Below are positions 1-64,000 of a DNA stretch of 64,000 nt, piece by piece; position 1 is the first letter of the stretch; each line of letters begins with the position of its first letter. This stretch comes from Gracilibacillus orientalis (GTDB lineage: Bacteria > Bacillota > Bacilli > Bacillales > Amphibacillaceae), in the NCBI RefSeq assembly GCF_900114645.1, contig NZ_FOTR01000015.1, positions 1 through 64,000 of the forward strand, given 5' to 3'. Both the position numbers and the translations under genes were made by a program. The notes under the pieces are model-generated. The model ran no database searches, had not been told where the DNA came from, and saw only the letters and a list, made by a program, of their open reading frames with translations.

Positions 1-13
1 GAACAACCGGCCC
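1..13 (-). terminator. Right half of a GTGGAA-loop hairpin, cut by the window edge
   Basis: The window opens with GAACAACCGGCCC, which matches the loop end and right arm of the hairpin at 29732-29755 (loop CGTGGAACAA, right arm CCGGTCC). The left arm lies outside the window. It sits just beyond the stop codon of the minus-strand DUF378 gene, as the other copy sits beyond that gene's dead relative, so it is probably its terminator. Confidence 0.5.
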
Positions 14-59
14 TAACAAATGACCTGATATAATGAATAACAAACGTCAAAATAATTGA

Positions 60-350
60 TTATTTATCTTTATCATTGTTAAAATCAGTCGGGTCATTCT
101 CTTCCGCAAACTCAGTAGAATAGGCTAATTTTCTATCTCTCACAGTTACTCTCTCATCTTCATCTGCGAACAATAAGGGTAAACAGCATAAAGCGCCGAC
201 TCCTACTAATGTGTAGATTAGTCTGGAAAGTGCAGCATCTTGTCCTCCGAATATAGATGCAACCAAATCAAATTGAAATAATCCAATTAACCCCCAGTTT
301 ATACCACCAATAATTACTAATGCCAAAGCAATACGTTGTAGTGTCTTCAT
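60..350 (-). CDS. DUF378 family small membrane protein (YuzA-like)
   Basis: A 96-residue protein starting at an ATG preceded by AAAGGAGG. Two hydrophobic segments (about residues 7-27 and 44-62) flank a short loop. The N-terminal part, with the run GGINWGLIG, is characteristic of the DUF378/YuzA family. The tail is charged and probably cytoplasmic. No biochemical role is established for this family. It sits between where rny would be expected and ymdB, which is not its usual place, and a decayed copy lies at about 29790-29990 in the accessory region. Its upstream region shares a repeat with that of the ferritin-like gene at 26578. Family call is confident; function is unknown. Confidence 0.85.
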   Translation of the reverse strand: MKTLQRIALALVIIGGINWGLIGLFQFDLVASIFGGQDAALSRLIYTLVGVGALCCLPLLFADEDERVTVRDRKLAYSTEFAEENDPTDFNNDKDK

Positions 351-735
351 TTATATCGCCTCCTTTTTTTAGAATGATGGTCATATTTATTATTGGTTTG
401 TTTTTTCTAGTTATACGATCAATTAGAAAAAGTTTTTGCAATAAAAAAAGACAGCCTTAGCTGCCACTTTCATCTTAACCGATTCAAACAATTCTTCAAT
501 AATCAACAGAACCTTCTTCCTTATTGTCGGATTAAAATAATTCCGTATTATCTACCCACGTATTATTTTAAGTCCCAAAATCAGCCCCAGAAACATTCAT
601 TTGTATTCATTATTTTGCGTTTGCGTTTTATAACAATTAATAGTAAAGTGTTGATACAGTGGGTTTTTAAGTTTTTTACAATGCACTTTACATGTTAAAA
701 AGAATATGGTTACTATAATAGAAAGGTAGACGTAC
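351..735. other. 385-bp intergenic stretch between the DUF378 gene and ymdB
   Basis: It contains the dispersed repeat described at 474-546 and an AT-rich region. A TATAAT at about 714-719 shortly before ymdB could be its -10 box, though I see no convincing -35. No further gene is supported. Confidence 0.5.
474..546 (-). repeat. Dispersed repeat, copy 1 (peptide-coding remnant)
   Basis: About 75 bp resembling 27113-27186. Read on the minus strand, both copies encode a similar peptide, YFNPTIRKKVLLIIEELFE here and YFNPAIRKKVLVILEELFE there. No start codon or complete gene surrounds either. Each copy lies about 95-125 bp upstream of a minus-strand gene. Confidence 0.6.
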
Positions 736-1533
736 ATGAAGATTTTATTTATTGGTGACGTTGTGGGTTCACCAGGCAGAGATATGGTACAAACATATTT
801 ACCAAAATTAAAAGCGAAATATCAGCCACATGTAACCATAATCAATGGTGAAAATGCAGCAGCTGGCAAAGGAATTACCGAGAAAATTTATAAGAGTTTA
901 CTTGAATGGGGTGCTCAGGGGCTAACAATGGGTAACCATACGTGGGATAAGCAAGAAATTTTCAATTTTATTGATGACGCTACCTATTTAGTTCGACCGG
1001 GTAATTTACCGCCCGATACACCAGGAAATGACATTGTCTATATTAAATCAAATGGGCAAGAAATTGCTGTTATCAATTTGCTTGGCAGAACGTTTATGCA
1101 GCCAGCAGATGATCCGTTTCGTAAAATGGACGAATTGATTAATAAGGCAAAAAAGCGTACCAATATTATTTTTGTTGACTTTCATGCGGAAGCTACAAGT
1201 GAAAAACAGGCTTTTGGATGGTTTTCTGACGGTAAAGCAAGTGTAGTAGTCGGCACCCATACACATGTGCAAACGGCAGATAATCGTATATTACCAAATG
1301 GCACAGCGTATATATCAGATGTCGGTATGACAGGCCCTTATGATGGGATATTGGGGATGGAAAGAGAAGCTGTCATTAAGAAGTTCCAAACAGGATTACC
1401 CGTCCGTTTCGAGGTACCGAAATCGGGACGTTCCCAATTAAGCGGTGTATTAATAGACGTCGATAATACGACTGGAAAAGCAAAAAAAATCGATCGTATT
1501 CAAATTAATGATGATCATCCATTCTTCAACTAA
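736..1533 (+). CDS. ymdB: 2',3'-cyclic nucleotide phosphodiesterase YmdB
   Basis: A 265-residue metallophosphoesterase of the YmdB family, a usual full length. The metal-binding residues known from the family are all present: D8 (in IGDVVGSPGRD), E39 and N40 (NGENAAAGKG), N67 and H68 (MGNHTWD), H150 (DFHAEAT), H175 and H177 (GTHTHVQ). In B. subtilis YmdB hydrolyses 2',3'-cyclic nucleotides in the cytoplasm and influences the choice between motility and biofilm formation. The ATG start is preceded by GAAAGG. In related genomes rny lies directly upstream; here the DUF378 gene on the opposite strand occupies that side. Confidence 0.95.
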   Translation: MKILFIGDVVGSPGRDMVQTYLPKLKAKYQPHVTIINGENAAAGKGITEKIYKSLLEWGAQGLTMGNHTWDKQEIFNFIDDATYLVRPGNLPPDTPGNDIVYIKSNGQEIAVINLLGRTFMQPADDPFRKMDELINKAKKRTNIIFVDFHAEATSEKQAFGWFSDGKASVVVGTHTHVQTADNRILPNGTAYISDVGMTGPYDGILGMEREAVIKKFQTGLPVRFEVPKSGRSQLSGVLIDVDNTTGKAKKIDRIQINDDHPFFN

Positions 1534-1658
1534 ACCATCATCACTAACGAATAGTTTGAAATTATGACGGCTATCCTTCATAATAAAAAGTAATATCTTT
1601 CAATATCATGAATATAGTAAAAGTGGAATAACAATAGCATTCGAAGGAGGTACCAGGA

Positions 1659-1919
1659 ATGGATATATTAAAAGTTTCAGCAAAATCAAACCCGAATTCT
1701 GTAGCAGGCGCACTTGCAAATGTATTACGTGAACGTGGTACAGCGGAAATCCAAGCGATAGGTGCTGGCGCACTTAATCAAGCAGTGAAGGCAGTTGCAA
1801 TCTCACGTGGTTTTGTTGCTCCAAGTGGAGTGGATCTCATTTGTATTCCAGCTTTTACTGATATTATGATTGATAATGAAGAACGTACAGCTATAAAGTT
1901 AATTGTCGAGCCAAGATGA
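1659..1919 (+). CDS. spoVS: Stage V sporulation protein S
   Basis: An 86-residue protein of the SpoVS/Alba-like fold, near-identical in length to B. subtilis SpoVS, with a strong GAAGGAGG site before the ATG. Residues such as MDILKVSAKSNPNSVAGALA at the start and the C-terminal IKLIVEPR are typical of this very conserved family. SpoVS affects septation and coat assembly during sporulation; the molecular mechanism is unclear. It follows ymdB as in other Bacillaceae and is closed by its own terminator. Confidence 0.96.
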   Translation: MDILKVSAKSNPNSVAGALANVLRERGTAEIQAIGAGALNQAVKAVAISRGFVAPSGVDLICIPAFTDIMIDNEERTAIKLIVEPR

Positions 1920-1933
1920 TACAGAATATTAGT

Positions 1934-1964
1934 AACCTGTTTGTTAGATGACAAACAGGTTTTT
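1934..1964 (+). terminator. Terminator of spoVS
   Basis: Perfect stem AACCTGTTTGT / ACAAACAGGTT with loop TAGATG, followed by a T run, 15 bases after the spoVS stop codon. Confidence 0.9.
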
Positions 1965-1995
1965 AAATGCCAATTTTTTATTAGGAGTGGAGCTC

Positions 1996-2913
1996 ATGAT
2001 TATCGATTGTCATTGTGATGCACTAAATAAAATGTGGTCGCACCATATCGATTTTGATGATAATTCTGTTCTGGATGTGAATTACCAAAAATGGATGGAT
2101 AGCCCTGTGAAAGTGCAGTGTTTTGCAATCTATGTTCCAGAAAACATTCCAACAGAATCAAAATTCGCCGCGGCATTACATATGGTTGACCTTTTTTTTG
2201 AGAAAATTATTAAACCGTTTTCTAACATTCGTTTCATTCAAACGAAAGAAGAGATAGAAAGCTTGAAGCCAAATGAAAGAGGTGCCATATTAACGTTAGA
2301 AGGATTGGATTGTATAGGTGCAGAGCTGTATAAATTGAGAATTCTTCTTCGACTGGGTGTTAAAATGATTGGCATGTCTTGGAATCAAGCAAATCTAGCT
2401 GTAGACGGGATAGGAGAGCCGAGGGGAAGTGGACTTAGTTCACTAGGAAGAAAAGTGATCCAGCTAGCTAATCAACAGAAGGTATGGATTGATCTCGCGC
2501 ATATTTCCGAACAAGGATTTGATGAAGCAGTTGAACTTAGCGATTATCTGATAGTCTCTCACGCAAATAGCCGGTCGGTTTGTGGACATTCTCGTAATCT
2601 TAATGAACAACAAGTCCGTAAAATTATCGATAATAATGGCTTAATTGGTATCACTTTCGTTGCATATTTCGTGACAATAAATAATAATGCGACAGTCAAT
2701 GACCTCTTTAGACATATATCTTATTTTCTAAGTGCTGGAGGAGAAAATCATCTTGTATTTGGATCAGATTTCGATGGCACAGATCAATTTGTAGAAAATC
2801 TATCTTCCATTAACCAATATAGTTTTTTACAAGCAGCATTGAAACGAAGATATTCTGCATCAGTCATCCAAAATATCAGTTATCAAAATTTTATCAAGCA
2901 TTTCCCAGATTAA
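1996..2913 (+). CDS. Membrane dipeptidase, peptidase family M19
   Basis: A 305-residue zinc dipeptidase of the M19 (renal dipeptidase) family. I start it at the ATG at 1996 because AGGAGTGG lies six bases before it; an upstream in-frame extension lacks a site. The N-terminus IIDCHCDALNKMW carries the HxD metal motif of the family, the bridging glutamate is in TLEGLD, and conserved histidines appear in LAHIS and SHANSR, with GSDFDGTD near the C-terminus. The family cleaves dipeptides, including D-amino acid-containing ones. It lacks a signal peptide, so it is probably cytoplasmic. It stands between spoVS and miaB, where many Bacillaceae have this gene. Confidence 0.9.
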   Translation: MIIDCHCDALNKMWSHHIDFDDNSVLDVNYQKWMDSPVKVQCFAIYVPENIPTESKFAAALHMVDLFFEKIIKPFSNIRFIQTKEEIESLKPNERGAILTLEGLDCIGAELYKLRILLRLGVKMIGMSWNQANLAVDGIGEPRGSGLSSLGRKVIQLANQQKVWIDLAHISEQGFDEAVELSDYLIVSHANSRSVCGHSRNLNEQQVRKIIDNNGLIGITFVAYFVTINNNATVNDLFRHISYFLSAGGENHLVFGSDFDGTDQFVENLSSINQYSFLQAALKRRYSASVIQNISYQNFIKHFPD

Positions 2914-2938
2914 TTGATAAAATATCAATTAATTCGCT

Positions 2939-2967
2939 TTGTATTTACTCGGTTTATCCCCTATAAT
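2939..2967 (+). promoter_or_regulatory. Predicted sigma-A promoter of miaB
   Basis: TTGTAT at 2939-2944 and TATAAT at 2962-2967 with a 17-base spacer, 56 bases before the miaB start. Confidence 0.65.
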
Positions 2968-3022
2968 AGATGAAGTAGTTTTATCTTAAGATTGATTAGG
3001 GGTAAGAAAGGAGATAAATAGC

Positions 3023-4600
3023 ATGAACGAGAAACAACGATTAGAGAATCAACAAATCAACCAAAAGAGTTCGGCGGACGTAAAATCCGATGCGAACGAT
3101 AATTTAGGCCGTTTAAAAAACATATCAAGTGATGAGTTGATTTCGAAATATTTTCAAGCAACTTATGAACCACCTAATATGCGTAAAGCAAAGAAACGCT
3201 TGAAAAAAGACGTGGATATTCATTATGATTTTGAAATTCCATTAGAGATGAAAGAAATTGGTAAAGGTAAAAAATTTCTTATCCGTACTTATGGTTGTCA
3301 AATGAATGAGCATGACACAGAAGTAATGGCAGGTATTCTTACCCAAATGGGTTATACCTCAACAGAAGATACAAATGATGCTGACATCATTTTATTAAAT
3401 ACCTGTGCGATCCGTGAGAATGCAGAGAACAAAGTATTTGGCGAACTTGGCCATCTAAAACCATTGAAATTAGAAAATCCTGATTTAATCTTAGGTGTTT
3501 GTGGATGCATGTCCCAAGAAGAATCAGTCGTTAACCGTATCTTGAAAAAACACCCTTTCGTTGATTTGATTTTTGGTACGCATAACATTCACCGTTTACC
3601 ACAATTAATTAATGAAGCGTTGTTTGGTAAGGAAATGGTGGTCGATGTTTGGTCTAAAGAAGGCGACATTATTGAAAACCTTCCAAAAGCACGTAAAGGT
3701 AAAATCAAAGCATGGGTTAATATTATGTACGGCTGTGATAAGTTCTGTACATACTGTATTGTTCCATATACTCGTGGTAAAGAACGTAGCCGAATGCCGG
3801 AAGATATTATTCAAGAAGTGCGTCACCTTGCTGCACAAGGATACAAAGAAATTACATTGTTAGGTCAAAATGTTAATGCATATGGGAAAGACTTAGAATT
3901 TGATTATGGTCTAGGTAATTTAATGGAAGAAATCAGTAAAATTGATATTCCACGAGTACGTTTTACAACGTCACACCCTAGGGATTTCGATGATCGCTTA
4001 ATTGAAGTATTGGCAAAAGGTGGGAACTTGTTAGATCACATTCATTTACCAGTTCAATCTGGCAGCTCCGATATTCTTCGTGTAATGGCTCGTCGTTACA
4101 CAAGAGAAAGCTACTTGGAATTAGTAAGAAAAATTAGAGAGGCCATGCCAAACGCTACATTAACGACTGATATTATTGTAGGCTTCCCAAATGAAACAGA
4201 TGAACAATTTGAAGAAACCATGACTCTTGTAGAAGAAGTAGGATTTGAAAGTGCATATACGTTTATTTATTCACCAAGAGAGGGTACACCATCTGCACGT
4301 TGGGAAGACAATACTCCGATGGAAGTGAAGAAAGAACGTCTACAACGTTTAAATGCTTTAGTGAATAAGCAATCAGCAGAAGCGATGACACATTATCAAG
4401 ATAAAATAGTAAAAGTACTGGTAGAAGGCGAAAGTAAAAAAGATCCTGATGTTTTATCTGGTTATACAGAACGCAATAAATTAGTGAACTTTAAAGGGCC
4501 AAAATCTGTCATTGGTGAAATTGTTGAAGTGAAGATTACTAACACAAAGACATGGACATTAGATGGAGAAATGGTCGAATCAGCAGTTGAGGTGAGATAA
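3023..4600 (+). CDS. miaB: tRNA-2-methylthio-N6-dimethylallyladenosine synthase MiaB
   Basis: A 525-residue radical-SAM methylthiotransferase that adds a methylthio group to i6A37 of tRNAs, acting after MiaA, which is also encoded in this window. Domains in order: a basic N-terminal extension of about 80 residues typical of the Bacillus protein; an N-terminal MTTase domain with cluster cysteines C92 ([10 protein letters not shown]), C128 (NTCAIRE) and C162 (GCMSQEE); a radical-SAM domain with C238, C242 and C245 (GCDKFCTYC); and a C-terminal TRAM domain. GAAAGGAG precedes the ATG. Its stop is directly followed by the ricA start, so the two form an operon. Confidence 0.97.
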
Positions 4601-5020
4601 ATGGCAAAATATACGAGAGCAGAAGTGATTGAGGAAGCTCATAGCTTAGCTAACAAAATGGCTAACATTGAAGAAATCGATCGCTTCAAACAATTAGAAG
4701 TAAAACTGAATGAAAGCAATAAAATTCAAAGCTTAATTAAAAAAACAAAAGCATTACAAAAACAAGCGGTTAACTTCCAAGCTTACGGAAAACACGAAGC
4801 ATTAAAACGTGTGGAAGCAGAAATCGACCGTATCCAAGAAGAAATAGATGAAATTCCAATTGTACAGGAATTTAAGGATTCACAAGTTGTTATAAATGAT
4901 CTTCTGCAACTTGTGACCAATACAATTGCTAGAGAGATTACAAATGAAGTGATTCGATCCACAGATGGAGATGTATTAGCCGGAGAAACAGGATCCAAAA
5001 AGGGACAAAGTCATTGTTAA
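4601..5020 (+). CDS. ricA: RicA (YmcA), subunit of the RicAFT complex
   Basis: A 139-residue, mainly helical protein of the YlbF/YmcA family. In B. subtilis RicA with RicF and RicT binds iron-sulfur clusters, associates with RNase Y and controls mRNA maturation, biofilm formation, competence and sporulation. It is nearly the family length and ends in a cysteine (KKGQSHC), in keeping with the cluster-ligating C-terminal Cys of the B. subtilis protein. The ATG immediately follows the miaB stop, so it is co-transcribed. A strong terminator follows. Confidence 0.93.
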   Translation: MAKYTRAEVIEEAHSLANKMANIEEIDRFKQLEVKLNESNKIQSLIKKTKALQKQAVNFQAYGKHEALKRVEAEIDRIQEEIDEIPIVQEFKDSQVVINDLLQLVTNTIAREITNEVIRSTDGDVLAGETGSKKGQSHC

Positions 5021-5029
5021 GAATAAATA

Positions 5030-5069
5030 AAAAGCATGATTAACTAAAAAAGTTAATCATGCTTTTTTT
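5030..5069 (+). terminator. Terminator of the miaB-ricA operon
   Basis: Long stem AAAGCATGATTAACT / AGTTAATCATGCTTT with a short A-rich loop and a run of seven T. Confidence 0.92.
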
Positions 5070-5355
5070 ATAGGCAATATTGCAGATAACAACTGTAATA
5101 AATATATACATTGCATAGATGTTTTGAAACCAGATGTATTATTTTAAAGTATTAGAATTTATATATTCACCACTCGGACTATACTCTTGAATAAGAAGCG
5201 GAAATAATAGAAAATAAAAAGAGTACTATTTTATTCAATTACCTGTCATGCTAGATAAGGTCAGGTTATTAGGACATTCAATACTTTACGTAGCGAATAA
5301 TTGCTAAAATATTATAAATTCACTTAATGTAACAATGTATCCAAGGAGTGGAATA

Positions 5356-6051
5356 ATGAAACGTATATCAATTTTAATAGCTGATGATGAGCAGGAAATT
5401 AATGATCTTGTTGCCATTCATTTAGAAAAAGAAGACTATCATGTTATAAAAGTATCTGATGGACCAGAAGCCATTCATGTTATCGAGAGCCAAGTGATTG
5501 ATTTGCTGATCTTGGATATTATGATGCCAAAAATGGATGGATATGAAGTAGCCCGACGCATTCGTGACAAACATAATATGCCTATCATATTTTTGAGTGC
5601 TAAAACTTCTGATTTCGACAAGGTACATGGACTTGTTATTGGAGCAGACGATTATATGACTAAACCATTTACACCCATTGAACTGGTTGCTCGTGTAAAT
5701 GCTCAGTTAAGACGCTTTATGAAATTAAATCAACCCAAAACAGGTAATAATTTGAACTTGGAATTTGGTGGGTTAGTTATTTCTCCTGAGCAACGCACAG
5801 TTTTATTGTATGGTGAAAACGTTGAGCTCACTCCCAAAGAGTTTGATATTTTGTATTTACTAGCTAGTCACCCAAAGAAGGTTTATAGTGTGGATAATAT
5901 ATTCCATCAGGTGTGGGGCGAAGCATACTTTGAAAGTGGCAATACTGTTATGGTTCATGTACGGACATTGAGGAAAAAACTTAAAGAAGATAATCGGAAA
6001 TATAAATGGATTAAAACAGTTTGGGGAGTGGGGTATGCCTTCAATGTTTAA
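5356..6051 (+). CDS. VanR-like OmpR-family response regulator
   Basis: A 231-residue two-domain regulator. The receiver domain has D10/D11 in IADDEQE, the phosphoacceptor D54 in LLILDIMMPKMDG and a conserved lysine in TKPF. The C-terminal winged helix contains LTPKEFDILYLLAS and VMVHVRTLRKKL. The ATG at 5356 is chosen because CCAAGGAGTGG precedes it; a shorter-spaced upstream ATG has no site. It overlaps the next gene, a VanS-like kinase, by 17 bases and is followed by a VanY-like carboxypeptidase, so it most likely controls that gene in response to cell-wall stress or glycopeptides. Specific signal not proven. Confidence 0.85.
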   Translation: MKRISILIADDEQEINDLVAIHLEKEDYHVIKVSDGPEAIHVIESQVIDLLILDIMMPKMDGYEVARRIRDKHNMPIIFLSAKTSDFDKVHGLVIGADDYMTKPFTPIELVARVNAQLRRFMKLNQPKTGNNLNLEFGGLVISPEQRTVLLYGENVELTPKEFDILYLLASHPKKVYSVDNIFHQVWGEAYFESGNTVMVHVRTLRKKLKEDNRKYKWIKTVWGVGYAFNV

Positions 6052-7159
6052 AACGGTACGCAGTTTTCGTTCAAAGATGGTGTTATTGTTTGGTTTAAGT
6101 ATGCTCTTTTCTGGTATTATAACGTATTTAATCTTTAAAGGTCTGCAACTTTTTTATAACTCTATGGTAGAGTATGGAGATCCGTTAACTGAGGTTCGTT
6201 TATTCATAGGAAGGATTGGAGACATTAATTTCTTTTTACTACTATTTATACCACTTTCCATTTTCTTTTTCTTTTTACTTACTAAGCCTTATTCTACCTA
6301 TTTCAATGAGATTTCGAATGGAATTCATTATCTCGCTCGTGGTGACTTTACACATCTTGTTCAAATCCAATCAAATGATGAGTTTAAAGACATTGCGCAG
6401 GATATTAATCTGGCAAGTGAAAAATTGCAACAAGCCATTGAAAGAGGAGATTTTTCGGAAAGCAGTAAGGATCAATTAGTAGTAAATTTAGCTCATGATC
6501 TGCGTACACCACTCACCTCTGTGTTAGGTTATTTAGATTTAATCCTAAAGGACAAAGATTTGACACAAGACCAGGTTAGACATTTTTTAATGATTGCCTT
6601 TACCAAATCTCAGCGTTTAGAAGGATTAATTGATGAATTATTTGAAATAACTAGAATGAACTATGGTATGTTGCCAGTTAATAAAAAGAAAATTAATTTA
6701 TCTGATCTTCTTCATCAATTGAAGGAAGAATTATATCCTATCTTCGAAAAAAATGATTTAGTTGCTCGAACGAATATGATTTCCTCTTTACCAATCTTAG
6801 GCGACGGGGAGTTGTTAGCACGTGTGTTTGAAAACCTTCTGACTAATGCAAATCGATATGGATATGATGGACAATTTATAGATATAAAGGGTTTTATTGA
6901 TTCGAAGAACGTTATTATTCAAATCGTGAATTATGGAGATCGTATATCTTCGGATGAACTCCCACATGTCTTTGATATGTTCTACACAGGTGATAAAGCA
7001 CGAAGTCATAAAGAAGACAGTACAGGCCTTGGTTTGTTCATTGCGAAAAATATCGTCGAGCAGCACAACGGAACTGTTACTGTTGATAGCAATTTAATAC
7101 GTACAATATTTGAAGTTCGTTTACCACAGGAAAGTGAGTCAAATAATGAACAGGTTTAA
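6035..7159 (+). CDS. VanS-like sensor histidine kinase
   Basis: A 374-residue membrane kinase. Two transmembrane helices (about residues 15-37 and 66-88) enclose a short extracytoplasmic loop of about 28 residues, followed by a HAMP-like linker, the H-box NLAHDLRTPLTSVLGYLD, an N-box (FENLLTNANRYG) and the G-box TGLGLFIAKNIV. The short sensor loop fits VanS-type kinases. GGGGAGTGGGG upstream supports the ATG. Translationally coupled to the response regulator and adjacent to a D,D-carboxypeptidase gene, so a role in sensing cell-wall-active compounds is inferred. No vanH, vanA or vanX follows, so this is not a complete vancomycin resistance cluster. Confidence 0.85.
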   Translation: MPSMFKTVRSFRSKMVLLFGLSMLFSGIITYLIFKGLQLFYNSMVEYGDPLTEVRLFIGRIGDINFFLLLFIPLSIFFFFLLTKPYSTYFNEISNGIHYLARGDFTHLVQIQSNDEFKDIAQDINLASEKLQQAIERGDFSESSKDQLVVNLAHDLRTPLTSVLGYLDLILKDKDLTQDQVRHFLMIAFTKSQRLEGLIDELFEITRMNYGMLPVNKKKINLSDLLHQLKEELYPIFEKNDLVARTNMISSLPILGDGELLARVFENLLTNANRYGYDGQFIDIKGFIDSKNVIIQIVNYGDRISSDELPHVFDMFYTGDKARSHKEDSTGLGLFIAKNIVEQHNGTVTVDSNLIRTIFEVRLPQESESNNEQV

Positions 7160-7229
7160 AGTTCAAGATACAAATTTAAGAAAAATTTAATATTTACCCC
7201 ACTTTTTATTTAAGAAGTTTATCCTATAC
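7155..7229 (+). promoter_or_regulatory. Candidate regulated promoter region of vanY
   Basis: TTTAA motifs occur at 7155, 7175, 7186 and 7209, two of them 11 bases apart as is usual for OmpR-family sites, upstream of a possible -10 box TATACT at about 7225. This separates vanY from the regulator pair by a distinct promoter. Suggestive only. Confidence 0.35.
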
Positions 7230-7261
7230 TTTCATCAACTAGAATGAAGGAGGAACTGAAA

Positions 7262-8137
7262 ATGAAAAAGTGGGGAATTTTATTGTTTTTGTTAGTATGC
7301 TTAGGTATTTCATATGTTTATATAGCACCCATTTTCCAAGAGGTAGAGATTCAACCGTATAATCAAAATAACAAAGGTGCATTAGATGATGAATGGTCTT
7401 CTGAAAGTACCCAACAGAAAAACATTAACGAAGATCAGATTAATCACGGAAATCTACTTTTGGTCAACAGGGACTATCCAGTTGAGCAAGAGAGTATAAA
7501 AGCGGATATTGTAAATTTATTTACACACAAAGAGTTGACTCAAGGATATGTGTTGTTAGAGTCTGATATTTACTTATCAGAGGATGTCGCACGCAAATTT
7601 TCGAAGATGGTTGATGCTGCTGAAAAAGATGGGGTTAGTCGATTTTTAATTAGTAGCGGTTTTCGGAATTTTGAAGAACAAAGAGAGCTTTATCAAGACA
7701 TGGGAGCTGATTATGCTTTACCAGCAGGACATAGTGAACACAATTTAGGTTTAGCTCTTGATGTAGGTTCTACAGAAACATCCATGTATGAAGCATCAGA
7801 AGGAGAATGGATAAAAGAAAATGCGTGGAAACATGGCTTCATTTTACGCTACCCAGAAGACAAAGTTGCTGTTACCGGGATTGAATATGAACCATGGCAT
7901 ATTCGTTATGTAGGTTTACCACATAGTTTGATTATGAAGGAAGAGAATTTTGCTTTAGAAGAATATCTGGATTATCTCAAAGACAAAAGGAAGGTATCTG
8001 TTGAAGTAGATGGTAAAAATTATACTGTTTCTTATTACCCTTTTTCCGAAAACATGAAAATTGATATACCGGAAAATCACGAGTATGAGATTTCAGGAAA
8101 CAATACGGACGGAGTAATTGCGACTGTATATGAATGA
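7262..8137 (+). CDS. vanY: VanY-type D-alanyl-D-alanine carboxypeptidase
   Basis: A 291-residue secreted or membrane-anchored peptidase of the LAS/VanY (M15) family. The N-terminus MKKWGILLFLLVCLGISYVY is a signal-anchor segment without a lipobox. The catalytic domain (about residues 80-245) shows SSGFRNFEEQRELY, the zinc motif SEHNLGLALDVG and the second metal/catalytic motif EPWHIRYVG. Such enzymes trim the terminal D-Ala from peptidoglycan stem peptides, lowering the number of glycopeptide targets. AAGGAGGAAC precedes the ATG. With the vanR/vanS-like pair it forms a three-gene cassette inserted between ricA and cotE, genes that are adjacent in B. subtilis. The C-terminal 45 residues beyond the domain are unassigned. 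Confidence 0.88.
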   Translation: MKKWGILLFLLVCLGISYVYIAPIFQEVEIQPYNQNNKGALDDEWSSESTQQKNINEDQINHGNLLLVNRDYPVEQESIKADIVNLFTHKELTQGYVLLESDIYLSEDVARKFSKMVDAAEKDGVSRFLISSGFRNFEEQRELYQDMGADYALPAGHSEHNLGLALDVGSTETSMYEASEGEWIKENAWKHGFILRYPEDKVAVTGIEYEPWHIRYVGLPHSLIMKEENFALEEYLDYLKDKRKVSVEVDGKNYTVSYYPFSENMKIDIPENHEYEISGNNTDGVIATVYE

Positions 8138-8423
8138 TAGATGAACAAGATGAGGTAATCCGCATCCACGAAAGAATGGGAGGAAGTTTCGCTGATGAGA
8201 ATTTTCTGTGTTTCAGTAATTATCTTTTTCATTTAAGTGAATAGAGTGGATGTGAACGGTTTTTTATACAAGAAGTATCCCTTTTTTACATATGTACACA
8301 TTTCTAGGCAACTGCATAGGATGAAGTAGGCGCTATGGCTAACATTTTTTTAAACGAATGAAGGCACTATAGACGAATATCTCGCATATGATGGAATTGA
8401 AATAAGAGGGAGGTTATAATTCG

Positions 8424-8987
8424 ATGTCTTATCTAGACCAACAATACCGGGAAATTATAACAAAAGCGGTCATTGGAAAGGGTAGAAAATTCAAACAAGA
8501 TACGAACACCATCACACCGTCACACCGTCCATCCAGTATATTAGGTTGTTGGATTATCAATCATAACTATCACGCAAAATTAGTAAAAAAAGAAACAGTT
8601 GAGATTAAAGGAAGCTACGATGTCAATGTATGGTATGCATATAATGATAATACAAAAACAGAAGTAGTAACAGAACGAGTAGAATATTGTGATCATATAC
8701 CGTTATCCATTAGAGATAAACACCATATTGGTGATGAGTGTGAAGTTATTGCTAAAGTTATTCAACAACCAAATTGTTTAGAATGCAGTATTGAAACAAG
8801 AGGCAATAAAATTAAAGTAGATGCAGAAAGAGAATTTCTAGTAGAAGTGATCGGTGAAACAAAAATCTCTGTGAAAGTTGATCCAAAAGGTAAAGTCTAC
8901 GATGATGAAGATTGGGATCTAGCAATCTCAGATGATGAATTCGATGACATTGATCCAGATTTTTTAGATGATCATGAAGAAGAGTAA
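8424..8987 (+). CDS. cotE: Outer spore coat morphogenetic protein CotE
   Basis: A 187-residue protein matching CotE in length and composition. The start [23 protein letters not shown] is characteristic, and the very acidic tail ([21 protein letters not shown] and following) is typical. CotE directs assembly of the outer coat around the forespore in the mother cell. GAGGGAGG precedes the ATG. Its position before mutS is the conserved arrangement in Bacillaceae. Mother-cell sigma factors are expected to drive it, but I could not place a promoter in the 286 bases upstream. Confidence 0.96.
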
Positions 8988-8990
8988 GGC

Positions 8991-9027
8991 ATACAGTGTG
9001 GGGAATGCTCACACTGTATTTTTTTTG
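8991..9027 (+). terminator. Terminator of cotE
   Basis: Ten-base perfect stem ATACAGTGTG / CACACTGTAT followed by a run of T. Confidence 0.92.
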
Positions 9028-9225
9028 AAAATCTCTAGCTTTTGCTGAAAGGGCGTGTTTTCCAGAACGCCAAAGCTGAATTTTCACTAGTGCGTAGTTT
9101 ATATCAGTTTTGATTCAGATAAACACAGGAGAATTGATCGGATGAGGTTTCTCTTAATTGTTTATCTGATTTCTTCTTCTGTGCTATAATGTTACAAGAA
9201 ATGAAAGATGTTGGGGGATACTAGA

Positions 9226-11820
9226 ATGAGTTACACGCCAATGATAGAGCAATATTTAAAAATAAAAGCAGATTATCAGGATTGCTTTTTATTTTTTCGT
9301 TTAGGCGATTTTTATGAAATGTTTTTTGAAGATGCCAAAAAAGCAGCCTTGGAGCTGGAAATAACACTTACGAGCAGAGATGGTGGAAAAATCCCGATGT
9401 GTGGGGTTCCTTTTCATTCTGCAGAAAGCTACATCAAGGCATTAATAGATAAAGGTTATAAAGTTGCGATCTGTGAACAAGTTGAGGATCCTAAAGTGGC
9501 AAAAGGTGTAGTCAAAAGAGAAGTAGTTCAACTAATCACACCAGGTACTGTGATGGAAGGAAATATGCTGGATGATAAAGAAAATAACTATCTTGCTGTG
9601 GTGAAAGAAATAGCAGACCAGCAATTTGCATTTGCATATACTGATATGTCTACAGGCGAAACCTTTGTAATGGAAATAAAACGTGGGTGGAGTGCAGTAT
9701 TAAGTGAGTTATATAACCGTCCCATTAAAGAGGTAGTAGTAGAACAAGAGCTCTCCACTACGTATATTGATGAATTAAAAGAGAAGATGCAATTGACCGT
9801 TTCCTATGCAAAAGAAACAAAATCAAATCAAGCTATCACAGAACTTGTTGAAAATATTTCGAATGACCGTCTAAAGCAGACATGTATGGTGTTATATCAA
9901 TATTTATTCCATACACAAAAACGGGCAATAGATCACTTGAAGAAAGCACAGGAAATTGAACTTGCTGAATATATGACTCTGGATATGTATTCACAACGTA
10001 ATTTAGAAATTACTTCTTCGTTATTGCGCAAGGAAAAATTCGGCAGTTTATTATGGGTAATTGACCGAACTGTAACCGCTATGGGAGCACGAAAATTAAA
10101 GAAATGGTTAGAACGTCCCTTACTGACACAATCTTTAATTGAAAAAAGACTGGATTTAGTGAATGGTTTCTATGATCAATTTTTCGAGCGGGAAGAAATT
10201 AGGGAAGCATTGCAGTCTATTTATGATATGGAACGTTTATCAGGAAGAGTATCATTTGGAAATGTCAATGCAAGAGATTTAATTCAATTAAAAAGGTCTT
10301 TAGCAAAAGTACCATTTATTAAGCAACTGTTAAAGCAGTTTGATAATAATGCGGTACAAGCACTTTCAGATAATATGGATCCATTACCGGAACTTTTCGA
10401 ACTTCTCGATAATAGTATTGCCGAAGATCCTCCTATTTCGATAACAGAAGGTCACCTTCTTAAGGATGGTTACCATCAAGAATTGGATCAGTATCGAGAT
10501 GCGTCAAGGAATGGTAAGCATTGGATAGCAGAACTAGAACAGAAAGAGAAAGCCGATACGAATATTAAATCGTTAAAAATCGGGTTTAACAGAGTGTTTG
10601 GGTATTACATTGAGGTAACTCGACCAAACTTGCCAATGATCCCGGAAGGTCGCTATCAACGGAAACAAACCTTAACGAATGCAGAACGGTTTATTACGGA
10701 AGATTTAAAAGAAAAAGAAACATTAATTTTAGAGGCAGAGGAAAAAAGTGTCGAACTGGAGTATCAACTTTTTCTGGACCTGAGAGAAAAAGTCAAGATG
10801 TATATTCCTGAATTACAGCATTTAGCAGAAACAATAAGTGAAATAGATGTATTGCAAAGTTTTGCTACTGTAAGTGAAGAAAATAATTATGTCAGACCGT
10901 ACTTTACGAAAGACCATCATATTTATTTGGAAGAAAGTCGGCACCCAGTCGTTGAAAAAGTGATGAAAAATGAACAATTTGTTCCTAACACATTGGAATT
11001 GGCTGATGATAAGCATCTTTTACTAATTACAGGACCAAATATGTCAGGTAAAAGTACGTATATGCGTCAGTTAGCTTTAACAATTATTATGGCTCAAGTA
11101 GGTTGCTTCGTACCTGCTCAACGCGCAGAACTATCGATTACAGATCAGATTTTTACTAGAATTGGTGCAGCTGATGATCTTGTATCGGGACAAAGTACAT
11201 TTATGGTCGAAATGCTAGAATCCAACCATGCGATTCAACATGCTACAGAAGATAGCCTAATATTACTTGATGAAATCGGAAGAGGTACGAGTACATATGA
11301 CGGGATGGCTCTTGCCCAAGCAATTATTGAATATATTCATGATGATATTAAAGCTAAAACACTTTTCTCTACTCACTATCATGAATTAACAAGTTTAGAA
11401 GAAAACTTATCAGCACTTAAAAATATTCATGTTCGAGCCGAAGAAATTGAAGGGAAAGTAGTCTTTCTTCACCAAATTCACGATGGAGCAGCAGATGAAA
11501 GCTATGGAATTCATGTAGCCCAATTAGCTGGATTACCTGATTCATTAATAAAACGAGCTAATGTTATTTTGCACCAGTTAGAAGGAGAGTCAAGTGACAA
11601 AACATTATTCTCAAAAAACAGGAAAGAAAATGACTTAACAATGGAACAAATAGCCTTTTTCGCACCGGAAGAGCCTGCTAAAAAGGAAGAAAAGTCAGCA
11701 AATCATGAGATAATAGAAAGTTTACAGAAGATAAAATTGTTGGAAATGACACCGATGGATGCTATGAATGAGCTCTACCAATTGCAAAAGCAAGCACAAG
11801 GAACAAAGGGGCGAAAATAG
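9226..11820 (+). CDS. mutS: DNA mismatch repair protein MutS
   Basis: An 864-residue MutS1 homologue that recognises mismatches and small loops. The ATG at 9226 follows TTGGGGGATA; an in-frame TTG upstream has no site. The N-terminal mismatch-binding domain contains the FxE motif in FYEMFFEDA, the lever and clamp regions are intact, and the ATPase domain shows Walker A (GPNMSGKST), Walker B (LILLDEIGRGTSTYDG) and the signature STFMVEM. The C-terminus carries the helix-turn-helix dimerisation part. The mutL start codon directly follows the stop codon, so they are translated together. A TATAAT at 9185-9190 may be the -10 box. Confidence 0.98.
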   Translation: MSYTPMIEQYLKIKADYQDCFLFFRLGDFYEMFFEDAKKAALELEITLTSRDGGKIPMCGVPFHSAESYIKALIDKGYKVAICEQVEDPKVAKGVVKREVVQLITPGTVMEGNMLDDKENNYLAVVKEIADQQFAFAYTDMSTGETFVMEIKRGWSAVLSELYNRPIKEVVVEQELSTTYIDELKEKMQLTVSYAKETKSNQAITELVENISNDRLKQTCMVLYQYLFHTQKRAIDHLKKAQEIELAEYMTLDMYSQRNLEITSSLLRKEKFGSLLWVIDRTVTAMGARKLKKWLERPLLTQSLIEKRLDLVNGFYDQFFEREEIREALQSIYDMERLSGRVSFGNVNARDLIQLKRSLAKVPFIKQLLKQFDNNAVQALSDNMDPLPELFELLDNSIAEDPPISITEGHLLKDGYHQELDQYRDASRNGKHWIAELEQKEKADTNIKSLKIGFNRVFGYYIEVTRPNLPMIPEGRYQRKQTLTNAERFITEDLKEKETLILEAEEKSVELEYQLFLDLREKVKMYIPELQHLAETISEIDVLQSFATVSEENNYVRPYFTKDHHIYLEESRHPVVEKVMKNEQFVPNTLELADDKHLLLITGPNMSGKSTYMRQLALTIIMAQVGCFVPAQRAELSITDQIFTRIGAADDLVSGQSTFMVEMLESNHAIQHATEDSLILLDEIGRGTSTYDGMALAQAIIEYIHDDIKAKTLFSTHYHELTSLEENLSALKNIHVRAEEIEGKVVFLHQIHDGAADESYGIHVAQLAGLPDSLIKRANVILHQLEGESSDKTLFSKNRKENDLTMEQIAFFAPEEPAKKEEKSANHEIIESLQKIKLLEMTPMDAMNELYQLQKQAQGTKGRK

Positions 11821-13665
11821 ATGCAAATCAACGAACTTCCGGATTATTTAGCCAATAAGATCGCGGCTGGTGAAGTCGTAGAACGCCCAGCCTCTGTTGT
11901 GAAAGAATTAGTTGAAAATAGTGTGGATGCAAATAGCAGCTGGATAAAAATAGAGATTAAAGAAGCAGGATTACAAGAAATCAAAGTAACTGATGACGGT
12001 AACGGTATTCCTAACGATCAGTGCAAGAAAGCTTTTTTGCGACATGCAACAAGTAAAATAAAAAATGAAAATGACCTTTTTCATGTGAGAACACTAGGGT
12101 TTCGAGGGGAAGCCCTAGCCAGTATTGCAGCGGTTAGTCGTTTAGAAATCAAAACATCAACAGGAGCAGAAGCAGGAACAAGAATGGTATTAGAAGGTGG
12201 CCGTATTAAAGAAGAAGGAAGAAGTGATGCACGACAAGGAACAGAAATTACTGTCCAGGATATCTTCTTTAATACACCTGCCCGGCTCAAATACTTGAAA
12301 ACCGTTCATACAGAGCTAGGTCATATTACGGATATTATTAATCGTATGGCTTTCTCTCATTCCGACATTCGTTTTGAATTAACACATAACGATAAGCGAA
12401 TTTTCCAGACGACAGGTAAAGGAGATTTGAGACAAATAGCGGCTTCTGTATATGGAATATCAGTAGCGAAGCAAATGATTCCGGTGCATACCAGAACTTT
12501 AGATTATGAAATAGATGGATTTATCGCAAAACCGGAAGTCAATCGAGCTTCCAGAAACTATATTACTACTATTGTTAATGGCCGTTTTATTAAAAGTATC
12601 ATACTGGCGAAAGCTATTACAAATGGTTTTCATACCTTCCTTCCAATTGGAAGACAACCTGTTGTTGTACTAAACATTACGATGGATCCCTATTTAATTG
12701 ATGTTAATGTTCATCCAACTAAACTAGAAGTACGTTTTAGTAAAGAAAAAGAATTATTTGAAGCAGTTGAACAAATGATTAAAGGTGCACTTCATCAACA
12801 GACACTGATTCCTGCTGGTCAGAAGAAAAATTTGCCAAAAGCTAAATCAGAACAGCCACAATTTGAATTTGAAAGGAAGCAATCAACTAAGGAAAAACCG
12901 ACGAACGAATCTTTCCAACAAGAAGTCAATCATGGCTCAATAGATGATATCGGAATGGTACGTGAGTCAGAACATGTTGGCAGTAGTATGACAATGGAAA
13001 ATAATGAACATAATAGCAATGACTTGAATGAAGATATCGAGATCATTCAAAACGAACAGGAACAGGTAGTGAATGAAGTAAATCGTGTACCTGTTATGTA
13101 TCCAATTGGTCAGCACCACGGCACGTATATTTTGGCGCAAAATGATGAAGGTCTCTATATCATTGACCAACACGCAGCACAAGAGCGAATCAAATATGAA
13201 TATTATCGAGATAAGATTGGTGAAGTAGAAGGACATGTACAAGATTTATTAGTCCCGCTAACCTTTGAATTTACCCAACAAGAAGCACTCTTTATTGAAC
13301 AATATAAGGAAGAGTTACAAAAAGTAGGGTTAATTTTAGACACATTTGGCCAAAATGCCTATATAGTGCGTTCCCATCCATACTGGTTTCCGAAAGATGA
13401 AGAAGAAGAGATTATCCGGGACATGGTAGATCAATTGATCCAGGAAAAACAAGTCAATTTGCACAAGCTAAGAGAAGAAGCAGCAATTCTTATGTCTTGT
13501 AAAAGGTCGATCAAGGCTAACCATTATTTAAATATAGAGGATATGCAACGACTTCTTGATGATTTGAGAAAATGTGAAGAACCTTTTACTTGTCCGCATG
13601 GTAGACCAATTATTATCCAATTCACCAAATACGAAATGGAAAAAATGTTCAAACGAATTATGTAA
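11821..13665 (+). CDS. mutL: DNA mismatch repair protein MutL
   Basis: A 614-residue protein. The N-terminal GHKL ATPase shows the E-containing [17 protein letters not shown] and [14 protein letters not shown] motifs. A long polar linker (about residues 330-430) leads to the C-terminal domain with the endonuclease motif [24 protein letters not shown] and the zinc-linked CPHGRP, so this is a nicking MutL as in other Gram-positives lacking MutH. It works with MutS, encoded immediately upstream. Confidence 0.98.
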
Positions 13666-13732
13666 ATGGATGAAGAAACAGAAAATGTAAGGTATACTGT
13701 AAGAAAGCATTGTCATCATTGGAAGTGATAAT

Positions 13733-14668
13733 TTGAAAGAGAAACTAGTCGTTATTGTAGGTCCAACTGCTGTAGGAAAAACAGCGTTATCTATTGAGGT
13801 AGCCAAAAAATTTAATGGTGAAGTAATAAGTGGAGATTCCATGCAAATATATAGAGGATTAGACATTGGTACTGCAAAAGTAACAGAAGCAGAACAAGAC
13901 GGAATCCCTCACTATATGGTTGATATTTTAGATCCAACCGAATCTTTTTCAGTTGCTGACTTTCAACAACAAGTGCAAGATAATATTGATACGATCCAAC
14001 AAAAAGATAAATTACCAATCATAGCTGGCGGGACTGGTTTATATATACAATCGGTATTATATGACTATGAATTCGCAGTCAGTGAACGGTCTAATGAATA
14101 TCATGAACAAATTGAGTCTGAAATAGAACGTGAAGGAATTGATTATGTTTACCGACGTCTGAATAGGGTAGACCCTATACAAGCGGAAAAAATTCATCCT
14201 AATAATCGTCGGCGACTTATTCGTGCGCTTGAAGTCTATGATCGAACAGGTATGACAATGACAGAGTACAAGGAAAAGCAACAGGAAGAATCACGTTATG
14301 ATTTTCGCATTGTCGGTCTGCAGATGGATCGTCCTCTCTTATATGAGCGAATAAATAACCGTGTCGATCAAATGATTGAAGCAGGTTTAATCGATGAAGT
14401 AAACCGATTTTATCAAGCTGGTCTGGAAAATAATCAAGCGATGCGAGGTATTGGTTATAAAGAAATACTTCCCTTTATAAAAGGGGAACAAACCATGGAA
14501 GAAGCAATAGAAACGTTGAAAAGAAATTCGCGCCGATTTGCTAAAAGGCAATATACATGGTTTAAAAATAAGATGCCTGTGGACTGGTACCCAATAACAG
14601 TAGAAACAAAGAAACAGGTTTTTCAAAATATTTTAACAGATTTAGAAGGATTCTATAAAGAAACATAG
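13733..14668 (+). CDS. miaA: tRNA dimethylallyltransferase MiaA
   Basis: A 311-residue enzyme that prenylates A37 of tRNAs reading UNN codons, the substrate step for MiaB upstream in the window. The P-loop is [12 protein letters not shown] at the N-terminus, followed by [17 protein letters not shown] and the central [10 protein letters not shown]; the C-terminal RNA-binding part has [12 protein letters not shown]. The start is a TTG with GGAAGTGATAA ahead of it. It lies between mutL and hfq as in B. subtilis relatives. Confidence 0.97.
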
Positions 14669-14706
14669 AATATAAAAAACATAGAGAAATTAGAGGAGGT
14701 ACTACC

Positions 14707-14931
14707 ATGTCTCAATCAGTTAATATTCAGGATCAATATTTAAATCAACTTCGAAAAGAACGTATCCCATCAACTCTATTCTTAACTAATGGATTCCAAT
14801 TACGTGGAGTTATTAAAGCATTTGATAATTTTACTGTGTTACTTGAAACAGAAGGAAAGCAACAATTAATTTTCAAACATGCGATATCCACTTTTGCTCC
14901 ATCTAAGAATGTCACTCTTGATAAGGAATAA
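14707..14931 (+). CDS. hfq: RNA chaperone Hfq
   Basis: A 74-residue Sm-like protein, the usual size in Bacillus. Sm1 contains [20 protein letters not shown] and Sm2 the KHAIST variant of the KHA motif. It forms hexamers that bind small RNAs and A/U-rich tracts. TTAGAGGAGG precedes the ATG, and a terminator follows, so it probably closes the mutSL-miaA-hfq run. Confidence 0.97.
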
Positions 14932-14943
14932 AGAAGCATCTAT

Positions 14944-14973
14944 GGCGCTATTCTTTAAGTAGCGCCTTTTTCT
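14944..14973 (+). terminator. Terminator of hfq
   Basis: Stem GGCGCTA / TAGCGCC followed by TTTTTCT, 13 bases after the stop codon. Confidence 0.9.
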
Positions 14974-15020
14974 ATGCATTAAATCGAAAGTAGTTGTTAC
15001 ACTAATAAATAAAATAGTAG

Positions 15021-16274
15021 GTGATCGACATCGAGAAAGTATTATTAATGGCTATTATGCATGAACAAAAAGATGAGGACCAATTTTATTACTCATTAAG
15101 TGAGTTAGAAGCGCTTGTGAAAACTGCTGAAGGAGAAGTAGTAGAAACAATCGTTCAAAAACGGCCTTCACCTCATCGTAAATATTATGTTGGTGAAGGT
15201 AAATTAGAGGAAGTTAAGCAAATTGCAGAAGAAAACGAAATTGAAATTGTTATAACCAATGAGGAACTAACAGGTGGACAGTCTAGGAATTTACGGGAAC
15301 AACTTGATGTTCGTATAATTGACCGAAGCCAGTTGATATTGGATATATTTGCGGCAAGAGCACGTACTAAAGAAGGTAAGTTACAAGTTGAGCTTGCGCA
15401 ATATACCTATATGCTCCCAAGACTACATGGGCAAGGTATAGAGCTATCAAGGTTAGCGGGTGGTATTGGTGCTAGAGGTCCTGGTGAAACGAAGCTTGAA
15501 ACGGACCGTCGTCACATTCGAAATCGGATGGATGATATTAAAAGACGTTTAAAGCAAGTGGTTAATCAGCGGGAGCAATATCGTAATAATAGACGTAAAC
15601 ATCAACTTTTTCAAATCGCTGTTGTTGGCTATACAAATGCGGGAAAATCAACATTGTTCAACAGTCTAACTAAAAGTGATTCTCTTTACGAAGATAAATT
15701 ATTTGCAACACTAGATCCTTTATCGCGAAGAATGAAATTACCGTCCAATCTTGAGGTGTTATTAACAGATACGGTAGGTTTTATTCAGGATTTACCGACT
15801 GCTTTAATAGCTGCTTTTCGTTCCACGTTAGAAGAAGTTCGTGAAGCAGATCTTATTTTACATGTGATCGATGTTGCTGCACCAAACAGGGATGATCACG
15901 AAAAAACAGTAGATCAGTCACTGTCAGAATTAGAAGCAGATAACATCCCGATTTTAACTATTTATAATAAAAAGGATTTAATTGAAGCTGACGAGTTTAT
16001 TCCTTCAGCACATCCATATTTAATGATTAGTGCTTTAGAAGGTGAAGATATATTCACCGTAAAGCATGCAGTGGAAAAAATGATTAAAGAGCAATGGACT
16101 TATTTCTCGGGGGTTGTTCCTGAAGAGAAGGCAAGTAAACTAGCAAAAATTCGGCAATATACCATTCTAGAAAAACAGACATATGAAGAGGACAAATCAG
16201 GCTATCAAGTAGAGGGATTTGTCGACCCAAATCATGCTATTATGAAAGAAATAAAGGAGTTTCATCACGAATGA
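15021..16274 (+). CDS. hflX: GTPase HflX
   Basis: A 417-residue HflX/Obg-type GTPase that binds ribosomes and can split or rescue them under stress. The N-terminal HflX domain includes YYVGEGKLEE and IIDRSQLILDIF, the linker has GGIGARGPGETKLETDRR, and the G domain has G1 GYTNAGKST, G3 DTVGF and G4 NKKD. The start is uncertain: GTG at 15021 is weakly supported, and ATG at 15048 is possible. Its stop overlaps the ynbB start by four bases. Neighbourhood hfq-hflX-ynbB is conserved. Confidence 0.94.
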   Translation: MIDIEKVLLMAIMHEQKDEDQFYYSLSELEALVKTAEGEVVETIVQKRPSPHRKYYVGEGKLEEVKQIAEENEIEIVITNEELTGGQSRNLREQLDVRIIDRSQLILDIFAARARTKEGKLQVELAQYTYMLPRLHGQGIELSRLAGGIGARGPGETKLETDRRHIRNRMDDIKRRLKQVVNQREQYRNNRRKHQLFQIAVVGYTNAGKSTLFNSLTKSDSLYEDKLFATLDPLSRRMKLPSNLEVLLTDTVGFIQDLPTALIAAFRSTLEEVREADLILHVIDVAAPNRDDHEKTVDQSLSELEADNIPILTIYNKKDLIEADEFIPSAHPYLMISALEGEDIFTVKHAVEKMIKEQWTYFSGVVPEEKASKLAKIRQYTILEKQTYEEDKSGYQVEGFVDPNHAIMKEIKEFHHE

Positions 16275-17491
16275 ATCAATCATTGATAAGGGAAGTCCAG
16301 AAACAAATAGAACCAATTTTTCAAGAATTTCAAACAAATGAAATGTATAATCAAGATAAAGTATTACAAGCTTTTCGAAATCATCAAGTCAGTGACAGTG
16401 ATTTTAATCCGACGACAGGTTATGGATACGATGATTATGGAAGAGATAAGTTAGAAGCTGTTTATGCTACCGTTTTTGGGGCAGAAGACGCACTTGTCCG
16501 TCCTCAAATAACGTCTGGAACCCATGCAATAAGTACAGCTTTGTTCGGTGTGCTTCGTCCAGGGGATGAACTATTGTATATTACTGGACAACCATATGAT
16601 ACGTTAAACAAAGTGATCGGTCACGAAAAACATGTCCCAGGATCACTTTCTGATTTCGGGGTGAAATATCATTATACTGATCTAATAGATGGTTATATTG
16701 ATAGTGATCAGGTGAAGCAAAAGGTTAACGATCATACTAAAGTTGTTGCTATTCAGCGTTCAAAAGGTTATGATGACAGGCCATCGATTACGATAGTTGA
16801 AATGGAAAAAATCATCAAGCAAATTCGTCAATTGAAGAAAGATGTCATTATTTTTGTTGACAATTGCTATGGGGAATTTGTAGAAACGCTAGAACCAACA
16901 GATTTAGGTGCTGATCTGATCGCAGGATCTTTGATTAAAAACCCTGGTGGTGGCATTGTCAGAATGGGTGGTTATATTGCAGGAAATAAACAATATGTGG
17001 AGATGGCAGCTAATCGTTTAACTGCTCCAGGTATCGGGAAAGAAGTAGGAGCAAGCATCGGGATGTTACAAGAAATGTATCAAGGCTTATTCCTTGCCCC
17101 GCATGTGGTAAGTGAAGCGTTAAAGGGAGCTGTATTCACGTCAGCTTATTTAAAAAAAATAGGATACAATACAACACCCGCTTTTGATGACCATCGAACG
17201 GATTTAATCCAATCGGTAACCTTTCATACTTCTAAAGAAATGATTGCTTTTTGTCAAGCTATTCAAAGACAGTCACCTATTAATTCACATGTTCTGCCAT
17301 ACCCTGCACCTATGCCGGGTTATGAAGATGATGTGATCATGGCAGCAGGTACTTTTATACAAGGAGCAAGTTTAGAACTAACAGCAGATGGTCCGATAAG
17401 AGAGCCTTATACTGCTTTTGTTCAAGGAGGATTAACTTACAGTCATGTTAAATTAGCGGTTATAAATGCTGCAAACGAGTTAAGATCATGA
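16271..17491 (+). CDS. ynbB: PLP-dependent methionine gamma-lyase-like protein YnbB
   Basis: A 406-residue protein of the aluminium-resistance/YnbB family of fold-type I pyridoxal-phosphate enzymes. SGTHAIS forms the phosphate-binding region and the lysine in AGSLIKNPGGG is the likely Schiff-base residue. The physiological substrate is not established for this family; annotation as a C-S lyase is by homology. It overlaps hflX by four bases. Confidence 0.9.
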   Translation: MNQSLIREVQKQIEPIFQEFQTNEMYNQDKVLQAFRNHQVSDSDFNPTTGYGYDDYGRDKLEAVYATVFGAEDALVRPQITSGTHAISTALFGVLRPGDELLYITGQPYDTLNKVIGHEKHVPGSLSDFGVKYHYTDLIDGYIDSDQVKQKVNDHTKVVAIQRSKGYDDRPSITIVEMEKIIKQIRQLKKDVIIFVDNCYGEFVETLEPTDLGADLIAGSLIKNPGGGIVRMGGYIAGNKQYVEMAANRLTAPGIGKEVGASIGMLQEMYQGLFLAPHVVSEALKGAVFTSAYLKKIGYNTTPAFDDHRTDLIQSVTFHTSKEMIAFCQAIQRQSPINSHVLPYPAPMPGYEDDVIMAAGTFIQGASLELTADGPIREPYTAFVQGGLTYSHVKLAVINAANELRS

Positions 17492-17526
17492 TTATTTAGT
17501 GACAGACACCTACAGCTAATTTTACA

Positions 17527-17543
17527 TGTTAACTTACCTAACA
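17527..17543 (+). promoter_or_regulatory. GlnR operator
   Basis: TGTTAACTTACCTAACA is a perfect match to the GlnR/TnrA consensus TGTTA-N7-TAACA. It lies just upstream of the glnR promoter, so the operon is expected to be autorepressed in nitrogen excess. Confidence 0.9.
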
Positions 17544-17547
17544 TATC

Positions 17548-17575
17548 TTGACACTAAATATACAAAGTGTATAAT
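17548..17575 (+). promoter_or_regulatory. Sigma-A promoter of glnRA
   Basis: TTGACA at 17548-17553 and TATAAT at 17570-17575 with a 16-base spacer, directly downstream of the GlnR operator. Confidence 0.85.
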
Positions 17576-17610
17576 AGAGTTATAGAAAACAGAAGGAAGG
17601 GGTGAATGAG

Positions 17611-18006
17611 ATGAGTGATTTAGATAGACGTTCTATGCCCTTGTTTTCTATCGGAATTGTTAAATCACTTACAGGATTAACCGCACGACAAATCCGATAT
17701 TATGAACAGCATCAATTGATCCATCCATCTCGGACTGAAGGAAATCAAAGATTATTTTCTTTTAATGATGTGGATCGTCTATTAGAGATTAAAGAATTAA
17801 TTGAAAAAGGTCTTAATTTAGCAGGCATAAAACAAGTTCTTGAAATGAAAACACTGCCGAAGACAGAGGATTCCGCTTCAGATAAAAAATCAGCTGATAT
17901 ATCTGATAAGGAGTTGCGCAAAATATTACATAAAGAATTATTTGATGCTGGCAGATTAGGTAAAACTTCGTTAAGACAGGGAGAGTTATCACGATTCTTC
18001 CATTAA
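17611..18006 (+). CDS. glnR: Nitrogen repressor GlnR
   Basis: A 131-residue MerR-family repressor. I start at the ATG at 17611 because the family begins MSD...RRSMPLF and AAGGGG lies eight bases ahead. The helix-turn-helix spans [20 protein letters not shown] with the wing in EGNQRLFS. The C-terminal tail is the part that senses feedback-inhibited glutamine synthetase. It forms an operon with glnA 24 bases downstream. Confidence 0.96.
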
Positions 18007-18030
18007 AATATAAAGGAGAGAGTTTAATCA

Positions 18031-19362
18031 ATGGGATTAACTAAAGAAGAAATCAAGCAAAGAATCAAAGAGGAGAATGTAAAATTTATCCGCTTGCAAT
18101 TCACTGATTTACTTGGAACAATCAAAAACGTTGAGATTCCATTAGGCCAATTGGATAAAGCGTTAGACAACCAAATGGTATTTGATGGTTCCTCAATCGA
18201 AGGTTTTGTACGTATTGAAGAATCTGACATGAAACTTTATCCAGACTTAGATACTTTTGTTGTATTCCCATGGACTTCTGAAAAAGGTAAAGTAGCGCGT
18301 TTTATCTGTGACATTTATAATACTGATGGTACTCCATTTGAAGGTTGCCCGCGTTACAACTTAAAGCGCAACCTTAAAAGAGCAGAAGATCTTGGCTTCA
18401 CTGCTTTTAATATTGGTACCGAACCAGAATTCTTCTTATTCAAATTAGATGAGAAAGGTGAACCTTCTCTAGAATTAAATGATAAAGGTGGTTATTTTGA
18501 CCTTGCACCAACAGATTTAGGTGAAAACTGCCGTCGTGATATCGTACTTGAATTAGAAGAAATGGGATTTGAAATCGAAGCATCTCACCATGAGGTTGCT
18601 CCAGGTCAACACGAAATTGATTTTAAATATTCTGATGCTGTTAAGCACGCAGATGATATCCAAACATTTAAACTAGTTGTTAAAACAATCGCACGTAAGC
18701 ACGGTTTACATGCTACATTTATGCCAAAACCACTATTTGGTGTTAACGGTTCTGGTATGCACTGTAACATGTCATTATTCAAAGGTAAGACTAATACATT
18801 CTTAGATGAAAATGGATCACTTGAATTAAGTGAGACTGCCTATCAATTCATCGCAGGTATTATTAAGCACGCTCTTTCATTTACAGCAGTAACAAACCCA
18901 ACTGTAAACTCTTATAAGCGTCTGGTACCTGGTTATGAAGCACCTTGTTATGTAGCATGGTCCGGTTCCAACCGTAGTCCATTAATCCGTGTACCAGCTT
19001 CTCGTGGGTTAAGTACACGTGTTGAGGTACGTAGTGTAGACCCGGCTGCTAACCCATACTTAGCTCTATCAGTTCTGTTAGCATCTGGTTTAGACGGAAT
19101 TGAAAACAAATTAGAGGCTCCAAAAGCAGTAGATCGCAACATCTATGTGATGGATAAAGAAGAGCGTGAAGCTAACGGAGTTAGAGACTTGCCTGCAACA
19201 TTAGCAGATGCATTAGATGAATTGAGAAAAGATGAAACAGTCGTTGAAGCTCTTGGAGAGCATTTATTCGAACATTTTATCGAATCAAAAGAAATCGAAT
19301 GGGATATGTTCCGTACGCAAGTACATCCTTGGGAAAGAGAACAATATATCCAAACATATTAA
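18031..19362 (+). CDS. glnA: Glutamine synthetase type I
   Basis: A 443-residue GS of the Gram-positive I-alpha type, which makes glutamine from glutamate, ammonia and ATP. Catalytic landmarks include GSSIEGF, the metal-binding [21 protein letters not shown] and [20 protein letters not shown] precedes the ATG. The last 50 bases of the gene, including the stop, are duplicated at 28691-28743: an element has integrated at this 3' end and the coding sequence has been kept intact by the element's copy. Confidence 0.98.
19310..19362 (+). repeat. attL core: 53-bp repeat at the 3' end of glnA
   Basis: This stretch, ending with the glnA stop codon, matches 28691-28743 at 52 of 53 positions by my count (a T here is a C there). 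Direct repeats of a host gene's 3' end at both edges of a phage-like segment are the signature of tyrosine-recombinase integration. Confidence 0.9.
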
Positions 19363-19369
19363 CAGTTTC

Positions 19370-19404
19370 AACCCCTTGATACATAACGTGTTGAGGGGTT
19401 TTTC
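19370..19404 (+). terminator. Terminator of glnA
   Basis: Stem AACCCCTTGA / TTGAGGGGTT followed by TTTTC. It lies outside the duplicated core, so it was probably supplied by the integrated element. Confidence 0.8.
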
Positions 19405-19433
19405 TTTGGTTTTACTTTCAATGGAAAATCATT

Positions 19434-19465
19434 CACCCACGAGGTCACCCACGAAACACCCACGA
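19434..19465. promoter_or_regulatory. att arm-type repeat array, left
   Basis: Three direct repeats of CACCCACGA begin at 19434, 19446 and 19457 (spacing 12 and 11). The same triplet with the same spacing recurs at 28555-28586, and a degraded one at 28811-28841. They flank the glnA-derived cores and probably are arm-type binding sites for the element's integrase. Confidence 0.7.
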
Positions 19466-19483
19466 AAAATAACAAAAAAATAT

Positions 19484-20191
19484 TTAGTCATTTTTAACAC
19501 CTGTAATTTGATTAAAATATTCCTCATATTTAGTCATAGCCTGTTCATCTAATCTTTTGGATATATGAGAATATACATCTGCGGTTATTTGATAACTACC
19601 ATGGCCTAATCTTTCTTGAATAAATTTAATTTCTGCACCAGCTTCTAATTGTAATACAGCATGCGTGTGGCGCAACGAATGAATAGGAAGACTCCTAATA
19701 CCTGCCTGTTTTAAGATGCGCCCATATGCATTAAATAAGCTTGATTTAGGCATGATGTATCCATCTTCACGACAAAATACAAGATTGAGGTCATGACGAT
19801 ATATATCATTAAGATTCTGTTTGTTCTTATTTTGCCATTTGAGATGATCTTTTAATTGATTGATAGTATTGTTGGTTAATGAGATAGTTCTCTTAGAACG
19901 AAAAGTCTTAGGGTCGCCAAACAACTCATCATCCGATATAGCTTGAAAATCCAATGTATTATTTATTGTTACTGTTTTGTCTTTAAAATTAATATCTGAC
20001 CATTGAAGCGCAGCGACTTCACCTTTGCGCATTCCTGCTGCTGCGGCATAAAATTGATTACCACGTAGCGTTTTTAATGCACCCCAAACCGCTTTATACT
20101 TAATCGGTTCTGTAATTGGAAATCCATTATCATTTGTTCCACCTGCAGGTTTTTGAAATGTCAGTCTTTGTTTTAGATCTCCCGGATTCAT
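19484..20191 (-). pseudogene. Chimeric ORF: phage head-tail connector N-terminus fused to integrase catalytic domain
   Basis: One uninterrupted 235-codon frame joins parts of two unrelated phage genes. Residues 1 to about 50 (MNPGDLKQRLTFQKPAGGTN, then WGALKTLRG) are the start of an SPP1 gp16-like head-tail joining protein. From about residue 53 it is the catalytic domain of a tyrosine integrase with R55 (GMRKGE), K100 (FRSKRTISL), H171 and R174 (HSLRHTHA), H197 (RLGHGSY) and Y207 (DVYSHI). The arm- and core-binding N-terminal domains are lost, so I expect no integration activity. The joint lies in an alanine-rich stretch (FYAAAAGMRKG), pointing to recombination at short homology. It lies just inside attL, where the integrase of such an element belongs. 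Confidence 0.85.
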
Positions 20192-20233
20192 TCTTCATCA
20201 CCTACTACATAGCAATATTTCAACTCTCGAATA

Positions 20234-21583
20234 ATGCTATCTAACCTCATACACCTTGACGGATTAACACTTATAGAAAATGGTGTTATTCAAAACGCTC
20301 ATATTGAAAATGGAACAATTGAAAGGGCTAAGTTAGTAAGAGCTGTTATCGGTGAAGCCCAGATTGAGGATTTAGCTGTTACCAATGCAAAGATAGCTAG
20401 TTTAAATGCAGATAAGATTAATGCATCAAGATTATCAGCTATAACTGCAAACATGGGCACGGTAACAGCAGGACGATTATTATCTAACAACAATGCGATT
20501 GATATTAACTTAAACACTTCTCAATTTAAGTTAGGTAGTAATGCCAAGATACACTTTACTGATAGAGCCAATACATTATATTACACAAATAATAGTGTAT
20601 ATGGAGGTTTATTATTTGACCACTCTTTAAATGGTGGCGGTCGTCCGCTAGTCGCACTAGGCGTGTCAGATAACGGCTTTGATCCAAATGACACAAGTTG
20701 GAATGGGTTACGTGTGCATAGTGGTTGGGTTGAAAGTAATGTGGATGGCGTAATGACTAACATCATTTCCCAACAATTTTGGACAAACCAAAATCCTGAT
20801 TACTCTGGCGAAGGTTGGGTATTAGAAAATGCTTGGTCAGGTAATCGTAATAGAGCAATCTACGGAATGGACGGAGAAAACTTTGGATATGATTTAGGAT
20901 TCGCTGGTGGTGGAGAGTTTTCCAACGGATATATAGAAAACGTGAATACAAATCGGGTTAATGGATTTGATGAAATCCTATTTCGTAATAGATACGACGA
21001 CAGTAACGTAGGGTGGACATTGAAATTAGCGTATGAAGGCGGTTCTACTGTTGACTTTTACCCTATCAACACTGGTACACCTAATTATTACAATATTGGT
21101 CGCTCAAACAACAGAATCAATAGAGCGTATTTAAATATTGTAGAAGGTAATTCTATCGGGACATCATCTAATCCACATAGTTATGTATATACAGATTATT
21201 TAATTGAGGGCTCTGATGAGTCTATTAAGGATAATGTACAAGATAGCCAGCTCGGATTAAACTTTGTAAAAGATATTCACGTTGTAGATTTTAAAATGAA
21301 AAGCAGTGAAAAGTATAAATCCGGTGTGATTGCCCAAGAATTAGTATCCGTTCTAGATGCCCATGATGTTAATTTGGATTAACAAAGCATGGTGTTCGAG
21401 AATGAAGAAGTTATGGGAGTAGCTTATACACAACTAATCGCACCAACCATTAAAGCCGTTCAAGAAATAGATAAAAAGTTAGATGATGAAATCAATTGGC
21501 TTAAAGTTGAAAATCAATTATTACGTAATGAGGTAACAACATTAAAAAATAAAGTACAACAATTGGAGGAAAAAGTAGCATGA
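20234..21583 (+). pseudogene. Phage tail fibre/spike gene with S74-like chaperone end, interrupted by an in-frame stop
   Basis: Codons run in one frame from 20234 to 21583 except for a TAA at 21380-21382. The N-terminal part carries repeated short strands of the type NAHIENGTIERAKLV and ITANMGTVTAGRLLSNN, typical of siphophage tail proteins. The middle is a beta-rich receptor-binding region. The end (GSDESIKDNVQDSQLGLNFV, SGVIAQELVSVLDAHDVNLD, then after the stop GVAYTQLIAPTIKAVQEIDK and a coiled coil) looks like a peptidase S74 intramolecular chaperone. The stop removes the last 66 codons. There is no ribosome site before the first ATG and a normal tail protein would be longer, so the 5' end is also missing. 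It cannot make a functional fibre unless the TAA is read through. Confidence 0.8.
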
Positions 21584-22005
21584 TCAAATTACAAAATAAA
21601 CATTTAAAAGACGTAGCAGATTTTTTACAAAACAATGTGGGGGCGAAAGGAAAGAAAAACATTCACCGTATGAGAATAGTAAAGGCTCTACAGGAAGGTA
21701 ATAACAAGCTGGCTGAGGAAGAGGTTGCTCTTTTAAAAGAGTATGCCAAGACAGATGAACAAGGGGAGTTAGTCACTAATGAGAAGGGGGGATTTGATGT
21801 AGACGATAAAAAAGGCTTTAACGAGCAACATAAAGAATTGTTTGATGAGGAATACGTGATTGATGATAAGAACCTAGAATCCGCTGTAAAAACAGTCGAA
21901 AATTTAACAAATGATTACGACAAAGAGCTCATCGGCAAATCTGCCGAGGCTCATTTTTTATTGGCTGAATCAATTGAAAATGTTGAAGGAGGTGAAGAAG
22001 AGTGA
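21580..22005 (+). CDS. DUF1617-like phage protein
   Basis: A 141-residue acidic protein starting with MIKLQNKHLKDVADFLQN, which resembles the DUF1617 phage family found next to tail fibre genes. The ATG overlaps the stop of the tail gene (ATGA), indicating translational coupling in the late operon. The sequence is rich in E and K with helical character. Molecular function unknown. Confidence 0.65.
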   Translation: MIKLQNKHLKDVADFLQNNVGAKGKKNIHRMRIVKALQEGNNKLAEEEVALLKEYAKTDEQGELVTNEKGGFDVDDKKGFNEQHKELFDEEYVIDDKNLESAVKTVENLTNDYDKELIGKSAEAHFLLAESIENVEGGEEE

Positions 22006-22238
22006 TGGAAGAATACGTATTTGTAGAAACCAGTTCACGCACAGTTACGGAAGATGGTCAACGCTTCCGTAGAATTAACTTCCGGGGAAATGATCCAACA
22101 AATGAATTAAATGTAGACGGTTATATCCCTAAAGTTCCAGAAATGGATTATTTTCAAGCAGGACTTGACGGTACATTAAGTGATTTAATCAGAAATTTTG
22201 TTATTGATAAATTGACACCAACAGAACAAAGCGCCTAA
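22005..22238 (+). CDS. Small phage protein of unknown function
   Basis: A 77-residue protein. I choose the ATG at 22005, which overlaps the preceding TGA; a GTG three bases earlier is the alternative, and GGAGGTGAAG serves both. No motif is recognised. Position between a DUF1617-like gene and a holin-type gene suggests a tail-end structural or accessory role. Confidence 0.6.
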   Translation: MEEYVFVETSSRTVTEDGQRFRRINFRGNDPTNELNVDGYIPKVPEMDYFQAGLDGTLSDLIRNFVIDKLTPTEQSA

Positions 22239-22306
22239 TTGGCGTATTTTTTATGCAGGAATTTCCTCCTTTTTGTCGAATTATGATAAGGAGGAGGGGA
22301 GATGAA

Positions 22307-22597
22307 ATGGATATTGTACAAGAACTAAAGAGCAAAGGTTTTAATGCTATTGATTGTATTGGTGTGGGCGTGGATCTTAAGGAAATGGAAATAACTTTAG
22401 AAAATACAAACACTCAAGAACTTCTTAGCATGTTTGGAATAGATTCACGTTCAGCTTCATTGGTTGAGGAGGGTGAAAATTTATTTATAATTGGAAAGAA
22501 TAAACCCATAGGTCATTTTCCCAAAGAGAACGGGGAAACTGTAAACATAAACGAAGTGCTTCATGAAATAAAAATTAAGATTAAAGAATCAGTTTAA
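22307..22597 (+). CDS. Hypothetical phage-region protein
   Basis: A 96-residue protein starting at ATG 22307 with an excellent AAGGAGGAGGGG site. It is a mixed alpha/beta sequence (GFNAIDCIGVGVDLKEMEI, then a lysine/isoleucine-rich C-terminus) without signal peptide or membrane segment. I do not recognise a family. Terminator-like stem follows at 22667-22695. Confidence 0.6.
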   Translation: MDIVQELKSKGFNAIDCIGVGVDLKEMEITLENTNTQELLSMFGIDSRSASLVEEGENLFIIGKNKPIGHFPKENGETVNINEVLHEIKIKIKESV

Positions 22598-22666
22598 CGA
22601 GGGTTCTATTTGTTTAACTATTTGTTTAATTCCCATTTAAATTTAAGAGTAGATATCTGATTATTA

Positions 22667-22695
22667 TAGCATCTCAAAAGAGGTGCTTTTTTTAT
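22667..22695 (+). terminator. Terminator-like hairpin in the late phage gene cluster
   Basis: Stem AGCATCTC / GAGGTGCT with loop AAAA and a run of seven T. Confidence 0.7.
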
Positions 22696-22721
22696 ACCCA
22701 AAAATAGGTAGGGGGCAAAGC

Positions 22722-23018
22722 ATGACAGTCGAACTAGGGATTCTAATATCTATTGCATCTATATTAATAGCAGCATTAGGTGTGCTAATAGCATATTTGA
22801 CGTATCAATCAAGAAGGAGTACTACTACTAAAAATGACACCAAAGAAAGTGCGGAGTTAAAAGCTGGGGTAGATTACATTCGAAAAGGTGTGGATGATAT
22901 TCGTATTGATCTAAGGTCAAACGAAAAGCAGATGAATGCATTATCTGAACGAGTAGCTAGGGTAGATGAATCAACTAAACAAGCGCATAAAAGAATTGAC
23001 GCAATCAGTCCAGACTAG
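22722..23018 (+). CDS. Membrane-anchored coiled-coil protein, XhlA-like
   Basis: A 98-residue protein from ATG 22722 (GGTAGGGGG ahead). One N-terminal transmembrane helix (about residues 3-26) is followed by a charged coiled coil (VDYIRKGVDDIRIDLRSNEK and on). Such proteins accompany holin and endolysin genes in Bacillus phages and prophages (XhlA type), though XhlA has its helix at the other end, so homology is tentative. Confidence 0.6.
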   Translation: MTVELGILISIASILIAALGVLIAYLTYQSRRSTTTKNDTKESAELKAGVDYIRKGVDDIRIDLRSNEKQMNALSERVARVDESTKQAHKRIDAISPD

Positions 23019-23050
23019 GGCTGATTTTTTATTTGAAGGAGGTGATATCT

Positions 23051-23281
23051 ATGGATAAAGGCGCAATCGTACGTACAGCAGTCCTAGTGATTGCTTTAAT
23101 TAACCAGGTACTAGTGGCAACAGGCTTAAATCCGATCTCAGGAAGTGAAGATGTTTGGGGAGAAGCAATCTCAAGTGCAATTACTGTTGGTGCTGCAGTA
23201 TGGGCATGGTTTAAAGACAATGCCGTAACTGCAAGAGGGAAATATCAACAACAAGTATTAAAAGATAAAGGATTGAAATAA
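23051..23281 (+). CDS. Phage holin, SPP1 family
   Basis: A 76-residue holin: N-terminal MDKGAIVRTAVLVIALINQV transmembrane segment, a short loop (GLNPISGSEDVW), a second hydrophobic segment and a basic tail with ARGKYQQQVLKDKGLK. Holins of this family form the membrane lesions that let the endolysin through. GAAGGAGGTGAT precedes the ATG. It lies directly before the endolysin gene, the expected lysis cassette. Confidence 0.85.
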   Translation: MDKGAIVRTAVLVIALINQVLVATGLNPISGSEDVWGEAISSAITVGAAVWAWFKDNAVTARGKYQQQVLKDKGLK

Positions 23282-23309
23282 AGCCGTCTCATTAGAGGTG
23301 GCTTTTTCT
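23281..23309 (+). terminator. Terminator-like hairpin between holin and endolysin
   Basis: Imperfect stem AGCCGTCTC / GAGGTGGCT followed by TTTTTCT. Confidence 0.5.
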
Positions 23310-23336
23310 ACTATATTTAAAAGGAGTGGTTAAATA

Positions 23337-24395
23337 GTGACACACTTTGAAAAATTACCGCAGTTAGTTGATCATAGAAACACGCTGCCAAAGAAAGGTC
23401 ATTATGCTGACAGAACAACCATTATTACAACCAGAGTATGGCATCACGGTTTAACGTTATCACACTTAAGCGGTTCTACTGCTTTAGGATATAACAACTA
23501 CCATATTACCTTAGGATGGCCAGGGTGTGGTTATCATCTCGTGATCGAAGCAAAGAATATTGTTCAAACACCAAATGGACCACGTGCTCGAATAGTTTAT
23601 TGCAATGATATACGTAAAAAAACGTATCATATTGGTAACAGTAATAACTTCAGTCTTGGGGTATGTGTAACTGGTGATTATCGTAAAGAAGAATTATCGG
23701 ATGCAACAAAGGCAACAATTGACGAGTTGCAGGAAGCCCTGGTAAAAGACAGCATTGGGAAATATGATAAATCACACCACCAAATGCCAGATTATTCGTG
23801 GAAAGCTTGTTGTGTGTATAACTATAAAAAGGCTTTTAAATTCTTGGATGATACCAAACCATCAAGTGCACCAGACACTTATAAAATCCAAGAAGGCGAT
23901 ACACTATGGGGCATTGCTAATAACAGTGATGGCATTTCTGTAGAGGATCTTAAAAAGGCTAACCCAGGTGTGGATCCTACCAAGCTAAAAGTTGGTCAGG
24001 TTATTAATTTAGGTAAAGCTAAGAAATCAAGTGGATCTAATAACAACTCAAGTAAAAGTAAACCAAAGGCTAATTTAAAAGTAGATGGCAAGTGGGGAAA
24101 TGGCACAACCAAAGGATTGCAACAATACCTTGATACAGTACAAGATGGAATTATAAGCGATCAAGTACGTAACAACGTGACAAATACTTTTTATGGTACG
24201 ACTATTGATTTTGGAAATGGTAAAGGTAGTCTAGTCATTAAAGCGTTACAGAGCAAGATTGGTGCGAAGGTGGATGGTCTGCTAGGTCCTAATACAATTC
24301 AAGAGTATTTAGGTACTGTTTATGACAAGAAACTAAGCAAACCATCACTAGTAGTCAAAGAGTTACAACGTCGTTTGAATAAAGGTACATTTTAA
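23337..24395 (+). CDS. Phage endolysin: N-acetylmuramoyl-L-alanine amidase with LysM
   Basis: A 352-residue enzyme starting at GTG with AAGGAGTGG ahead. The N-terminal amidase_2/PGRP-type domain (about residues 1-170) has zinc-ligand candidates in VWHHGLT, in HHQMPDYSW and in WKACCVY. A LysM follows (YKIQEGDTLWGIA to VGQVINLG), then a serine/lysine-rich linker and a C-terminal part with repeats of peptidoglycan-binding type (LKVDGKWGNGTTKGLQQYL and AKVDGLLGPNTIQEYL). It would cleave the stem peptide from the glycan at lysis. It appears intact although the rest of the prophage is degraded. Its last codons have a decayed twin at 30006-30085. Confidence 0.9.
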   Translation: MTHFEKLPQLVDHRNTLPKKGHYADRTTIITTRVWHHGLTLSHLSGSTALGYNNYHITLGWPGCGYHLVIEAKNIVQTPNGPRARIVYCNDIRKKTYHIGNSNNFSLGVCVTGDYRKEELSDATKATIDELQEALVKDSIGKYDKSHHQMPDYSWKACCVYNYKKAFKFLDDTKPSSAPDTYKIQEGDTLWGIANNSDGISVEDLKKANPGVDPTKLKVGQVINLGKAKKSSGSNNNSSKSKPKANLKVDGKWGNGTTKGLQQYLDTVQDGIISDQVRNNVTNTFYGTTIDFGNGKGSLVIKALQSKIGAKVDGLLGPNTIQEYLGTVYDKKLSKPSLVVKELQRRLNKGTF

Positions 24396-24428
24396 TAAAT
24401 CCTGAATACAAAATCTATGTAGTTACAA

Positions 24429-24458
24429 TTGTAGATTTAATGGTGAAAATAATATAAT
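24429..24458 (+). promoter_or_regulatory. Predicted promoter upstream of the DUF899 gene
   Basis: TTGTAG at 24429-24434 and TATAAT at 24453-24458, spacer 18, in AT-rich host-like sequence. It lies about 125 bases before the GC-rich gene. Confidence 0.45.
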
Positions 24459-24583
24459 GTTATACCACTAACGAACTATTATGTTGAATAAAAAATTTTT
24501 AGCAATCGAGAAGAAGTCATTTGTATTTATGTTTGATAAACTATCAAGTGTGTAGGAAAACAATAGCGAAAGGAGATGTTTGC

Positions 24584-25360
24584 ATGAATCATAATTACAA
24601 AACCTCTGCGCTACCAACGGTGGTCGACCGGGACACCTGGCAGGCCAAACTTGATGAGTTGCGGGTCCGGGAGAAGGCACACACCCGAGAAGGTGACGCG
24701 ATCGCAGCGGCCCGACGGCGGCTGCCGATGGTCGAGGTGGACTCGACCATCCCGCTGATCGGCCCGGATGGCCCTGTCACGCTGTTGGATACATTCGAGG
24801 ACCGCCACCAGCTGATCGCGTACTACCACATGTGGCACACCGGTAGACCCGCCGAGGAGCAGTGCGAGGGCTGCACTTTCTCCACGACTCATATCAACGA
24901 ACTGTCCTATCTGCACTCGCGAGACGTGAGCTATGCGACTTTCTGTCAGGGACCGTACGAGGAGAGTTCACGGTATCGAGACTTCATGGGCTGGACGGTT
25001 CCCTGGTACTCGGTGCCGCAAGACGCCGTGGACCGGTTGATCGCAGACCGGCACTTCGGCATCCTGGTCAGTTATCTCCGGGACGGTGACAAGGTCTACG
25101 AGACCTACTGGACCACCGGGCGAGGCAACGAACTGATGGCTCCGTCGTACGGACTGCTGGACCTGACTGTCTACGGTCGGCAAGAGTACTGGGAGGACTC
25201 GCCCATGGGCTGGCCACAGCATTGGGGCTCTAAAGGCGGTCAGTTTCAGCTGGACGGCCGCCCGACCGCTCAATGGTCTCGGCTTGAGGCTGGGCACTCC
25301 GACGACCTCGGCACCAGAGCCACCACCACCGACCGACGCTGCTGCCAAGATAAGCCGTGA
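24584..25360 (+). CDS. DUF899 family thioredoxin-like protein, GC-rich foreign gene
   Basis: A 258-residue DUF899 protein. Landmarks are LPTVVDRDTWQAKLDELRVR near the start, a CxxC in EQCEGCTFST at a thioredoxin-like position, DFMGWTVPWYS, and YGLLDLTVYGRQEYWEDSPM toward the end. Function is not established. I start at ATG 24584 with GAAAGGAGATG before it. Its base composition is alien: two 60-base lines counted inside are 73% and 62% GC, while a line just upstream is 28%. Codons such as CTG, CGG, GTC and GCC dominate, as in actinobacteria. The first six codons and the ribosome site are AT-rich. It sits right after the endolysin as prophage cargo, with intact reading frame. Confidence 0.85.
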   Translation: MNHNYKTSALPTVVDRDTWQAKLDELRVREKAHTREGDAIAAARRRLPMVEVDSTIPLIGPDGPVTLLDTFEDRHQLIAYYHMWHTGRPAEEQCEGCTFSTTHINELSYLHSRDVSYATFCQGPYEESSRYRDFMGWTVPWYSVPQDAVDRLIADRHFGILVSYLRDGDKVYETYWTTGRGNELMAPSYGLLDLTVYGRQEYWEDSPMGWPQHWGSKGGQFQLDGRPTAQWSRLEAGHSDDLGTRATTTDRRCCQDKP

Positions 25361-25696
25361 CCTAGGATAACAAAAAAATAAAATATAGCGTGATGAAAGC
25401 CCTCCAGATGGTTGTTTCAGGCTATACAACACAATTGAATTGCAAAAGCAACCTACTTTATTTTTCTCTATATCAATCATATGTGCAATTGTTGCAGATC
25501 ATAATTAGAAAATGATCACTCTTTTTTTCAAAATGGATTTTCCTTTTGATAAAAAACGATTTTGTGAGATATTTTTGATCAATCATTATACCAAACTTAC
25601 AACAATAGCCCAGGTGTGGAAAGCCTGGGCTTAATATAAAAAGCTAAGGATAATTATACTTTTACTCAAGTACATTCATTTAGTAGTAACTATCGT
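25361..25696. other. 336-bp intergenic region after the DUF899 gene
   Basis: AT-rich sequence returns within about ten bases of the stop codon. Apart from the GTGGAA-loop hairpin at 25607-25631, I see no gene or recognisable element here. Confidence 0.5.
25607..25631 (-). terminator. GTGGAA-loop hairpin, after padC copy 1
   Basis: Stem AGCCCAGG / CCTGGGCT with loop TGTGGAAAG. It lies 66 bases beyond the padC stop on the minus strand. See the other family members at 28938, 29732, 30092 and 30481. Confidence 0.75.
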
Positions 25697-26200
25697 TTAA
25701 AAAGTTAACTTTCCAGAGTGTATATCTTCGGTCATACCATCATAAGGAGCTTGTGAGACAACCTGTTCGTTATTTAATCCTTCATTTTGGAAGAAAGTGA
25801 TATCTGCAAACTCAGGAACCACATGCTTAGGGTAAGTTTCATATTTTAAGCGTGATTCTTCCATTAGATCTATGAAGTCATTTTGATAACAAACAGTAAT
25901 TTCTGGATGTTCATGAACCCATTTAGGGAAGAAAATTATTCCATGCATACGATTTTCATTAGGCATAAAATTGAGTGATACATCTGTACCTGTTGGTTCA
26001 GTCCATGACACTTTAAATACACCATCTACAATTTTAACTAGATCTACTTGTTGGTCACGAACCCAGCGTCCCCCTACCATTCCACTGTGGATACGGTAAT
26101 CAATGGTGTTTTTATTTTTGATGTAGATCTCGTATTCCCAACCGTTTTCATATGTATAAATTAAATGGCTTCCTAAAAATTCTTCTAGTTCCTTCAACAC
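25697..26200 (-). CDS. padC: Phenolic acid decarboxylase, copy 1
   Basis: A 167-residue member of the PadC family, which decarboxylates ferulic, p-coumaric and caffeic acid to vinyl derivatives as a detoxification step in the cytoplasm. Family landmarks include [32 protein letters not shown] and [13 protein letters not shown]-like [13 protein letters not shown]. It starts at GTG with AAAGGAGTGG before it. It is cargo inside the element. A second copy lies at 29027-29530 and differs at 12 of 167 residues. No padR repressor gene is adjacent. Confidence 0.93.
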
Positions 26201-26370
26201 ATAACCACTCCTTTGAATTCATCTGGTTTTACACTTTAGCTCTTAATACAACTTTCTACACCAGCCAACAAAATTCCTGCAAAGAACCTATAATAAATTA
26301 AGTTATTATAAATAATCCAATAAAAGTATCAAATAATATGAATGAATTTATGTAAAGGAGGCGAATTTCT

Positions 26371-26532
26371 GTGGACCAAAGTCAACTACAAGAATGTATT
26401 ACTGAATGTGAAAGTGCACTATCTCATTTAAATAATGCTATGAGTAAAGCACACGAACAAGCTAAACAAAAAATGCAACATGCTTCTAAAGATTTAGAAG
26501 AGTGCATTGCTGAATGTCGTGAACTACTGTAA
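26371..26532 (+). CDS. 53-residue peptide with two CxxxC motifs
   Basis: Starts at GTG with AAAGGAGGCG eight bases before. It contains two similar halves, LQECITECESAL near the start and LEECIAECRELL at the end, joined by a polar helix rich in A, K, Q and H (AMSKAHEQAKQKMQHASKD). It is likely an all-helical hairpin with paired cysteines, which could bind metal or form disulfides; this is inference. It converges with a ferritin-like gene 45 bases away. I do not recognise a family. Confidence 0.65.
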   Translation: MDQSQLQECITECESALSHLNNAMSKAHEQAKQKMQHASKDLEECIAECRELL

Positions 26533-26540
26533 TAAAAAGA

Positions 26541-26576
26541 AAACCCCCTCAACTTTTTAGAGATGAGAGGGGGTTC
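26541..26576. terminator. Shared terminator between the Cys peptide and the ferritin-like gene
   Basis: Stem AACCCCCTC / GAGGGGGTT-like, with TTTTCTTTTT following on the minus strand, so it mainly terminates the ferritin-like gene; it also closes the plus-strand gene. Confidence 0.8.
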
Positions 26577-26577
26577 C

Positions 26578-27018
26578 TTATTGCATGAAGGACAAAAACC
26601 AAACAGCATGATTTTGCTCGTCAGCTGCAGCACGTCTAAATGCTTCTTTGACATATGGATCGTTTGATCTGTCTGCTAAATCTAAATAAAAATCAACGGT
26701 TTCTTGTTCATCGTTAAAAGCAAAGCGTACCCCATCACGATAATTATTAGGGCATTCTTCGGTAATCGAATAAGTAGGCTTTTTGCCAGTCATATTGATA
26801 TAAATACTTGAAAATTTTTGTAAATGCATTTTTTCATCATTTATTATTTCAAAAATTCTATTCAACTGACTTTTAGGTGCCATTTTAGCAAGTTGTTCAT
26901 AACATGATATAGCACTAAATTCTCCATTAATTGCTTTTTGAAGATAGTTAATAAAAGCGTCATGACTTGAAGTGCGGTAATGATATGGATCATTTATATA
27001 TTGGTAATGTGAATACAT
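26578..27018 (-). CDS. Ferritin-like (rubrerythrin-fold) protein, YhjR-like
   Basis: A 146-residue four-helix protein. Putative di-iron ligands are the glutamate in NGEFSAISCYEQLA, the ExxH in NDEKMHLQKF, the glutamate in NDEQETVDFYLDLA and ExxH in ADEQNHAVWFL, the pairing expected for a carboxylate-bridged iron centre. The N-terminal 20 residues are tyrosine/histidine-rich (MYSHYQYINDPYHYRTSSH), which is seen in sporulation-associated proteins of this kind. Function in iron or oxidative stress is inferred from the fold. Confidence 0.75.
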   Translation of the reverse strand: MYSHYQYINDPYHYRTSSHDAFINYLQKAINGEFSAISCYEQLAKMAPKSQLNRIFEIINDEKMHLQKFSSIYINMTGKKPTYSITEECPNNYRDGVRFAFNDEQETVDFYLDLADRSNDPYVKEAFRRAAADEQNHAVWFLSFMQ

Positions 27019-27112
27019 AGTATCTCTCCTTATAAGGTAGTATCTATGTATTTATATGAACACCTCGTAGGTGAATGTGCTAGTACATCTAACTATACTT
27101 TCAAGTTTATCT

Positions 27113-27186
27113 CAACTGATTCAAACAACTCCTCCAATATAACCAACACTTTCTTCCGTATAGCCGGATTAAAGTATCTCCGTTTT
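27113..27186 (-). repeat. Dispersed repeat, copy 2
   Basis: Resembles 474-546. Minus-strand reading gives YFNPAIRKKVLVILEELFE, nearly the same peptide as copy 1, with no start codon or full gene around it. It lies 95 bases upstream of the ferritin-like gene. Confidence 0.6.
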
Positions 27187-27307
27187 TCTTTGTATTAAAA
27201 GAAATCTAGCGTTGAAAACCAGGGCTTTAATCATATGGAAAACAAAAATTCGTCACTGAAATTAAAATTGAGCAAAATGAAAAATAGGCTAACTGTAGTT
27301 TTAAAAT

Positions 27308-27382
27308 AAAGTCGTGATGTTTGGAAAAAAGATACGATGTTTAAAATAAAGTCGCGACGTTTATAAAAAAGTTGCGAAGCCT
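27308..27382. mobile_element. Transposase-binding array of a Tn7-like element end
   Basis: Four units begin exactly 20 bases apart at 27308, 27328, 27348 and 27368: AAAGTCGTGATGTTT, AAAGATACGATGTTT, AAAGTCGCGACGTTT and AAAGTTGCGAAGCCT. They directly precede a broken tnsA. In Tn7 the end next to tnsA carries four closely packed TnsB sites, so this is most likely the corresponding end. A TGT at 27294 could be the terminus but is not certain. Confidence 0.7.
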
Positions 27383-27419
27383 TACCCCTTTGGATATGAT
27401 TGTCTAAAGGGGTGTTTTT

Positions 27420-27852
27420 GTGACGAAAAGAAAAAGAACATCTAAAGTCGATAAGTGGATTAAAGAAGGTAGAGGAACTGGGAGTGGTGCAGATTATCAA
27501 CCATGGCTAAAAAATTCAATGTTTCCTCGTTAGGTCGGTCGACGAGATTAAAAGGTATAAAAACTGGCAGACAACATGAGTTTTTATCGGATTTGGAGCG
27601 AAATTACTTTATACATCTGAATATTCCGATGAAATATTAGATTTCCGTGAACAATTTCCACTGTTACCTCTAGAGGAAACAATTATTATTGCGGATGAGC
27701 TCGGTATTAAAGATCCAATTATGAAAATAGTAATTGTTCAACCTTGGGTTAGAGGGTTAGAGATAGCGGATGATATGCATAGTATTCTATTTACTTCACA
27801 TTTTTATTGTATGGATACATTTTCAGTTCCTTTGAAATTAATCTGTAGTTAG
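27420..27852 (+). pseudogene. tnsA: tnsA remnant of a Tn7-like transposon
   Basis: Three fragments in different frames form one TnsA N-terminus. From GTG 27420: MTKRKRTSKVDKWIKEGRGT then GADYQPWLK. From about 27527: SLGRSTRLKGIKTGRQHEFL then SDLERNYF. From 27610: YTSEYSDEILDFREQFPLLP then LEETIIIADELGIKDP. Two frameshifts, one a single-base loss at 27608-27610, break it. TnsA is the endonuclease that cuts the 5' ends during cut-and-paste Tn7 transposition. The first catalytic glutamate lies in LSDLE; the catalytic Asp and Lys would follow the point where similarity stops, so they are missing. No tnsB, tnsC or target-selection gene remains. Confidence 0.8.
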
Positions 27853-27891
27853 TGTTTTATTGAAATCATTTTCTTTAGAGGAGGAGTCTTT

Positions 27892-28416
27892 TTGGAATTT
27901 AGCACTGAAAGATTAACAATTAGGCCGTTTTTGAGTAATGACTTACATGATGTATTTAACATTTACAATAATGATGATATATGTAAATATCTCTTGCATG
28001 ATACGTGGACACATGAAAATATGCAGGAAGAGTTTAATAAAAAGCTAGAAAATAGAACACTCACAAAAGAAGGAATGTTAAGTTTAGCGGTAGTAAACGA
28101 TACTAACGTAGTTGGTGATTTATCTGTATGGTATACAGATATGAAAGATACAGTTGAAATTGGTTATAGTTTTTCTAAGACTGCTTCAGGAAAGGGTTAT
28201 GCAACAGAAGCTGTGAGTGGTTTAGTCAAGAAGTTATTTGATGAGTTTGATGTGCATCGCATACATGCTAACCTTGATGCAAGAAATGAAGCATCACAAA
28301 AATTATGTGAGCGTATAGGGATGAGAAAAGAAGCTCATTTCATTCAAGATTTTTGGAATAAAGGTGAATGGACAGATAGCATAGTGTATGGAATGCTATT
28401 TACAGATTTAAAATAA
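27892..28416 (+). CDS. GNAT family N-acetyltransferase (RimJ/RimL-like)
   Basis: A 174-residue acetyltransferase starting at TTG with AGAGGAGGAG before it. It begins STERLTIRPFLSNDLHDVFN, has the acetyl-CoA loop ASGKGYATEAV and the C-terminal NEASQKLCERIGMRKEAHFI typical of RimJ/RimL relatives that act on protein N-termini or small molecules. Substrate unknown. It is the last intact gene inside the element. Confidence 0.88.
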   Translation: MEFSTERLTIRPFLSNDLHDVFNIYNNDDICKYLLHDTWTHENMQEEFNKKLENRTLTKEGMLSLAVVNDTNVVGDLSVWYTDMKDTVEIGYSFSKTASGKGYATEAVSGLVKKLFDEFDVHRIHANLDARNEASQKLCERIGMRKEAHFIQDFWNKGEWTDSIVYGMLFTDLK

Positions 28417-28494
28417 GGGGATTACTTTATTGTAAAAAAATACAATAATAGCATATTTCGCATAAGTCCTTTCGAATTAACGTGGAAAAAGAAA

Positions 28495-28528
28495 AGCACC
28501 TACCGAATAAGTAGGTGCTAACCTTTTA
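28495..28528 (+). terminator. Terminator of the acetyltransferase gene
   Basis: Perfect stem AGCACCTAC / GTAGGTGCT with loop CGAATAA, followed by a T-rich stretch. Confidence 0.85.
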
Positions 28529-28554
28529 TATCAATAGTTTGACCATTACGAAAA

Positions 28555-28586
28555 CACCCACGAGTTCACCCACGAAACACCCACGG
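28555..28586. promoter_or_regulatory. att arm-type repeat array, right
   Basis: Repeats at 28555, 28567 and 28578 (CACCCACGA, CACCCACGA, CACCCACGG) with the same 12/11 spacing as at 19434-19465. Located about 105 bases left of the right-hand glnA-derived core. Confidence 0.7.
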
Positions 28587-28690
28587 ATTTAGGAAATGAT
28601 TGACTTTAATTGATATAACTAATTATTTAAAAGGTTGATTTATCAATCATTTGATATGATCTGGTCAAGTTTCTTCCTATTAGAATGTAG

Positions 28691-28743
28691 TCCGTACGCA
28701 AGTACATCCTTGGGAAAGAGAACAATACATCCAAACATATTAA
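28691..28743 (+). repeat. attR core: displaced 3' end of glnA
   Basis: Copy of 19310-19362, 52 of 53 identical, including the glnA stop codon but with no glnA sequence before it. It marks the right edge of the integrated element. A hairpin terminator follows as it does after glnA. Confidence 0.9.
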
Positions 28744-28749
28744 GAAGCA

Positions 28750-28784
28750 AAACCCTTGGCACTTTTGGTGTCGGGGGTTTTATT
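28750..28784 (+). terminator. Probable original glnA terminator, displaced
   Basis: AACCCTTGGCAC pairs with GTGTCGGGGGTT (several G-T pairs), followed by TTATTTTG. It stands to the attR core as 19370-19404 does to glnA. Confidence 0.65.
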
Positions 28785-28810
28785 TTGTTTTAAAATTAGT
28801 GGTTTTCAAG

Positions 28811-28841
28811 TCCCGCAGCGTCACCCACGAAACATCCACAG
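28811..28841. promoter_or_regulatory. Third, degraded att arm-type array
   Basis: CACCCACGA at 28822 and CATCCACAG at 28833 (spacing 11), with a further degenerate unit just before. It lies about 79 bases right of the attR core, as the left array lies 72 bases right of attL. This suggests that a second element once sat here in tandem. Confidence 0.55.
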
Positions 28842-28937
28842 AAATTATGAAAGGTGGAATGGCACAAATTTATTTGTTTGTTTCTTAAACATGTTCAATT
28901 ACTTTTAAGAGAGAAAATTTATAAAGTAAGGAAATAC

Positions 28938-28968
28938 TTAAGCCCTGGCGTGGAAAGCCGGGGCTTAA
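28938..28968 (-). terminator. GTGGAA-loop hairpin, after padC copy 2
   Basis: TTAAGCCCTGG / CCGGGGCTTAA with loop CGTGGAAAG, 59 bases beyond the padC stop on the minus strand. Confidence 0.75.
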
Positions 28969-29026
28969 ATGAAAACTAAATAATTTTATTTTTAGTCAAT
29001 TAAATTCATTTAGTAGTAACTGTCGT

Positions 29027-29530
29027 TTAAAAAGTTAACTTTTCAGAGCGTATATCTTCGGTCATGCCATCATAAGGAGCTTCTGAAATAATCTGTTCGT
29101 TATTCAATCCCTCATTTTTGAAGAAAGTGATATTTGCAAACTCAGGAACCACATGCTTAGGGTAAGTTTCATATTTTAAGCGTGATTCTTCTATCATGTC
29201 TATGAAGTCATTTTGGTAACAAACAGTAATTTCAGGATGTTCATGGACCCATTTAGGGAAGAAAATTATCCCATGCATGCGCTTGTCATTAGGCATAAAA
29301 TTGAGTGATACATCTGTACCCGTTGGTTCAGTCCAGGACACTTTAAATACACCATCTACAATTTTAACTAGATCTACTTTTTGGTCGCGAACCCATCGGC
29401 CCCCTACCATTCCACTGTGGATGCGGTAATCAATGGTGTTTTTATTTTTAATGTAGATTTCGTATTCCCAACCATTTTCATACGTATAAATTAAATGGCT
29501 TCCTAAAAATTCTTCTAGTTCCTTCAACAC
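29027..29530 (-). CDS. padC: Phenolic acid decarboxylase, copy 2
   Basis: A 167-residue PadC with 155 residues identical to the copy at 25697-26200 by my count; the changes cluster in the C-terminal third and are conservative. GTG start and AAAGGAGTGG site are identical, and the upstream 90 bases and the downstream hairpin are also related. It lies just outside attR. It looks intact. Two copies in direct orientation 3.3 kb apart could recombine and delete the attR core between them. Confidence 0.92.
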
Positions 29531-29731
29531 ATGACCACTCCTTTGAATTTATCTGTTTTTAAACTTTAGCTCTCTTAATACATCCTTCTACACAACCCAA
29601 CAAAATTCCTGCAAAAACATCATGATTCTATTAAATTTATCCATACTAAAAAAAGCAGTGCTCTTAAATCATACACCATTGCTCCAAGCCCACCACTCAT
29701 AAATGGTAGGTATTTTATTTAAAATGAAAAT

Positions 29732-29755
29732 GGACCGGCGTGGAACAACCGGTCC
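29732..29755 (-). terminator. GTGGAA-loop hairpin, beside the DUF378 remnant
   Basis: Perfect stem GGACCGG / CCGGTCC with loop CGTGGAACAA. The half-hairpin at window base 1 is its homologue. Confidence 0.75.
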
Positions 29756-29789
29756 TAACAAATGACGTGGATTATGAATTTCAAAATGT

Positions 29790-29990
29790 CTATGCTAAAT
29801 TTCTATCTCTTACAGTTCCTCATTCATCCTCATCTGCTGGAGTAAACAATAAAGGTAAGCAACATAAAGCACCGATTCCTACTAATGTATAGGTGACTCT
29901 GGATAGTACAGCGTCTTACCCCCAAAATATAGGGGCAACCAAATCAAATTGAAATAATGCAATTAACCCCCCAGTTTATGCCGTTGTGGG
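29790..29990 (-). pseudogene. Decayed copy of the DUF378 gene
   Basis: The stretch aligns with 115-300 over most of its length, for example CTACTAATGT followed by a changed AGG, and CAACCAAATCAAATTGAAAT. Insertions and deletions break every frame, and the 5' end of the gene is missing. The parental gene is at 60-350. Confidence 0.8.
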
Positions 29991-30005
29991 GAAGTCGTTC
30001 TTCTC

Positions 30006-30085
30006 TGTAGTCAAAGAGTTGCAACGTCATCTTAACAAAGGCACATTATAATTAACAAGTCGTGAATACAATATCTATGTAGTTA
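30006..30085 (+). pseudogene. 3' fragment of an endolysin gene
   Basis: The frame from about 30023 reads SVVKELQRHLNKGTL and stop, against SLVVKELQRRLNKGTF at the end of the endolysin at 23337-24395. The 35 bases after the stop also match (GTGAATACAATATCTATGTA here, CTGAATACAAAATCTATGTA there). Only this tail survives. Confidence 0.8.
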
Positions 30086-30091
30086 ACAAAA

Positions 30092-30116
30092 AGCCCAGGT
30101 GAGGAAAGCTTGGGCT
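30092..30116 (-). terminator. GTGGAA-type hairpin (GAGGAA variant) after the zinc-ribbon gene
   Basis: Stem AGCCCAGG / CTTGGGCT with loop TGAGGAAAG, 20 bases beyond the stop of the minus-strand gene. Confidence 0.75.
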
Positions 30117-30135
30117 TGAATGTTTAAACTTATAT

Positions 30136-30426
30136 TCATTTTTTTAATGATAACCCTTCTTCTTCTAATGAAGCTCTCATAGTAGGTAAAGAAGCCGGTC
30201 CAATACCATGAAATTTTAATATTTCTTTTTCAGTGTACTTCGATAATTTTTCCAAAGTATCAATTCCTTCGTGAATTAATGCATTTCTTGCAGGTGAACT
30301 AAGTTTCGAAAGGAATCCACTTTTAGGTTTATTCTCTTTATCACAGGTAGGGCAACTTCGACACTCACTACTTTTGTAATACTTATGTCCCTTTTCACAA
30401 ACTTTTAATTTTTTTTCTGCTGCCAA
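30136..30426 (-). CDS. Zinc-ribbon plus RNA polymerase alpha-CTD-like protein
   Basis: A 96-residue protein, TTG start with GGAGGGA before it. The N-terminal third carries four cysteines, CEKGH and CRSCPTC, consistent with a small zinc ribbon. The C-terminal half (SSPARNALIHEGIDTLEKLS and FHGIGPASLPTMRASLEEEG) has the helix-hairpin-helix pattern of the alpha subunit C-terminal domain, which binds DNA or protein. Similar stand-alone proteins occur in Bacillaceae without a known role. Confidence 0.75.
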   Translation of the reverse strand: MAAEKKLKVCEKGHKYYKSSECRSCPTCDKENKPKSGFLSKLSSPARNALIHEGIDTLEKLSKYTEKEILKFHGIGPASLPTMRASLEEEGLSLKK

Positions 30427-30480
30427 ACTAATCCCTCCAACTTTTACAATTAATAATTAAATTCTAGCACAAATAGTGTG

Positions 30481-30513
30481 AAAAGACTCCGGCGTGGAAA
30501 ACCGGTGTCTTTT
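30481..30513 (-). terminator. GTGGAA-loop hairpin after the frameshifted lipoprotein
   Basis: AAAAGACTCCGG / CCGGTGTCTTTT with loop CGTGGAAAA. About 80 bases beyond the restored stop codon on the minus strand. Confidence 0.75.
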
Positions 30514-30595
30514 AAATACTATATTATTAATATCCTTTTGCTCATCGTTTTGAAAATTATTAATGCACAATTGCGATTAAGCATGCATGCCTTGA

Positions 30596-31089
30596 CTACT
30601 TATCTACAACCGAAGTAGGTACATTATTTGAGTAATTTTCTACAATACTTGTATTGTCTGCCTTTTCAAAAATATTAAAATAATAATCGGAATGGTCAAT
30701 AGGATAATAATTCTCAGGGCTTTCATTCAAAGAGATTTGAACTTTGTATGTAGCATCTTCATCTGCTGCTTTGAATTTAACTGATCCATTAGTGGATTCA
30801 TCATTTAAAGAGAGGTTTGCAGTTAGTTTATGATGAGTATACTCACCATCTATTTCTCTAATTTCTCCTATAAAAAAATTTGATCACGGTACTCTGATAA
30901 AAGAAAATTTTTATTAGTAGATGTTGTTATATCAACAACAGCCCCTTGTATGTTATTGGTTTCAATAAATGCTTGTAGAGCTTTGTTTTTTGTAGCATAA
31001 GTATCTTCACTTGAATTTAAATCATAACCTGAATTGCATCCAATTAATAATAATAAGAAACTAATCATTACAATAGTTCTTTTCTTCAA
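30596..31089 (-). pseudogene. Lipoprotein gene with a homopolymer frameshift
   Basis: The frame opens with MKKRTIVMISFLLLLIGCNS, a signal peptide with lipobox LIGC, and runs 73 codons to ...EYRDQIFL and stop. In another frame, directly after a run of seven A (30872-30878 on the plus strand), coding continues as IGEIREIDGEYTHHKLTANL, then SLNESPENYYPIDHSDYYFN, and ends ...VPTSVVDK at 30596. Adding one base to the run restores a single lipoprotein of about 164 residues. It may be a dead gene, a phase-variable gene or a sequencing error. Function unknown. Confidence 0.75.
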
Positions 31090-31115
31090 ATGAGAACCCC
31101 CCCATATAAATTATA

Positions 31116-31151
31116 GAAACACAACTGATATAATTATATCAGTTGTGTTTC
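31116..31151. terminator. Perfect 16-bp palindromic hairpin
   Basis: GAAACACAACTGATAT pairs with ATATCAGTTGTGTTTC around AATT. It lies upstream of the start of the frameshifted lipoprotein gene, so it is not that gene's terminator; it may end a lost gene or be an operator. Confidence 0.55.
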
Positions 31152-31339
31152 TGGTAGATAAACTATTAAAACTGTACAAAATATGTTCCATTAGGTTCAT
31201 CGGTTGACATTCGCTGAGGTGAGCTGGCTTTAATGTCTTCATCTAATAGTTTATAGCATTTGAATACGCTCTTAAATTACCATATATTCTATCATAATAA
31301 GGGGAAAATCTGACGTAACCTGTTTCATTTGTTCTTCTC

Positions 31340-31500
31340 CTATGTGTTTTCTTTTTGTGTATTATTTAGTAATTCTACAACACCTTCGATAGAATTTAAT
31401 AACAAAGATGCACCCTCCCTAATATATCTATATTTGGTGTTTGCAGTAAAATATGATGTAATCTCCAGGGTTATAGACAGATTGTTGTATGTTTTTTGAT
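31340..31500 (-). pseudogene. Possible C-terminal gene fragment
   Basis: On the minus strand one frame reads LEITSYFTANTKYRYIREGA then SLLLNSIEGVVELLNNTQKE and ends in a TAG at 31340. It looks like the end of a helical protein, but no start codon with a ribosome site is present. Family not recognised. Confidence 0.35.
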
Positions 31501-31629
31501 AATGAAACAACATTTACAAAATATATATATTGGTAGGTTTTTATGAAAAAAATATAAATAATCAACTATTTGATGTAAGAATATTGTTATGATACATTTC
31601 GTTAACAATTTTATGCTAGGAGGATATGT

Positions 31630-32007
31630 TTGAAAAAAGTCGTTATTAGTTTGTGTTGTTGTTGTGTATTTATTGTGATGACTGGTGGTTGTCAACAGAT
31701 TGAAGAAAATGAAACTATATTTATAGGTGAAAGTAGTAATTGGATAGTTAAACTAGTTGAATATCCTGATGAACATGGAGAGTTTGTTGTCGTACCAAAT
31801 ATGGATATAAATAAAGACATCACAGATTTCTCAGTGTTTATTGATGGAGAAAATAATAGTTCAAGTTATAATAAAAGCATTTTAAAAAAAGGAGAAGAAA
31901 TATCTATTTATGAAGTTGAAGAAAGAGTAGAAAAGTTTAAAAAACATGATTCTTTAAAAGTAATTATTACTTGGGACAATGAGCATGAGGAATTTCATGT
32001 AAAATAG
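31630..32007 (+). CDS. Small lipoprotein of unknown function
   Basis: A 125-residue protein from a TTG with TAGGAGGATA before it. The signal peptide MKKVVISLCCCCVFIVMTGG ends in lipobox MTGGC; four adjacent cysteines inside the hydrophobic core are unusual. The mature part is charged and beta-rich (WIVKLVEYPDEHGEFVVVPN). Family not recognised. It would be anchored to the outer face of the membrane. Confidence 0.7.
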   Translation: MKKVVISLCCCCVFIVMTGGCQQIEENETIFIGESSNWIVKLVEYPDEHGEFVVVPNMDINKDITDFSVFIDGENNSSSYNKSILKKGEEISIYEVEERVEKFKKHDSLKVIITWDNEHEEFHVK

Positions 32008-32174
32008 TTGAAATTGAATTGTAATGTGTTACAAAACACCCTCCAAAAACACCCCGAAAAGTTAATCATTAGAACTATCTTTGATTTGATTAAAAATATG
32101 ATTCGTATATAGCCATGGATTTTTTCATCTATTCGTTACAGTTTAATTTGTTTGAGTTGAAATCTGAATTATGT

Positions 32175-32217
32175 ATCAAGATACAGAAAGGAGATTATTT
32201 CCCCATCTGTATCTTGG
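32175..32217 (-). terminator. Hairpin downstream of the YjcZ-type gene
   Basis: TCAAGATACAGA pairs with TCTGTATCTTGGA, 38 bases beyond the small gene's stop on the minus strand. No T run follows, so termination is uncertain. Confidence 0.5.
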
Positions 32218-32254
32218 AGAGGAGAGTGTATAGAGTGAATACATTTAAAACATA

Positions 32255-32362
32255 TTAATAACCACCATAGCCACCACCGAAGGAAGCACCAATGATGATT
32301 AAAAGAATAAACAGGACTACAATCAATGCAAAACCAGATCCATATCCAACACCTGCACTCAT
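32255..32362 (-). CDS. YjcZ family sporulation peptide
   Basis: A 35-residue peptide: [20 protein letters not shown] then a [11 protein letters not shown]-type end, with AAGGAGGTG before the ATG. A single hydrophobic helix flanked by glycine/tyrosine-rich ends defines the YjcZ/YhjA-like family of tiny proteins made during sporulation in Bacillus. Role undefined. Confidence 0.88.
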
Positions 32363-32707
32363 AAAGTAACACCTCCTTGAATTAAGATATTACATGGTAT
32401 GCAGATTTCTAGAAACTGCATTGGCAAGGGTCATTTTTTTTTTGAAAATAGGCAGATTTCATCTTATAAAAATGAAACGTGTTACAGATAGAACCACGAA
32501 TAAGCAAAATCTCTAAACAATGTCCCTCTAAAGGTTACTTCTACATTTTAAAATCATGGAAATAAGGTACACAAGGAGTATTTGTGGCCTATCAATTGAA
32601 ACAAGTATTAGAATTGCTTTAATTTTCCGCTTCTCTAATATATCTTAACTTCGCAATACGATTTGATTTAAAGCCCTTCACTTGTAGGAACAAAATCTGT
32701 TCAAAAG
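32363..32707. other. 345-bp intergenic stretch
   Basis: AT-rich, no gene supported. The last 36 bases are in frame with the following gene without an internal stop or ATG, which may be a lost 5' part of it. Confidence 0.4.
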
Positions 32708-33220
32708 GTGGCAGAACTGACATTACCTATAACTGCGTTTGGTTTAGACGTTCTCGATGATCTAGTATCAGTTGATGTTGTTCCAAATCTAAATGAGGTT
32801 ACTCAAAATGCTCGTATTATAAGGGATAAGGTCGTTAACATCGGAGTTCTGCCAGTAACAATTACTGTTACAATTGCAGGCATAGATTTACCAGTTACGT
32901 TATCCACTTCAATTCCTTTTCAAGAGCACACAGACTTTCCAGGAGCTTGTCCAGAAGATACCTTACAAGAAACACCTCTTGAAGTGGAAGGAATTTTCAC
33001 TCAACCTGGGGTACCAGTAATAACTGGACCTGTAGTTGGTGACTTGGTTACAGGTATTTTATTTAAAGTAGTTTTACGAACAAATATAACTGTTATTCGA
33101 CCAGTTATTCAAGATGCGCAAGGAAATGTTTGCGATGTAAATCAGAATCGCTGTGAAAATTTAGGGGATGCACCTTCCTTCACACTTCCTGCACCCGAAA
33201 ATGGTAATGGTTTATTATAA
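32708..33220 (+). CDS. Beta-rich hypothetical protein, possibly a spore-surface protein
   Basis: A 170-residue protein without signal peptide, rich in V, I, P and T (LPVTITVTIAGIDLPVTLST, LFKVVLRTNITVIRPVIQD), with cysteines in GACPED and NVCDVNQNRC. I do not recognise a named family; neighbours and composition hint at an exosporium or coat protein, which is weak evidence. The GTG at 32708 lacks a properly spaced ribosome site. The open frame extends back to 32672 with no usable start, so the true start may have been lost. Confidence 0.55.
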   Translation: MAELTLPITAFGLDVLDDLVSVDVVPNLNEVTQNARIIRDKVVNIGVLPVTITVTIAGIDLPVTLSTSIPFQEHTDFPGACPEDTLQETPLEVEGIFTQPGVPVITGPVVGDLVTGILFKVVLRTNITVIRPVIQDAQGNVCDVNQNRCENLGDAPSFTLPAPENGNGLL

Positions 33221-33269
33221 TAATTAACGAGACTACCACTCAAGTTATATCTATTGTAATTTGAGCAAT

Positions 33270-33332
33270 GTCCTTATCATCGTTTCCATTTCTTCTTTCA
33301 AATTCCGATTAGTAAATAATGATGATAAGGAC
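33270..33332. repeat. Inverted repeat between the hypothetical gene and lexA
   Basis: GTCCTTATCATC at 33270-33281 and its perfect complement GATGATAAGGAC at 33321-33332 bracket 39 bases. Could be a hairpin terminator with a long loop or the ends of a tiny mobile repeat. Confidence 0.5.
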
Positions 33333-33453
33333 TATACATTTAATATTAAGAATGGAAGAGTTCACCTACAAACATCTAAATAGCTTTATGGAATATCACT
33401 CTTAATTAACATAATATTATTACAGTGAAATTATAGGGTATTGCTTAGATTAA

Positions 33454-33496
33454 TACAAAAAAGTGCGTACTTTATTAAGTACGCACTTTTTTGTAT
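33454..33496 (-). terminator. Terminator of lexA
   Basis: Very strong stem: 33454-33474 pairs with 33476-33496, core AAGTGCGTACTT / AAGTACGCACTT, with T runs on both sides; it can act in both directions. Confidence 0.92.
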
Positions 33497-33508
33497 ACCT
33501 AAACTTAT

Positions 33509-34129
33509 TTATATACTACGATACAATCCGACAACTTTTCCTAATATACTGACATTATAATAAATTAGCGGCTCCATGGTTGCATTTTCTGGCTGGAGAC
33601 GTATATGATCCGTTTCTTTAAAGAAACGTTTCACAGTTGCTTCACTGTCTTCTGTCATCGCAACTACAATATCACCGTTTTCTGCTGTGTTTTGTTGTTT
33701 GACGATTACTTTGTCTCCATCTAATATACCAGCTTCGATCATACTATCTCCTTCAATGATCAGTACAAATAACTGTTCGCTTACATGCATCTCATTGTGC
33801 GGAATCGGTATATATTCTTCAATATTTTCAACTGCTGTAATCGGAAGACCTGCTGTTACTTTCCCGATTACAGGTGCAAAAGTGGCTTCTGTTTTTGGAA
33901 TATCCAGTTCCCCATCTTGTGGAAGTACTTCTATAGCTCTTGGTTTAGTAGGATCACGTCTGATATAGCCTTTCTTCTCCAATCTGGCTAGATGACCGTG
34001 AACGGTTGAACTTGATGCTAAACCAACTGCTTCCCCAATCTCACGAACAGATGGCGGGTATCCTTTTAGCTCTACTTGCTCTTTAATATAAGCTAATATC
34101 TCCTCTTGTCGTTTTGATAGATTTGTCAT
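33509..34129 (-). CDS. lexA: SOS repressor LexA
   Basis: A 206-residue repressor. Winged-helix DNA-binding domain at residues 1-65, self-cleavage site A93-G94 (KVTAGLPI), catalytic S129 ([10 protein letters not shown]) and K167 (ATVKRFF). Autocleavage is stimulated by RecA on single-stranded DNA, relieving repression of repair and division-inhibition genes. AAGGAGATT precedes the ATG. It is divergent from the yneA-like/yneB/ynzC unit, with three LexA boxes between. Confidence 0.98.
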
Positions 34130-34191
34130 ATTTAAATCTCCTTACACGTATTATTTATTAATAAAAGTATAGCACAGCGAGGTAATATTTA

Positions 34192-34264
34192 CAAACATTC
34201 GTTCGAGAAAAACTGTTGACACGGACACCTGTTCGTGTATAATAAAGGTACGAACAAAAGTTCT
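34192..34264. promoter_or_regulatory. Three LexA boxes and the divergent SOS promoter
   Basis: Matches to the Bacillus box CGAACNNNNGTTCG: CAAACATTCGTTCG (34192-34205), CGGACACCTGTTCG (34222-34235) and CGAACAAAAGTTCT (34251-34264). The middle one fills the spacer of a strong promoter, TTGACA at 34216-34221 and TATAAT at 34238-34243, that drives the plus-strand unit. Tight repression of that unit is expected. Confidence 0.9.
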
Positions 34265-34279
34265 GTGGAGGGATTTATT

Positions 34280-34375
34280 ATGTTAAAAAATATATCTAAG
34301 GTTGACATTTTCTATTTGATTGCATTTATACTTGCTCTTGTCTTTTTTTATTTTTCAGCTGTAACAAGTATATAG
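34280..34375 (+). CDS. 31-residue SOS-controlled membrane peptide in the yneA position
   Basis: MLKNISKVDIFYLIAFILAL followed by a VFFYFSAVTSI end. GTGGAGGGA lies before the ATG. It consists of little more than one transmembrane helix. In B. subtilis this position holds YneA, a division inhibitor of about 105 residues with a similar membrane anchor and a C-terminal LysM. Here the extracellular LysM part is absent, and yneB follows 17 bases later. It may be a minimal division inhibitor or a truncated YneA. Confidence 0.7.
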   Translation: MLKNISKVDIFYLIAFILALVFFYFSAVTSI

Positions 34376-34380
34376 AATAA

Positions 34381-35055
<675 letters not shown>

Positions 35056-35166
35056 AATAAAGATAGGGTATACTATTCGTGTATACTCTTTTTTCATGTA
35101 GAGAATGTAAAATATGATAAATGAGTGAACAGTTATTTTGGAATAGAAAAGAGGTGTCAACTCTCT

Positions 35167-35394
35167 ATGTTATCGAAGGAAAAAATTGCTCGTATTAATG
35201 AATTAGCGAACAAAGCGAAAAATGAAGGATTAACGGATGAAGAAAAGCAGGAACAAAAATCTTTGCGTGAAGCTTATCTGAAAAACGTTAAAAAATCATT
35301 TAAAAACCATATGAAAGGGATGACAGTCGTCGATCCTAACGGAAATGATGTCACTCCGGAAAAAGTAAAACATTTAAGAGAGAAGAAAAAGTAG
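35167..35394 (+). CDS. ynzC: DUF896 family protein YnzC
   Basis: A 75-residue helical protein. I start at ATG 35167, the position that gives the family N-terminus [18 protein letters not shown], with AGAGGTG 10 bases before. [19 protein letters not shown]-like end ([17 protein letters not shown]) is typical. Last gene of the SOS unit. Function unknown. Confidence 0.92.
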
Positions 35395-35413
35395 TGATTT
35401 CTACTTTTTCTTC
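35382..35413 (+). terminator. Terminator overlapping the ynzC stop
   Basis: Perfect stem GAAGAAAAAGTAG / CTACTTTTTCTTC, loop TGATTT; the stop codon TAG is part of the stem. Confidence 0.8.
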
Positions 35414-35561
35414 AAAATCTGATAAAATGTAACAAATACTGGATATTCCTAAAGAAATTACTCGCTTTTTGACTTGATATACTTGTCTTTAAAGTGATTT
35501 CGTTATAGGATTATAAATGTGCGTACATATTTTGCAATTTTGAAAGGGGACAAATTAAACG

Positions 35562-37562
35562 ATGGCAAAGCAAATTGAACAAATGTCTATTAATGCAATT
35601 AGAACATTGTCAATAGACGCTATTGAAAAAGCTAATTCTGGTCATCCAGGGTTACCAATGGGTGCGGCTCCAATGGCATATACTCTCTGGACACAACACA
35701 TGAATCATAACCCAAAAAGCTCTAAATGGTTTGATCGTGACCGTTTTGTATTATCCGCAGGTCATGGTTCCATGTTACTTTACAGCTTACTTCACTTGTC
35801 AGGTTATGATGTAACAATTGACGACCTAAAAGGGTTCCGTCAATGGGATTCTAAAACTCCTGGTCACCCGGAAGTACACCATACTGATGGGGTGGAAGCA
35901 ACTACAGGTCCATTAGGTCAAGGTATTGCGATGAGTGTTGGTATGGCAATGGCAGAAAAACACTTAGCTGCGAAATACAATAAAGATAAATATAATGTAG
36001 TAGATCATAATACATTTGCCATTGTTAGTGATGGAGATCTAATGGAAGGTGTCTCTCATGAGTCTGCCTCTCTAGCTGGTCACTTAAAATTAGGTAAACT
36101 AATTGCTTTATACGACTCTAATGACATCTCATTAGATGGTGACCTAAACAAGTCATTCTCTGATAGTGTAGAAGATCGTTTCAAAGCATATGGATGGCAA
36201 GTAATCCGTGTAGAAGATGGTACGGATGCAGAAACGATTTCAAAAGCTATTGCAGATGCTAAAGCAAACACAGAACAACCAACATTAATTGAAGTAAAAA
36301 CTGTAATTGGTTATGGTTCACCTAACAAATCTGCTTCATCTGCTTCACATGGTGCGCCACTTGGAGAAGACGAAGTAAAATTAACAAAAGAATTCTATGA
36401 CTGGGAACATGAAGATTTCCACGTACCTGATGAAGTATATCAGGATTTTGAAACAAAAATTGTTGAAAACGGTAAAAAAGTAGAACAAGAATGGAAGGAA
36501 TTATTCGATTCTTATAAGGAAGCATATCCTGAACTTGGTCAGGAATTAGATAATGCAATTAATAATAAATTACCTGAAGGCTGGGATAAAGATTTACCAG
36601 TATATGAAGCAGGTAAAGATGAAGCAGCTACACGTGCAACATCTGGTGAAGTATTAAATGCCATTGCTAAAACTGTACCAACATTATTCGGCGGTAGTGC
36701 AGACTTAGCAGGTTCTAATAAAACTAATCTTAAAGATACTGGGGACTTCTCAGCAGCTACACCTGATCAACGAAATATCTGGTTTGGTGTGCGTGAATTT
36801 GCAATGGCAGCTGCATTAAACGGTATGGCATTACACGGAGGACTAAAAGTATTCGGTGGTACTTTCTTTGTATTCAGTGACTATTTACGTCCAGCAGTCC
36901 GTCTATCAGCTATTCAAAGCCTGCCTGTAACATATGTATTAACACATGATTCTATTGCAGTAGGGGAAGATGGTCCTACACATGAACCTGTTGAACAACT
37001 AGCTGCATTCAGAGCAATGCCAAATCTGTCTGTTATTCGTCCTGCAGACGGTAATGAGGTACAAGCTGCATGGCGTTTGGCGATTGAATCTACTTCACAG
37101 CCAACAGCACTAGTGCTTACTCGTCAAGGACTGCCTACATTAGCAGGTACTGCTGATAAAGCATACGAAGGTGTGAAACAAGGCGGTTATGTAGTAAGCC
37201 CTGCTTCTAAAGAAACGCCAGATGCTATCCTTGTTGCTACTGGTTCAGAAGTTCAGCTTGCAGTAAAGGCACAAAAAGCATTAAAAGAAGAAGGTAAAGA
37301 CGTGAGTGTTGTAAGTATTCCATCATGGGATCGTTTTGACAAACAAGACGCAGCTTACAAAGAATCTGTATTACCAAGTGCTGTAACGAAACGAGTTGCG
37401 ATTGAAATGGCTTCTTCATTAGGATGGGATCGTTATGTTGGTCTTGAAGGAAAAATCATTTCAATTGATACATTCGGTGCATCCGCAAACGGAAACAAAA
37501 TTATAGAAGAATATGGCTTCACTGTAGAAAATGTTGTAAAACACGTAAACCAATTATTCTAA
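35562..37562 (+). CDS. tkt: Transketolase
   Basis: A 666-residue thiamine-diphosphate enzyme of the non-oxidative pentose phosphate pathway, transferring two-carbon units between sugar phosphates. N-terminal [18 protein letters not shown], the ThDP/Mg site [16 protein letters not shown] [17 protein letters not shown], the catalytic region TGPLGQG, and the C-terminal [20 protein letters not shown] mark all three domains. GAAAGGGG precedes the ATG. Position after ynzC is conserved in Bacillaceae. Confidence 0.98.
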
Positions 37563-37570
37563 TACATTAA

Positions 37571-37607
37571 AATGGGACAGAGGACAGGTTCCTCGTCCCA
37601 TTTTTTT
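37571..37607 (+). terminator. Terminator of tkt
   Basis: AATGGGAC...AGGA / TCCTCGTCCCATT followed by seven T. Confidence 0.9.
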
Positions 37608-37695
37608 ACGTATACAGGTAAATACACAAGTGCTTGTATTATTAAATGACTTTTACTATACTATATAAGAGACAATTTTAAGGAGGAACGATGGA

Positions 37696-37920
37696 ATGAG
37701 CACTATTCTTTGGATTATATTTATCGTGGTTGCTCTTTTGGCTGGGGTTGCCCTAGGCTTTTTTATCGCGAGAAAGTATATGATGAACTACTTAAAGAAA
37801 AACCCACCAATTAATGAACAAATGCTGAGAACATTAATGATGCAAATGGGGCAAAAGCCGTCACAAAAGAAAATCAAACAAATGATGCGTTCGATGAACA
37901 ATCAAACGGATAACAAATAA
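37696..37920 (+). CDS. yneF: UPF0154 membrane protein YneF
   Basis: A 74-residue protein with one N-terminal transmembrane helix (residues 3-24, [20 protein letters not shown]) and a basic cytoplasmic part with [20 protein letters not shown], the family signature. AAGGAGGAACG precedes the ATG. No established role. Confidence 0.93.
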
Positions 37921-37950
37921 AAACGCATTGTAACATAATTGTCGAATTAG

Positions 37951-37982
37951 AATCCTTGCTATAAAACAGCAAGGGTTTTATC
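37951..37982 (+). terminator. Terminator of yneF
   Basis: AATCCTTGCT / AGCAAGGGTT with loop ATAAAAC, then TTATC. Confidence 0.75.
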
Positions 37983-38033
37983 ATATTTATAGAACTAATA
38001 TCTATAAATATTGTGGAGTCTGGAGTGACAAAC

Positions 38034-38738
38034 TTGAATGAAGTAAATATTTTTATTGCATTTGGTGCAGGTTTTTTATCATTTATCTCCCCGTGTGTAT
38101 TGCCGCTATACCCCGCATTCCTTTCATACATCACTGGTATGAGTGTGAACGATATAAAAGAAGAAAAGGCAATGTTCAATTATAAAAGTATTCTACACAC
38201 ATTATTTTTTCTGCTGGGGTTTTCTAGTATATTTATCCTTCTCGGTTTCACCACTAGTTTTATGGGTGAATTTTTAACGAGATGGGACGATTTAATAAGA
38301 CAAATTGGCGCGATCTTAATCATCTTTTTTGGGCTTATAATAGTAGGCGCGTTAAATTTTAATTTCTTAATGAAAGAGAAAAAAGTACACTTTAAAAATA
38401 GACCTACAGGCTTCATCGGGTCGTTTGTCATCGGTATGGCATTTTCACTAGGGTGGACTCCGTGTACAGGTCCGATTCTTATGGCTGTCATTTCTCTTGC
38501 CGCAGCGAACACTGAATTAGGAATTATATTAATGACTGCCTATTCATTAGGTTTCGCTATTCCTTTCTTTATTCTTGCCTTTTTTATTGGTAAAATGAAA
38601 TGGATCAAGAGAAATTCACAAAAGTTAGTAAAAATCGGTGGATACGTGATGATTTTTATGGGGTTCTTCTTATTTTTCGATTTAATGACGAAGCTCACAT
38701 CATTTCTTGCAGGATTTTTTAACTTTCAAGGATTTTAA
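38034..38738 (+). CDS. ccdA: Cytochrome c biogenesis/thiol transfer protein CcdA
   Basis: A 234-residue protein with about six transmembrane helices. It moves reducing equivalents from cytoplasmic thioredoxin to extracytoplasmic thiol-disulfide proteins such as ResA and the spore protein StoA. Redox cysteines lie in SFISPCVLPLYPAF and GWTPCTGPILM, each next to conserved prolines. I prefer TTG 38034 (TGGAGTG seven bases ahead) because it gives the family start MNEVN; a GTG at 38013 is possible. Its likely partner, a YneN/ResA-type thioredoxin, is at 44200. Confidence 0.94.
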   Translation: MNEVNIFIAFGAGFLSFISPCVLPLYPAFLSYITGMSVNDIKEEKAMFNYKSILHTLFFLLGFSSIFILLGFTTSFMGEFLTRWDDLIRQIGAILIIFFGLIIVGALNFNFLMKEKKVHFKNRPTGFIGSFVIGMAFSLGWTPCTGPILMAVISLAAANTELGIILMTAYSLGFAIPFFILAFFIGKMKWIKRNSQKLVKIGGYVMIFMGFFLFFDLMTKLTSFLAGFFNFQGF

Positions 38739-38781
38739 CAAACAGATCGAGATATACTAACAATATTCGGAGGGGAAATCT

Positions 38782-39207
38782 ATGGTAAGAACTAATGATT
38801 TAATTTTAAAAACGATGACAGTATTAATCGCTTTTATTTTATTTGGGTTTGCAGTGAATTTATTTTTTGCAGGCCACAATGAACCGGGCGGAGGTTTCAT
38901 TGGAGGTTTAATGACTGCAGCGGCAATTGTTCTGATGTATATGGCTTATGGCGAGAAAGTTGTTAATAAAGTCTTGCCATTTAATTACCGTACCCTGACT
39001 GCAATTGGGCTGATTATTGCGATTGCTACTGGTGTTGGATCCTTACTGTTTGGTCAGCCTTTCCTTAGCCAAACATTTGATTATTTTCACGTTCCTGTAT
39101 TCGGAGAGGTGGAACTGGCAACAGCACTATTATTTGATTTGGGTGTTTATTTAACGGTTATTGGAGTAACAATGACGATTGTCTTAACTATCTCCAGTGA
39201 TCGATAA
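38782..39207 (+). CDS. mrpB: Orphan Na+/H+ antiporter subunit MrpB (MnhB)
   Basis: A 141-residue protein with four transmembrane helices matching the MrpB family (RTNDLILKTMTVLIAFILFG, AGHNEPGGGFIGGLMTAAAI, GEVELATALLFDLGVYLTVI). MrpB normally works only as part of a seven-subunit Mrp complex encoded by one operon. Here it stands alone with its own CGGAGGGG site between ccdA and yneK, so it either complements a complex encoded elsewhere or has another role. Coding appears intact. Confidence 0.88.
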   Translation: MVRTNDLILKTMTVLIAFILFGFAVNLFFAGHNEPGGGFIGGLMTAAAIVLMYMAYGEKVVNKVLPFNYRTLTAIGLIIAIATGVGSLLFGQPFLSQTFDYFHVPVFGEVELATALLFDLGVYLTVIGVTMTIVLTISSDR

Positions 39208-39265
39208 AATACGCAGCAAGACACGCTTAACGTAGGTTTTGACGTGTTCTTGCTGCGTATTTTTT
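39206..39265. terminator. Bidirectional terminator between mrpB and yneK
   Basis: AAAATACGCAGCAAGACACG pairs with CGTGTTCTTGCTGCGTATTT, T runs on both strands; the yneK stop codon lies in the loop. Confidence 0.88.
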
Positions 39266-39712
39266 ATTTCGGTAATCTTTAGGTGAGTATTTAAAGTAAG
39301 GTTCATATTGTTTCATATCGATCGATTTTTCTTTTAGTTTCTTGCGCAAAAATTTATGATCTCGTTTAGGTGTTGCCATAATATAACCTTGAATTAATGT
39401 TTCTTGTGTAATTTCAGTTTCATCCTTCTTAAGCGCCAACTGACCTATTTTTCCAGCAATCTTCTGTCTGGCTATATCACGAAACAATTCTGGTACTGGT
39501 GATACTAATTCTTCAAGAAAGGCCTTTTCATCGTCTCTCCATAGGTGTTTAGATTGTTCTATATAATATTTTTCCCAATCTAAATCAGATTTCCCATCAT
39601 CTTTTGGCAAGCTTTTTAAAAATTTGCGAAACATGAAATATCCACCGATTACAATCAGACCTAATAAAATAAAAGTCCATACAACGATGAATAGCATAAA
39701 GTTAAAGGACAT
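39227..39712 (-). CDS. yneK: DUF2621 family membrane protein YneK
   Basis: A 161-residue protein with one N-terminal transmembrane helix (residues 6-28) and a charged cytoplasmic domain containing WEKYYIEQSKHLWRDDEKAF and MATPKRDHKFLRKKLKEK. It matches DUF2621/YneK in length and character. In B. subtilis it lies between ccdC and cotM; role unknown. Confidence 0.88.
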   Translation of the reverse strand: MSFNFMLFIVVWTFILLGLIVIGGYFMFRKFLKSLPKDDGKSDLDWEKYYIEQSKHLWRDDEKAFLEELVSPVPELFRDIARQKIAGKIGQLALKKDETEITQETLIQGYIMATPKRDHKFLRKKLKEKSIDMKQYEPYFKYSPKDYRNKKYAARTRQNLR

Positions 39713-39902
39713 AAGGGTGACACCTGCCTTTCTTATTTATTATCATTTTATTTTTATGTAAAATATAGTAATATAACTATGAATCGTAAATTTAATCATG
39801 AATATTTATATTTCTCATATAATTTACTAGATCGTTGATATTATAGCATGATTAGACTTTTTAACAAAATAATTTTGATGAAAAAAGTTAGGGGGTAAGG
39901 CC

Positions 39903-41003
39903 TTGCTTAATTATGTCGATCAACCAGATAGCACGAGCGTAAATGACGAAGTGGAAAAAAATGTCATGCTTTCAGATTTACCAAAAGACATTCTTAATAA
40001 AGTTGAATCTAATGGGTTTGATCTTATTGCTGTTAATAATTTTTCTGGCAAGATAGAATATATATCGGAATCTGTAAGAAGAGTGTTAGGTTTTAGCAAA
40101 GCACAATTAATTGGTAAGTCAGTATTTCGTTATATCATGCGTGATGATCAGAAATATGTTAGAAAATTTTTTGATATAAACCATTCAGGGGAGCAGAAAT
40201 TTTATATACATATTCGTAATCAAATTGGCAGATTTATTGTTTTTGAAACGATTCTTCAGGTTATATACTGGAACGGAGAAAAAAAGATATTGTCACTTTC
40301 TAAGGACATTTCAGATAAAAAACAAGCTGAAGAAATGCTGATTCGATCTGAAAAAATGTCGATTGCGGGCCAATTAGCTGCGGGTATTGCTCATGAAATT
40401 AGAAATCCTCTTACTTCGTTAAAAGGTTTCGTTCAGTTATTGCAAGGCGGTATAAATAGTAAAGATGAATATTATAAAATCATGATGGACGAAATCGATA
40501 AAATAAACACCATAACATCGGAGTTGTTATTTATTTCTAAACCGATGACAGACGAAAAAAATGATGAGAATATAAATAAAATGTTGCATGATGTGCTAAC
40601 ACTACTTAAAACCCAAGCTAACTTATTTGATATCGATTTAGTATTAGAGGCAGATGATGAGGACTGTATGGTGTACTGTGATCGTTCCCAAATCAAGCAA
40701 GTTTTTATCAATTTAATCAAAAATGCAATCGAGGAAATGACAGATGGTGGCATGATTCATGTTTTAATTAAAAATAATACAGAAGAGTGTATAATTGCGA
40801 TAAAAGACCAGGGGCCAGGTATCCCTAAGCACCTTATTCATAAACTGAAAGAACCTTTTTTTACAACCAAAAAAAATGGAACCGGCTTAGGATTAATGAT
40901 ATCTAATCAAATTATTGATAATCATAGTGGAAAATTAGAGATTGAATCAGAAAATGGCCAAGGAAGTACTTTTAGTATTTACCTTCCTTTTAATGGGAAA
41001 TGA
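39903..41003 (+). CDS. PAS-domain sensor histidine kinase (sporulation-kinase type)
   Basis: A 366-residue soluble kinase starting at TTG with AGGGGGTAAGG before it. A PAS domain (about residues 35-145, NFSGKIEYISESVRRVLGF) is followed by the H-box AAGIAHEIRNPLTSLKGFVQ, the N-box VFINLIKNAIEEMTDGG, DQGPGIP and GTGLGLMISNQI. With no partner regulator nearby and a NTRB-like HEIRNPLTxLKGF H-box, it resembles the KinA/KinE phosphorelay kinases that feed Spo0F; the assignment is inferred. Confidence 0.85.
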   Translation: MLNYVDQPDSTSVNDEVEKNVMLSDLPKDILNKVESNGFDLIAVNNFSGKIEYISESVRRVLGFSKAQLIGKSVFRYIMRDDQKYVRKFFDINHSGEQKFYIHIRNQIGRFIVFETILQVIYWNGEKKILSLSKDISDKKQAEEMLIRSEKMSIAGQLAAGIAHEIRNPLTSLKGFVQLLQGGINSKDEYYKIMMDEIDKINTITSELLFISKPMTDEKNDENINKMLHDVLTLLKTQANLFDIDLVLEADDEDCMVYCDRSQIKQVFINLIKNAIEEMTDGGMIHVLIKNNTEECIIAIKDQGPGIPKHLIHKLKEPFFTTKKNGTGLGLMISNQIIDNHSGKLEIESENGQGSTFSIYLPFNGK

Positions 41004-41183
41004 TATTAATGATAGGGTTTGAACTCATAGTTTTATAGATTTAATCGATTTTTAGCTATGAATTATTTTACTTATAAACCGATTTCATTTAAAATAGTAT
41101 GGTGCGTACTATGTTACATAGTATTTAGAGATAGGAGAGATCAGATTTAGGTCTAACATTTTTAAAGGGGGTAACTTGGCGAA

Positions 41184-43886
41184 ATGACTAATCAGAATCC
41201 ATTTCAAGCAAAAAAGCAATTTGAACTGAACGGCAAAAAGTATAACTATTACCAGTTAAAAGCGTTAGAAGAAGCAGGAATTGGTAATATTGATCGATTA
41301 CCTTTTTCGATTCGTGTGTTACTAGAATCGTTAATCCGTCAACACGATGGACATGTTATTAAAGACGAACATGTTAAGAGTCTAGCAAATTGGGCTAAAG
41401 AGAAAGGTGAGGATGTACCATTCAAACCTTCTCGTGTTATTTTACAAGACTTTACCGGTGTTCCAGCAGTAGTTGATCTTGCTTCTTTACGTAAAGCAAT
41501 GGTAGATATGGGTGGCTCACCTGATAAGATTAACCCAGAAGTTCCGGTGGATCTCGTAATTGACCACTCTGTACAAGTAGATGAATATGGTTCAAAGAAT
41601 GCATTGCAAGCAAACATGGAATTAGAATTTGAACGTAATGCCGAGCGTTATGAATTTTTAAACTGGGCACAAAAAGCGTTTGATAACTATCGTGCTGTTC
41701 CGCCAGCAACTGGTATCGTACACCAGGTAAACCTGGAGTATATTGCGAATGTAGTACATGGTATTGAAAATGATGATGGAGAAATTGATGCTTTCCCTGA
41801 TACGCTAGTGGGTACTGACTCACATACAACTATGATTAATGGTTTAGGTGTACTAGGTTGGGGTGTTGGTGGTATCGAAGCAGAAGCTGGTATGCTTGGA
41901 CAACCTTCTTACTTCCCAGCACCTGAAGTAATTGGTGTTAAATTTACTGGTAGCTTCCCGAATGGAACAACTGCTACTGACTTAGCATTAAAAGTAACAC
42001 AAGTTTTACGCGAGAAAAAAGTTGTTGGTAAGTTTGTGGAATTCTTTGGACCTGGTCTACAAGACATGCCACTAGCAGATCGTGCAACTATTTCAAATAT
42101 GGCACCAGAATACGGTGCAACTTGTGGTTTCTTCCCTGTAGATAAAGAATCATTAAACTATCTTCGTTTAACAGGACGTAGTGAAGAACAAATTGAATTA
42201 GTAGAAAAATATTGCAAAGAAAATAGCTTGTGGTATTCACCAGATCAACCAGATGCGGATTTTACTGAACTAGTAGAAATTAACCTTTCTGAACTAGAAC
42301 CAAACCTAGCTGGTCCTAAGCGTCCACAAGATTTAATTCCATTATCTAATATGCAGAAGTCATTTAATGACGCAATCACTGCTCCAGCAGGTAACCAAGG
42401 ATTTGGGCAAGATGCTTCTGAATTTGATAAAAAAGTAGAAATTAATCATCCAAATGGACGTCAATCGGTTATGAAAACAGGTGCGGTAGCGATTGCAGCG
42501 ATCACATCTTGTACTAACACATCTAACCCTTATGTAATGCTTGGCGCAGGTTTACTTGCGAAAAAAGCAGTAGAAAAAGGATTAGAAGTACCAGCGTATG
42601 TGAAGACATCACTAGCACCAGGTTCTAAAGTGGTTACAGGTTACTTAGAAGATTCTGGATTAATGCCATATTTGGATCAACTTGGATTTAACCTAGTAGG
42701 TTATGGTTGTACAACATGTATCGGTAATTCTGGTCCATTACGCGAAGAGATCGAAAAAGCGATTGCGGACAACGATTTGACGGTTTCTTCTGTATTATCT
42801 GGTAACCGTAACTTTGAAGGTCGTATACATCCACTAGTGAAAGCAAACTACTTAGCTTCACCACCATTAGTAGTTGCCTATGCATTAGCTGGAACAGTTG
42901 ATGTAGACCTTAGAAACGAACCAATGGGTCAAGATAAAGATGGTAATGATGTATTCTTTGATGATCTTTGGCCTTCTATGGAAGAAGTTCGTGATGAGGT
43001 AGCAAAAGTTGTTACTCCAGAAATCTTCCGTAAAGAGTATGCTAATGTATTTGATTCAAATGAAAAATGGAATGCAATCGAAACTACTGATGAACCATTA
43101 TATTCTTGGAATGATGATTCTACTTACATTCAAAATCCTCCATTCTTTGAAGGATTAGCAAAAGAACCAGGAATAGTAGAACCACTTTCCGATATGCGCG
43201 CAATTGGTAAATTCGGCGACTCTGTAACAACGGACCACATCTCACCAGCAGGTGCGATTGCTAAAGATATGCCAGCAGGTAAACATCTGCAATCTAAAGA
43301 TGTATCACCTCGTAACTTTAACTCTTATGGTTCTCGTCGTGGTAACCATGAAATAATGATGCGTGGTACATTTGCCAACATTCGTATTAAAAACCAATTA
43401 GCTCCTGGTACAGAAGGTGGTTACACTACTTACTGGCCAACAGGTGATATAATGCCAATTTATGATGCAGCAATGAAATATCAAGAAGCTGATACTGGAC
43501 TTGCTGTGCTTGCTGGTAATGATTATGGTATGGGAAGCTCTCGTGACTGGGCTGCGAAAGGTACAAGTCTATTAGGTATTAGAACAGTTATTGCACAAAG
43601 CTTTGAACGTATCCACCGTTCAAACCTAGTAATGATGGGTGTACTTCCACTTCAATTTAAAGATGGAGATAGTGCTGATTCATTAGGTTTAACTGGTAAA
43701 GAAACATTTGATGTACAAGTGGATGAATCTGTTAAACCACGTGATCTTGTAGCAGTAAAAGCTACTGACGAAGATGGAAAAGTGACAGAATTTGAAGTAG
43801 TTGCTCGCTTTGAAAGTGAAGTAGAAGTGGATTACTATCGTCATGGTGGTATCCTTCAAATGGTGCTTCGTAATAAACTAGCTTAA
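41184..43886 (+). CDS. acnA: Aconitate hydratase A
   Basis: A 900-residue aconitase of the AcnA/IRP type that isomerises citrate to isocitrate and can also bind RNA when its cluster is lost. Cluster cysteines are in SCTNTSN and [12 protein letters not shown]. Other landmarks are [23 protein letters not shown] and [20 protein letters not shown] precedes the ATG. A dyad TAGTA-N7-TACTA at about 41095-41111 lies upstream and could be an operator. The sspO, sspP and cotM genes found beside it in B. subtilis are absent here. Confidence 0.98.
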
Positions 43887-43900
43887 TAGAATTAACAGGA

Positions 43901-43932
43901 AAAGATAGCCCGAAATGGGCTATCTTTTTTTC
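43901..43932 (+). terminator. Terminator of acnA
   Basis: AGATAGCCC / GGGCTATCT with loop GAAAT and a run of T. The following 260 bases up to the next gene show nothing I can support. Confidence 0.92.
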
Positions 43933-44199
43933 TTATTATAAAATGGGGCACAAAATACCGCCGGACAGGGAGTTTTTTTCGCAGCGATGGTTTAGGAGTT
44001 ACTTTTGAAAGAATGGAAGAAAGTTATACCCAAAAGAATTTCATTACTCCGAAGTTTTTCATTTAATGCAAAACTGTTTATCAGGCACATTTGGATTTTC
44101 CTTTATTCTTCAATAGGGGAACGTCTCATTTTTATAATTAGACGCTTTGGTTGTTATCTTATATAATAGGTCATAGTGTTAATGTAAAGGATGAGAGCG

Positions 44200-44796
44200 A
44201 TGTGGAAGAGTATTCTATCGGCAATGGTTGTTTTGATTTTAGTAGGTATTGTGGTGATCACCAATTTTACAAATATCGGTGATGAGCAATTAAATCCAAA
44301 TGTTATAGATGTGACGGAAGATACGTCTGTAGACGGGGTAGGTATTACAGCTCCTAATATAGAACAATTAGAAGTTGGTGACCAAGCACCTAGTTTCAGA
44401 TTAGCTGACCTTACTGGTAGTGAAGTAGAGGCATTTAATGTGGAACAGGACTATGTTTTATTAAATTTTTGGGCAACGTGGTGTAAACCTTGCTTAAAAG
44501 AAATGCCTGATATGCAGACGTTCGAAGATGAAAATAAAGACTCAATTAAGGTGATTGCAGTGAATACTACGAATAGAGAAACTTCCATCGATAAAGTGGA
44601 AACATTCGTTGATGAAGGTGATTTTCAATTCACGATTTTATTAGATGAAGAAGATATCGTATATGAACACTATTCTATTATTGGTATGCCTACTTCATTC
44701 ATTATAAGAACGAGTGATCAAAAGATTATGAAACGAATTAATGGTGCTATGACATTAGAGCAAATGGAAGATCACCTGAAAGAGTTACAGAGCTAG
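44200..44796 (+). CDS. yneN: Membrane-anchored thiol-disulfide oxidoreductase, YneN/ResA-like
   Basis: A 198-residue protein: N-terminal signal anchor (MWKSILSAMVVLILVGIVVI), a 40-residue linker, then a TlpA-like thioredoxin domain with LLNFWATWCKPCLKEMPDMQ and the cis-proline region GMPTSF. The CKPC site reduces extracytoplasmic disulfides and probably takes electrons from CcdA. ATG 44200 is chosen with AAAGG nine bases before; ATG 44191 is too close to it. Follows acnA as in B. subtilis. Confidence 0.9.
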   Translation: MWKSILSAMVVLILVGIVVITNFTNIGDEQLNPNVIDVTEDTSVDGVGITAPNIEQLEVGDQAPSFRLADLTGSEVEAFNVEQDYVLLNFWATWCKPCLKEMPDMQTFEDENKDSIKVIAVNTTNRETSIDKVETFVDEGDFQFTILLDEEDIVYEHYSIIGMPTSFIIRTSDQKIMKRINGAMTLEQMEDHLKELQS

Positions 44797-44820
44797 CATT
44801 GATTGGGAAGGAGTATGTTT

Positions 44821-47100
44821 GTGTCAACAATAGAATGGAAAGAAATAGAAGAAAAAATCCAAAGTTGGAATTCACTAGATGAGATTCCGCCATACAATGA
44901 AATAGAAATACTACGGATCTTGGACAAAGTTGAGCAAGCGACTTTTACATTACAGGTAGACTCAGAAGCATTACTATATAGTATGCTCGCTTTTTATCGT
45001 TTAAAAAGGAACGTGACAGATGATCATTTAAATAAACACCTCGAACAATTAAAGCAAGAAAGTAATCATCCGATGATTGCAGACGTACAAGCATTGAAGC
45101 ACTATTTATCTATCTATAATGATATGCAGGAGATCGCCCTCGTGCAGTATCACATTCGTGAAACAGACTTTGATCCGGTTAAACTGAAAAAAGCTAAAGC
45201 ACTCTTAACGGAAATGGATCGTTTATCAAAATTAAAATCGATACATACAGCATCAACCAATCGTATCAAGAAAACGTATGATCAAATTTTTGAGCAGGTG
45301 GAATTTATTGAAGATGTTGCCGAATCAATGGTGTACACTTTAGAGCAACGAAAATCAACGAAAGAAATTCAACCATACAATGAGGCAGTCGAAAAATTAA
45401 GCTATTATATTACACTTTTTTATGATGCGTTACCATCTTTCATAAAAAAAGAAACAACTTCTGATCCATTAGATGAATTAACGACCATGATCGGATTGGA
45501 TGAGGTTAAAGATTATATTAATCATTATTATCAATATTTAAAATACCAACAAAAGAGAAAAGAAGCCGGTTTTCAAATGGTTGATGAGCAGGGATTAAAT
45601 ATGGTGATTACCGGAAATCCGGGAACAGGTAAAACAACCATTGCTCGCTTGTTAGCAAATATTTACTACCGTCTTGGTCTGCTAGAAACAAATGAAGTGA
45701 TTGAAGTGAACCGTTCGCAATTAGTTGGTTCTTTTATGGGACAAAGTGAAGAGAACACATTAAATTATGTCAAGAAAGCATTAGGTGGGGTGCTCTTTAT
45801 TGATGAAGCCTATAATTTAAAACGAGAAGACCAAGCTGGTAATGATTATGGACAAGCAGTTATTGATACACTAGTTTCGAGTATGACCAGTAAGGAATAT
45901 GCTAAAAAATTCGCGGTAATTATTGCAGGATATCCTGATGAAATGCAGCACTTTTTATGGTCAAATCAAGGGTTAAGAAGTCGTTTTCCAGATGGTAACT
46001 TTATTAAGCTACCTGATTTTTCGAATGAAGAATTATTGCAAATCGCAGAAGATACGGCTTTACAAAATGATTATTTTTTCACAGAACAGGCACGATATCG
46101 TTTCTTATCATTAATTGAAAAGGCCCGAGTTGATGAGTCATTTGGTAATGCGCGTACCGTCAAGGATTTGGTACTAAAAGTTATTTTTCATATTGGTGCC
46201 AGGCATGAGCTACCATTAGCGGACAATTGGCTAGTCCATATGCGCATATCAGAAGAAGATATCTTAGTGCTTGATGATCAGAAAGGTTCTGCTGAGCCAA
46301 TGGAACAGCTGGAACAATTAATAGGGCTTGATAATGTGAAAGAAGAGGTAAAAAAGTTATCTGCATTTGTCCAAGTACAACAAAAGCGCAAATCATTACA
46401 ACTGCCGAACGTTCCAGTTCAATTACATTCAGTTTTCTCTGGTAATCCGGGTACTGGAAAAACTACCGTTGCAAAACTGTTTGCGCAAATTTTAAAGCAA
46501 TCTGGTCTACTGAAACGAGGTCATTTGGTAGTAGCTTCAAGAAGCGATCTTGTTGCTGGATTTGTAGGTCAAACAGCAACGAAAACCAAGAATAAAGTCC
46601 GCGAGGCTTTAGGTGGCGTATTATTTATTGATGAGGCATATGCGTTATACCGTGGTGAAAAAGACTTTGGCAAAGAAGCGATTGATACATTAGTTGATGA
46701 AATGACAAAGCATAATGAGAATATCGTGATTATCCTTGCTGGTTATAAAAATGAGATGGAGCGTTTCATTACCAGTAACCCAGGTTTGGAATCAAGGTTT
46801 AAAAAGTACTTTCATTTTCAGGATTATACCAAAGAAGAACTTCTCGAGATGCTGCGATATCATGTCAGAGAATTTCAATACGAGTTAGATGATAATGTGA
46901 TCGACTATTTATTAAAACAATTTGAAGATACGACCATTAGCGGAAATGGCCGCTTCATCGTTAATCTGATAAACGAAGCAATTCAGTATCAGGCATTAAG
47001 ACTTGATATTGAAACAGAACAAATAGATAAGCTGAAGTTGTTAACGAAGAAAGATTTCGAATTAGCATGGAAATCTATTAGGGGGACGAATCAACAATGA
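44821..47100 (+). CDS. Tandem CbxX/SpoVK-type AAA ATPase
   Basis: A 759-residue protein. I choose GTG 44821 because GAAGGAG lies seven bases before; ATG 44815 is too close. A helical N-terminal region of about 220 residues precedes two AAA modules, each with Walker A (GNPGTGKTTIARLL and GNPGTGKTTVAKLF), Walker B (GGVLFIDEAYNL and GGVLFIDEAYAL) and arginine fingers (GLRSRFPD, GLESRFKK). Both modules belong to the CbxX/CfxQ/SpoVK branch, hexameric remodelling enzymes. B. subtilis SpoVK has a single module. It is inserted between yneN and yneP and overlaps yneP by four bases. Target unknown. Confidence 0.85.
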   Translation: MSTIEWKEIEEKIQSWNSLDEIPPYNEIEILRILDKVEQATFTLQVDSEALLYSMLAFYRLKRNVTDDHLNKHLEQLKQESNHPMIADVQALKHYLSIYNDMQEIALVQYHIRETDFDPVKLKKAKALLTEMDRLSKLKSIHTASTNRIKKTYDQIFEQVEFIEDVAESMVYTLEQRKSTKEIQPYNEAVEKLSYYITLFYDALPSFIKKETTSDPLDELTTMIGLDEVKDYINHYYQYLKYQQKRKEAGFQMVDEQGLNMVITGNPGTGKTTIARLLANIYYRLGLLETNEVIEVNRSQLVGSFMGQSEENTLNYVKKALGGVLFIDEAYNLKREDQAGNDYGQAVIDTLVSSMTSKEYAKKFAVIIAGYPDEMQHFLWSNQGLRSRFPDGNFIKLPDFSNEELLQIAEDTALQNDYFFTEQARYRFLSLIEKARVDESFGNARTVKDLVLKVIFHIGARHELPLADNWLVHMRISEEDILVLDDQKGSAEPMEQLEQLIGLDNVKEEVKKLSAFVQVQQKRKSLQLPNVPVQLHSVFSGNPGTGKTTVAKLFAQILKQSGLLKRGHLVVASRSDLVAGFVGQTATKTKNKVREALGGVLFIDEAYALYRGEKDFGKEAIDTLVDEMTKHNENIVIILAGYKNEMERFITSNPGLESRFKKYFHFQDYTKEELLEMLRYHVREFQYELDDNVIDYLLKQFEDTTISGNGRFIVNLINEAIQYQALRLDIETEQIDKLKLLTKKDFELAWKSIRGTNQQ

Positions 47101-47519
47101 AAGTAACTACACCAATTAAAGTGAGATATCAGGAAACAGATCAAATGGGAGTAGTATATCACGCCAATTATTTAATCTGGTTTGAGATAGGAAGGACAGC
47201 ATTTATTGAAGAGTTAGGTTTTAAATACCATGAAATGGAGGGAAAAGGTGTTGTTTCTCCGGTAGTTGATGCCAATATCCAATTTAAGCATCCCATTCGC
47301 TATGGTGATGATGCCTATGTGGAGACATGGCTAGAGAAATATAATGGCATTCGCACTACTTATGGTTATCAAATCCTGGATCAGGACGGCAATGTCGCAG
47401 TTACAGGTGAAACACAGCACGTCATTGTAAAAAAAGAAAATTTCCGCCCGCTTTCCCTAAAAAAGCAATTTCCTAATTGGCATGAAGCATATCAGAATGC
47501 ATTAGAAAGTGCGCAATAA
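47097..47519 (+). CDS. yneP: Acyl-CoA thioesterase YneP (hotdog fold)
   Basis: A 140-residue 4HBT-type thioesterase. The catalytic aspartate region is VRYQETDQMGVVYHANYLIW, a near-perfect family signature. Likely hydrolyses short acyl-CoAs or acyl-ACPs in the cytoplasm; substrate not known. ATGA overlap with the AAA gene and three bases from yneQ indicate one operon. Confidence 0.92.
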   Translation: MKVTTPIKVRYQETDQMGVVYHANYLIWFEIGRTAFIEELGFKYHEMEGKGVVSPVVDANIQFKHPIRYGDDAYVETWLEKYNGIRTTYGYQILDQDGNVAVTGETQHVIVKKENFRPLSLKKQFPNWHEAYQNALESAQ

Positions 47520-47521
47520 TC

Positions 47522-47821
47522 ATGGCTTTTGGAATTGACAGAAATACGTTAAGGAAATGGAAATCGGATGTTCAAAATGGGGAAATAGCTTTTTTAACAC
47601 ATTATTGGCTCGATGACCGGTTTCCTGGTTGTAAGACTGTTACAAAAGTAGGCTGTGCTGATTATCATAAATTAATTACATGGGGTAGACAATATGGGCT
47701 GAAAAAAGAGTGGATTCACCGTGATCCTAATTTTCCACACTTTGATTTATTTGGAGACAGACAAAAAGAAATCTTAACTAAAGAACAACAATGGGAACAG
47801 ATAAAAAAATTTCAATTGTAG
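47522..47821 (+). CDS. yneQ: Hypothetical protein YneQ
   Basis: A 99-residue soluble protein (MAFGIDRNTLRKWKSDVQNG, then FLTHYWLDDRFPGCKTVTKV) matching the conserved YneQ of Bacillus in length and position after yneP. No function is known. It begins two bases after the yneP stop codon, apparently by translational coupling. Confidence 0.85.
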   Translation: MAFGIDRNTLRKWKSDVQNGEIAFLTHYWLDDRFPGCKTVTKVGCADYHKLITWGRQYGLKKEWIHRDPNFPHFDLFGDRQKEILTKEQQWEQIKKFQL

Positions 47822-47974
47822 TTGGTAAAAACAAAGAGATATTGGAAGAAAAGCTCTCACCATTAACTACTTTAAAAATTTATGAATACTCCCATCACTT
47901 TATTTCTGACAAAATTGGGAATGTACATTTGAAGATAGACACTCGCGCAAATTTTAAACTTTTTGCCTTAAAAG

Positions 47975-48014
47975 AAAAAAACGTTCAGATATATCATATA
48001 TCTGAACGTTTTTT
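47975..48014. terminator. Bidirectional terminator between yneQ and yidD
   Basis: AAAAAACGTTCAGATATA / TATATCTGAACGTTTTTT around TCA; serves both converging units. Confidence 0.9.
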
Positions 48015-48241
48015 CAGTGTTCGGTCTTTTTATTTGGAACAGGATCGAAGCCACCTGGGTGAAAAGGATGGCATTTTAATATTCTTTTGACTGATAAATA
48101 GGTTGCTTTGAATATGTTAAACCGTTGAAAGCATTCCAGACTATAGTGTGAACAAGTTGGTTGAAAACGGCAACTTGGTGGAAACATTGGACTGATAAAG
48201 CGTTGATAAAAACGAATCAATAACATAATTAATTTTTTCAA
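48014..48241 (-). CDS. yidD: Membrane protein insertion efficiency factor YidD
   Basis: A 75-residue protein: amphipathic N-terminus [20 protein letters not shown], then [20 protein letters not shown] with three conserved cysteines, and [13 protein letters not shown], the family signature. It assists YidC-type insertion at the inner face of the membrane. TTG start with GAGGTG before it, 11 bases after the folE2 stop, so likely co-transcribed. Confidence 0.93.
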
Positions 48242-48252
48242 AGTTTTTCACC

Positions 48253-49176
48253 TCAACGATGAAGGGCTTTATCATACGTAATCGACGCCATTGCATCATG
48301 TAAATGAATGGATTCTTCATTTTCGCACGTTACCGTGAACTTTTCAATGAACTCCATTTCAAATAAATCAGCTGCCACTAACCGAACCATATCTTCCACG
48401 AACCGCGGATTTTCATATGCTTGCTCAGTGACCATTTTTTCATCTGGTCGTTTTAACACAGGATGAATACGTGCGCTTGCATTACTTTCAGCTGCTTCTA
48501 ATAAAGCTTGTTTCCAATCAACGTCATCCTCTTGGTAATCAGCCGAAAATTCTGCAGTCATTTTGACATTACCGCGTTGGTTATGAGCGCTATATTCACT
48601 GATTTCTTTTGAACAAGGACACAATGTAGTTATAGTACCCTCTAGCGACACCGTAATCTTATATCCTGCATTTTTATCATATATCATCGTGATTTCTGCA
48701 TTTGCGTGATTCATACCAGCCATGTCTGAAGCTGGTCCGCTGCGCTCAAAGAACCAAGGAAAAGAGACGGTAATTTGATTATCAACCTGCTCCAGTCGAT
48801 CGGCCATTTCCTTAGTAAATTGTTTTAATGTTGAAACAGATAAATCGAAGGGACTTCCATTACTATAATTTTGTATCATTTCAGTAAAGCGACTCATGTT
48901 TGTCCCCTTATGATTTTTCTTTATAGAAGAAGTCATTTTAAAAGTCCCGATTGTTGTTTGTGTAGTAGGCTTCATCTTACTGGTAACTTGTATCGGGTGC
49001 TTGACATTGGAAATGCCAACTTGATCTATATCAAATAAAAAGTCTTTCTGTGTATTTTGTAAATCTGGCATTTTTTCTTTTTCAGTTGGTTTCTTTTTTT
49101 CACCTGGTTCAACTGAGCCAAACAATTTATGTCTTTCTGTTTTGTTTGGAAGTTGTTTGGTGTTAAAATCTTTCAT
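48253..49176 (-). CDS. folE2: GTP cyclohydrolase IB
   Basis: A 307-residue FolE2 (GCYH-IB), which opens the folate and queuosine pathways by making dihydroneopterin triphosphate and, unlike FolE, does not depend on zinc. Signature motifs are KGTNMSRFTEMI and TTLCPCSKEISEYSAHNQRG, where C is the active-site residue. A long polar N-terminal extension is typical for Bacillus. In B. subtilis it is Zur-controlled; I see no Zur box here. Confidence 0.95.
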   Translation of the reverse strand: MKDFNTKQLPNKTERHKLFGSVEPGEKKKPTEKEKMPDLQNTQKDFLFDIDQVGISNVKHPIQVTSKMKPTTQTTIGTFKMTSSIKKNHKGTNMSRFTEMIQNYSNGSPFDLSVSTLKQFTKEMADRLEQVDNQITVSFPWFFERSGPASDMAGMNHANAEITMIYDKNAGYKITVSLEGTITTLCPCSKEISEYSAHNQRGNVKMTAEFSADYQEDDVDWKQALLEAAESNASARIHPVLKRPDEKMVTEQAYENPRFVEDMVRLVAADLFEMEFIEKFTVTCENEESIHLHDAMASITYDKALHR

Positions 49177-49253
49177 GATTAGACCCCTTTCGTCTTCAAC
49201 TATTTCAAAGTATACTTAATCTGAGTATAATATTCAATGTAAAAAGCTTAGAA

Positions 49254-49285
49254 AAAAGGATCTAACGGTTCTGTTAGACCCTTTT
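49254..49285 (-). terminator. Terminator of plsY
   Basis: AAAGGATCTAACG / TGTTAGACCCTTT; on the minus strand it follows the plsY stop, with TTTTTTCTAAG after it. Confidence 0.8.
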
Positions 49286-49871
49286 ACATCCATTTAATTT
49301 TAGGCTCGGTTTTATTGATAATTCTTTTTATATTTGCTTGGTGTCGATATATCACAAATGCTGTTAAAATAGAAATGACGACAATTAAACCGACATCTTG
49401 TTGTACAAGACTAACAATAATTGCGATAATACCAGTTAACATTGATGATAATGATACATATTTTGTGAAATAAAGGATAACTAAAAAACTGCAGATTATA
49501 ATGACAAATAATAACGGATTAACACCTAAAATTACCCCTGAAGAGGTTGCTACTGCTTTTCCACCGTTGAATTTTGCGAAAATTGGGTACATGTGTCCAA
49601 TTACAGCGAAAATACCAACTAACAGGGGATAAGCAATTTCTGCTTGAAAAAGTAGGGGGAGTAAAGCTGCTAGCGTACCCTTTAAGATATCGACTATGGT
49701 TACCGTAATACCAGCTTTTACACCAAGTACTCGAAATGTATTTGTAGCACCTAAATTGCCACTACCATGTTCTCTTATATCTTTCTGATAGCCGACTTTA
49801 CCTACGATTAATCCTGTTGGGATTGACCCCAGTAAATAAGCAAGAATGATAAAAATAATATACTCCATCAT
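49284..49871 (-). CDS. plsY: Acyl phosphate:glycerol-3-phosphate acyltransferase PlsY
   Basis: A 195-residue integral membrane enzyme making lysophosphatidic acid, the first step of phospholipid synthesis, from acyl-phosphate produced by PlsX. About five transmembrane helices. Conserved motifs: [26 protein letters not shown] and [23 protein letters not shown] precedes two adjacent ATG codons (49871 and 49868); either may be used. Position next to yneT and parE is conserved. Confidence 0.95.
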
Positions 49872-50089
49872 CAAACTCCTTCAATATAATGTTATGATTG
49901 GTAATATTGATTATATTTTAGCACGATGTTAGAAAAAGAGATACACGCATTATTTAATTTTTTGTTCATCTATGATAAAAAAGAAGAAGAACTAGCAAGA
50001 AATGGATAGTAACAGGAATATTTTTATAATTGTTCACTTGCGTCAAAGTCTATTAAATGGTTTAATCAATAAAAATGAGGTGTAACAAT

Positions 50090-50503
50090 ATGAATAATGA
50101 AAATGAACAACAATTAATGCGTGAAATGTTAGAAAAAACAACAACCATTGCAGTTATCGGGCTTTCAGATAAATCATATCGAACGTCGTATCAAATTGCA
50201 AAAGCGATGCAAAATGAAGGGTATCGTATCATTCCGGTGAATCCGAATGTTGAGGAAGTATTAGGTGAAAAAGCATATGAGAAAATAGAAGATGTGAAAG
50301 AACCTTTTGAATTGATCAATATTTTCAGACGATCCATTTATTTAAAAGATTTATCAAATGAAATCGTTAATACAGATGCTGATTATGTTTGGATGCAACA
50401 AGGCGTAACAGATAATGAAGTATACGACTATTTAACCAAACATAACAAGCAGGTTATCATGGACCAATGTATAAAAGTAGCACACGCCGTTATAATGAAA
50501 TAA
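50090..50503 (+). CDS. yneT: CoA-binding (Rossmann) protein YneT
   Basis: A 137-residue single-domain protein of the YccU/YneT CoA-binding family (TTIAVIGLSDKSYRTSYQIA, GYRIIPVNPNVEEVLGEKAY, DYVWMQQGV, VMDQCIKVAH). ATG 50090 has GAGGTG seven bases before. Cytoplasmic, role unknown. It precedes parE as in B. subtilis. Confidence 0.93.
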   Translation: MNNENEQQLMREMLEKTTTIAVIGLSDKSYRTSYQIAKAMQNEGYRIIPVNPNVEEVLGEKAYEKIEDVKEPFELINIFRRSIYLKDLSNEIVNTDADYVWMQQGVTDNEVYDYLTKHNKQVIMDQCIKVAHAVIMK

Positions 50504-50575
50504 CTTTACAAATCAGAATGTATGTTCTATATTCTAGTTATAGAGGTAGTGTAGGGAAGGGGTATTGAGAAAGTA

Positions 50576-52528
50576 ATGAGCAATAATACAACGTATAATG
50601 ATGATTCGATTCAAGTGTTAGAAGGGCTCGAGGCCGTAAGAAAAAGACCAGGGATGTACATTGGAAGTACAGATGCCAGAGGATTACATCACCTTGTCTT
50701 TGAAATAGTAGATAATTCAGTTGACGAGGCATTATCCGGTTTTGGTGATAAAATTACTGTAACAATCCACAAGGATCCAAGTATTACCATAACGGATAAT
50801 GGTCGTGGTATGCCAACTGGAATGCACCAAACAGGAAGACCGACTCCGGAGGTAATATTAACTGTATTACATGCAGGCGGGAAATTTGGTCAAGGTGGTT
50901 ATAAAACAAGTGGTGGTTTACATGGTGTAGGCGCATCTGTTGTAAATGCATTGTCAGAACGGTTAGAAGTTAAAATCGAACGAGACGGGGCAGTTTTCTA
51001 TCAGAGATTCGAGAACGGTGGTAAACCAGTTACAACGCTAGAAAAAAAAGGCAAAACGAAAAAAACGGGAACAGCGATCACATTTAAACCTGACCGTTCC
51101 ATTTTTTCCACTGATATGTTCCAGTTTGATATTTTGGCAGAAAGATTAAGAGAAGCTGCTTTCTTGTTAAAAGGAATCACCATTGATTTAGTGGACGAAA
51201 GAAATGAAGGAATGGAGGAGACTTACCATTACCCAGACGGATTAAAAGAGTTTGTATCCTACTTAAATGAGGAAAAGGATCCACTCCATGAAGTAGTTGC
51301 TTTTGAAGGCGAACATCAAGAAATGGAGCTAGATTTTGCTTTTCAATTTAATGATGGATTTGCCGAAAATATTTTGTCATTTGTTAATAATGTCCGAACA
51401 AAAGATGGCGGGACACACGAGTCTGGTGCCAAAACCGCAATCACAAGAGTTGTGAACGATTATGCAAGAAAAGTTAATCTATTGAAAGAAAAAGAAAAAA
51501 ACCTTGAAGGTAACGATATTCGAGAAGGCTTCACAGCTGTCATTTCATTAAAAATACCAGAACAAAAGCTACAATTCGAAGGGCAGACAAAAGGAAAGTT
51601 AGGTACTGCAGAAGCACGGTCCACTGTCGATACGATTATGGCTGAGCATTTGCTTTATTTTCTGGAAGAAAATCCGGACATTGCTTCTATGCTAATTAAA
51701 AAAGGAATTCGTGCTAAAGATGCTCGACTAGCTGCTAGAAAAGCAAGAGAAGAGGCAAGAACTGGCAAGAAAAAGCGCAGAAAAGATTCTTTGTTAAGTG
51801 GTAAACTCACACCAGCACAATCCCGAAACTCAGAAAAGAATGAACTTTACCTTGTGGAGGGTGATTCAGCTGGTGGATCAGCCAAACAAGGTAGAGATCG
51901 AAAGTTTCAAGCTGTATTGCCTTTAAGAGGTAAAGTAGTAAATACGGAAAAAGCAAAATTAGTCGATATATTGAAGAATGAAGAAATTTCTACGATTATT
52001 CACACAATTGGTGCGGGTGTCGGAAGTGAATTTTCTCTTGACGATGTCCAGTACGATAAAATCGTAATTATGACCGATGCCGATACGGATGGTGCCCATA
52101 TACAAATTTTATTACTAACCTTTTTCTATCGTTATATGAGACCTTTAATTGAAGCCGGTAAAGTATTCATTGCGTTACCACCGTTATATCAGATTTCAAA
52201 AGGAAAAGGTGCTAAGGCACAGATAGAATATTGCTGGACAGAAGATGAATTAGCAAAAGTTACTAAAAATTTCAAAAATGGTTATCAATTGCAGCGTTAT
52301 AAAGGTCTTGGAGAAATGAATGCTGACCAACTATGGGAAACGACCATGAACCCTGAAACTCGTACGTTAATTCGAGTAACTATTGATGATTTAGCAAGAG
52401 CAGAACGAAGAGTGACAACATTAATGGGGGATAAGGTAGAACCTCGCCGTAAATGGATTGAATCTCATGTGCAGTTTAGTTTAGAAGATGACGATAATAT
52501 TATTGATAATGAAAATATTCAAATTTAA
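50576..52528 (+). CDS. parE: DNA topoisomerase IV subunit B
   Basis: A 650-residue ATPase subunit. GHKL ATPase motifs: VDNSVDEALSG, DNGRGMPTG and GGLHGVGASVVNAL; TOPRIM motifs: LYLVEGDSAGGSAKQGRDR and MTDADTDGAHI, with RYKGLGEMNADQLWETTMNP. TopoIV separates linked daughter chromosomes. The ribosome site before the ATG is weak. parC follows after 21 bases. Confidence 0.97.
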   Translation: MSNNTTYNDDSIQVLEGLEAVRKRPGMYIGSTDARGLHHLVFEIVDNSVDEALSGFGDKITVTIHKDPSITITDNGRGMPTGMHQTGRPTPEVILTVLHAGGKFGQGGYKTSGGLHGVGASVVNALSERLEVKIERDGAVFYQRFENGGKPVTTLEKKGKTKKTGTAITFKPDRSIFSTDMFQFDILAERLREAAFLLKGITIDLVDERNEGMEETYHYPDGLKEFVSYLNEEKDPLHEVVAFEGEHQEMELDFAFQFNDGFAENILSFVNNVRTKDGGTHESGAKTAITRVVNDYARKVNLLKEKEKNLEGNDIREGFTAVISLKIPEQKLQFEGQTKGKLGTAEARSTVDTIMAEHLLYFLEENPDIASMLIKKGIRAKDARLAARKAREEARTGKKKRRKDSLLSGKLTPAQSRNSEKNELYLVEGDSAGGSAKQGRDRKFQAVLPLRGKVVNTEKAKLVDILKNEEISTIIHTIGAGVGSEFSLDDVQYDKIVIMTDADTDGAHIQILLLTFFYRYMRPLIEAGKVFIALPPLYQISKGKGAKAQIEYCWTEDELAKVTKNFKNGYQLQRYKGLGEMNADQLWETTMNPETRTLIRVTIDDLARAERRVTTLMGDKVEPRRKWIESHVQFSLEDDDNIIDNENIQI

Positions 52529-52549
52529 GGCATTTTAGGAGGAATTTCG

Positions 52550-55003
52550 TTGGCAGTAGAAGAAAAGTATTTAGATCTCCCCCTTGAGGATGTGATGGGA
52601 GATCGTTTTGGACGTTACAGTAAATACATTATCCAGGATCGTGCATTACCTGATGCTCGTGACGGGTTAAAGCCGGTACAACGCAGAATTCTTTTTGCGA
52701 TGCATGAAGAAAAGAATACACATGATAAAGGATTCCGGAAATCAGCTAAAACGGTAGGTACCGTAATTGGTAATTATCATCCACACGGTGACTCATCTGT
52801 ATATGAAGCGATGGTGCGGTTAAGTCAAACTTGGAAGCTTCGTAATGTGTTAGTGGAAATGCACGGTAACAATGGTAGTGTCGATGGTGATCCGCCAGCA
52901 GCGATGCGTTATACCGAAGCAAGATTATCCGCTATTGCATCAGAGATGATCCGCGACATTGATAAAGGAACCGTTGATTATATTCCTAACTTTGATGATA
53001 CAATTGATGAACCAGTTGTACTCCCAGCGAGAATACCCAATTTGTTAGTAAATGGTTCAACTGGTATTTCTGCTGGTTATGCGACAGAAATACCACCTCA
53101 TAATTTAGGTGAGGTCATTGATGCTATCATCAAACGGCTGGATAAACCTTCTGTAACGATAGAGGAATTATTAGAGATCGTAAAAGGGCCAGATTTTCCT
53201 ACCGGTGGGATTATTCAAGGTTATGAAGGATTGAAGAAAGCTTACCAGACAGGAAAAGGAAAAATTGTCGTGCGCGGAAAGGCTAGTATTGAACCATTAA
53301 AAGGAAACCGTGAACAAATTGTGATTGATGAAATTCCATATGAAGTGAACAAGGCTGTACTTGTCAAACGAATGGATGAGTTACGAATTGATCGCAAAGT
53401 AGAGGGAATCGCAGAGGTTCGTGATGAAACAGATAGAACTGGTTTACAAATAGTGGTTGAATTGAAAAGAAATGCAGACAGTCAAGGTGTACTCAATTAT
53501 TTATATAAGAATACCGACTTACAGATTAGCTATCACTTTAATATGGTTGCCATTAAAGATAAAACACCGCGATTATTAAATTTATTACAAATGATTGATG
53601 CATATACGGAGCATCAGAAAGAAGTTGTCACCAGACAAACGAAATTTGATTTAAACAAAGCAGAGAAAAGAGCACATATTGTCGAAGGTTTGATAAAAGC
53701 CGTTAGTATTTTAGATGAATTAATTCAAACCATTCGTGCGTCCAAGGATAAACAAGATGCCAAAAAGCGGATCATGGAAGCATATGAATTTACAGAGCCT
53801 CAAGCAGAAGCAATTGTCACATTGCAATTATATCGTTTAACCAATACAGATATAACATCTTTAGAGAAAGAGGCTGATGAACTTCAAAAAGCAATAGCAA
53901 AACATCAGGCAATTCTTGCAGATGAAAAGAATTTATTATCTGTGATTAAAAAAGACCTTAGAAGTATGAAAAAACAATATGCCAATCCTCGCCATACAAA
54001 AATTGAGGAAAAGATTGAAGAATTAAAAATTAATGTAGAGGTAACAGTTGCAAGTGAGGATGTAATCACATCTGTCACAGAACAAGGTTATGTGAAACGA
54101 ACAAGTATCAGGTCGTATACTGCTTCAACCGATGAAGATTTTGTGATTAAAGAAAATGATCATTTAATCTCTTTATTGGAGCTTAATACGACAGATCATT
54201 TGTTGTTGTTTACCAATAAAGGACGTTATGTACCGATACCAGTTCACCAATTACCTGATATTCGCTGGAAAGAACTCGGTCAGCATTTTTCCAACATAGC
54301 TTCTATTAACAAAGATGAGACGATTGTTAAAGCCATACCAATACGGGAATTTGCAAAAGATAAATATCTTATTTTCTTTACGAAAAATGGGATGGTGAAG
54401 AAGAGTACTTTAGATTTATACATCTCGCAACGTTATTCCCGCCCATTGATTGCTTTAAATTTGAAAAAGGATGACGAGTTAATCAATGTTTATGAGACAG
54501 ATGGTAATCAAGATATATTCGTAGCAACAAATAAAGGATATGGACTCTGGTATCACGAATCAGAAGTATCAATCATTGGACAGCGCGCGTCGGGTGTGAA
54601 AGCTATTCAATTAAAAGATGATGAATTTGTTGTTAATGCAGTACTGATGGATGAACTAAGAGAAAACAGAAACTTATTTGTTACCACCCAGCGTGGTGCT
54701 TGTAAACGAATGAAGATTGATCGATTTGAAAAATCATCACGAGCTAAAAAAGGACTAGTGATGTTAAGAGAATTAAAGGCAAAACCACACAGTATTGTCG
54801 GTTTCGATATAGTAGACAATAATGATGTTATTACATTAGTAACCACCAAAGAAGAAATCCATGAAGTAAAACCGATGGAACTTCCAGTAAGCGATCGTTA
54901 CAGCAATGGATCATATGTGATCGACACTGATCATGCAGGCGAAGTAACAACGATCAAACAAAAAATGGAACTAACCAAAGCATTTGACGAAGAAAAAGAA
55001 TAA
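52550..55003 (+). CDS. parC: DNA topoisomerase IV subunit A
   Basis: An 817-residue subunit starting at TTG with TTAGGAGGAAT before it. The DNA-cleavage domain contains [34 protein letters not shown] (quinolone-resistance region with the typical serine) and the catalytic tyrosine in [12 protein letters not shown] six-bladed beta-pinwheel C-terminal domain follows from about residue 495. Works with ParE. Confidence 0.97.
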
Positions 55004-55019
55004 GATAAAGCGGGACTAA

Positions 55020-55050
55020 GATCAGTGGGGGGGATTGACCTCCACTGATC
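55020..55050 (+). terminator. Hairpin after parC
   Basis: GATCAGTGG / CCACTGATC with a G-rich loop and no T run; may be an mRNA 3' stabiliser. The stem-loop at 55158-55192 is the more credible terminator. Confidence 0.5.
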
Positions 55051-55157
55051 ACTAGCCGAAACTTATCAGGGTGTTAGCGTCTGTTATCCCCCTACTTAGC
55101 TTCCTTGGGTTATTTGAAGTTTGAAGTGGTGTGCTTACAGACGATTAGCGCCGTGAT

Positions 55158-55192
55158 AAAAAGATACCCAGCTTATGGTTGGGTATCTTTTT
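55158..55192 (+). terminator. Terminator after parC
   Basis: AAAAGATACCCA / TGGGTATCTTTTT with loop GCTTATGGT. Confidence 0.88.
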
Positions 55193-55261
55193 GTACACAA
55201 AATTCATAAGATGCGAAGTTATTTTAACGTTGGTTTACTTCCTTCCACACTGTAGTTTGTT

Positions 55262-55610
55262 GACTGGAGACTTACGCTTCGGCAGAATACTGCGCTTTCC
55301 GCGGGCTCGGCTTCAGCTAACTTTGTGAAGAAAAGCACTTCACAAAGTGGATCTTCAGCTCTCACTGTCCCACAGGAGTCTCCGTATTCTGCCTTCGCTA
55401 ATTTAAGTGTTCTGATTATGGGAAGAAAAGAACCCCATAGGTCTATGTTTTTTTGTGTCTTGCCACTTTAACAGAACACAATTCTAAGCTATGGAAAAAT
55501 GCGACACCCCTGGGGGAACAACGCGAGCTGAAGGTCCCGCGAAAAGCGGATTTTGCTTTCTGAGGAAGCTGTGTCCGTGCCTCGGGTATAGAAAACACTA
55601 CGAAAGCGAT
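55262..55610. repeat. Pair of GC-rich intergenic repeat segments
   Basis: GGAGACTTACGCTTCGGCAG, CTTTCCGCGGGCTCGGCTTC and CCCACAGGAGTCTCC in the first half, and CCCTGGGGGAACAACGCGAG, CTGAAGGTCCCGCGAAAAGC in the second, have the look of the long imperfectly palindromic repeats common between genes of Bacillaceae. An internal perfect hairpin ACTTTGTGAAG / CTTCACAAAGT lies at about 55320-55348. Confidence 0.55.
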
Positions 55611-55740
55611 ACTAAACAGAATTTTTATTGGTTGGCAGTTTTTTATCTGCAATAAGTTTGTGTAACAGAAAACTATTAGCAATAATTCCGAAAAATCAGT
55701 ATAATGGGAAAGTAAAGTAAACAATCAAGGAGTTTAGATA

Positions 55741-58700
55741 ATGTTGACAACAAGCAGCCAAAGGGTAGATAAGCGACAATTAGCAGACTTATACCGCTTT
55801 TTTGACGAAAAAAATGAAACAATCTATCAAGAGCAAATACTTGATTATTATGCAAAATTACAACAACAAATGTTACATCTTTGTTTTAGTGGGCATTTTT
55901 CAGCAGGAAAATCGACGTTAATCAATCATTTAATGAATGAAGCCTTATTACCTCAAAGCCCCATCCCAACCAGTGCGAATATTGTTGAGATACAAAAGGG
56001 CGATGAAGGAGTCATTGTTCATTTTTTAGATCAGCCTGCTATTAAAATGAAAGCTCTTCCCCCCATGGATCGTCTACATCAATTATGTCGTGATGGAGAT
56101 GAAGTGAAGAAGATAGAAATTTTTAAAAACATGGAAGCATTACCTGAAGGAGTAACATTTATGGATACGCCTGGTATTGATGCTGCCAATGATGCCGATC
56201 GCTTAATGACCGAATCCGCACTCCATCAGGTCGATGTTTTGTTTTATGTGATGGATTATAACCATGTTCAATCAGAGGTAAATGCACGATTTTTGAAACA
56301 AATGGATGAAATGAATAAACCGTATTATGTCATTATTAATCAAATGGATAAACATGATGAAGCAGAAATAACAATTTCTGATTTTAAAGATAGCTTAAAA
56401 CACGTTTTCGAACAATGGGGGATTAGCCCTGAACAAGTCTTTTATACATCCATGTATGACACAGGAAAGGAAATTAATCAATTTAACGAGTTGAGAAAAA
56501 CTATCAATCAGTTAATAACAGCTAATCATCAGAATCTTTTACAAGATACTTTATCGCATGGTACCGAGTACTCTGTTTTTCAAGGCATCCAGGAAAAGCA
56601 AAAACAAATGGATGACAGACTTACTGTTTTAGAGGATGGGATAGACGATATAGTATTACCTGCAGCTTCCTATGAAGAGGTCCAAGATCGTTATCAAACA
56701 TTAGAAGAAAAGAAAAAAAATATAGAAAAAGAATATTCACATGAAGTTGAGCAGACAACGAAAAACGCTCAGCTTGTTCCATATGAAATCCGTGAGAAAG
56801 CGGAGCAGTTGCTACATTCGTTCGATCCAAAATTTAAAGTTGGTCTTTTCCGCAATCGTAAGAAGATAGAATCGGAACGTGATGAACGATTAGCCATGTT
56901 TTACCAGGCAATCAAAGAGAAAGCGGAAGTAAGTTTAGAATGGAAATTAAGGGACAAAATGTCGGAATTTTTAAAACCTTACGTATCCGTTCACTTTTCG
57001 GATCCTATTTTTGAACAACAATTCCAAGCAAATGATTTGGTGAAATTGATGAATGAAGGCGCGACTGTAAATGGTGACTATATTCTTGTCTATACGGATC
57101 AGGTAGCGGCTGCGATAAAGAAAATGTATCGTCAATTTTATAAAAACAAGTGGCATGAATTAAGAGATAGGATTCTATCTCCGGTTGAAGAACAATTAAG
57201 TGAGAAGAAAAGAGAACTGGAGACAATCGAAAGGTATCAGACCATTCAAGCTGAAATGAATCAAATAAAACACGAATTTAATGATTATAAAAATAATGTT
57301 GAATCTATTTTAAGAAAAGAGCTTACTTTTGGTGAAGATGAATTACATGCGATCGAGAAGGAATTGGATGCCAGAATAGTTGATAAAGTGCTGGATATAA
57401 CAGAGATACCACAAAAAGCAGAAGAAACCAAAACGGAAAAACAGTATGATTCACAGCTTAGAAAAGATAACGATACACCATTATATTCATTTAATGAAAC
57501 CATTACTGATGTAGAACAATCAGATCATCTATTCAAAGGGATTAATGGGTTGGGCTCTATTCGCCAAGAAATACTTCGTAAAAAAGAGCGACTGAGTAAC
57601 CGCTCGTTTACGATTGCACTATTTGGTGCCTTTAGTGCGGGAAAATCTTCTTTTGCCAATGCATTAATTGGAGAGAAAGTGTTGCCAGTTTCGCCAAATC
57701 CAACAACAGCTGCTATTAATAAGATTAGTCCGGTAAGGGACAATTATCAGCATAAAGATGTATATGTAGTGATTAAACAAGAGCAAGAACTGTTAGCAGA
57801 CATACAGGAAATTGTCGAAGAAGAATTTCAAAATCTTTCTAAGGTGTATAAATGGATCCAAAAAACCAAATTAGACAGATTAGATATCGCTGATCAACAT
57901 AAGTCATTTCTAACCGCTTTTTACAGTGGTTTTAATGAGATGCAAAGAAGAATTGGAACCGAATATGTCATAGATTTTATTGATTTTCAACGCTATATTC
58001 GTGAAGAAGAGATTGCATGTTTTGTTAAGGAAATGGAGCTTTTTTATGACTGTCCATTAACAGAGAAGCAAATTACATTAGTTGATACACCTGGAGCGGA
58101 CTCGGTTAATGCACGACATACAGATTTAGCATTTTCCTATATCAAAGATGCTGATGCAATCCTGTTCGTTACGTATTATAACCATCCCTTTTCAAAGCCG
58201 GATCAGCAATTTTTAGAACGTCTAGGTAAGGTTAAGGATGCGTTTGAATTAGATAAAATGTTTTTTATTATTAATGCAATTGACTTGGCGAAAGACGAAC
58301 AAGAAGGGCAATTAGTCGTTGATTATGTCCGAAATGAATTACATCAATTTGATATAAAAGACCCGAGAATGTTTTCTGTCTCAAGTAAAAAAGCAATCGA
58401 AGAAAAAAGTGAACGTACTGGATTGCCCCAATTTGAACAATCTTTTTATCGATTTGTAAAAGAAGAATTAACCCAAATGAGTATGCGTTCTATCTATACA
58501 GATATGCATAGAGCAAATGCTCTGGTGACGAACTGGCTGTCAATTATTAATGGAGATCAGGCTGAAAAGGAACGATTAGTCGAGCAAGGTAAAACCAATC
58601 AAAAAGAAATAGAGTCTGTAATCAAAGAACGAGATCATCATTCATATCTCGAACATGTCATTCAAAAATTAACCAAACAAACTTTTTATGCGAAGCAGCG

Positions 58701-59346
58701 CTTTTCCATTCAATTTGTCGATCTATTCAAAGATTATGTTAATCCTGGTGCTATTCAATCGAGTGGACGTAAAGGAAAAAAAGAAGTAGAAACAGCTCTT
58801 GCTGCACTTTGGAAAGCAATAGACACACGTTTAAAGCATGAGTATCAAGCAATTTCGATTCGCTTGGAGCAAAGCTTTAATCAATCGTTACAACAAATGC
58901 GCCAGGATATACAAAATAAAATAAAGCAAGTCGATCTTCAATTTTCGTTATCGGAAGTAGAAGATATTTATTTACCACAAGCAGACTTACATGTAAGACA
59001 AAGAGAAGTAGATAAAAATTTGTTAACTAATTGGGGTAACACTTATAAAGATTCAAAAAGCTTTTTTGCTGGAAATGGTAGAAAAGAGCTTGAAGAATAT
59101 ACTGGCAAGTATTTTGGTGAGACATGGGAAGAAGCTGTTACTAAAATGGAAAAAGATTTAGTGACGTTCTATCAGGAGCAATGGAAGCACCATGATCAAG
59201 TAATTTGGGAACAGTTTTATGGAGAGGTAAATACCTACTATCATCAAGTGATAGCTGGCATCGAAGATCAGGAAGAAAATAAAGAGCAATTGATTGAGAT
59301 AAAAGAGCATTTAGGTCATGTGTTAAACTCAAAACTATCTGGATAA
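55741..59346 (+). CDS. dynA: Double dynamin-like GTPase DynA (YpbR)
   Basis: A 1201-residue protein, the same size as B. subtilis DynA. It consists of two bacterial dynamin halves in one chain: first G1 GHFSAGKSTLINHL near residue 52 with G3 DTPGID and G4 NQMDK; second G1 FGAFSAGKSSFANAL near residue 635 with G3 DTPGAD and G4 INAIDLAKD. Long helical stalks follow each. DynA tethers and fuses membranes without nucleotide and protects against pore-forming phage or antibiotics. AAGGAG precedes the ATG. In B. subtilis it lies elsewhere, so its place next to parC differs. Confidence 0.95.
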   Translation: MLTTSSQRVDKRQLADLYRFFDEKNETIYQEQILDYYAKLQQQMLHLCFSGHFSAGKSTLINHLMNEALLPQSPIPTSANIVEIQKGDEGVIVHFLDQPAIKMKALPPMDRLHQLCRDGDEVKKIEIFKNMEALPEGVTFMDTPGIDAANDADRLMTESALHQVDVLFYVMDYNHVQSEVNARFLKQMDEMNKPYYVIINQMDKHDEAEITISDFKDSLKHVFEQWGISPEQVFYTSMYDTGKEINQFNELRKTINQLITANHQNLLQDTLSHGTEYSVFQGIQEKQKQMDDRLTVLEDGIDDIVLPAASYEEVQDRYQTLEEKKKNIEKEYSHEVEQTTKNAQLVPYEIREKAEQLLHSFDPKFKVGLFRNRKKIESERDERLAMFYQAIKEKAEVSLEWKLRDKMSEFLKPYVSVHFSDPIFEQQFQANDLVKLMNEGATVNGDYILVYTDQVAAAIKKMYRQFYKNKWHELRDRILSPVEEQLSEKKRELETIERYQTIQAEMNQIKHEFNDYKNNVESILRKELTFGEDELHAIEKELDARIVDKVLDITEIPQKAEETKTEKQYDSQLRKDNDTPLYSFNETITDVEQSDHLFKGINGLGSIRQEILRKKERLSNRSFTIALFGAFSAGKSSFANALIGEKVLPVSPNPTTAAINKISPVRDNYQHKDVYVVIKQEQELLADIQEIVEEEFQNLSKVYKWIQKTKLDRLDIADQHKSFLTAFYSGFNEMQRRIGTEYVIDFIDFQRYIREEEIACFVKEMELFYDCPLTEKQITLVDTPGADSVNARHTDLAFSYIKDADAILFVTYYNHPFSKPDQQFLERLGKVKDAFELDKMFFIINAIDLAKDEQEGQLVVDYVRNELHQFDIKDPRMFSVSSKKAIEEKSERTGLPQFEQSFYRFVKEELTQMSMRSIYTDMHRANALVTNWLSIINGDQAEKERLVEQGKTNQKEIESVIKERDHHSYLEHVIQKLTKQTFYAKQRFSIQFVDLFKDYVNPGAIQSSGRKGKKEVETALAALWKAIDTRLKHEYQAISIRLEQSFNQSLQQMRQDIQNKIKQVDLQFSLSEVEDIYLPQADLHVRQREVDKNLLTNWGNTYKDSKSFFAGNGRKELEEYTGKYFGETWEEAVTKMEKDLVTFYQEQWKHHDQVIWEQFYGEVNTYYHQVIAGIEDQEENKEQLIEIKEHLGHVLNSKLSG

Positions 59347-59431
59347 ATAACAACCATACGTTATGAAGTAATCAATCTGCTCCGTCTCATAAAATTATTC
59401 GGAGTTTTACGGACGGAGTAGTACCGTGATA

Positions 59432-59470
59432 AAAAAATGAAGGACAAACAAGCATTTGTCCTTCATTTTT
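59432..59470. terminator. Bidirectional terminator between dynA and hisJ
   Basis: AAAAATGAAGGACAAA / TTTGTCCTTCATTTTT around CAAGCA. Confidence 0.92.
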
Positions 59471-59472
59471 CA

Positions 59473-60279
59473 CTATCTATTAACGTTTAGTTGATCAAAT
59501 CCACGTGCAATGGTATTAGATACATGACTATCGGAACCGGGTTTCCAATTGATTCCCTTTTGTATCGCTTTTTCGAGAATCGGAAGTGGTGGATATAGTT
59601 CCTGACAGTCTTCTTTATACAGACCAGCCGTGTTAACATCTAATTCTAATTGTTGCTTTTGTATTAGATTAAGCAATCGTTCTATCGTAACATTATAACT
59701 TTGATCAACAGCATATTTGCGTTGATATTTGTGAATTAAAGTTAGGTGACCGATTCGATTTGGCTTATAAGGTCCAAGGTCAGAAATAATGGCCTTTTCC
59801 ATCGTTCGGTAATATTTATCGTAGACTGCTTCAACACTGCCAAATAACTGAATGATCCGAGCAAATTCATCACTGCTGAAATCCAGGCAAACATAGTTAT
59901 AATCAGGTGTTCTTAGCATATGTACAGATAAAATAGCATCATCGATATAGTGACCATATTGATCAAGAAATGAAGTAGTAGCATCTTCATATCCTTCAAT
60001 ATAATCGACTTCAAAGCCTACATTAATTTTTATTTTTGATTGATATTGCTTTTTGGCATTCTCAATAAGCTGAATATAATAATCAAGATCTTCCCATGAC
60101 ATTGCACTGTCTTGATCAGGGGTTGGATCACTGAAATCTACCGGCAATGGCGCATGCTCGGTAAAGCTCAACTCTTTTAAACCTTTTTCAATGGCTTGTT
60201 CTATGTACGTTTCGATACTATCATTTGAGCCATGTGGGCAGAAGGGGGAATGTACGTGATAATCTCCTTCCATGTTCAT
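59473..60279 (-). CDS. hisJ: Histidinol-phosphatase, PHP family
   Basis: A 268-residue PHP-type phosphatase, step 8 of histidine synthesis. Metal ligands are in DYHVHSPFCPHG, SFTEHAP, VGFEVDYI, LSVHM, RIGHL and GSDSHV. It starts at ATG with GGAGATGTC upstream and is divergent from the his operon 172 bases away, so both may share control. Gram-positives use this HisJ/HisK type in place of the HisB N-terminal phosphatase; the HisB here lacks such a domain, which fits. Confidence 0.93.
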   Translation of the reverse strand: MNMEGDYHVHSPFCPHGSNDSIETYIEQAIEKGLKELSFTEHAPLPVDFSDPTPDQDSAMSWEDLDYYIQLIENAKKQYQSKIKINVGFEVDYIEGYEDATTSFLDQYGHYIDDAILSVHMLRTPDYNYVCLDFSSDEFARIIQLFGSVEAVYDKYYRTMEKAIISDLGPYKPNRIGHLTLIHKYQRKYAVDQSYNVTIERLLNLIQKQQLELDVNTAGLYKEDCQELYPPLPILEKAIQKGINWKPGSDSHVSNTIARGFDQLNVNR

Positions 60280-60451
60280 TCAAGACATCTCCTTATGTAA
60301 ATAGGTTTAATTCTTATTGTATACAGAATTCACAAAAATGAAAAGTGATGATTGACATAAATGAAAAAAGTATGCTAATGTAAGATTTATAATAGACACT
60401 TTATCACGGTAGAGTGGTAAATCGATAAAGCAGAATTAGGATGTGAACGAT

Positions 60452-61576
60452 ATGTTTTTACCAGCAGGAAGTCAAGACGAAACAGGTATTCAAATCTCCA
60501 ACCGGCTACGGGCATCAGAGATTTTCAGACGAGTCACTCAAAAACGAGATTTCCAGCAAATTTCAACTCCGGTAGTGGAATATGCTCATACATTTACCAA
60601 TGAAGTAGCAGGTATGGATTTACATTCCATGTTGAAATGGTTTAATGGTGAAGGGGAGATTGAAGTACTAAGGCCGGACTGGACTGCAGCAATTGCACGA
60701 GCAATCGCTGGACAGCATCCATCCAAACAAAAGTGGTCATATCAGGGTAGTGTGTTTCGCTTTGATAAAGAAGATACCGAGAATAGACAGGCCGGTATTG
60801 AGATCGTTCATGCCGATCGATTTTTCGGGGAGGCAGAGAGTTTGCTTACCGCTGTGACGTATTTAAATAATATAAACATTCATTCTTATGTGATAGAACT
60901 TGGACATACTGGAATTTTTGATGCATTGATTGCACCATTTACTTTTAATAAAGATGACGAAGAAGAATTATTGAAAGCAATGCATGATAAACGATCAGAT
61001 CTTGTCGAAGAAATTGTGGGGAAATCAGGAAATTCAGAACTTGTGAAACCTTTACTTGCGTTAATTGATGCATATGGTTCGCGTGATATTATTGACCAGT
61101 ATCGAAAGCGTTGGGCGGATCGTGAAGATTTAACTGAAATTCTAACCCATATCGAAAAGCTAATTGATTTACTTGAAGCTTCTGGTGTAACAGAAGTTAT
61201 AGTAGATCTTGGTCGTGTCAAGAACCTGCCGTATTATGATGGCATTATGTTTAGAGGTTTTCTGACAAATGACGGATCTACTTGCTTCTCTGGTGGCAGA
61301 TATGACCGTCTCTATCAACAATTTGAACAAACAACATCGGCAGTAGGTCTTGCTTTTGATGTTGATGAGTTAGCGAAACATATGGAACCAGAACAAGAAC
61401 CTGAAAAAATTTGTATCATTGCTTCTCCGGAAACACATGCGATTGCTGAAAAATTTCGCATGGAAATGGAGGAACAAGTAGTCGATATCCAATACGAGTT
61501 AAAGAATCAAACAACCTATCATCAAATTTTCCAAGTGGTAGAGGAGAACAGTCAGTATAAGGTGGTTGAAAAATGA
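60452..61576 (+). CDS. hisZ: ATP phosphoribosyltransferase regulatory subunit HisZ
   Basis: A 374-residue histidyl-tRNA synthetase-like paralogue that activates the short form of HisG. It has class II motif 2-like FRFDKEDTENRQAGIEIVHA and RFFGEAESL, and a motif 3-like region CFSGGRYDRLYQQF. ATG 60452 is chosen; a GTG nine bases upstream is possible. The upstream region has CTTTATC / GATAAAG flanking the interval 60399-60430, but no T-box. First gene of the operon, overlapping hisG by four bases. Confidence 0.94.
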   Translation: MFLPAGSQDETGIQISNRLRASEIFRRVTQKRDFQQISTPVVEYAHTFTNEVAGMDLHSMLKWFNGEGEIEVLRPDWTAAIARAIAGQHPSKQKWSYQGSVFRFDKEDTENRQAGIEIVHADRFFGEAESLLTAVTYLNNINIHSYVIELGHTGIFDALIAPFTFNKDDEEELLKAMHDKRSDLVEEIVGKSGNSELVKPLLALIDAYGSRDIIDQYRKRWADREDLTEILTHIEKLIDLLEASGVTEVIVDLGRVKNLPYYDGIMFRGFLTNDGSTCFSGGRYDRLYQQFEQTTSAVGLAFDVDELAKHMEPEQEPEKICIIASPETHAIAEKFRMEMEEQVVDIQYELKNQTTYHQIFQVVEENSQYKVVEK

Positions 61577-62193
61577 AACCAGTAATCGCACTAACAAAAG
61601 GACGACTGGAAAAACAATTTTTGAAATTTTTCGAAGGTTTAGGATATGATGTCGAAGCCTTATTAAAAAAAGGAAGAAAGCTTCAAATTGAAACGAGGGA
61701 ATTTTCCTTCTTTTTTGCAAAAGGGGTTGACGTTACAACTTATGTAGAAAACGGTATAGCAGATATTGGTGTTGTCGGTGGAGATATTTTGATTGAACAC
61801 CAACCTGATGTTTTTAATCTATTTCCGTTACCATTTGGTCATTGTCGGATGGCACTTGCCATGAAACAAGATTATCAGTGGCCAGATCAGAAGAAGCGTA
61901 TTGCCAGTACATTTACCAATATTACCAAATCATATTTTAAAGAAAAGGGTGAGTCGGTAGATATCATTAAGCTGGAAGGATCTGTCGAGTTGGCACCAAT
62001 TTTAGGGCTGGCTGATGCGATTGTCGATATTGTGGAAACAGGAACGACACTAAAAGAAAATGGCCTTGTAATAGAAGATGAATTTTTGTCGTTTAGTGCG
62101 AGATTAATTGCCAATCGTTCATCACTGAAAATTAAACGAGATCAATTAGTTCCTGTTATTGAACGGTTTAAGGAAGGAGCGAGAAACGTATGA
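61573..62193 (+). CDS. hisG: ATP phosphoribosyltransferase catalytic subunit, short form
   Basis: A 206-residue enzyme condensing ATP and PRPP, the first histidine step. The short HisG form lacks the C-terminal regulatory domain and needs HisZ, which is encoded just upstream. Motifs: ALTKGRLEKQ, DIGVVGGDILIE and the PRPP loop VDIVETGTTLKENGL. ATGA overlaps on both sides indicate tight coupling. Confidence 0.97.
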   Translation: MKPVIALTKGRLEKQFLKFFEGLGYDVEALLKKGRKLQIETREFSFFFAKGVDVTTYVENGIADIGVVGGDILIEHQPDVFNLFPLPFGHCRMALAMKQDYQWPDQKKRIASTFTNITKSYFKEKGESVDIIKLEGSVELAPILGLADAIVDIVETGTTLKENGLVIEDEFLSFSARLIANRSSLKIKRDQLVPVIERFKEGARNV

Positions 62194-63476
62194 TTCCCTT
62201 ATTATCGACTGAGGAATTTTTAGCGAAAGTAGCACCCGAAAAAACAAATAGTTACGAACAACAAAAATTTTTACAAGCTGCAAGTAACATTATTGCCGAT
62301 GTACAAGAAGGCGGTGATCAAGCGGTTCGCTCGTATATCGAGAAATTCGATGGAAAAGCGCCGGAAACATTTCTTGTATCAAAAGAAGAGCGAAAAGCAG
62401 CATGGGACAAAGTGGAAGATGAAGTGATACAAGCATTACAACATGCAGCCGATAACATTCGTGATTTTCATCGAAAGCAATTAAATAATTCTCGGATGAT
62501 GCAGGCAGATGAAGATGTGATCTCAGGTCAACTATATCGCCCCATCGATCGTGTAGGTATTTATGTACCTGGTGGAACAGCAGTATATCCTTCGTCTGTT
62601 CTAATGAATGCTATTCCAGCTGTCCTTGCTGGCGTTGAAGGAGTATATATGACCACACCTGTTAAGGATGGTGAAGAACTCGCACCGATTTTAGCTGTTG
62701 CCGCTGATATAGCTGGTGTAACGAATATTTACCGTGTTGGTGGGGTGCAAGCTATTGCAGCACTTGCTTATGGTACAGATTCAATTCCAAAAGTAGATAA
62801 AATTGTCGGTCCAGGTAATGCCTATGTAGCGGCGGCAAAAAAATTAGTCTATGGTGACGTTGGCATTGATATGATCGCTGGTCCTAGTGAGGTTGCAATT
62901 ATCGCCGATGAATCAGCAAATCCTGTTTTTGTTGCAGCTGATCTGATCGCACAGGCTGAGCATGACACGAATGCACGTGCTTTTCTCATGACAACATCTC
63001 AAGCATTAGCAGATGCCGTTAATCAAGAATTAGTCAAACAATGCAAAGTATTACCTCGTAAAGAGATCGCAACTACTTCTTTACAAAAAAAAGGAGCTTG
63101 TATAGTGGTGGGAACCTTAGCAGAAGCATTTGATGTAGCTAACAGAATTGCACCAGAACATTTGGAAATTCAAGTAAAAGATCCTTTAAGCTATTTAAGC
63201 AAAGTAAGACATGCTGGATCAGTATTTTTAGGTCATTATACGCCAGAAGCTTTAGGCGATTATTTTGCAGGACCTAACCACGTATTACCAACATCTGGTA
63301 CAGCAAGATTTTCATCCGGTTTATCAGTCGATGATTTTGTCAAGAAAACTACCTATCTCTATTATACCGAAGAAGCTTTGCGAGAAGCTGGGGACGATGT
63401 GATTAGACTAGCAAATCAAGAACAGCTAGATGGACATGGACTTGCGGTAAGCAAACGTTTGGAGGAGAAAGAATGA
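62190..63476 (+). CDS. hisD: Histidinol dehydrogenase
   Basis: A 428-residue zinc enzyme oxidising histidinol to histidine in two NAD-dependent steps. Signature regions include [15 protein letters not shown]-like [47 protein letters not shown] and the C-terminal [20 protein letters not shown]. Overlaps hisG and hisB by four bases each. Confidence 0.98.
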
Positions 63477-64000
63477 GAACAGCTAGTAAAAAAAGAGAAA
63501 CATTAGAAACACAAATTGAAGTTTCCGTGAACTTAGATGACCCGAATGAAGTAAGTATTGAAACGGGTGTGGGTTTTTTTGACCATATGTTAGAAGCATT
63601 TGCCCGACACGGCCGAATCGGACTTGTCGTTAACGCTACCGGTGACTTACATATCGATAGTCATCATACTGTGGAAGATGTTGGCATAGTGTTAGGTCAA
63701 TTAATCAAGGAGGCACTTGGTGATAAAAATTCAATCAATCGTTTTGGAAGTGCTTATGTACCAATGGATGAAGCGTTAGGATTTGTTGCCTTGGACATTA
63801 GTGGCCGACCTTTTCTCGTATTTGATGCGGAATTTTCCAATGAAAAACTCGGTAATTTCGATACGGAATTAGTCCAGGAATTTTTACAGGCTTTCGCTTT
63901 CCAGTCTGCGATTACTTTACACGCGAAAGTATTGTATGGACACAATACCCATCATAAAATTGAGGCAATTTTTAAAGCACTGGGACGTGCATTGGGAGAA
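63473..64000 (+). CDS. hisB: Imidazoleglycerol-phosphate dehydratase, cut by the window edge
   Basis: The first 176 residues of the monofunctional HisB. Metal-binding and catalytic motifs are [34 protein letters not shown] and, at the right edge, [21 protein letters not shown] 63473 follows GGAGGAGAAAG and overlaps the hisD stop. It continues beyond base 64000; only about 18 residues should be missing. It lacks an N-terminal phosphatase, which HisJ provides. Confidence 0.97.

Follow-up and report, generated by a model that had tools for sequence, protein, structure and literature searches.

The locus examined herein raises the question of how a very GC-rich gene came to stand, with its reading frame intact, in AT-rich DNA of Gracilibacillus orientalis. 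The gene lies in a window of 64,000 nt (the whole stretch of DNA analyzed; NZ_FOTR01000015.1, positions 1-64,000), and its features are compiled in Table 1. The GC content of the ORF was 61.5% (61.6, 47.7, and 75.2% at the first, second, and third codon positions), and its 60-base lines ranged from 53 to 70%, as opposed to 26.5% and 30.0% in the adjoining 200 bp upstream and downstream, approximately 26-36% in the flanks, and 26-45% in every 500-base step of the window outside the gene. A match to the PF05988 profile (182.3 bits against a cut-off of 27, residues 11-210) placed the product in DUF899, and the gene itself is thus a new member of a known family, of which the host genome carries two further, native genes (identities of 43% and 37% across the N-terminal part). 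The original prediction had read this locus as a recent cross-phylum import that was not yet adapted to its host. The strong compositional contrast, the intact 258-codon frame, and the host-like start on which it was built were all borne out, the last of these extending from the AT-rich leader over codons 1-9 (33% GC, compared with 62.5% for codons 10-258) rather than over the first six. As described below, the actinobacterial origin, the retained GC content, and the host-type leader likewise stood, whereas the terms "recent" and "not yet adapted" did not.

Table 1. Features of the DUF899 locus (window coordinates)
Feature	Position	Strand	Basis or remark
Prophage remnant adjoining the unit: integrase/head fragment (-), tail, holin, endolysin (+)	19484..24395		
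Shared mobile unit, 1,003 bp: AT-rich leader, GC-rich DUF899 ORF, AT-rich 3' tail	24478..25480	+	blastn
Conserved promoter: AGCAATCGAGAAGAAGT (24501-24517), 16-nt spacer, extended -10 TGATAAACT (24534-24542)	24501..24542	+	pattern matches and downstream genes
Ribosome-binding site AAGGAGAT	24570..24577	+	sequence
DUF899 gene, 258 aa, GC-rich, actinobacterial type	24584..25360	+	intact ORF
Host-type codons 1-9 (MNHNYKTSA), 33% GC	24584..24610	+	no homology to actinobacterial N-termini
CEGC, residues 94-97, probable redox active site	24863..24874	+	Cys invariant, thioredoxin/peroxiredoxin-like fold
3' tail common to copies from different genera	25361..25480	+	alignment and sequences
Dispersed repeat copy immediately following the unit: degenerate ATGTGCAATTGTTG and, behind it, a block present three more times in the genome	25481..25602	+	

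In the bacterial genome collection, the best relative was the copy of Lentibacillus halodurans (94% amino acid identity), followed by those of Virgibacillus subterraneus (93%), Alteribacillus (91%), Thalassobacillus (85-89%), and Virgibacillus litoralis (88%); below these Bacillaceae copies ranked two from Paenibacillus and then Actinomycetota at 84% or less, with two Ktedonobacteria at 79-80%. The distribution was patchy, comprising one other genome among 17 of the genus (G012, 92%), 5 of 159 genomes of the family, and 4 of 397 genomes in the order sample. In protein trees, the Bacillota copies were nested among Actinomycetota, with Actinomycetota also as the outgroups. This placement supports the predicted cross-phylum origin, in which the gene arose in Actinomycetota and crossed into Bacillota. 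Retention of the high GC content of the donor is likewise supported. Whether the Bacillota copies are monophyletic was neither shown nor rejected (p-AU 0.33), and therefore several entries into Bacillota are possible. The dN/dS values between the window copy and the other Bacillaceae copies were 0.08-0.14, indicating that the protein has been maintained.

Comparison of the surrounding DNA by blastn revealed that the gene does not stand alone. The window shared the block 24478-25480 with L. halodurans (G045/L005) and 24499-25480 with V. subterraneus (L006), with no other similarity in the flanks, and 24480-25413 with the copy of the same-genus genome G012 (L036/L170). When window positions 14000-38000 were compared with 18 kb surrounding this G012 copy, no DNA other than the latter block was shared. 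The G012 unit is situated at 4.28 Mb, 1.8 Mb away from the syntenic glnA-tkt region (2.46-2.48 Mb). The DUF899 genes of the window and L. halodurans shared 94% of amino acids and 81% of fourfold sites, compared with 75%/37% for transketolase and 84%/29% for glutamine synthetase (glnA); the corresponding values against G012 were 92%/78% for DUF899 and 96%/76% and 99%/79% for the same two core genes. These comparisons indicate, at the level of sequence, that the unit was transferred between Bacillaceae genera and sits at unrelated places even within the genus; an alternative is that it was transferred within larger segments that were rearranged later. The movement itself is established by these data. 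The unit is not always complete, since the copies L009, L013, and L178 are without the promoter motif and have in common only the ribosome site and the start, a region that the promoter-less L009 and L178 share with the other copies.

The promoter within the leader conforms to the consensus AGCAATCGAGAAGAA(A/G)T-N16-TGNTAnnnT. The promoter formerly proposed (24429-24458) falls outside this unit and was not recovered by the consensus scan of the plus strand; the promoter backed by conservation is the one at 24501-24542, which also precedes native genes in genomes of the order. A 28-base stretch of the leader recurs upstream of a native DUF899 gene, and a sequence profile of such leaders gave strong matches in 6 of the 17 genus genomes, ahead of genes for DUF899, RibD_C ("DHFR family"), glyoxalase/VOC, AHSA1, and SnoaL proteins and of a MerR-MFS-DUF899 cluster. 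The search of 397 order genomes with the pattern AGCAATYSARAAGAARTN{14,18}TGNTANNNT yielded 29 matches in 17 genomes from 13 genera (one match for the reversed pattern), and the spacer was exactly 16 nt in all of them, although 14-18 nt were permitted. Such rigidity, to which no formal probability can be attached because the copies are related to each other, is what a protein-bound promoter would show. The genes downstream encode glyoxalase/VOC, RibD_C, AHSA1, SnoaL, DUF899, MFS, DrrA, hydrolase, and MerR proteins, and Pfam searches of representatives returned Glyoxalase, 3-dmu-9_3-mt, AHSA1, RibD_C, SnoaL_3, serine hydrolase, DNA_alkylation, MerR, and DrrA-type ABC domains. In one case (L105; G000:C7, ~0.5-3.3 kb), a MerR regulator, an MFS transporter, and a second native DUF899 gene stand behind the same promoter motif. 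No occurrence of the promoter and repeat strings was found in the relevant literature, and this promoter of rigid geometry, fronting detoxification and efflux genes of Bacillales, is apparently undescribed; together with the repeat-bounded array described below, it is the part of the system that looks new. An RNA element in the leader was rejected, with no Rfam match and no consistent fold. A leader peptide (AIEKK), whose codon third positions fit the changes in the motif, was also rejected on the grounds that several copies have a stop directly upstream of the motif and no start, and the wider motif set was better explained as a DNA site.

The motif might alternatively belong to a promoter of the Spx type, at which AGCA is bound by Spx together with the alpha CTD, rather than being the target of a dedicated activator. 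In Spx promoters, AGCA is found at -45 to -42 and is followed by an A-rich tract (PMC2801614). With the Spx-activated promoters of Bacillus subtilis (trxA, trxB, and nfrA), the present leader has in common an AGCA upstream of a weak -35 region and an A-rich tract. Its AGCA is located at about -48 to -45, on the assumption that the -10 element ends at -7 (the start site being predicted only), and is followed by ATCGAGAAGAAAT. However, AGCA thus stands ~3 nt further upstream, the consensus is much longer, with 17-bp conservation extending well past AGCA, and the spacer to TGNTAnnnT is fixed at 16 nt. The motif is also restricted to few genomes, despite Spx being described as highly conserved among Gram-positive bacteria (PMC2801614). 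We thus regard the Spx reading as rather unlikely and retain a dedicated activator as the preferred one.

The upstream leader parts of L010 and of the L064 remnant gave scores of 57 and 56 against native DUF899 leaders, compared with a shuffle 95th percentile of 28 and with 34-44 for the best other regulon genes. The upstream part of the window copy scored 25-30 (shuffle 95th percentile 35), being too short or degenerate; it is too diverged to match the native leaders, and the takeover was therefore read from the sister copies. Homology with native DUF899 leaders is evident in the most complete foreign ones, and the foreign ORF accordingly appears to have taken over a native promoter, which would make this a case of a foreign ORF placed behind the native promoter of its own family's genes. 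In L012, a piece of a native DUF899 leader (score 56) was joined upstream of a foreign-type ribosome site, a joint that looks like a second capture. L064 itself (1300-1470, 743-1324; G003:C14:335.6 kb) consists of the foreign DUF899 leader and ~20 codons that run into a RibD_C/DHFR-family gene; the DUF899 body is missing there in G003, having been deleted or replaced.

To our knowledge, no function is known for the DUF899 family, which is listed in the thioredoxin-like clan (PMC3091736). The window protein resembles other members in its profile match, its CxxC, and its predicted peroxiredoxin/TlpA-like fold, and differs from typical ones as a GC-rich actinobacterial subfamily residing in AT-rich Bacillaceae beside native genes. 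No solved homologue was found by sequence. In the AlphaFold model (mean pLDDT 70.5, moderate; residues 202-258 low and the C-terminal quarter unresolved), the core of residues 47-203 was thioredoxin-like, with BcpB/PrxQ peroxiredoxins and ResA as the best matches (Z 12-13) and the CxxC at a helix start. Both Cys residues (C94 and C97) were invariant in 31 relatives. The thioredoxin-like fold and CEGC motif that had been predicted were thus reproduced in the model. In Actinomadura and Amycolatopsis, the DUF899 gene follows AHSA1-like and ArsR genes, and in Actinocrispum it adjoins an ECF sigma gene (identities assigned by eye rather than by profile). The donor neighborhood therefore names the same guild as the recipient promoter set, and our best guess is a role in redox or electrophile detoxification.

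Based on these results, we propose as the rather probable explanation that a DUF899 ORF from Actinomycetota reached Bacillota at an early date and, near codon 9-10, became linked to a start region of Bacillota type. The promoter in front of this region would already have been in use for native DUF899 genes and for other small genes of the detoxification type. From then on, promoter, ORF, and 3' tail would have travelled together as a ~1-kb unit among genera of mostly halophilic Bacillaceae, perhaps by recombination at dispersed intergenic repeats bounding it, and would have landed beside a prophage remnant in this genome. Purifying selection keeps the protein, and its GC content would therefore fall only slowly. 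Expression would probably be driven from the extended -10 by RNA polymerase carrying the housekeeping sigma factor, and a putative activator whose site would span about -48 to -32 would recruit it. The product would probably be a CxxC thiol-disulfide or peroxiredoxin-like enzyme acting against an oxidant or electrophile, with a presumptive selective value to the host.

The right border of the unit bears on its possible route of movement. Directly to its right, a GGGCGCGATTGTTGAATAAG-like sequence was found in L005, L006, and L177, and in degenerate form in L007 and the window. With two mismatches allowed, GGGCGCGATTNTTGAATA occurred 40 times in seven genomes, compared with 4 times for the reversed control; the repeat was searched by profile, a strict two-part regular expression being too narrow. 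When the copies of V. subterraneus (L006) were left out of the profile, four elements were found on the gene strand of this genome: three start 3-7 nt past a stop codon, and the remaining one starts where the DUF899 tail ends. The same region (NZ_FOEH01000003.1, 1-5730) contains small single genes that stand in a row on one strand, with copies of a common repeat, GGTGCGATTGTTTAATAAG, between them (1587, 3699, 4072, and 5673; weaker at 89 and 1841) at 3-18 nt after the stops, and this arrangement resembles a cassette array. In the window, a block of ~90 bp (25513-25602) recurs three times in diverged form (74-77%) at other places of the genome (C17, C6, and C28), and two of these copies adjoin a GGGCGCGATTGTTGA repeat; the block is possibly a small non-autonomous element.

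Mobile insertion cassettes possess terminal inverted repeats recognized by an IS transposase, and MIC231 of Bacillus cereus consists of one passenger gene that moves although it has no transposase of its own. Integron cassette arrays are characterized by attC boxes (RYYYAAC/GTTRRRY) and an IntI integrase. The DUF899 unit is similar to MIC231, which is cited in PMC6542083, in that a single gene moves without its own transposase in Bacillaceae, but differs in having no clear terminal inverted repeats, the ends ATG-TTGAATAA / ATGATTGAATAA being weak in this respect (19 and 131 of 1000 shuffles were as good), and in that no target duplication was seen. The L006 row likewise recalls integron cassettes and integrase-less attC clusters in its one-gene units, common strand, and repeat position after the stops, but its repeat core is mostly GTTTAAT, which lies outside GTTRRRY, and the two core forms GTTTAAT and GTTGAAT match the attC boxes only partly. 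An undescribed Bacillaceae gene-cassette system, in which one-gene units with a short repeat of the GGTGCGATTGTTTAATAAG type would be exchanged between genera by repeat recombination and the DUF899 unit with its captured stress-type promoter would be a compositionally labelled cassette, is distinctly unlikely on this evidence. If it were true, the GC-rich unit would make gene traffic between Bacillaceae genera visible. The repeat-bounded array may explain the travel of single genes.

The AT-rich surroundings had been taken for a prophage remnant, and this identification was upheld by what is encoded to the left of the gene: a fusion of an integrase with a head-completion fragment, as well as tail proteins, an SPP1-type holin, and an endolysin. 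The fusion (19484-20191, minus strand) joins in frame the N-terminus of a phage head-completion protein to the C-terminal part of a tyrosine integrase and is a deletion scar of the prophage remnant. The position of the DUF899 gene directly behind the holin-endolysin cassette might suggest phage cargo (a moron) spread by temperate phages, with the prophage edge as the vehicle. However, the best match in the phage collection was 44% identical and none was confirmed in viral contigs, and the matched DNA ends at 24478, so that the L005, L006, and G012 copies have no phage DNA in common with the window. We therefore consider phage cargo quite improbable. Plasmid carriage was also rejected, with a best plasmid match of 69% amino acid identity in Streptomyces.

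If this host had recently acquired the gene directly from an actinobacterium, and the gene were still unadapted, the GC contrast and the intact frame described above would be accounted for. The closest relatives, however, are not found in the donor phylum but are Bacillaceae genes (86-94%) of the same composition (57-64% GC, flanks 30-43%) and with the same leader and tail, while the closest actinobacterial copies are only 81-84% identical to the window copy and have different leaders. Bacillaceae relatives of like composition are the very outcome that the original prediction had named as grounds for its own rejection. The dS between Bacillota copies ranged from 0.26 to above 1, and together with the purifying selection and the GC partly lost in some hosts (L013 from Paenibacillus senegalensis, 54.0%; L178, 53.8%; 54-57% across L013, L011, and L178), this argues against the "recent" and "unadapted" of the original prediction and leaves such a transfer highly improbable. 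Between the window and L. halodurans genes, A/T in the window copy faced G/C in the other at 35 sites, and the opposite was seen at 17, a bias that fits slow GC loss. The compositional oddity is thus real, but it marks an older traveller shared among Bacillaceae and not a fresh one-off import. The high GC content serves as a natural tracer: it allows the same protein to be tracked across many AT-rich hosts in which compositional drift has advanced to differing degrees (from 64% to 54% GC), and the promoter joint can be seen as well.

An assembly chimera or contamination, to which the abrupt GC change at both ORF ends might point, is of practically negligible probability, because the same promoter-ORF-tail joint recurs, with differing sequence, in independent assemblies from several genera.

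The Dictyobacter and Ktedonobacter copies (L020 and L035) are compositionally odd too, with 65% GC and flanks of 48-56%. Beside the DUF899 unit in the window, two nearly identical phenolic acid decarboxylase genes (25697-26200 and 29027-29530, both on the minus strand), located ~3.3 kb apart, represent a recent duplication.
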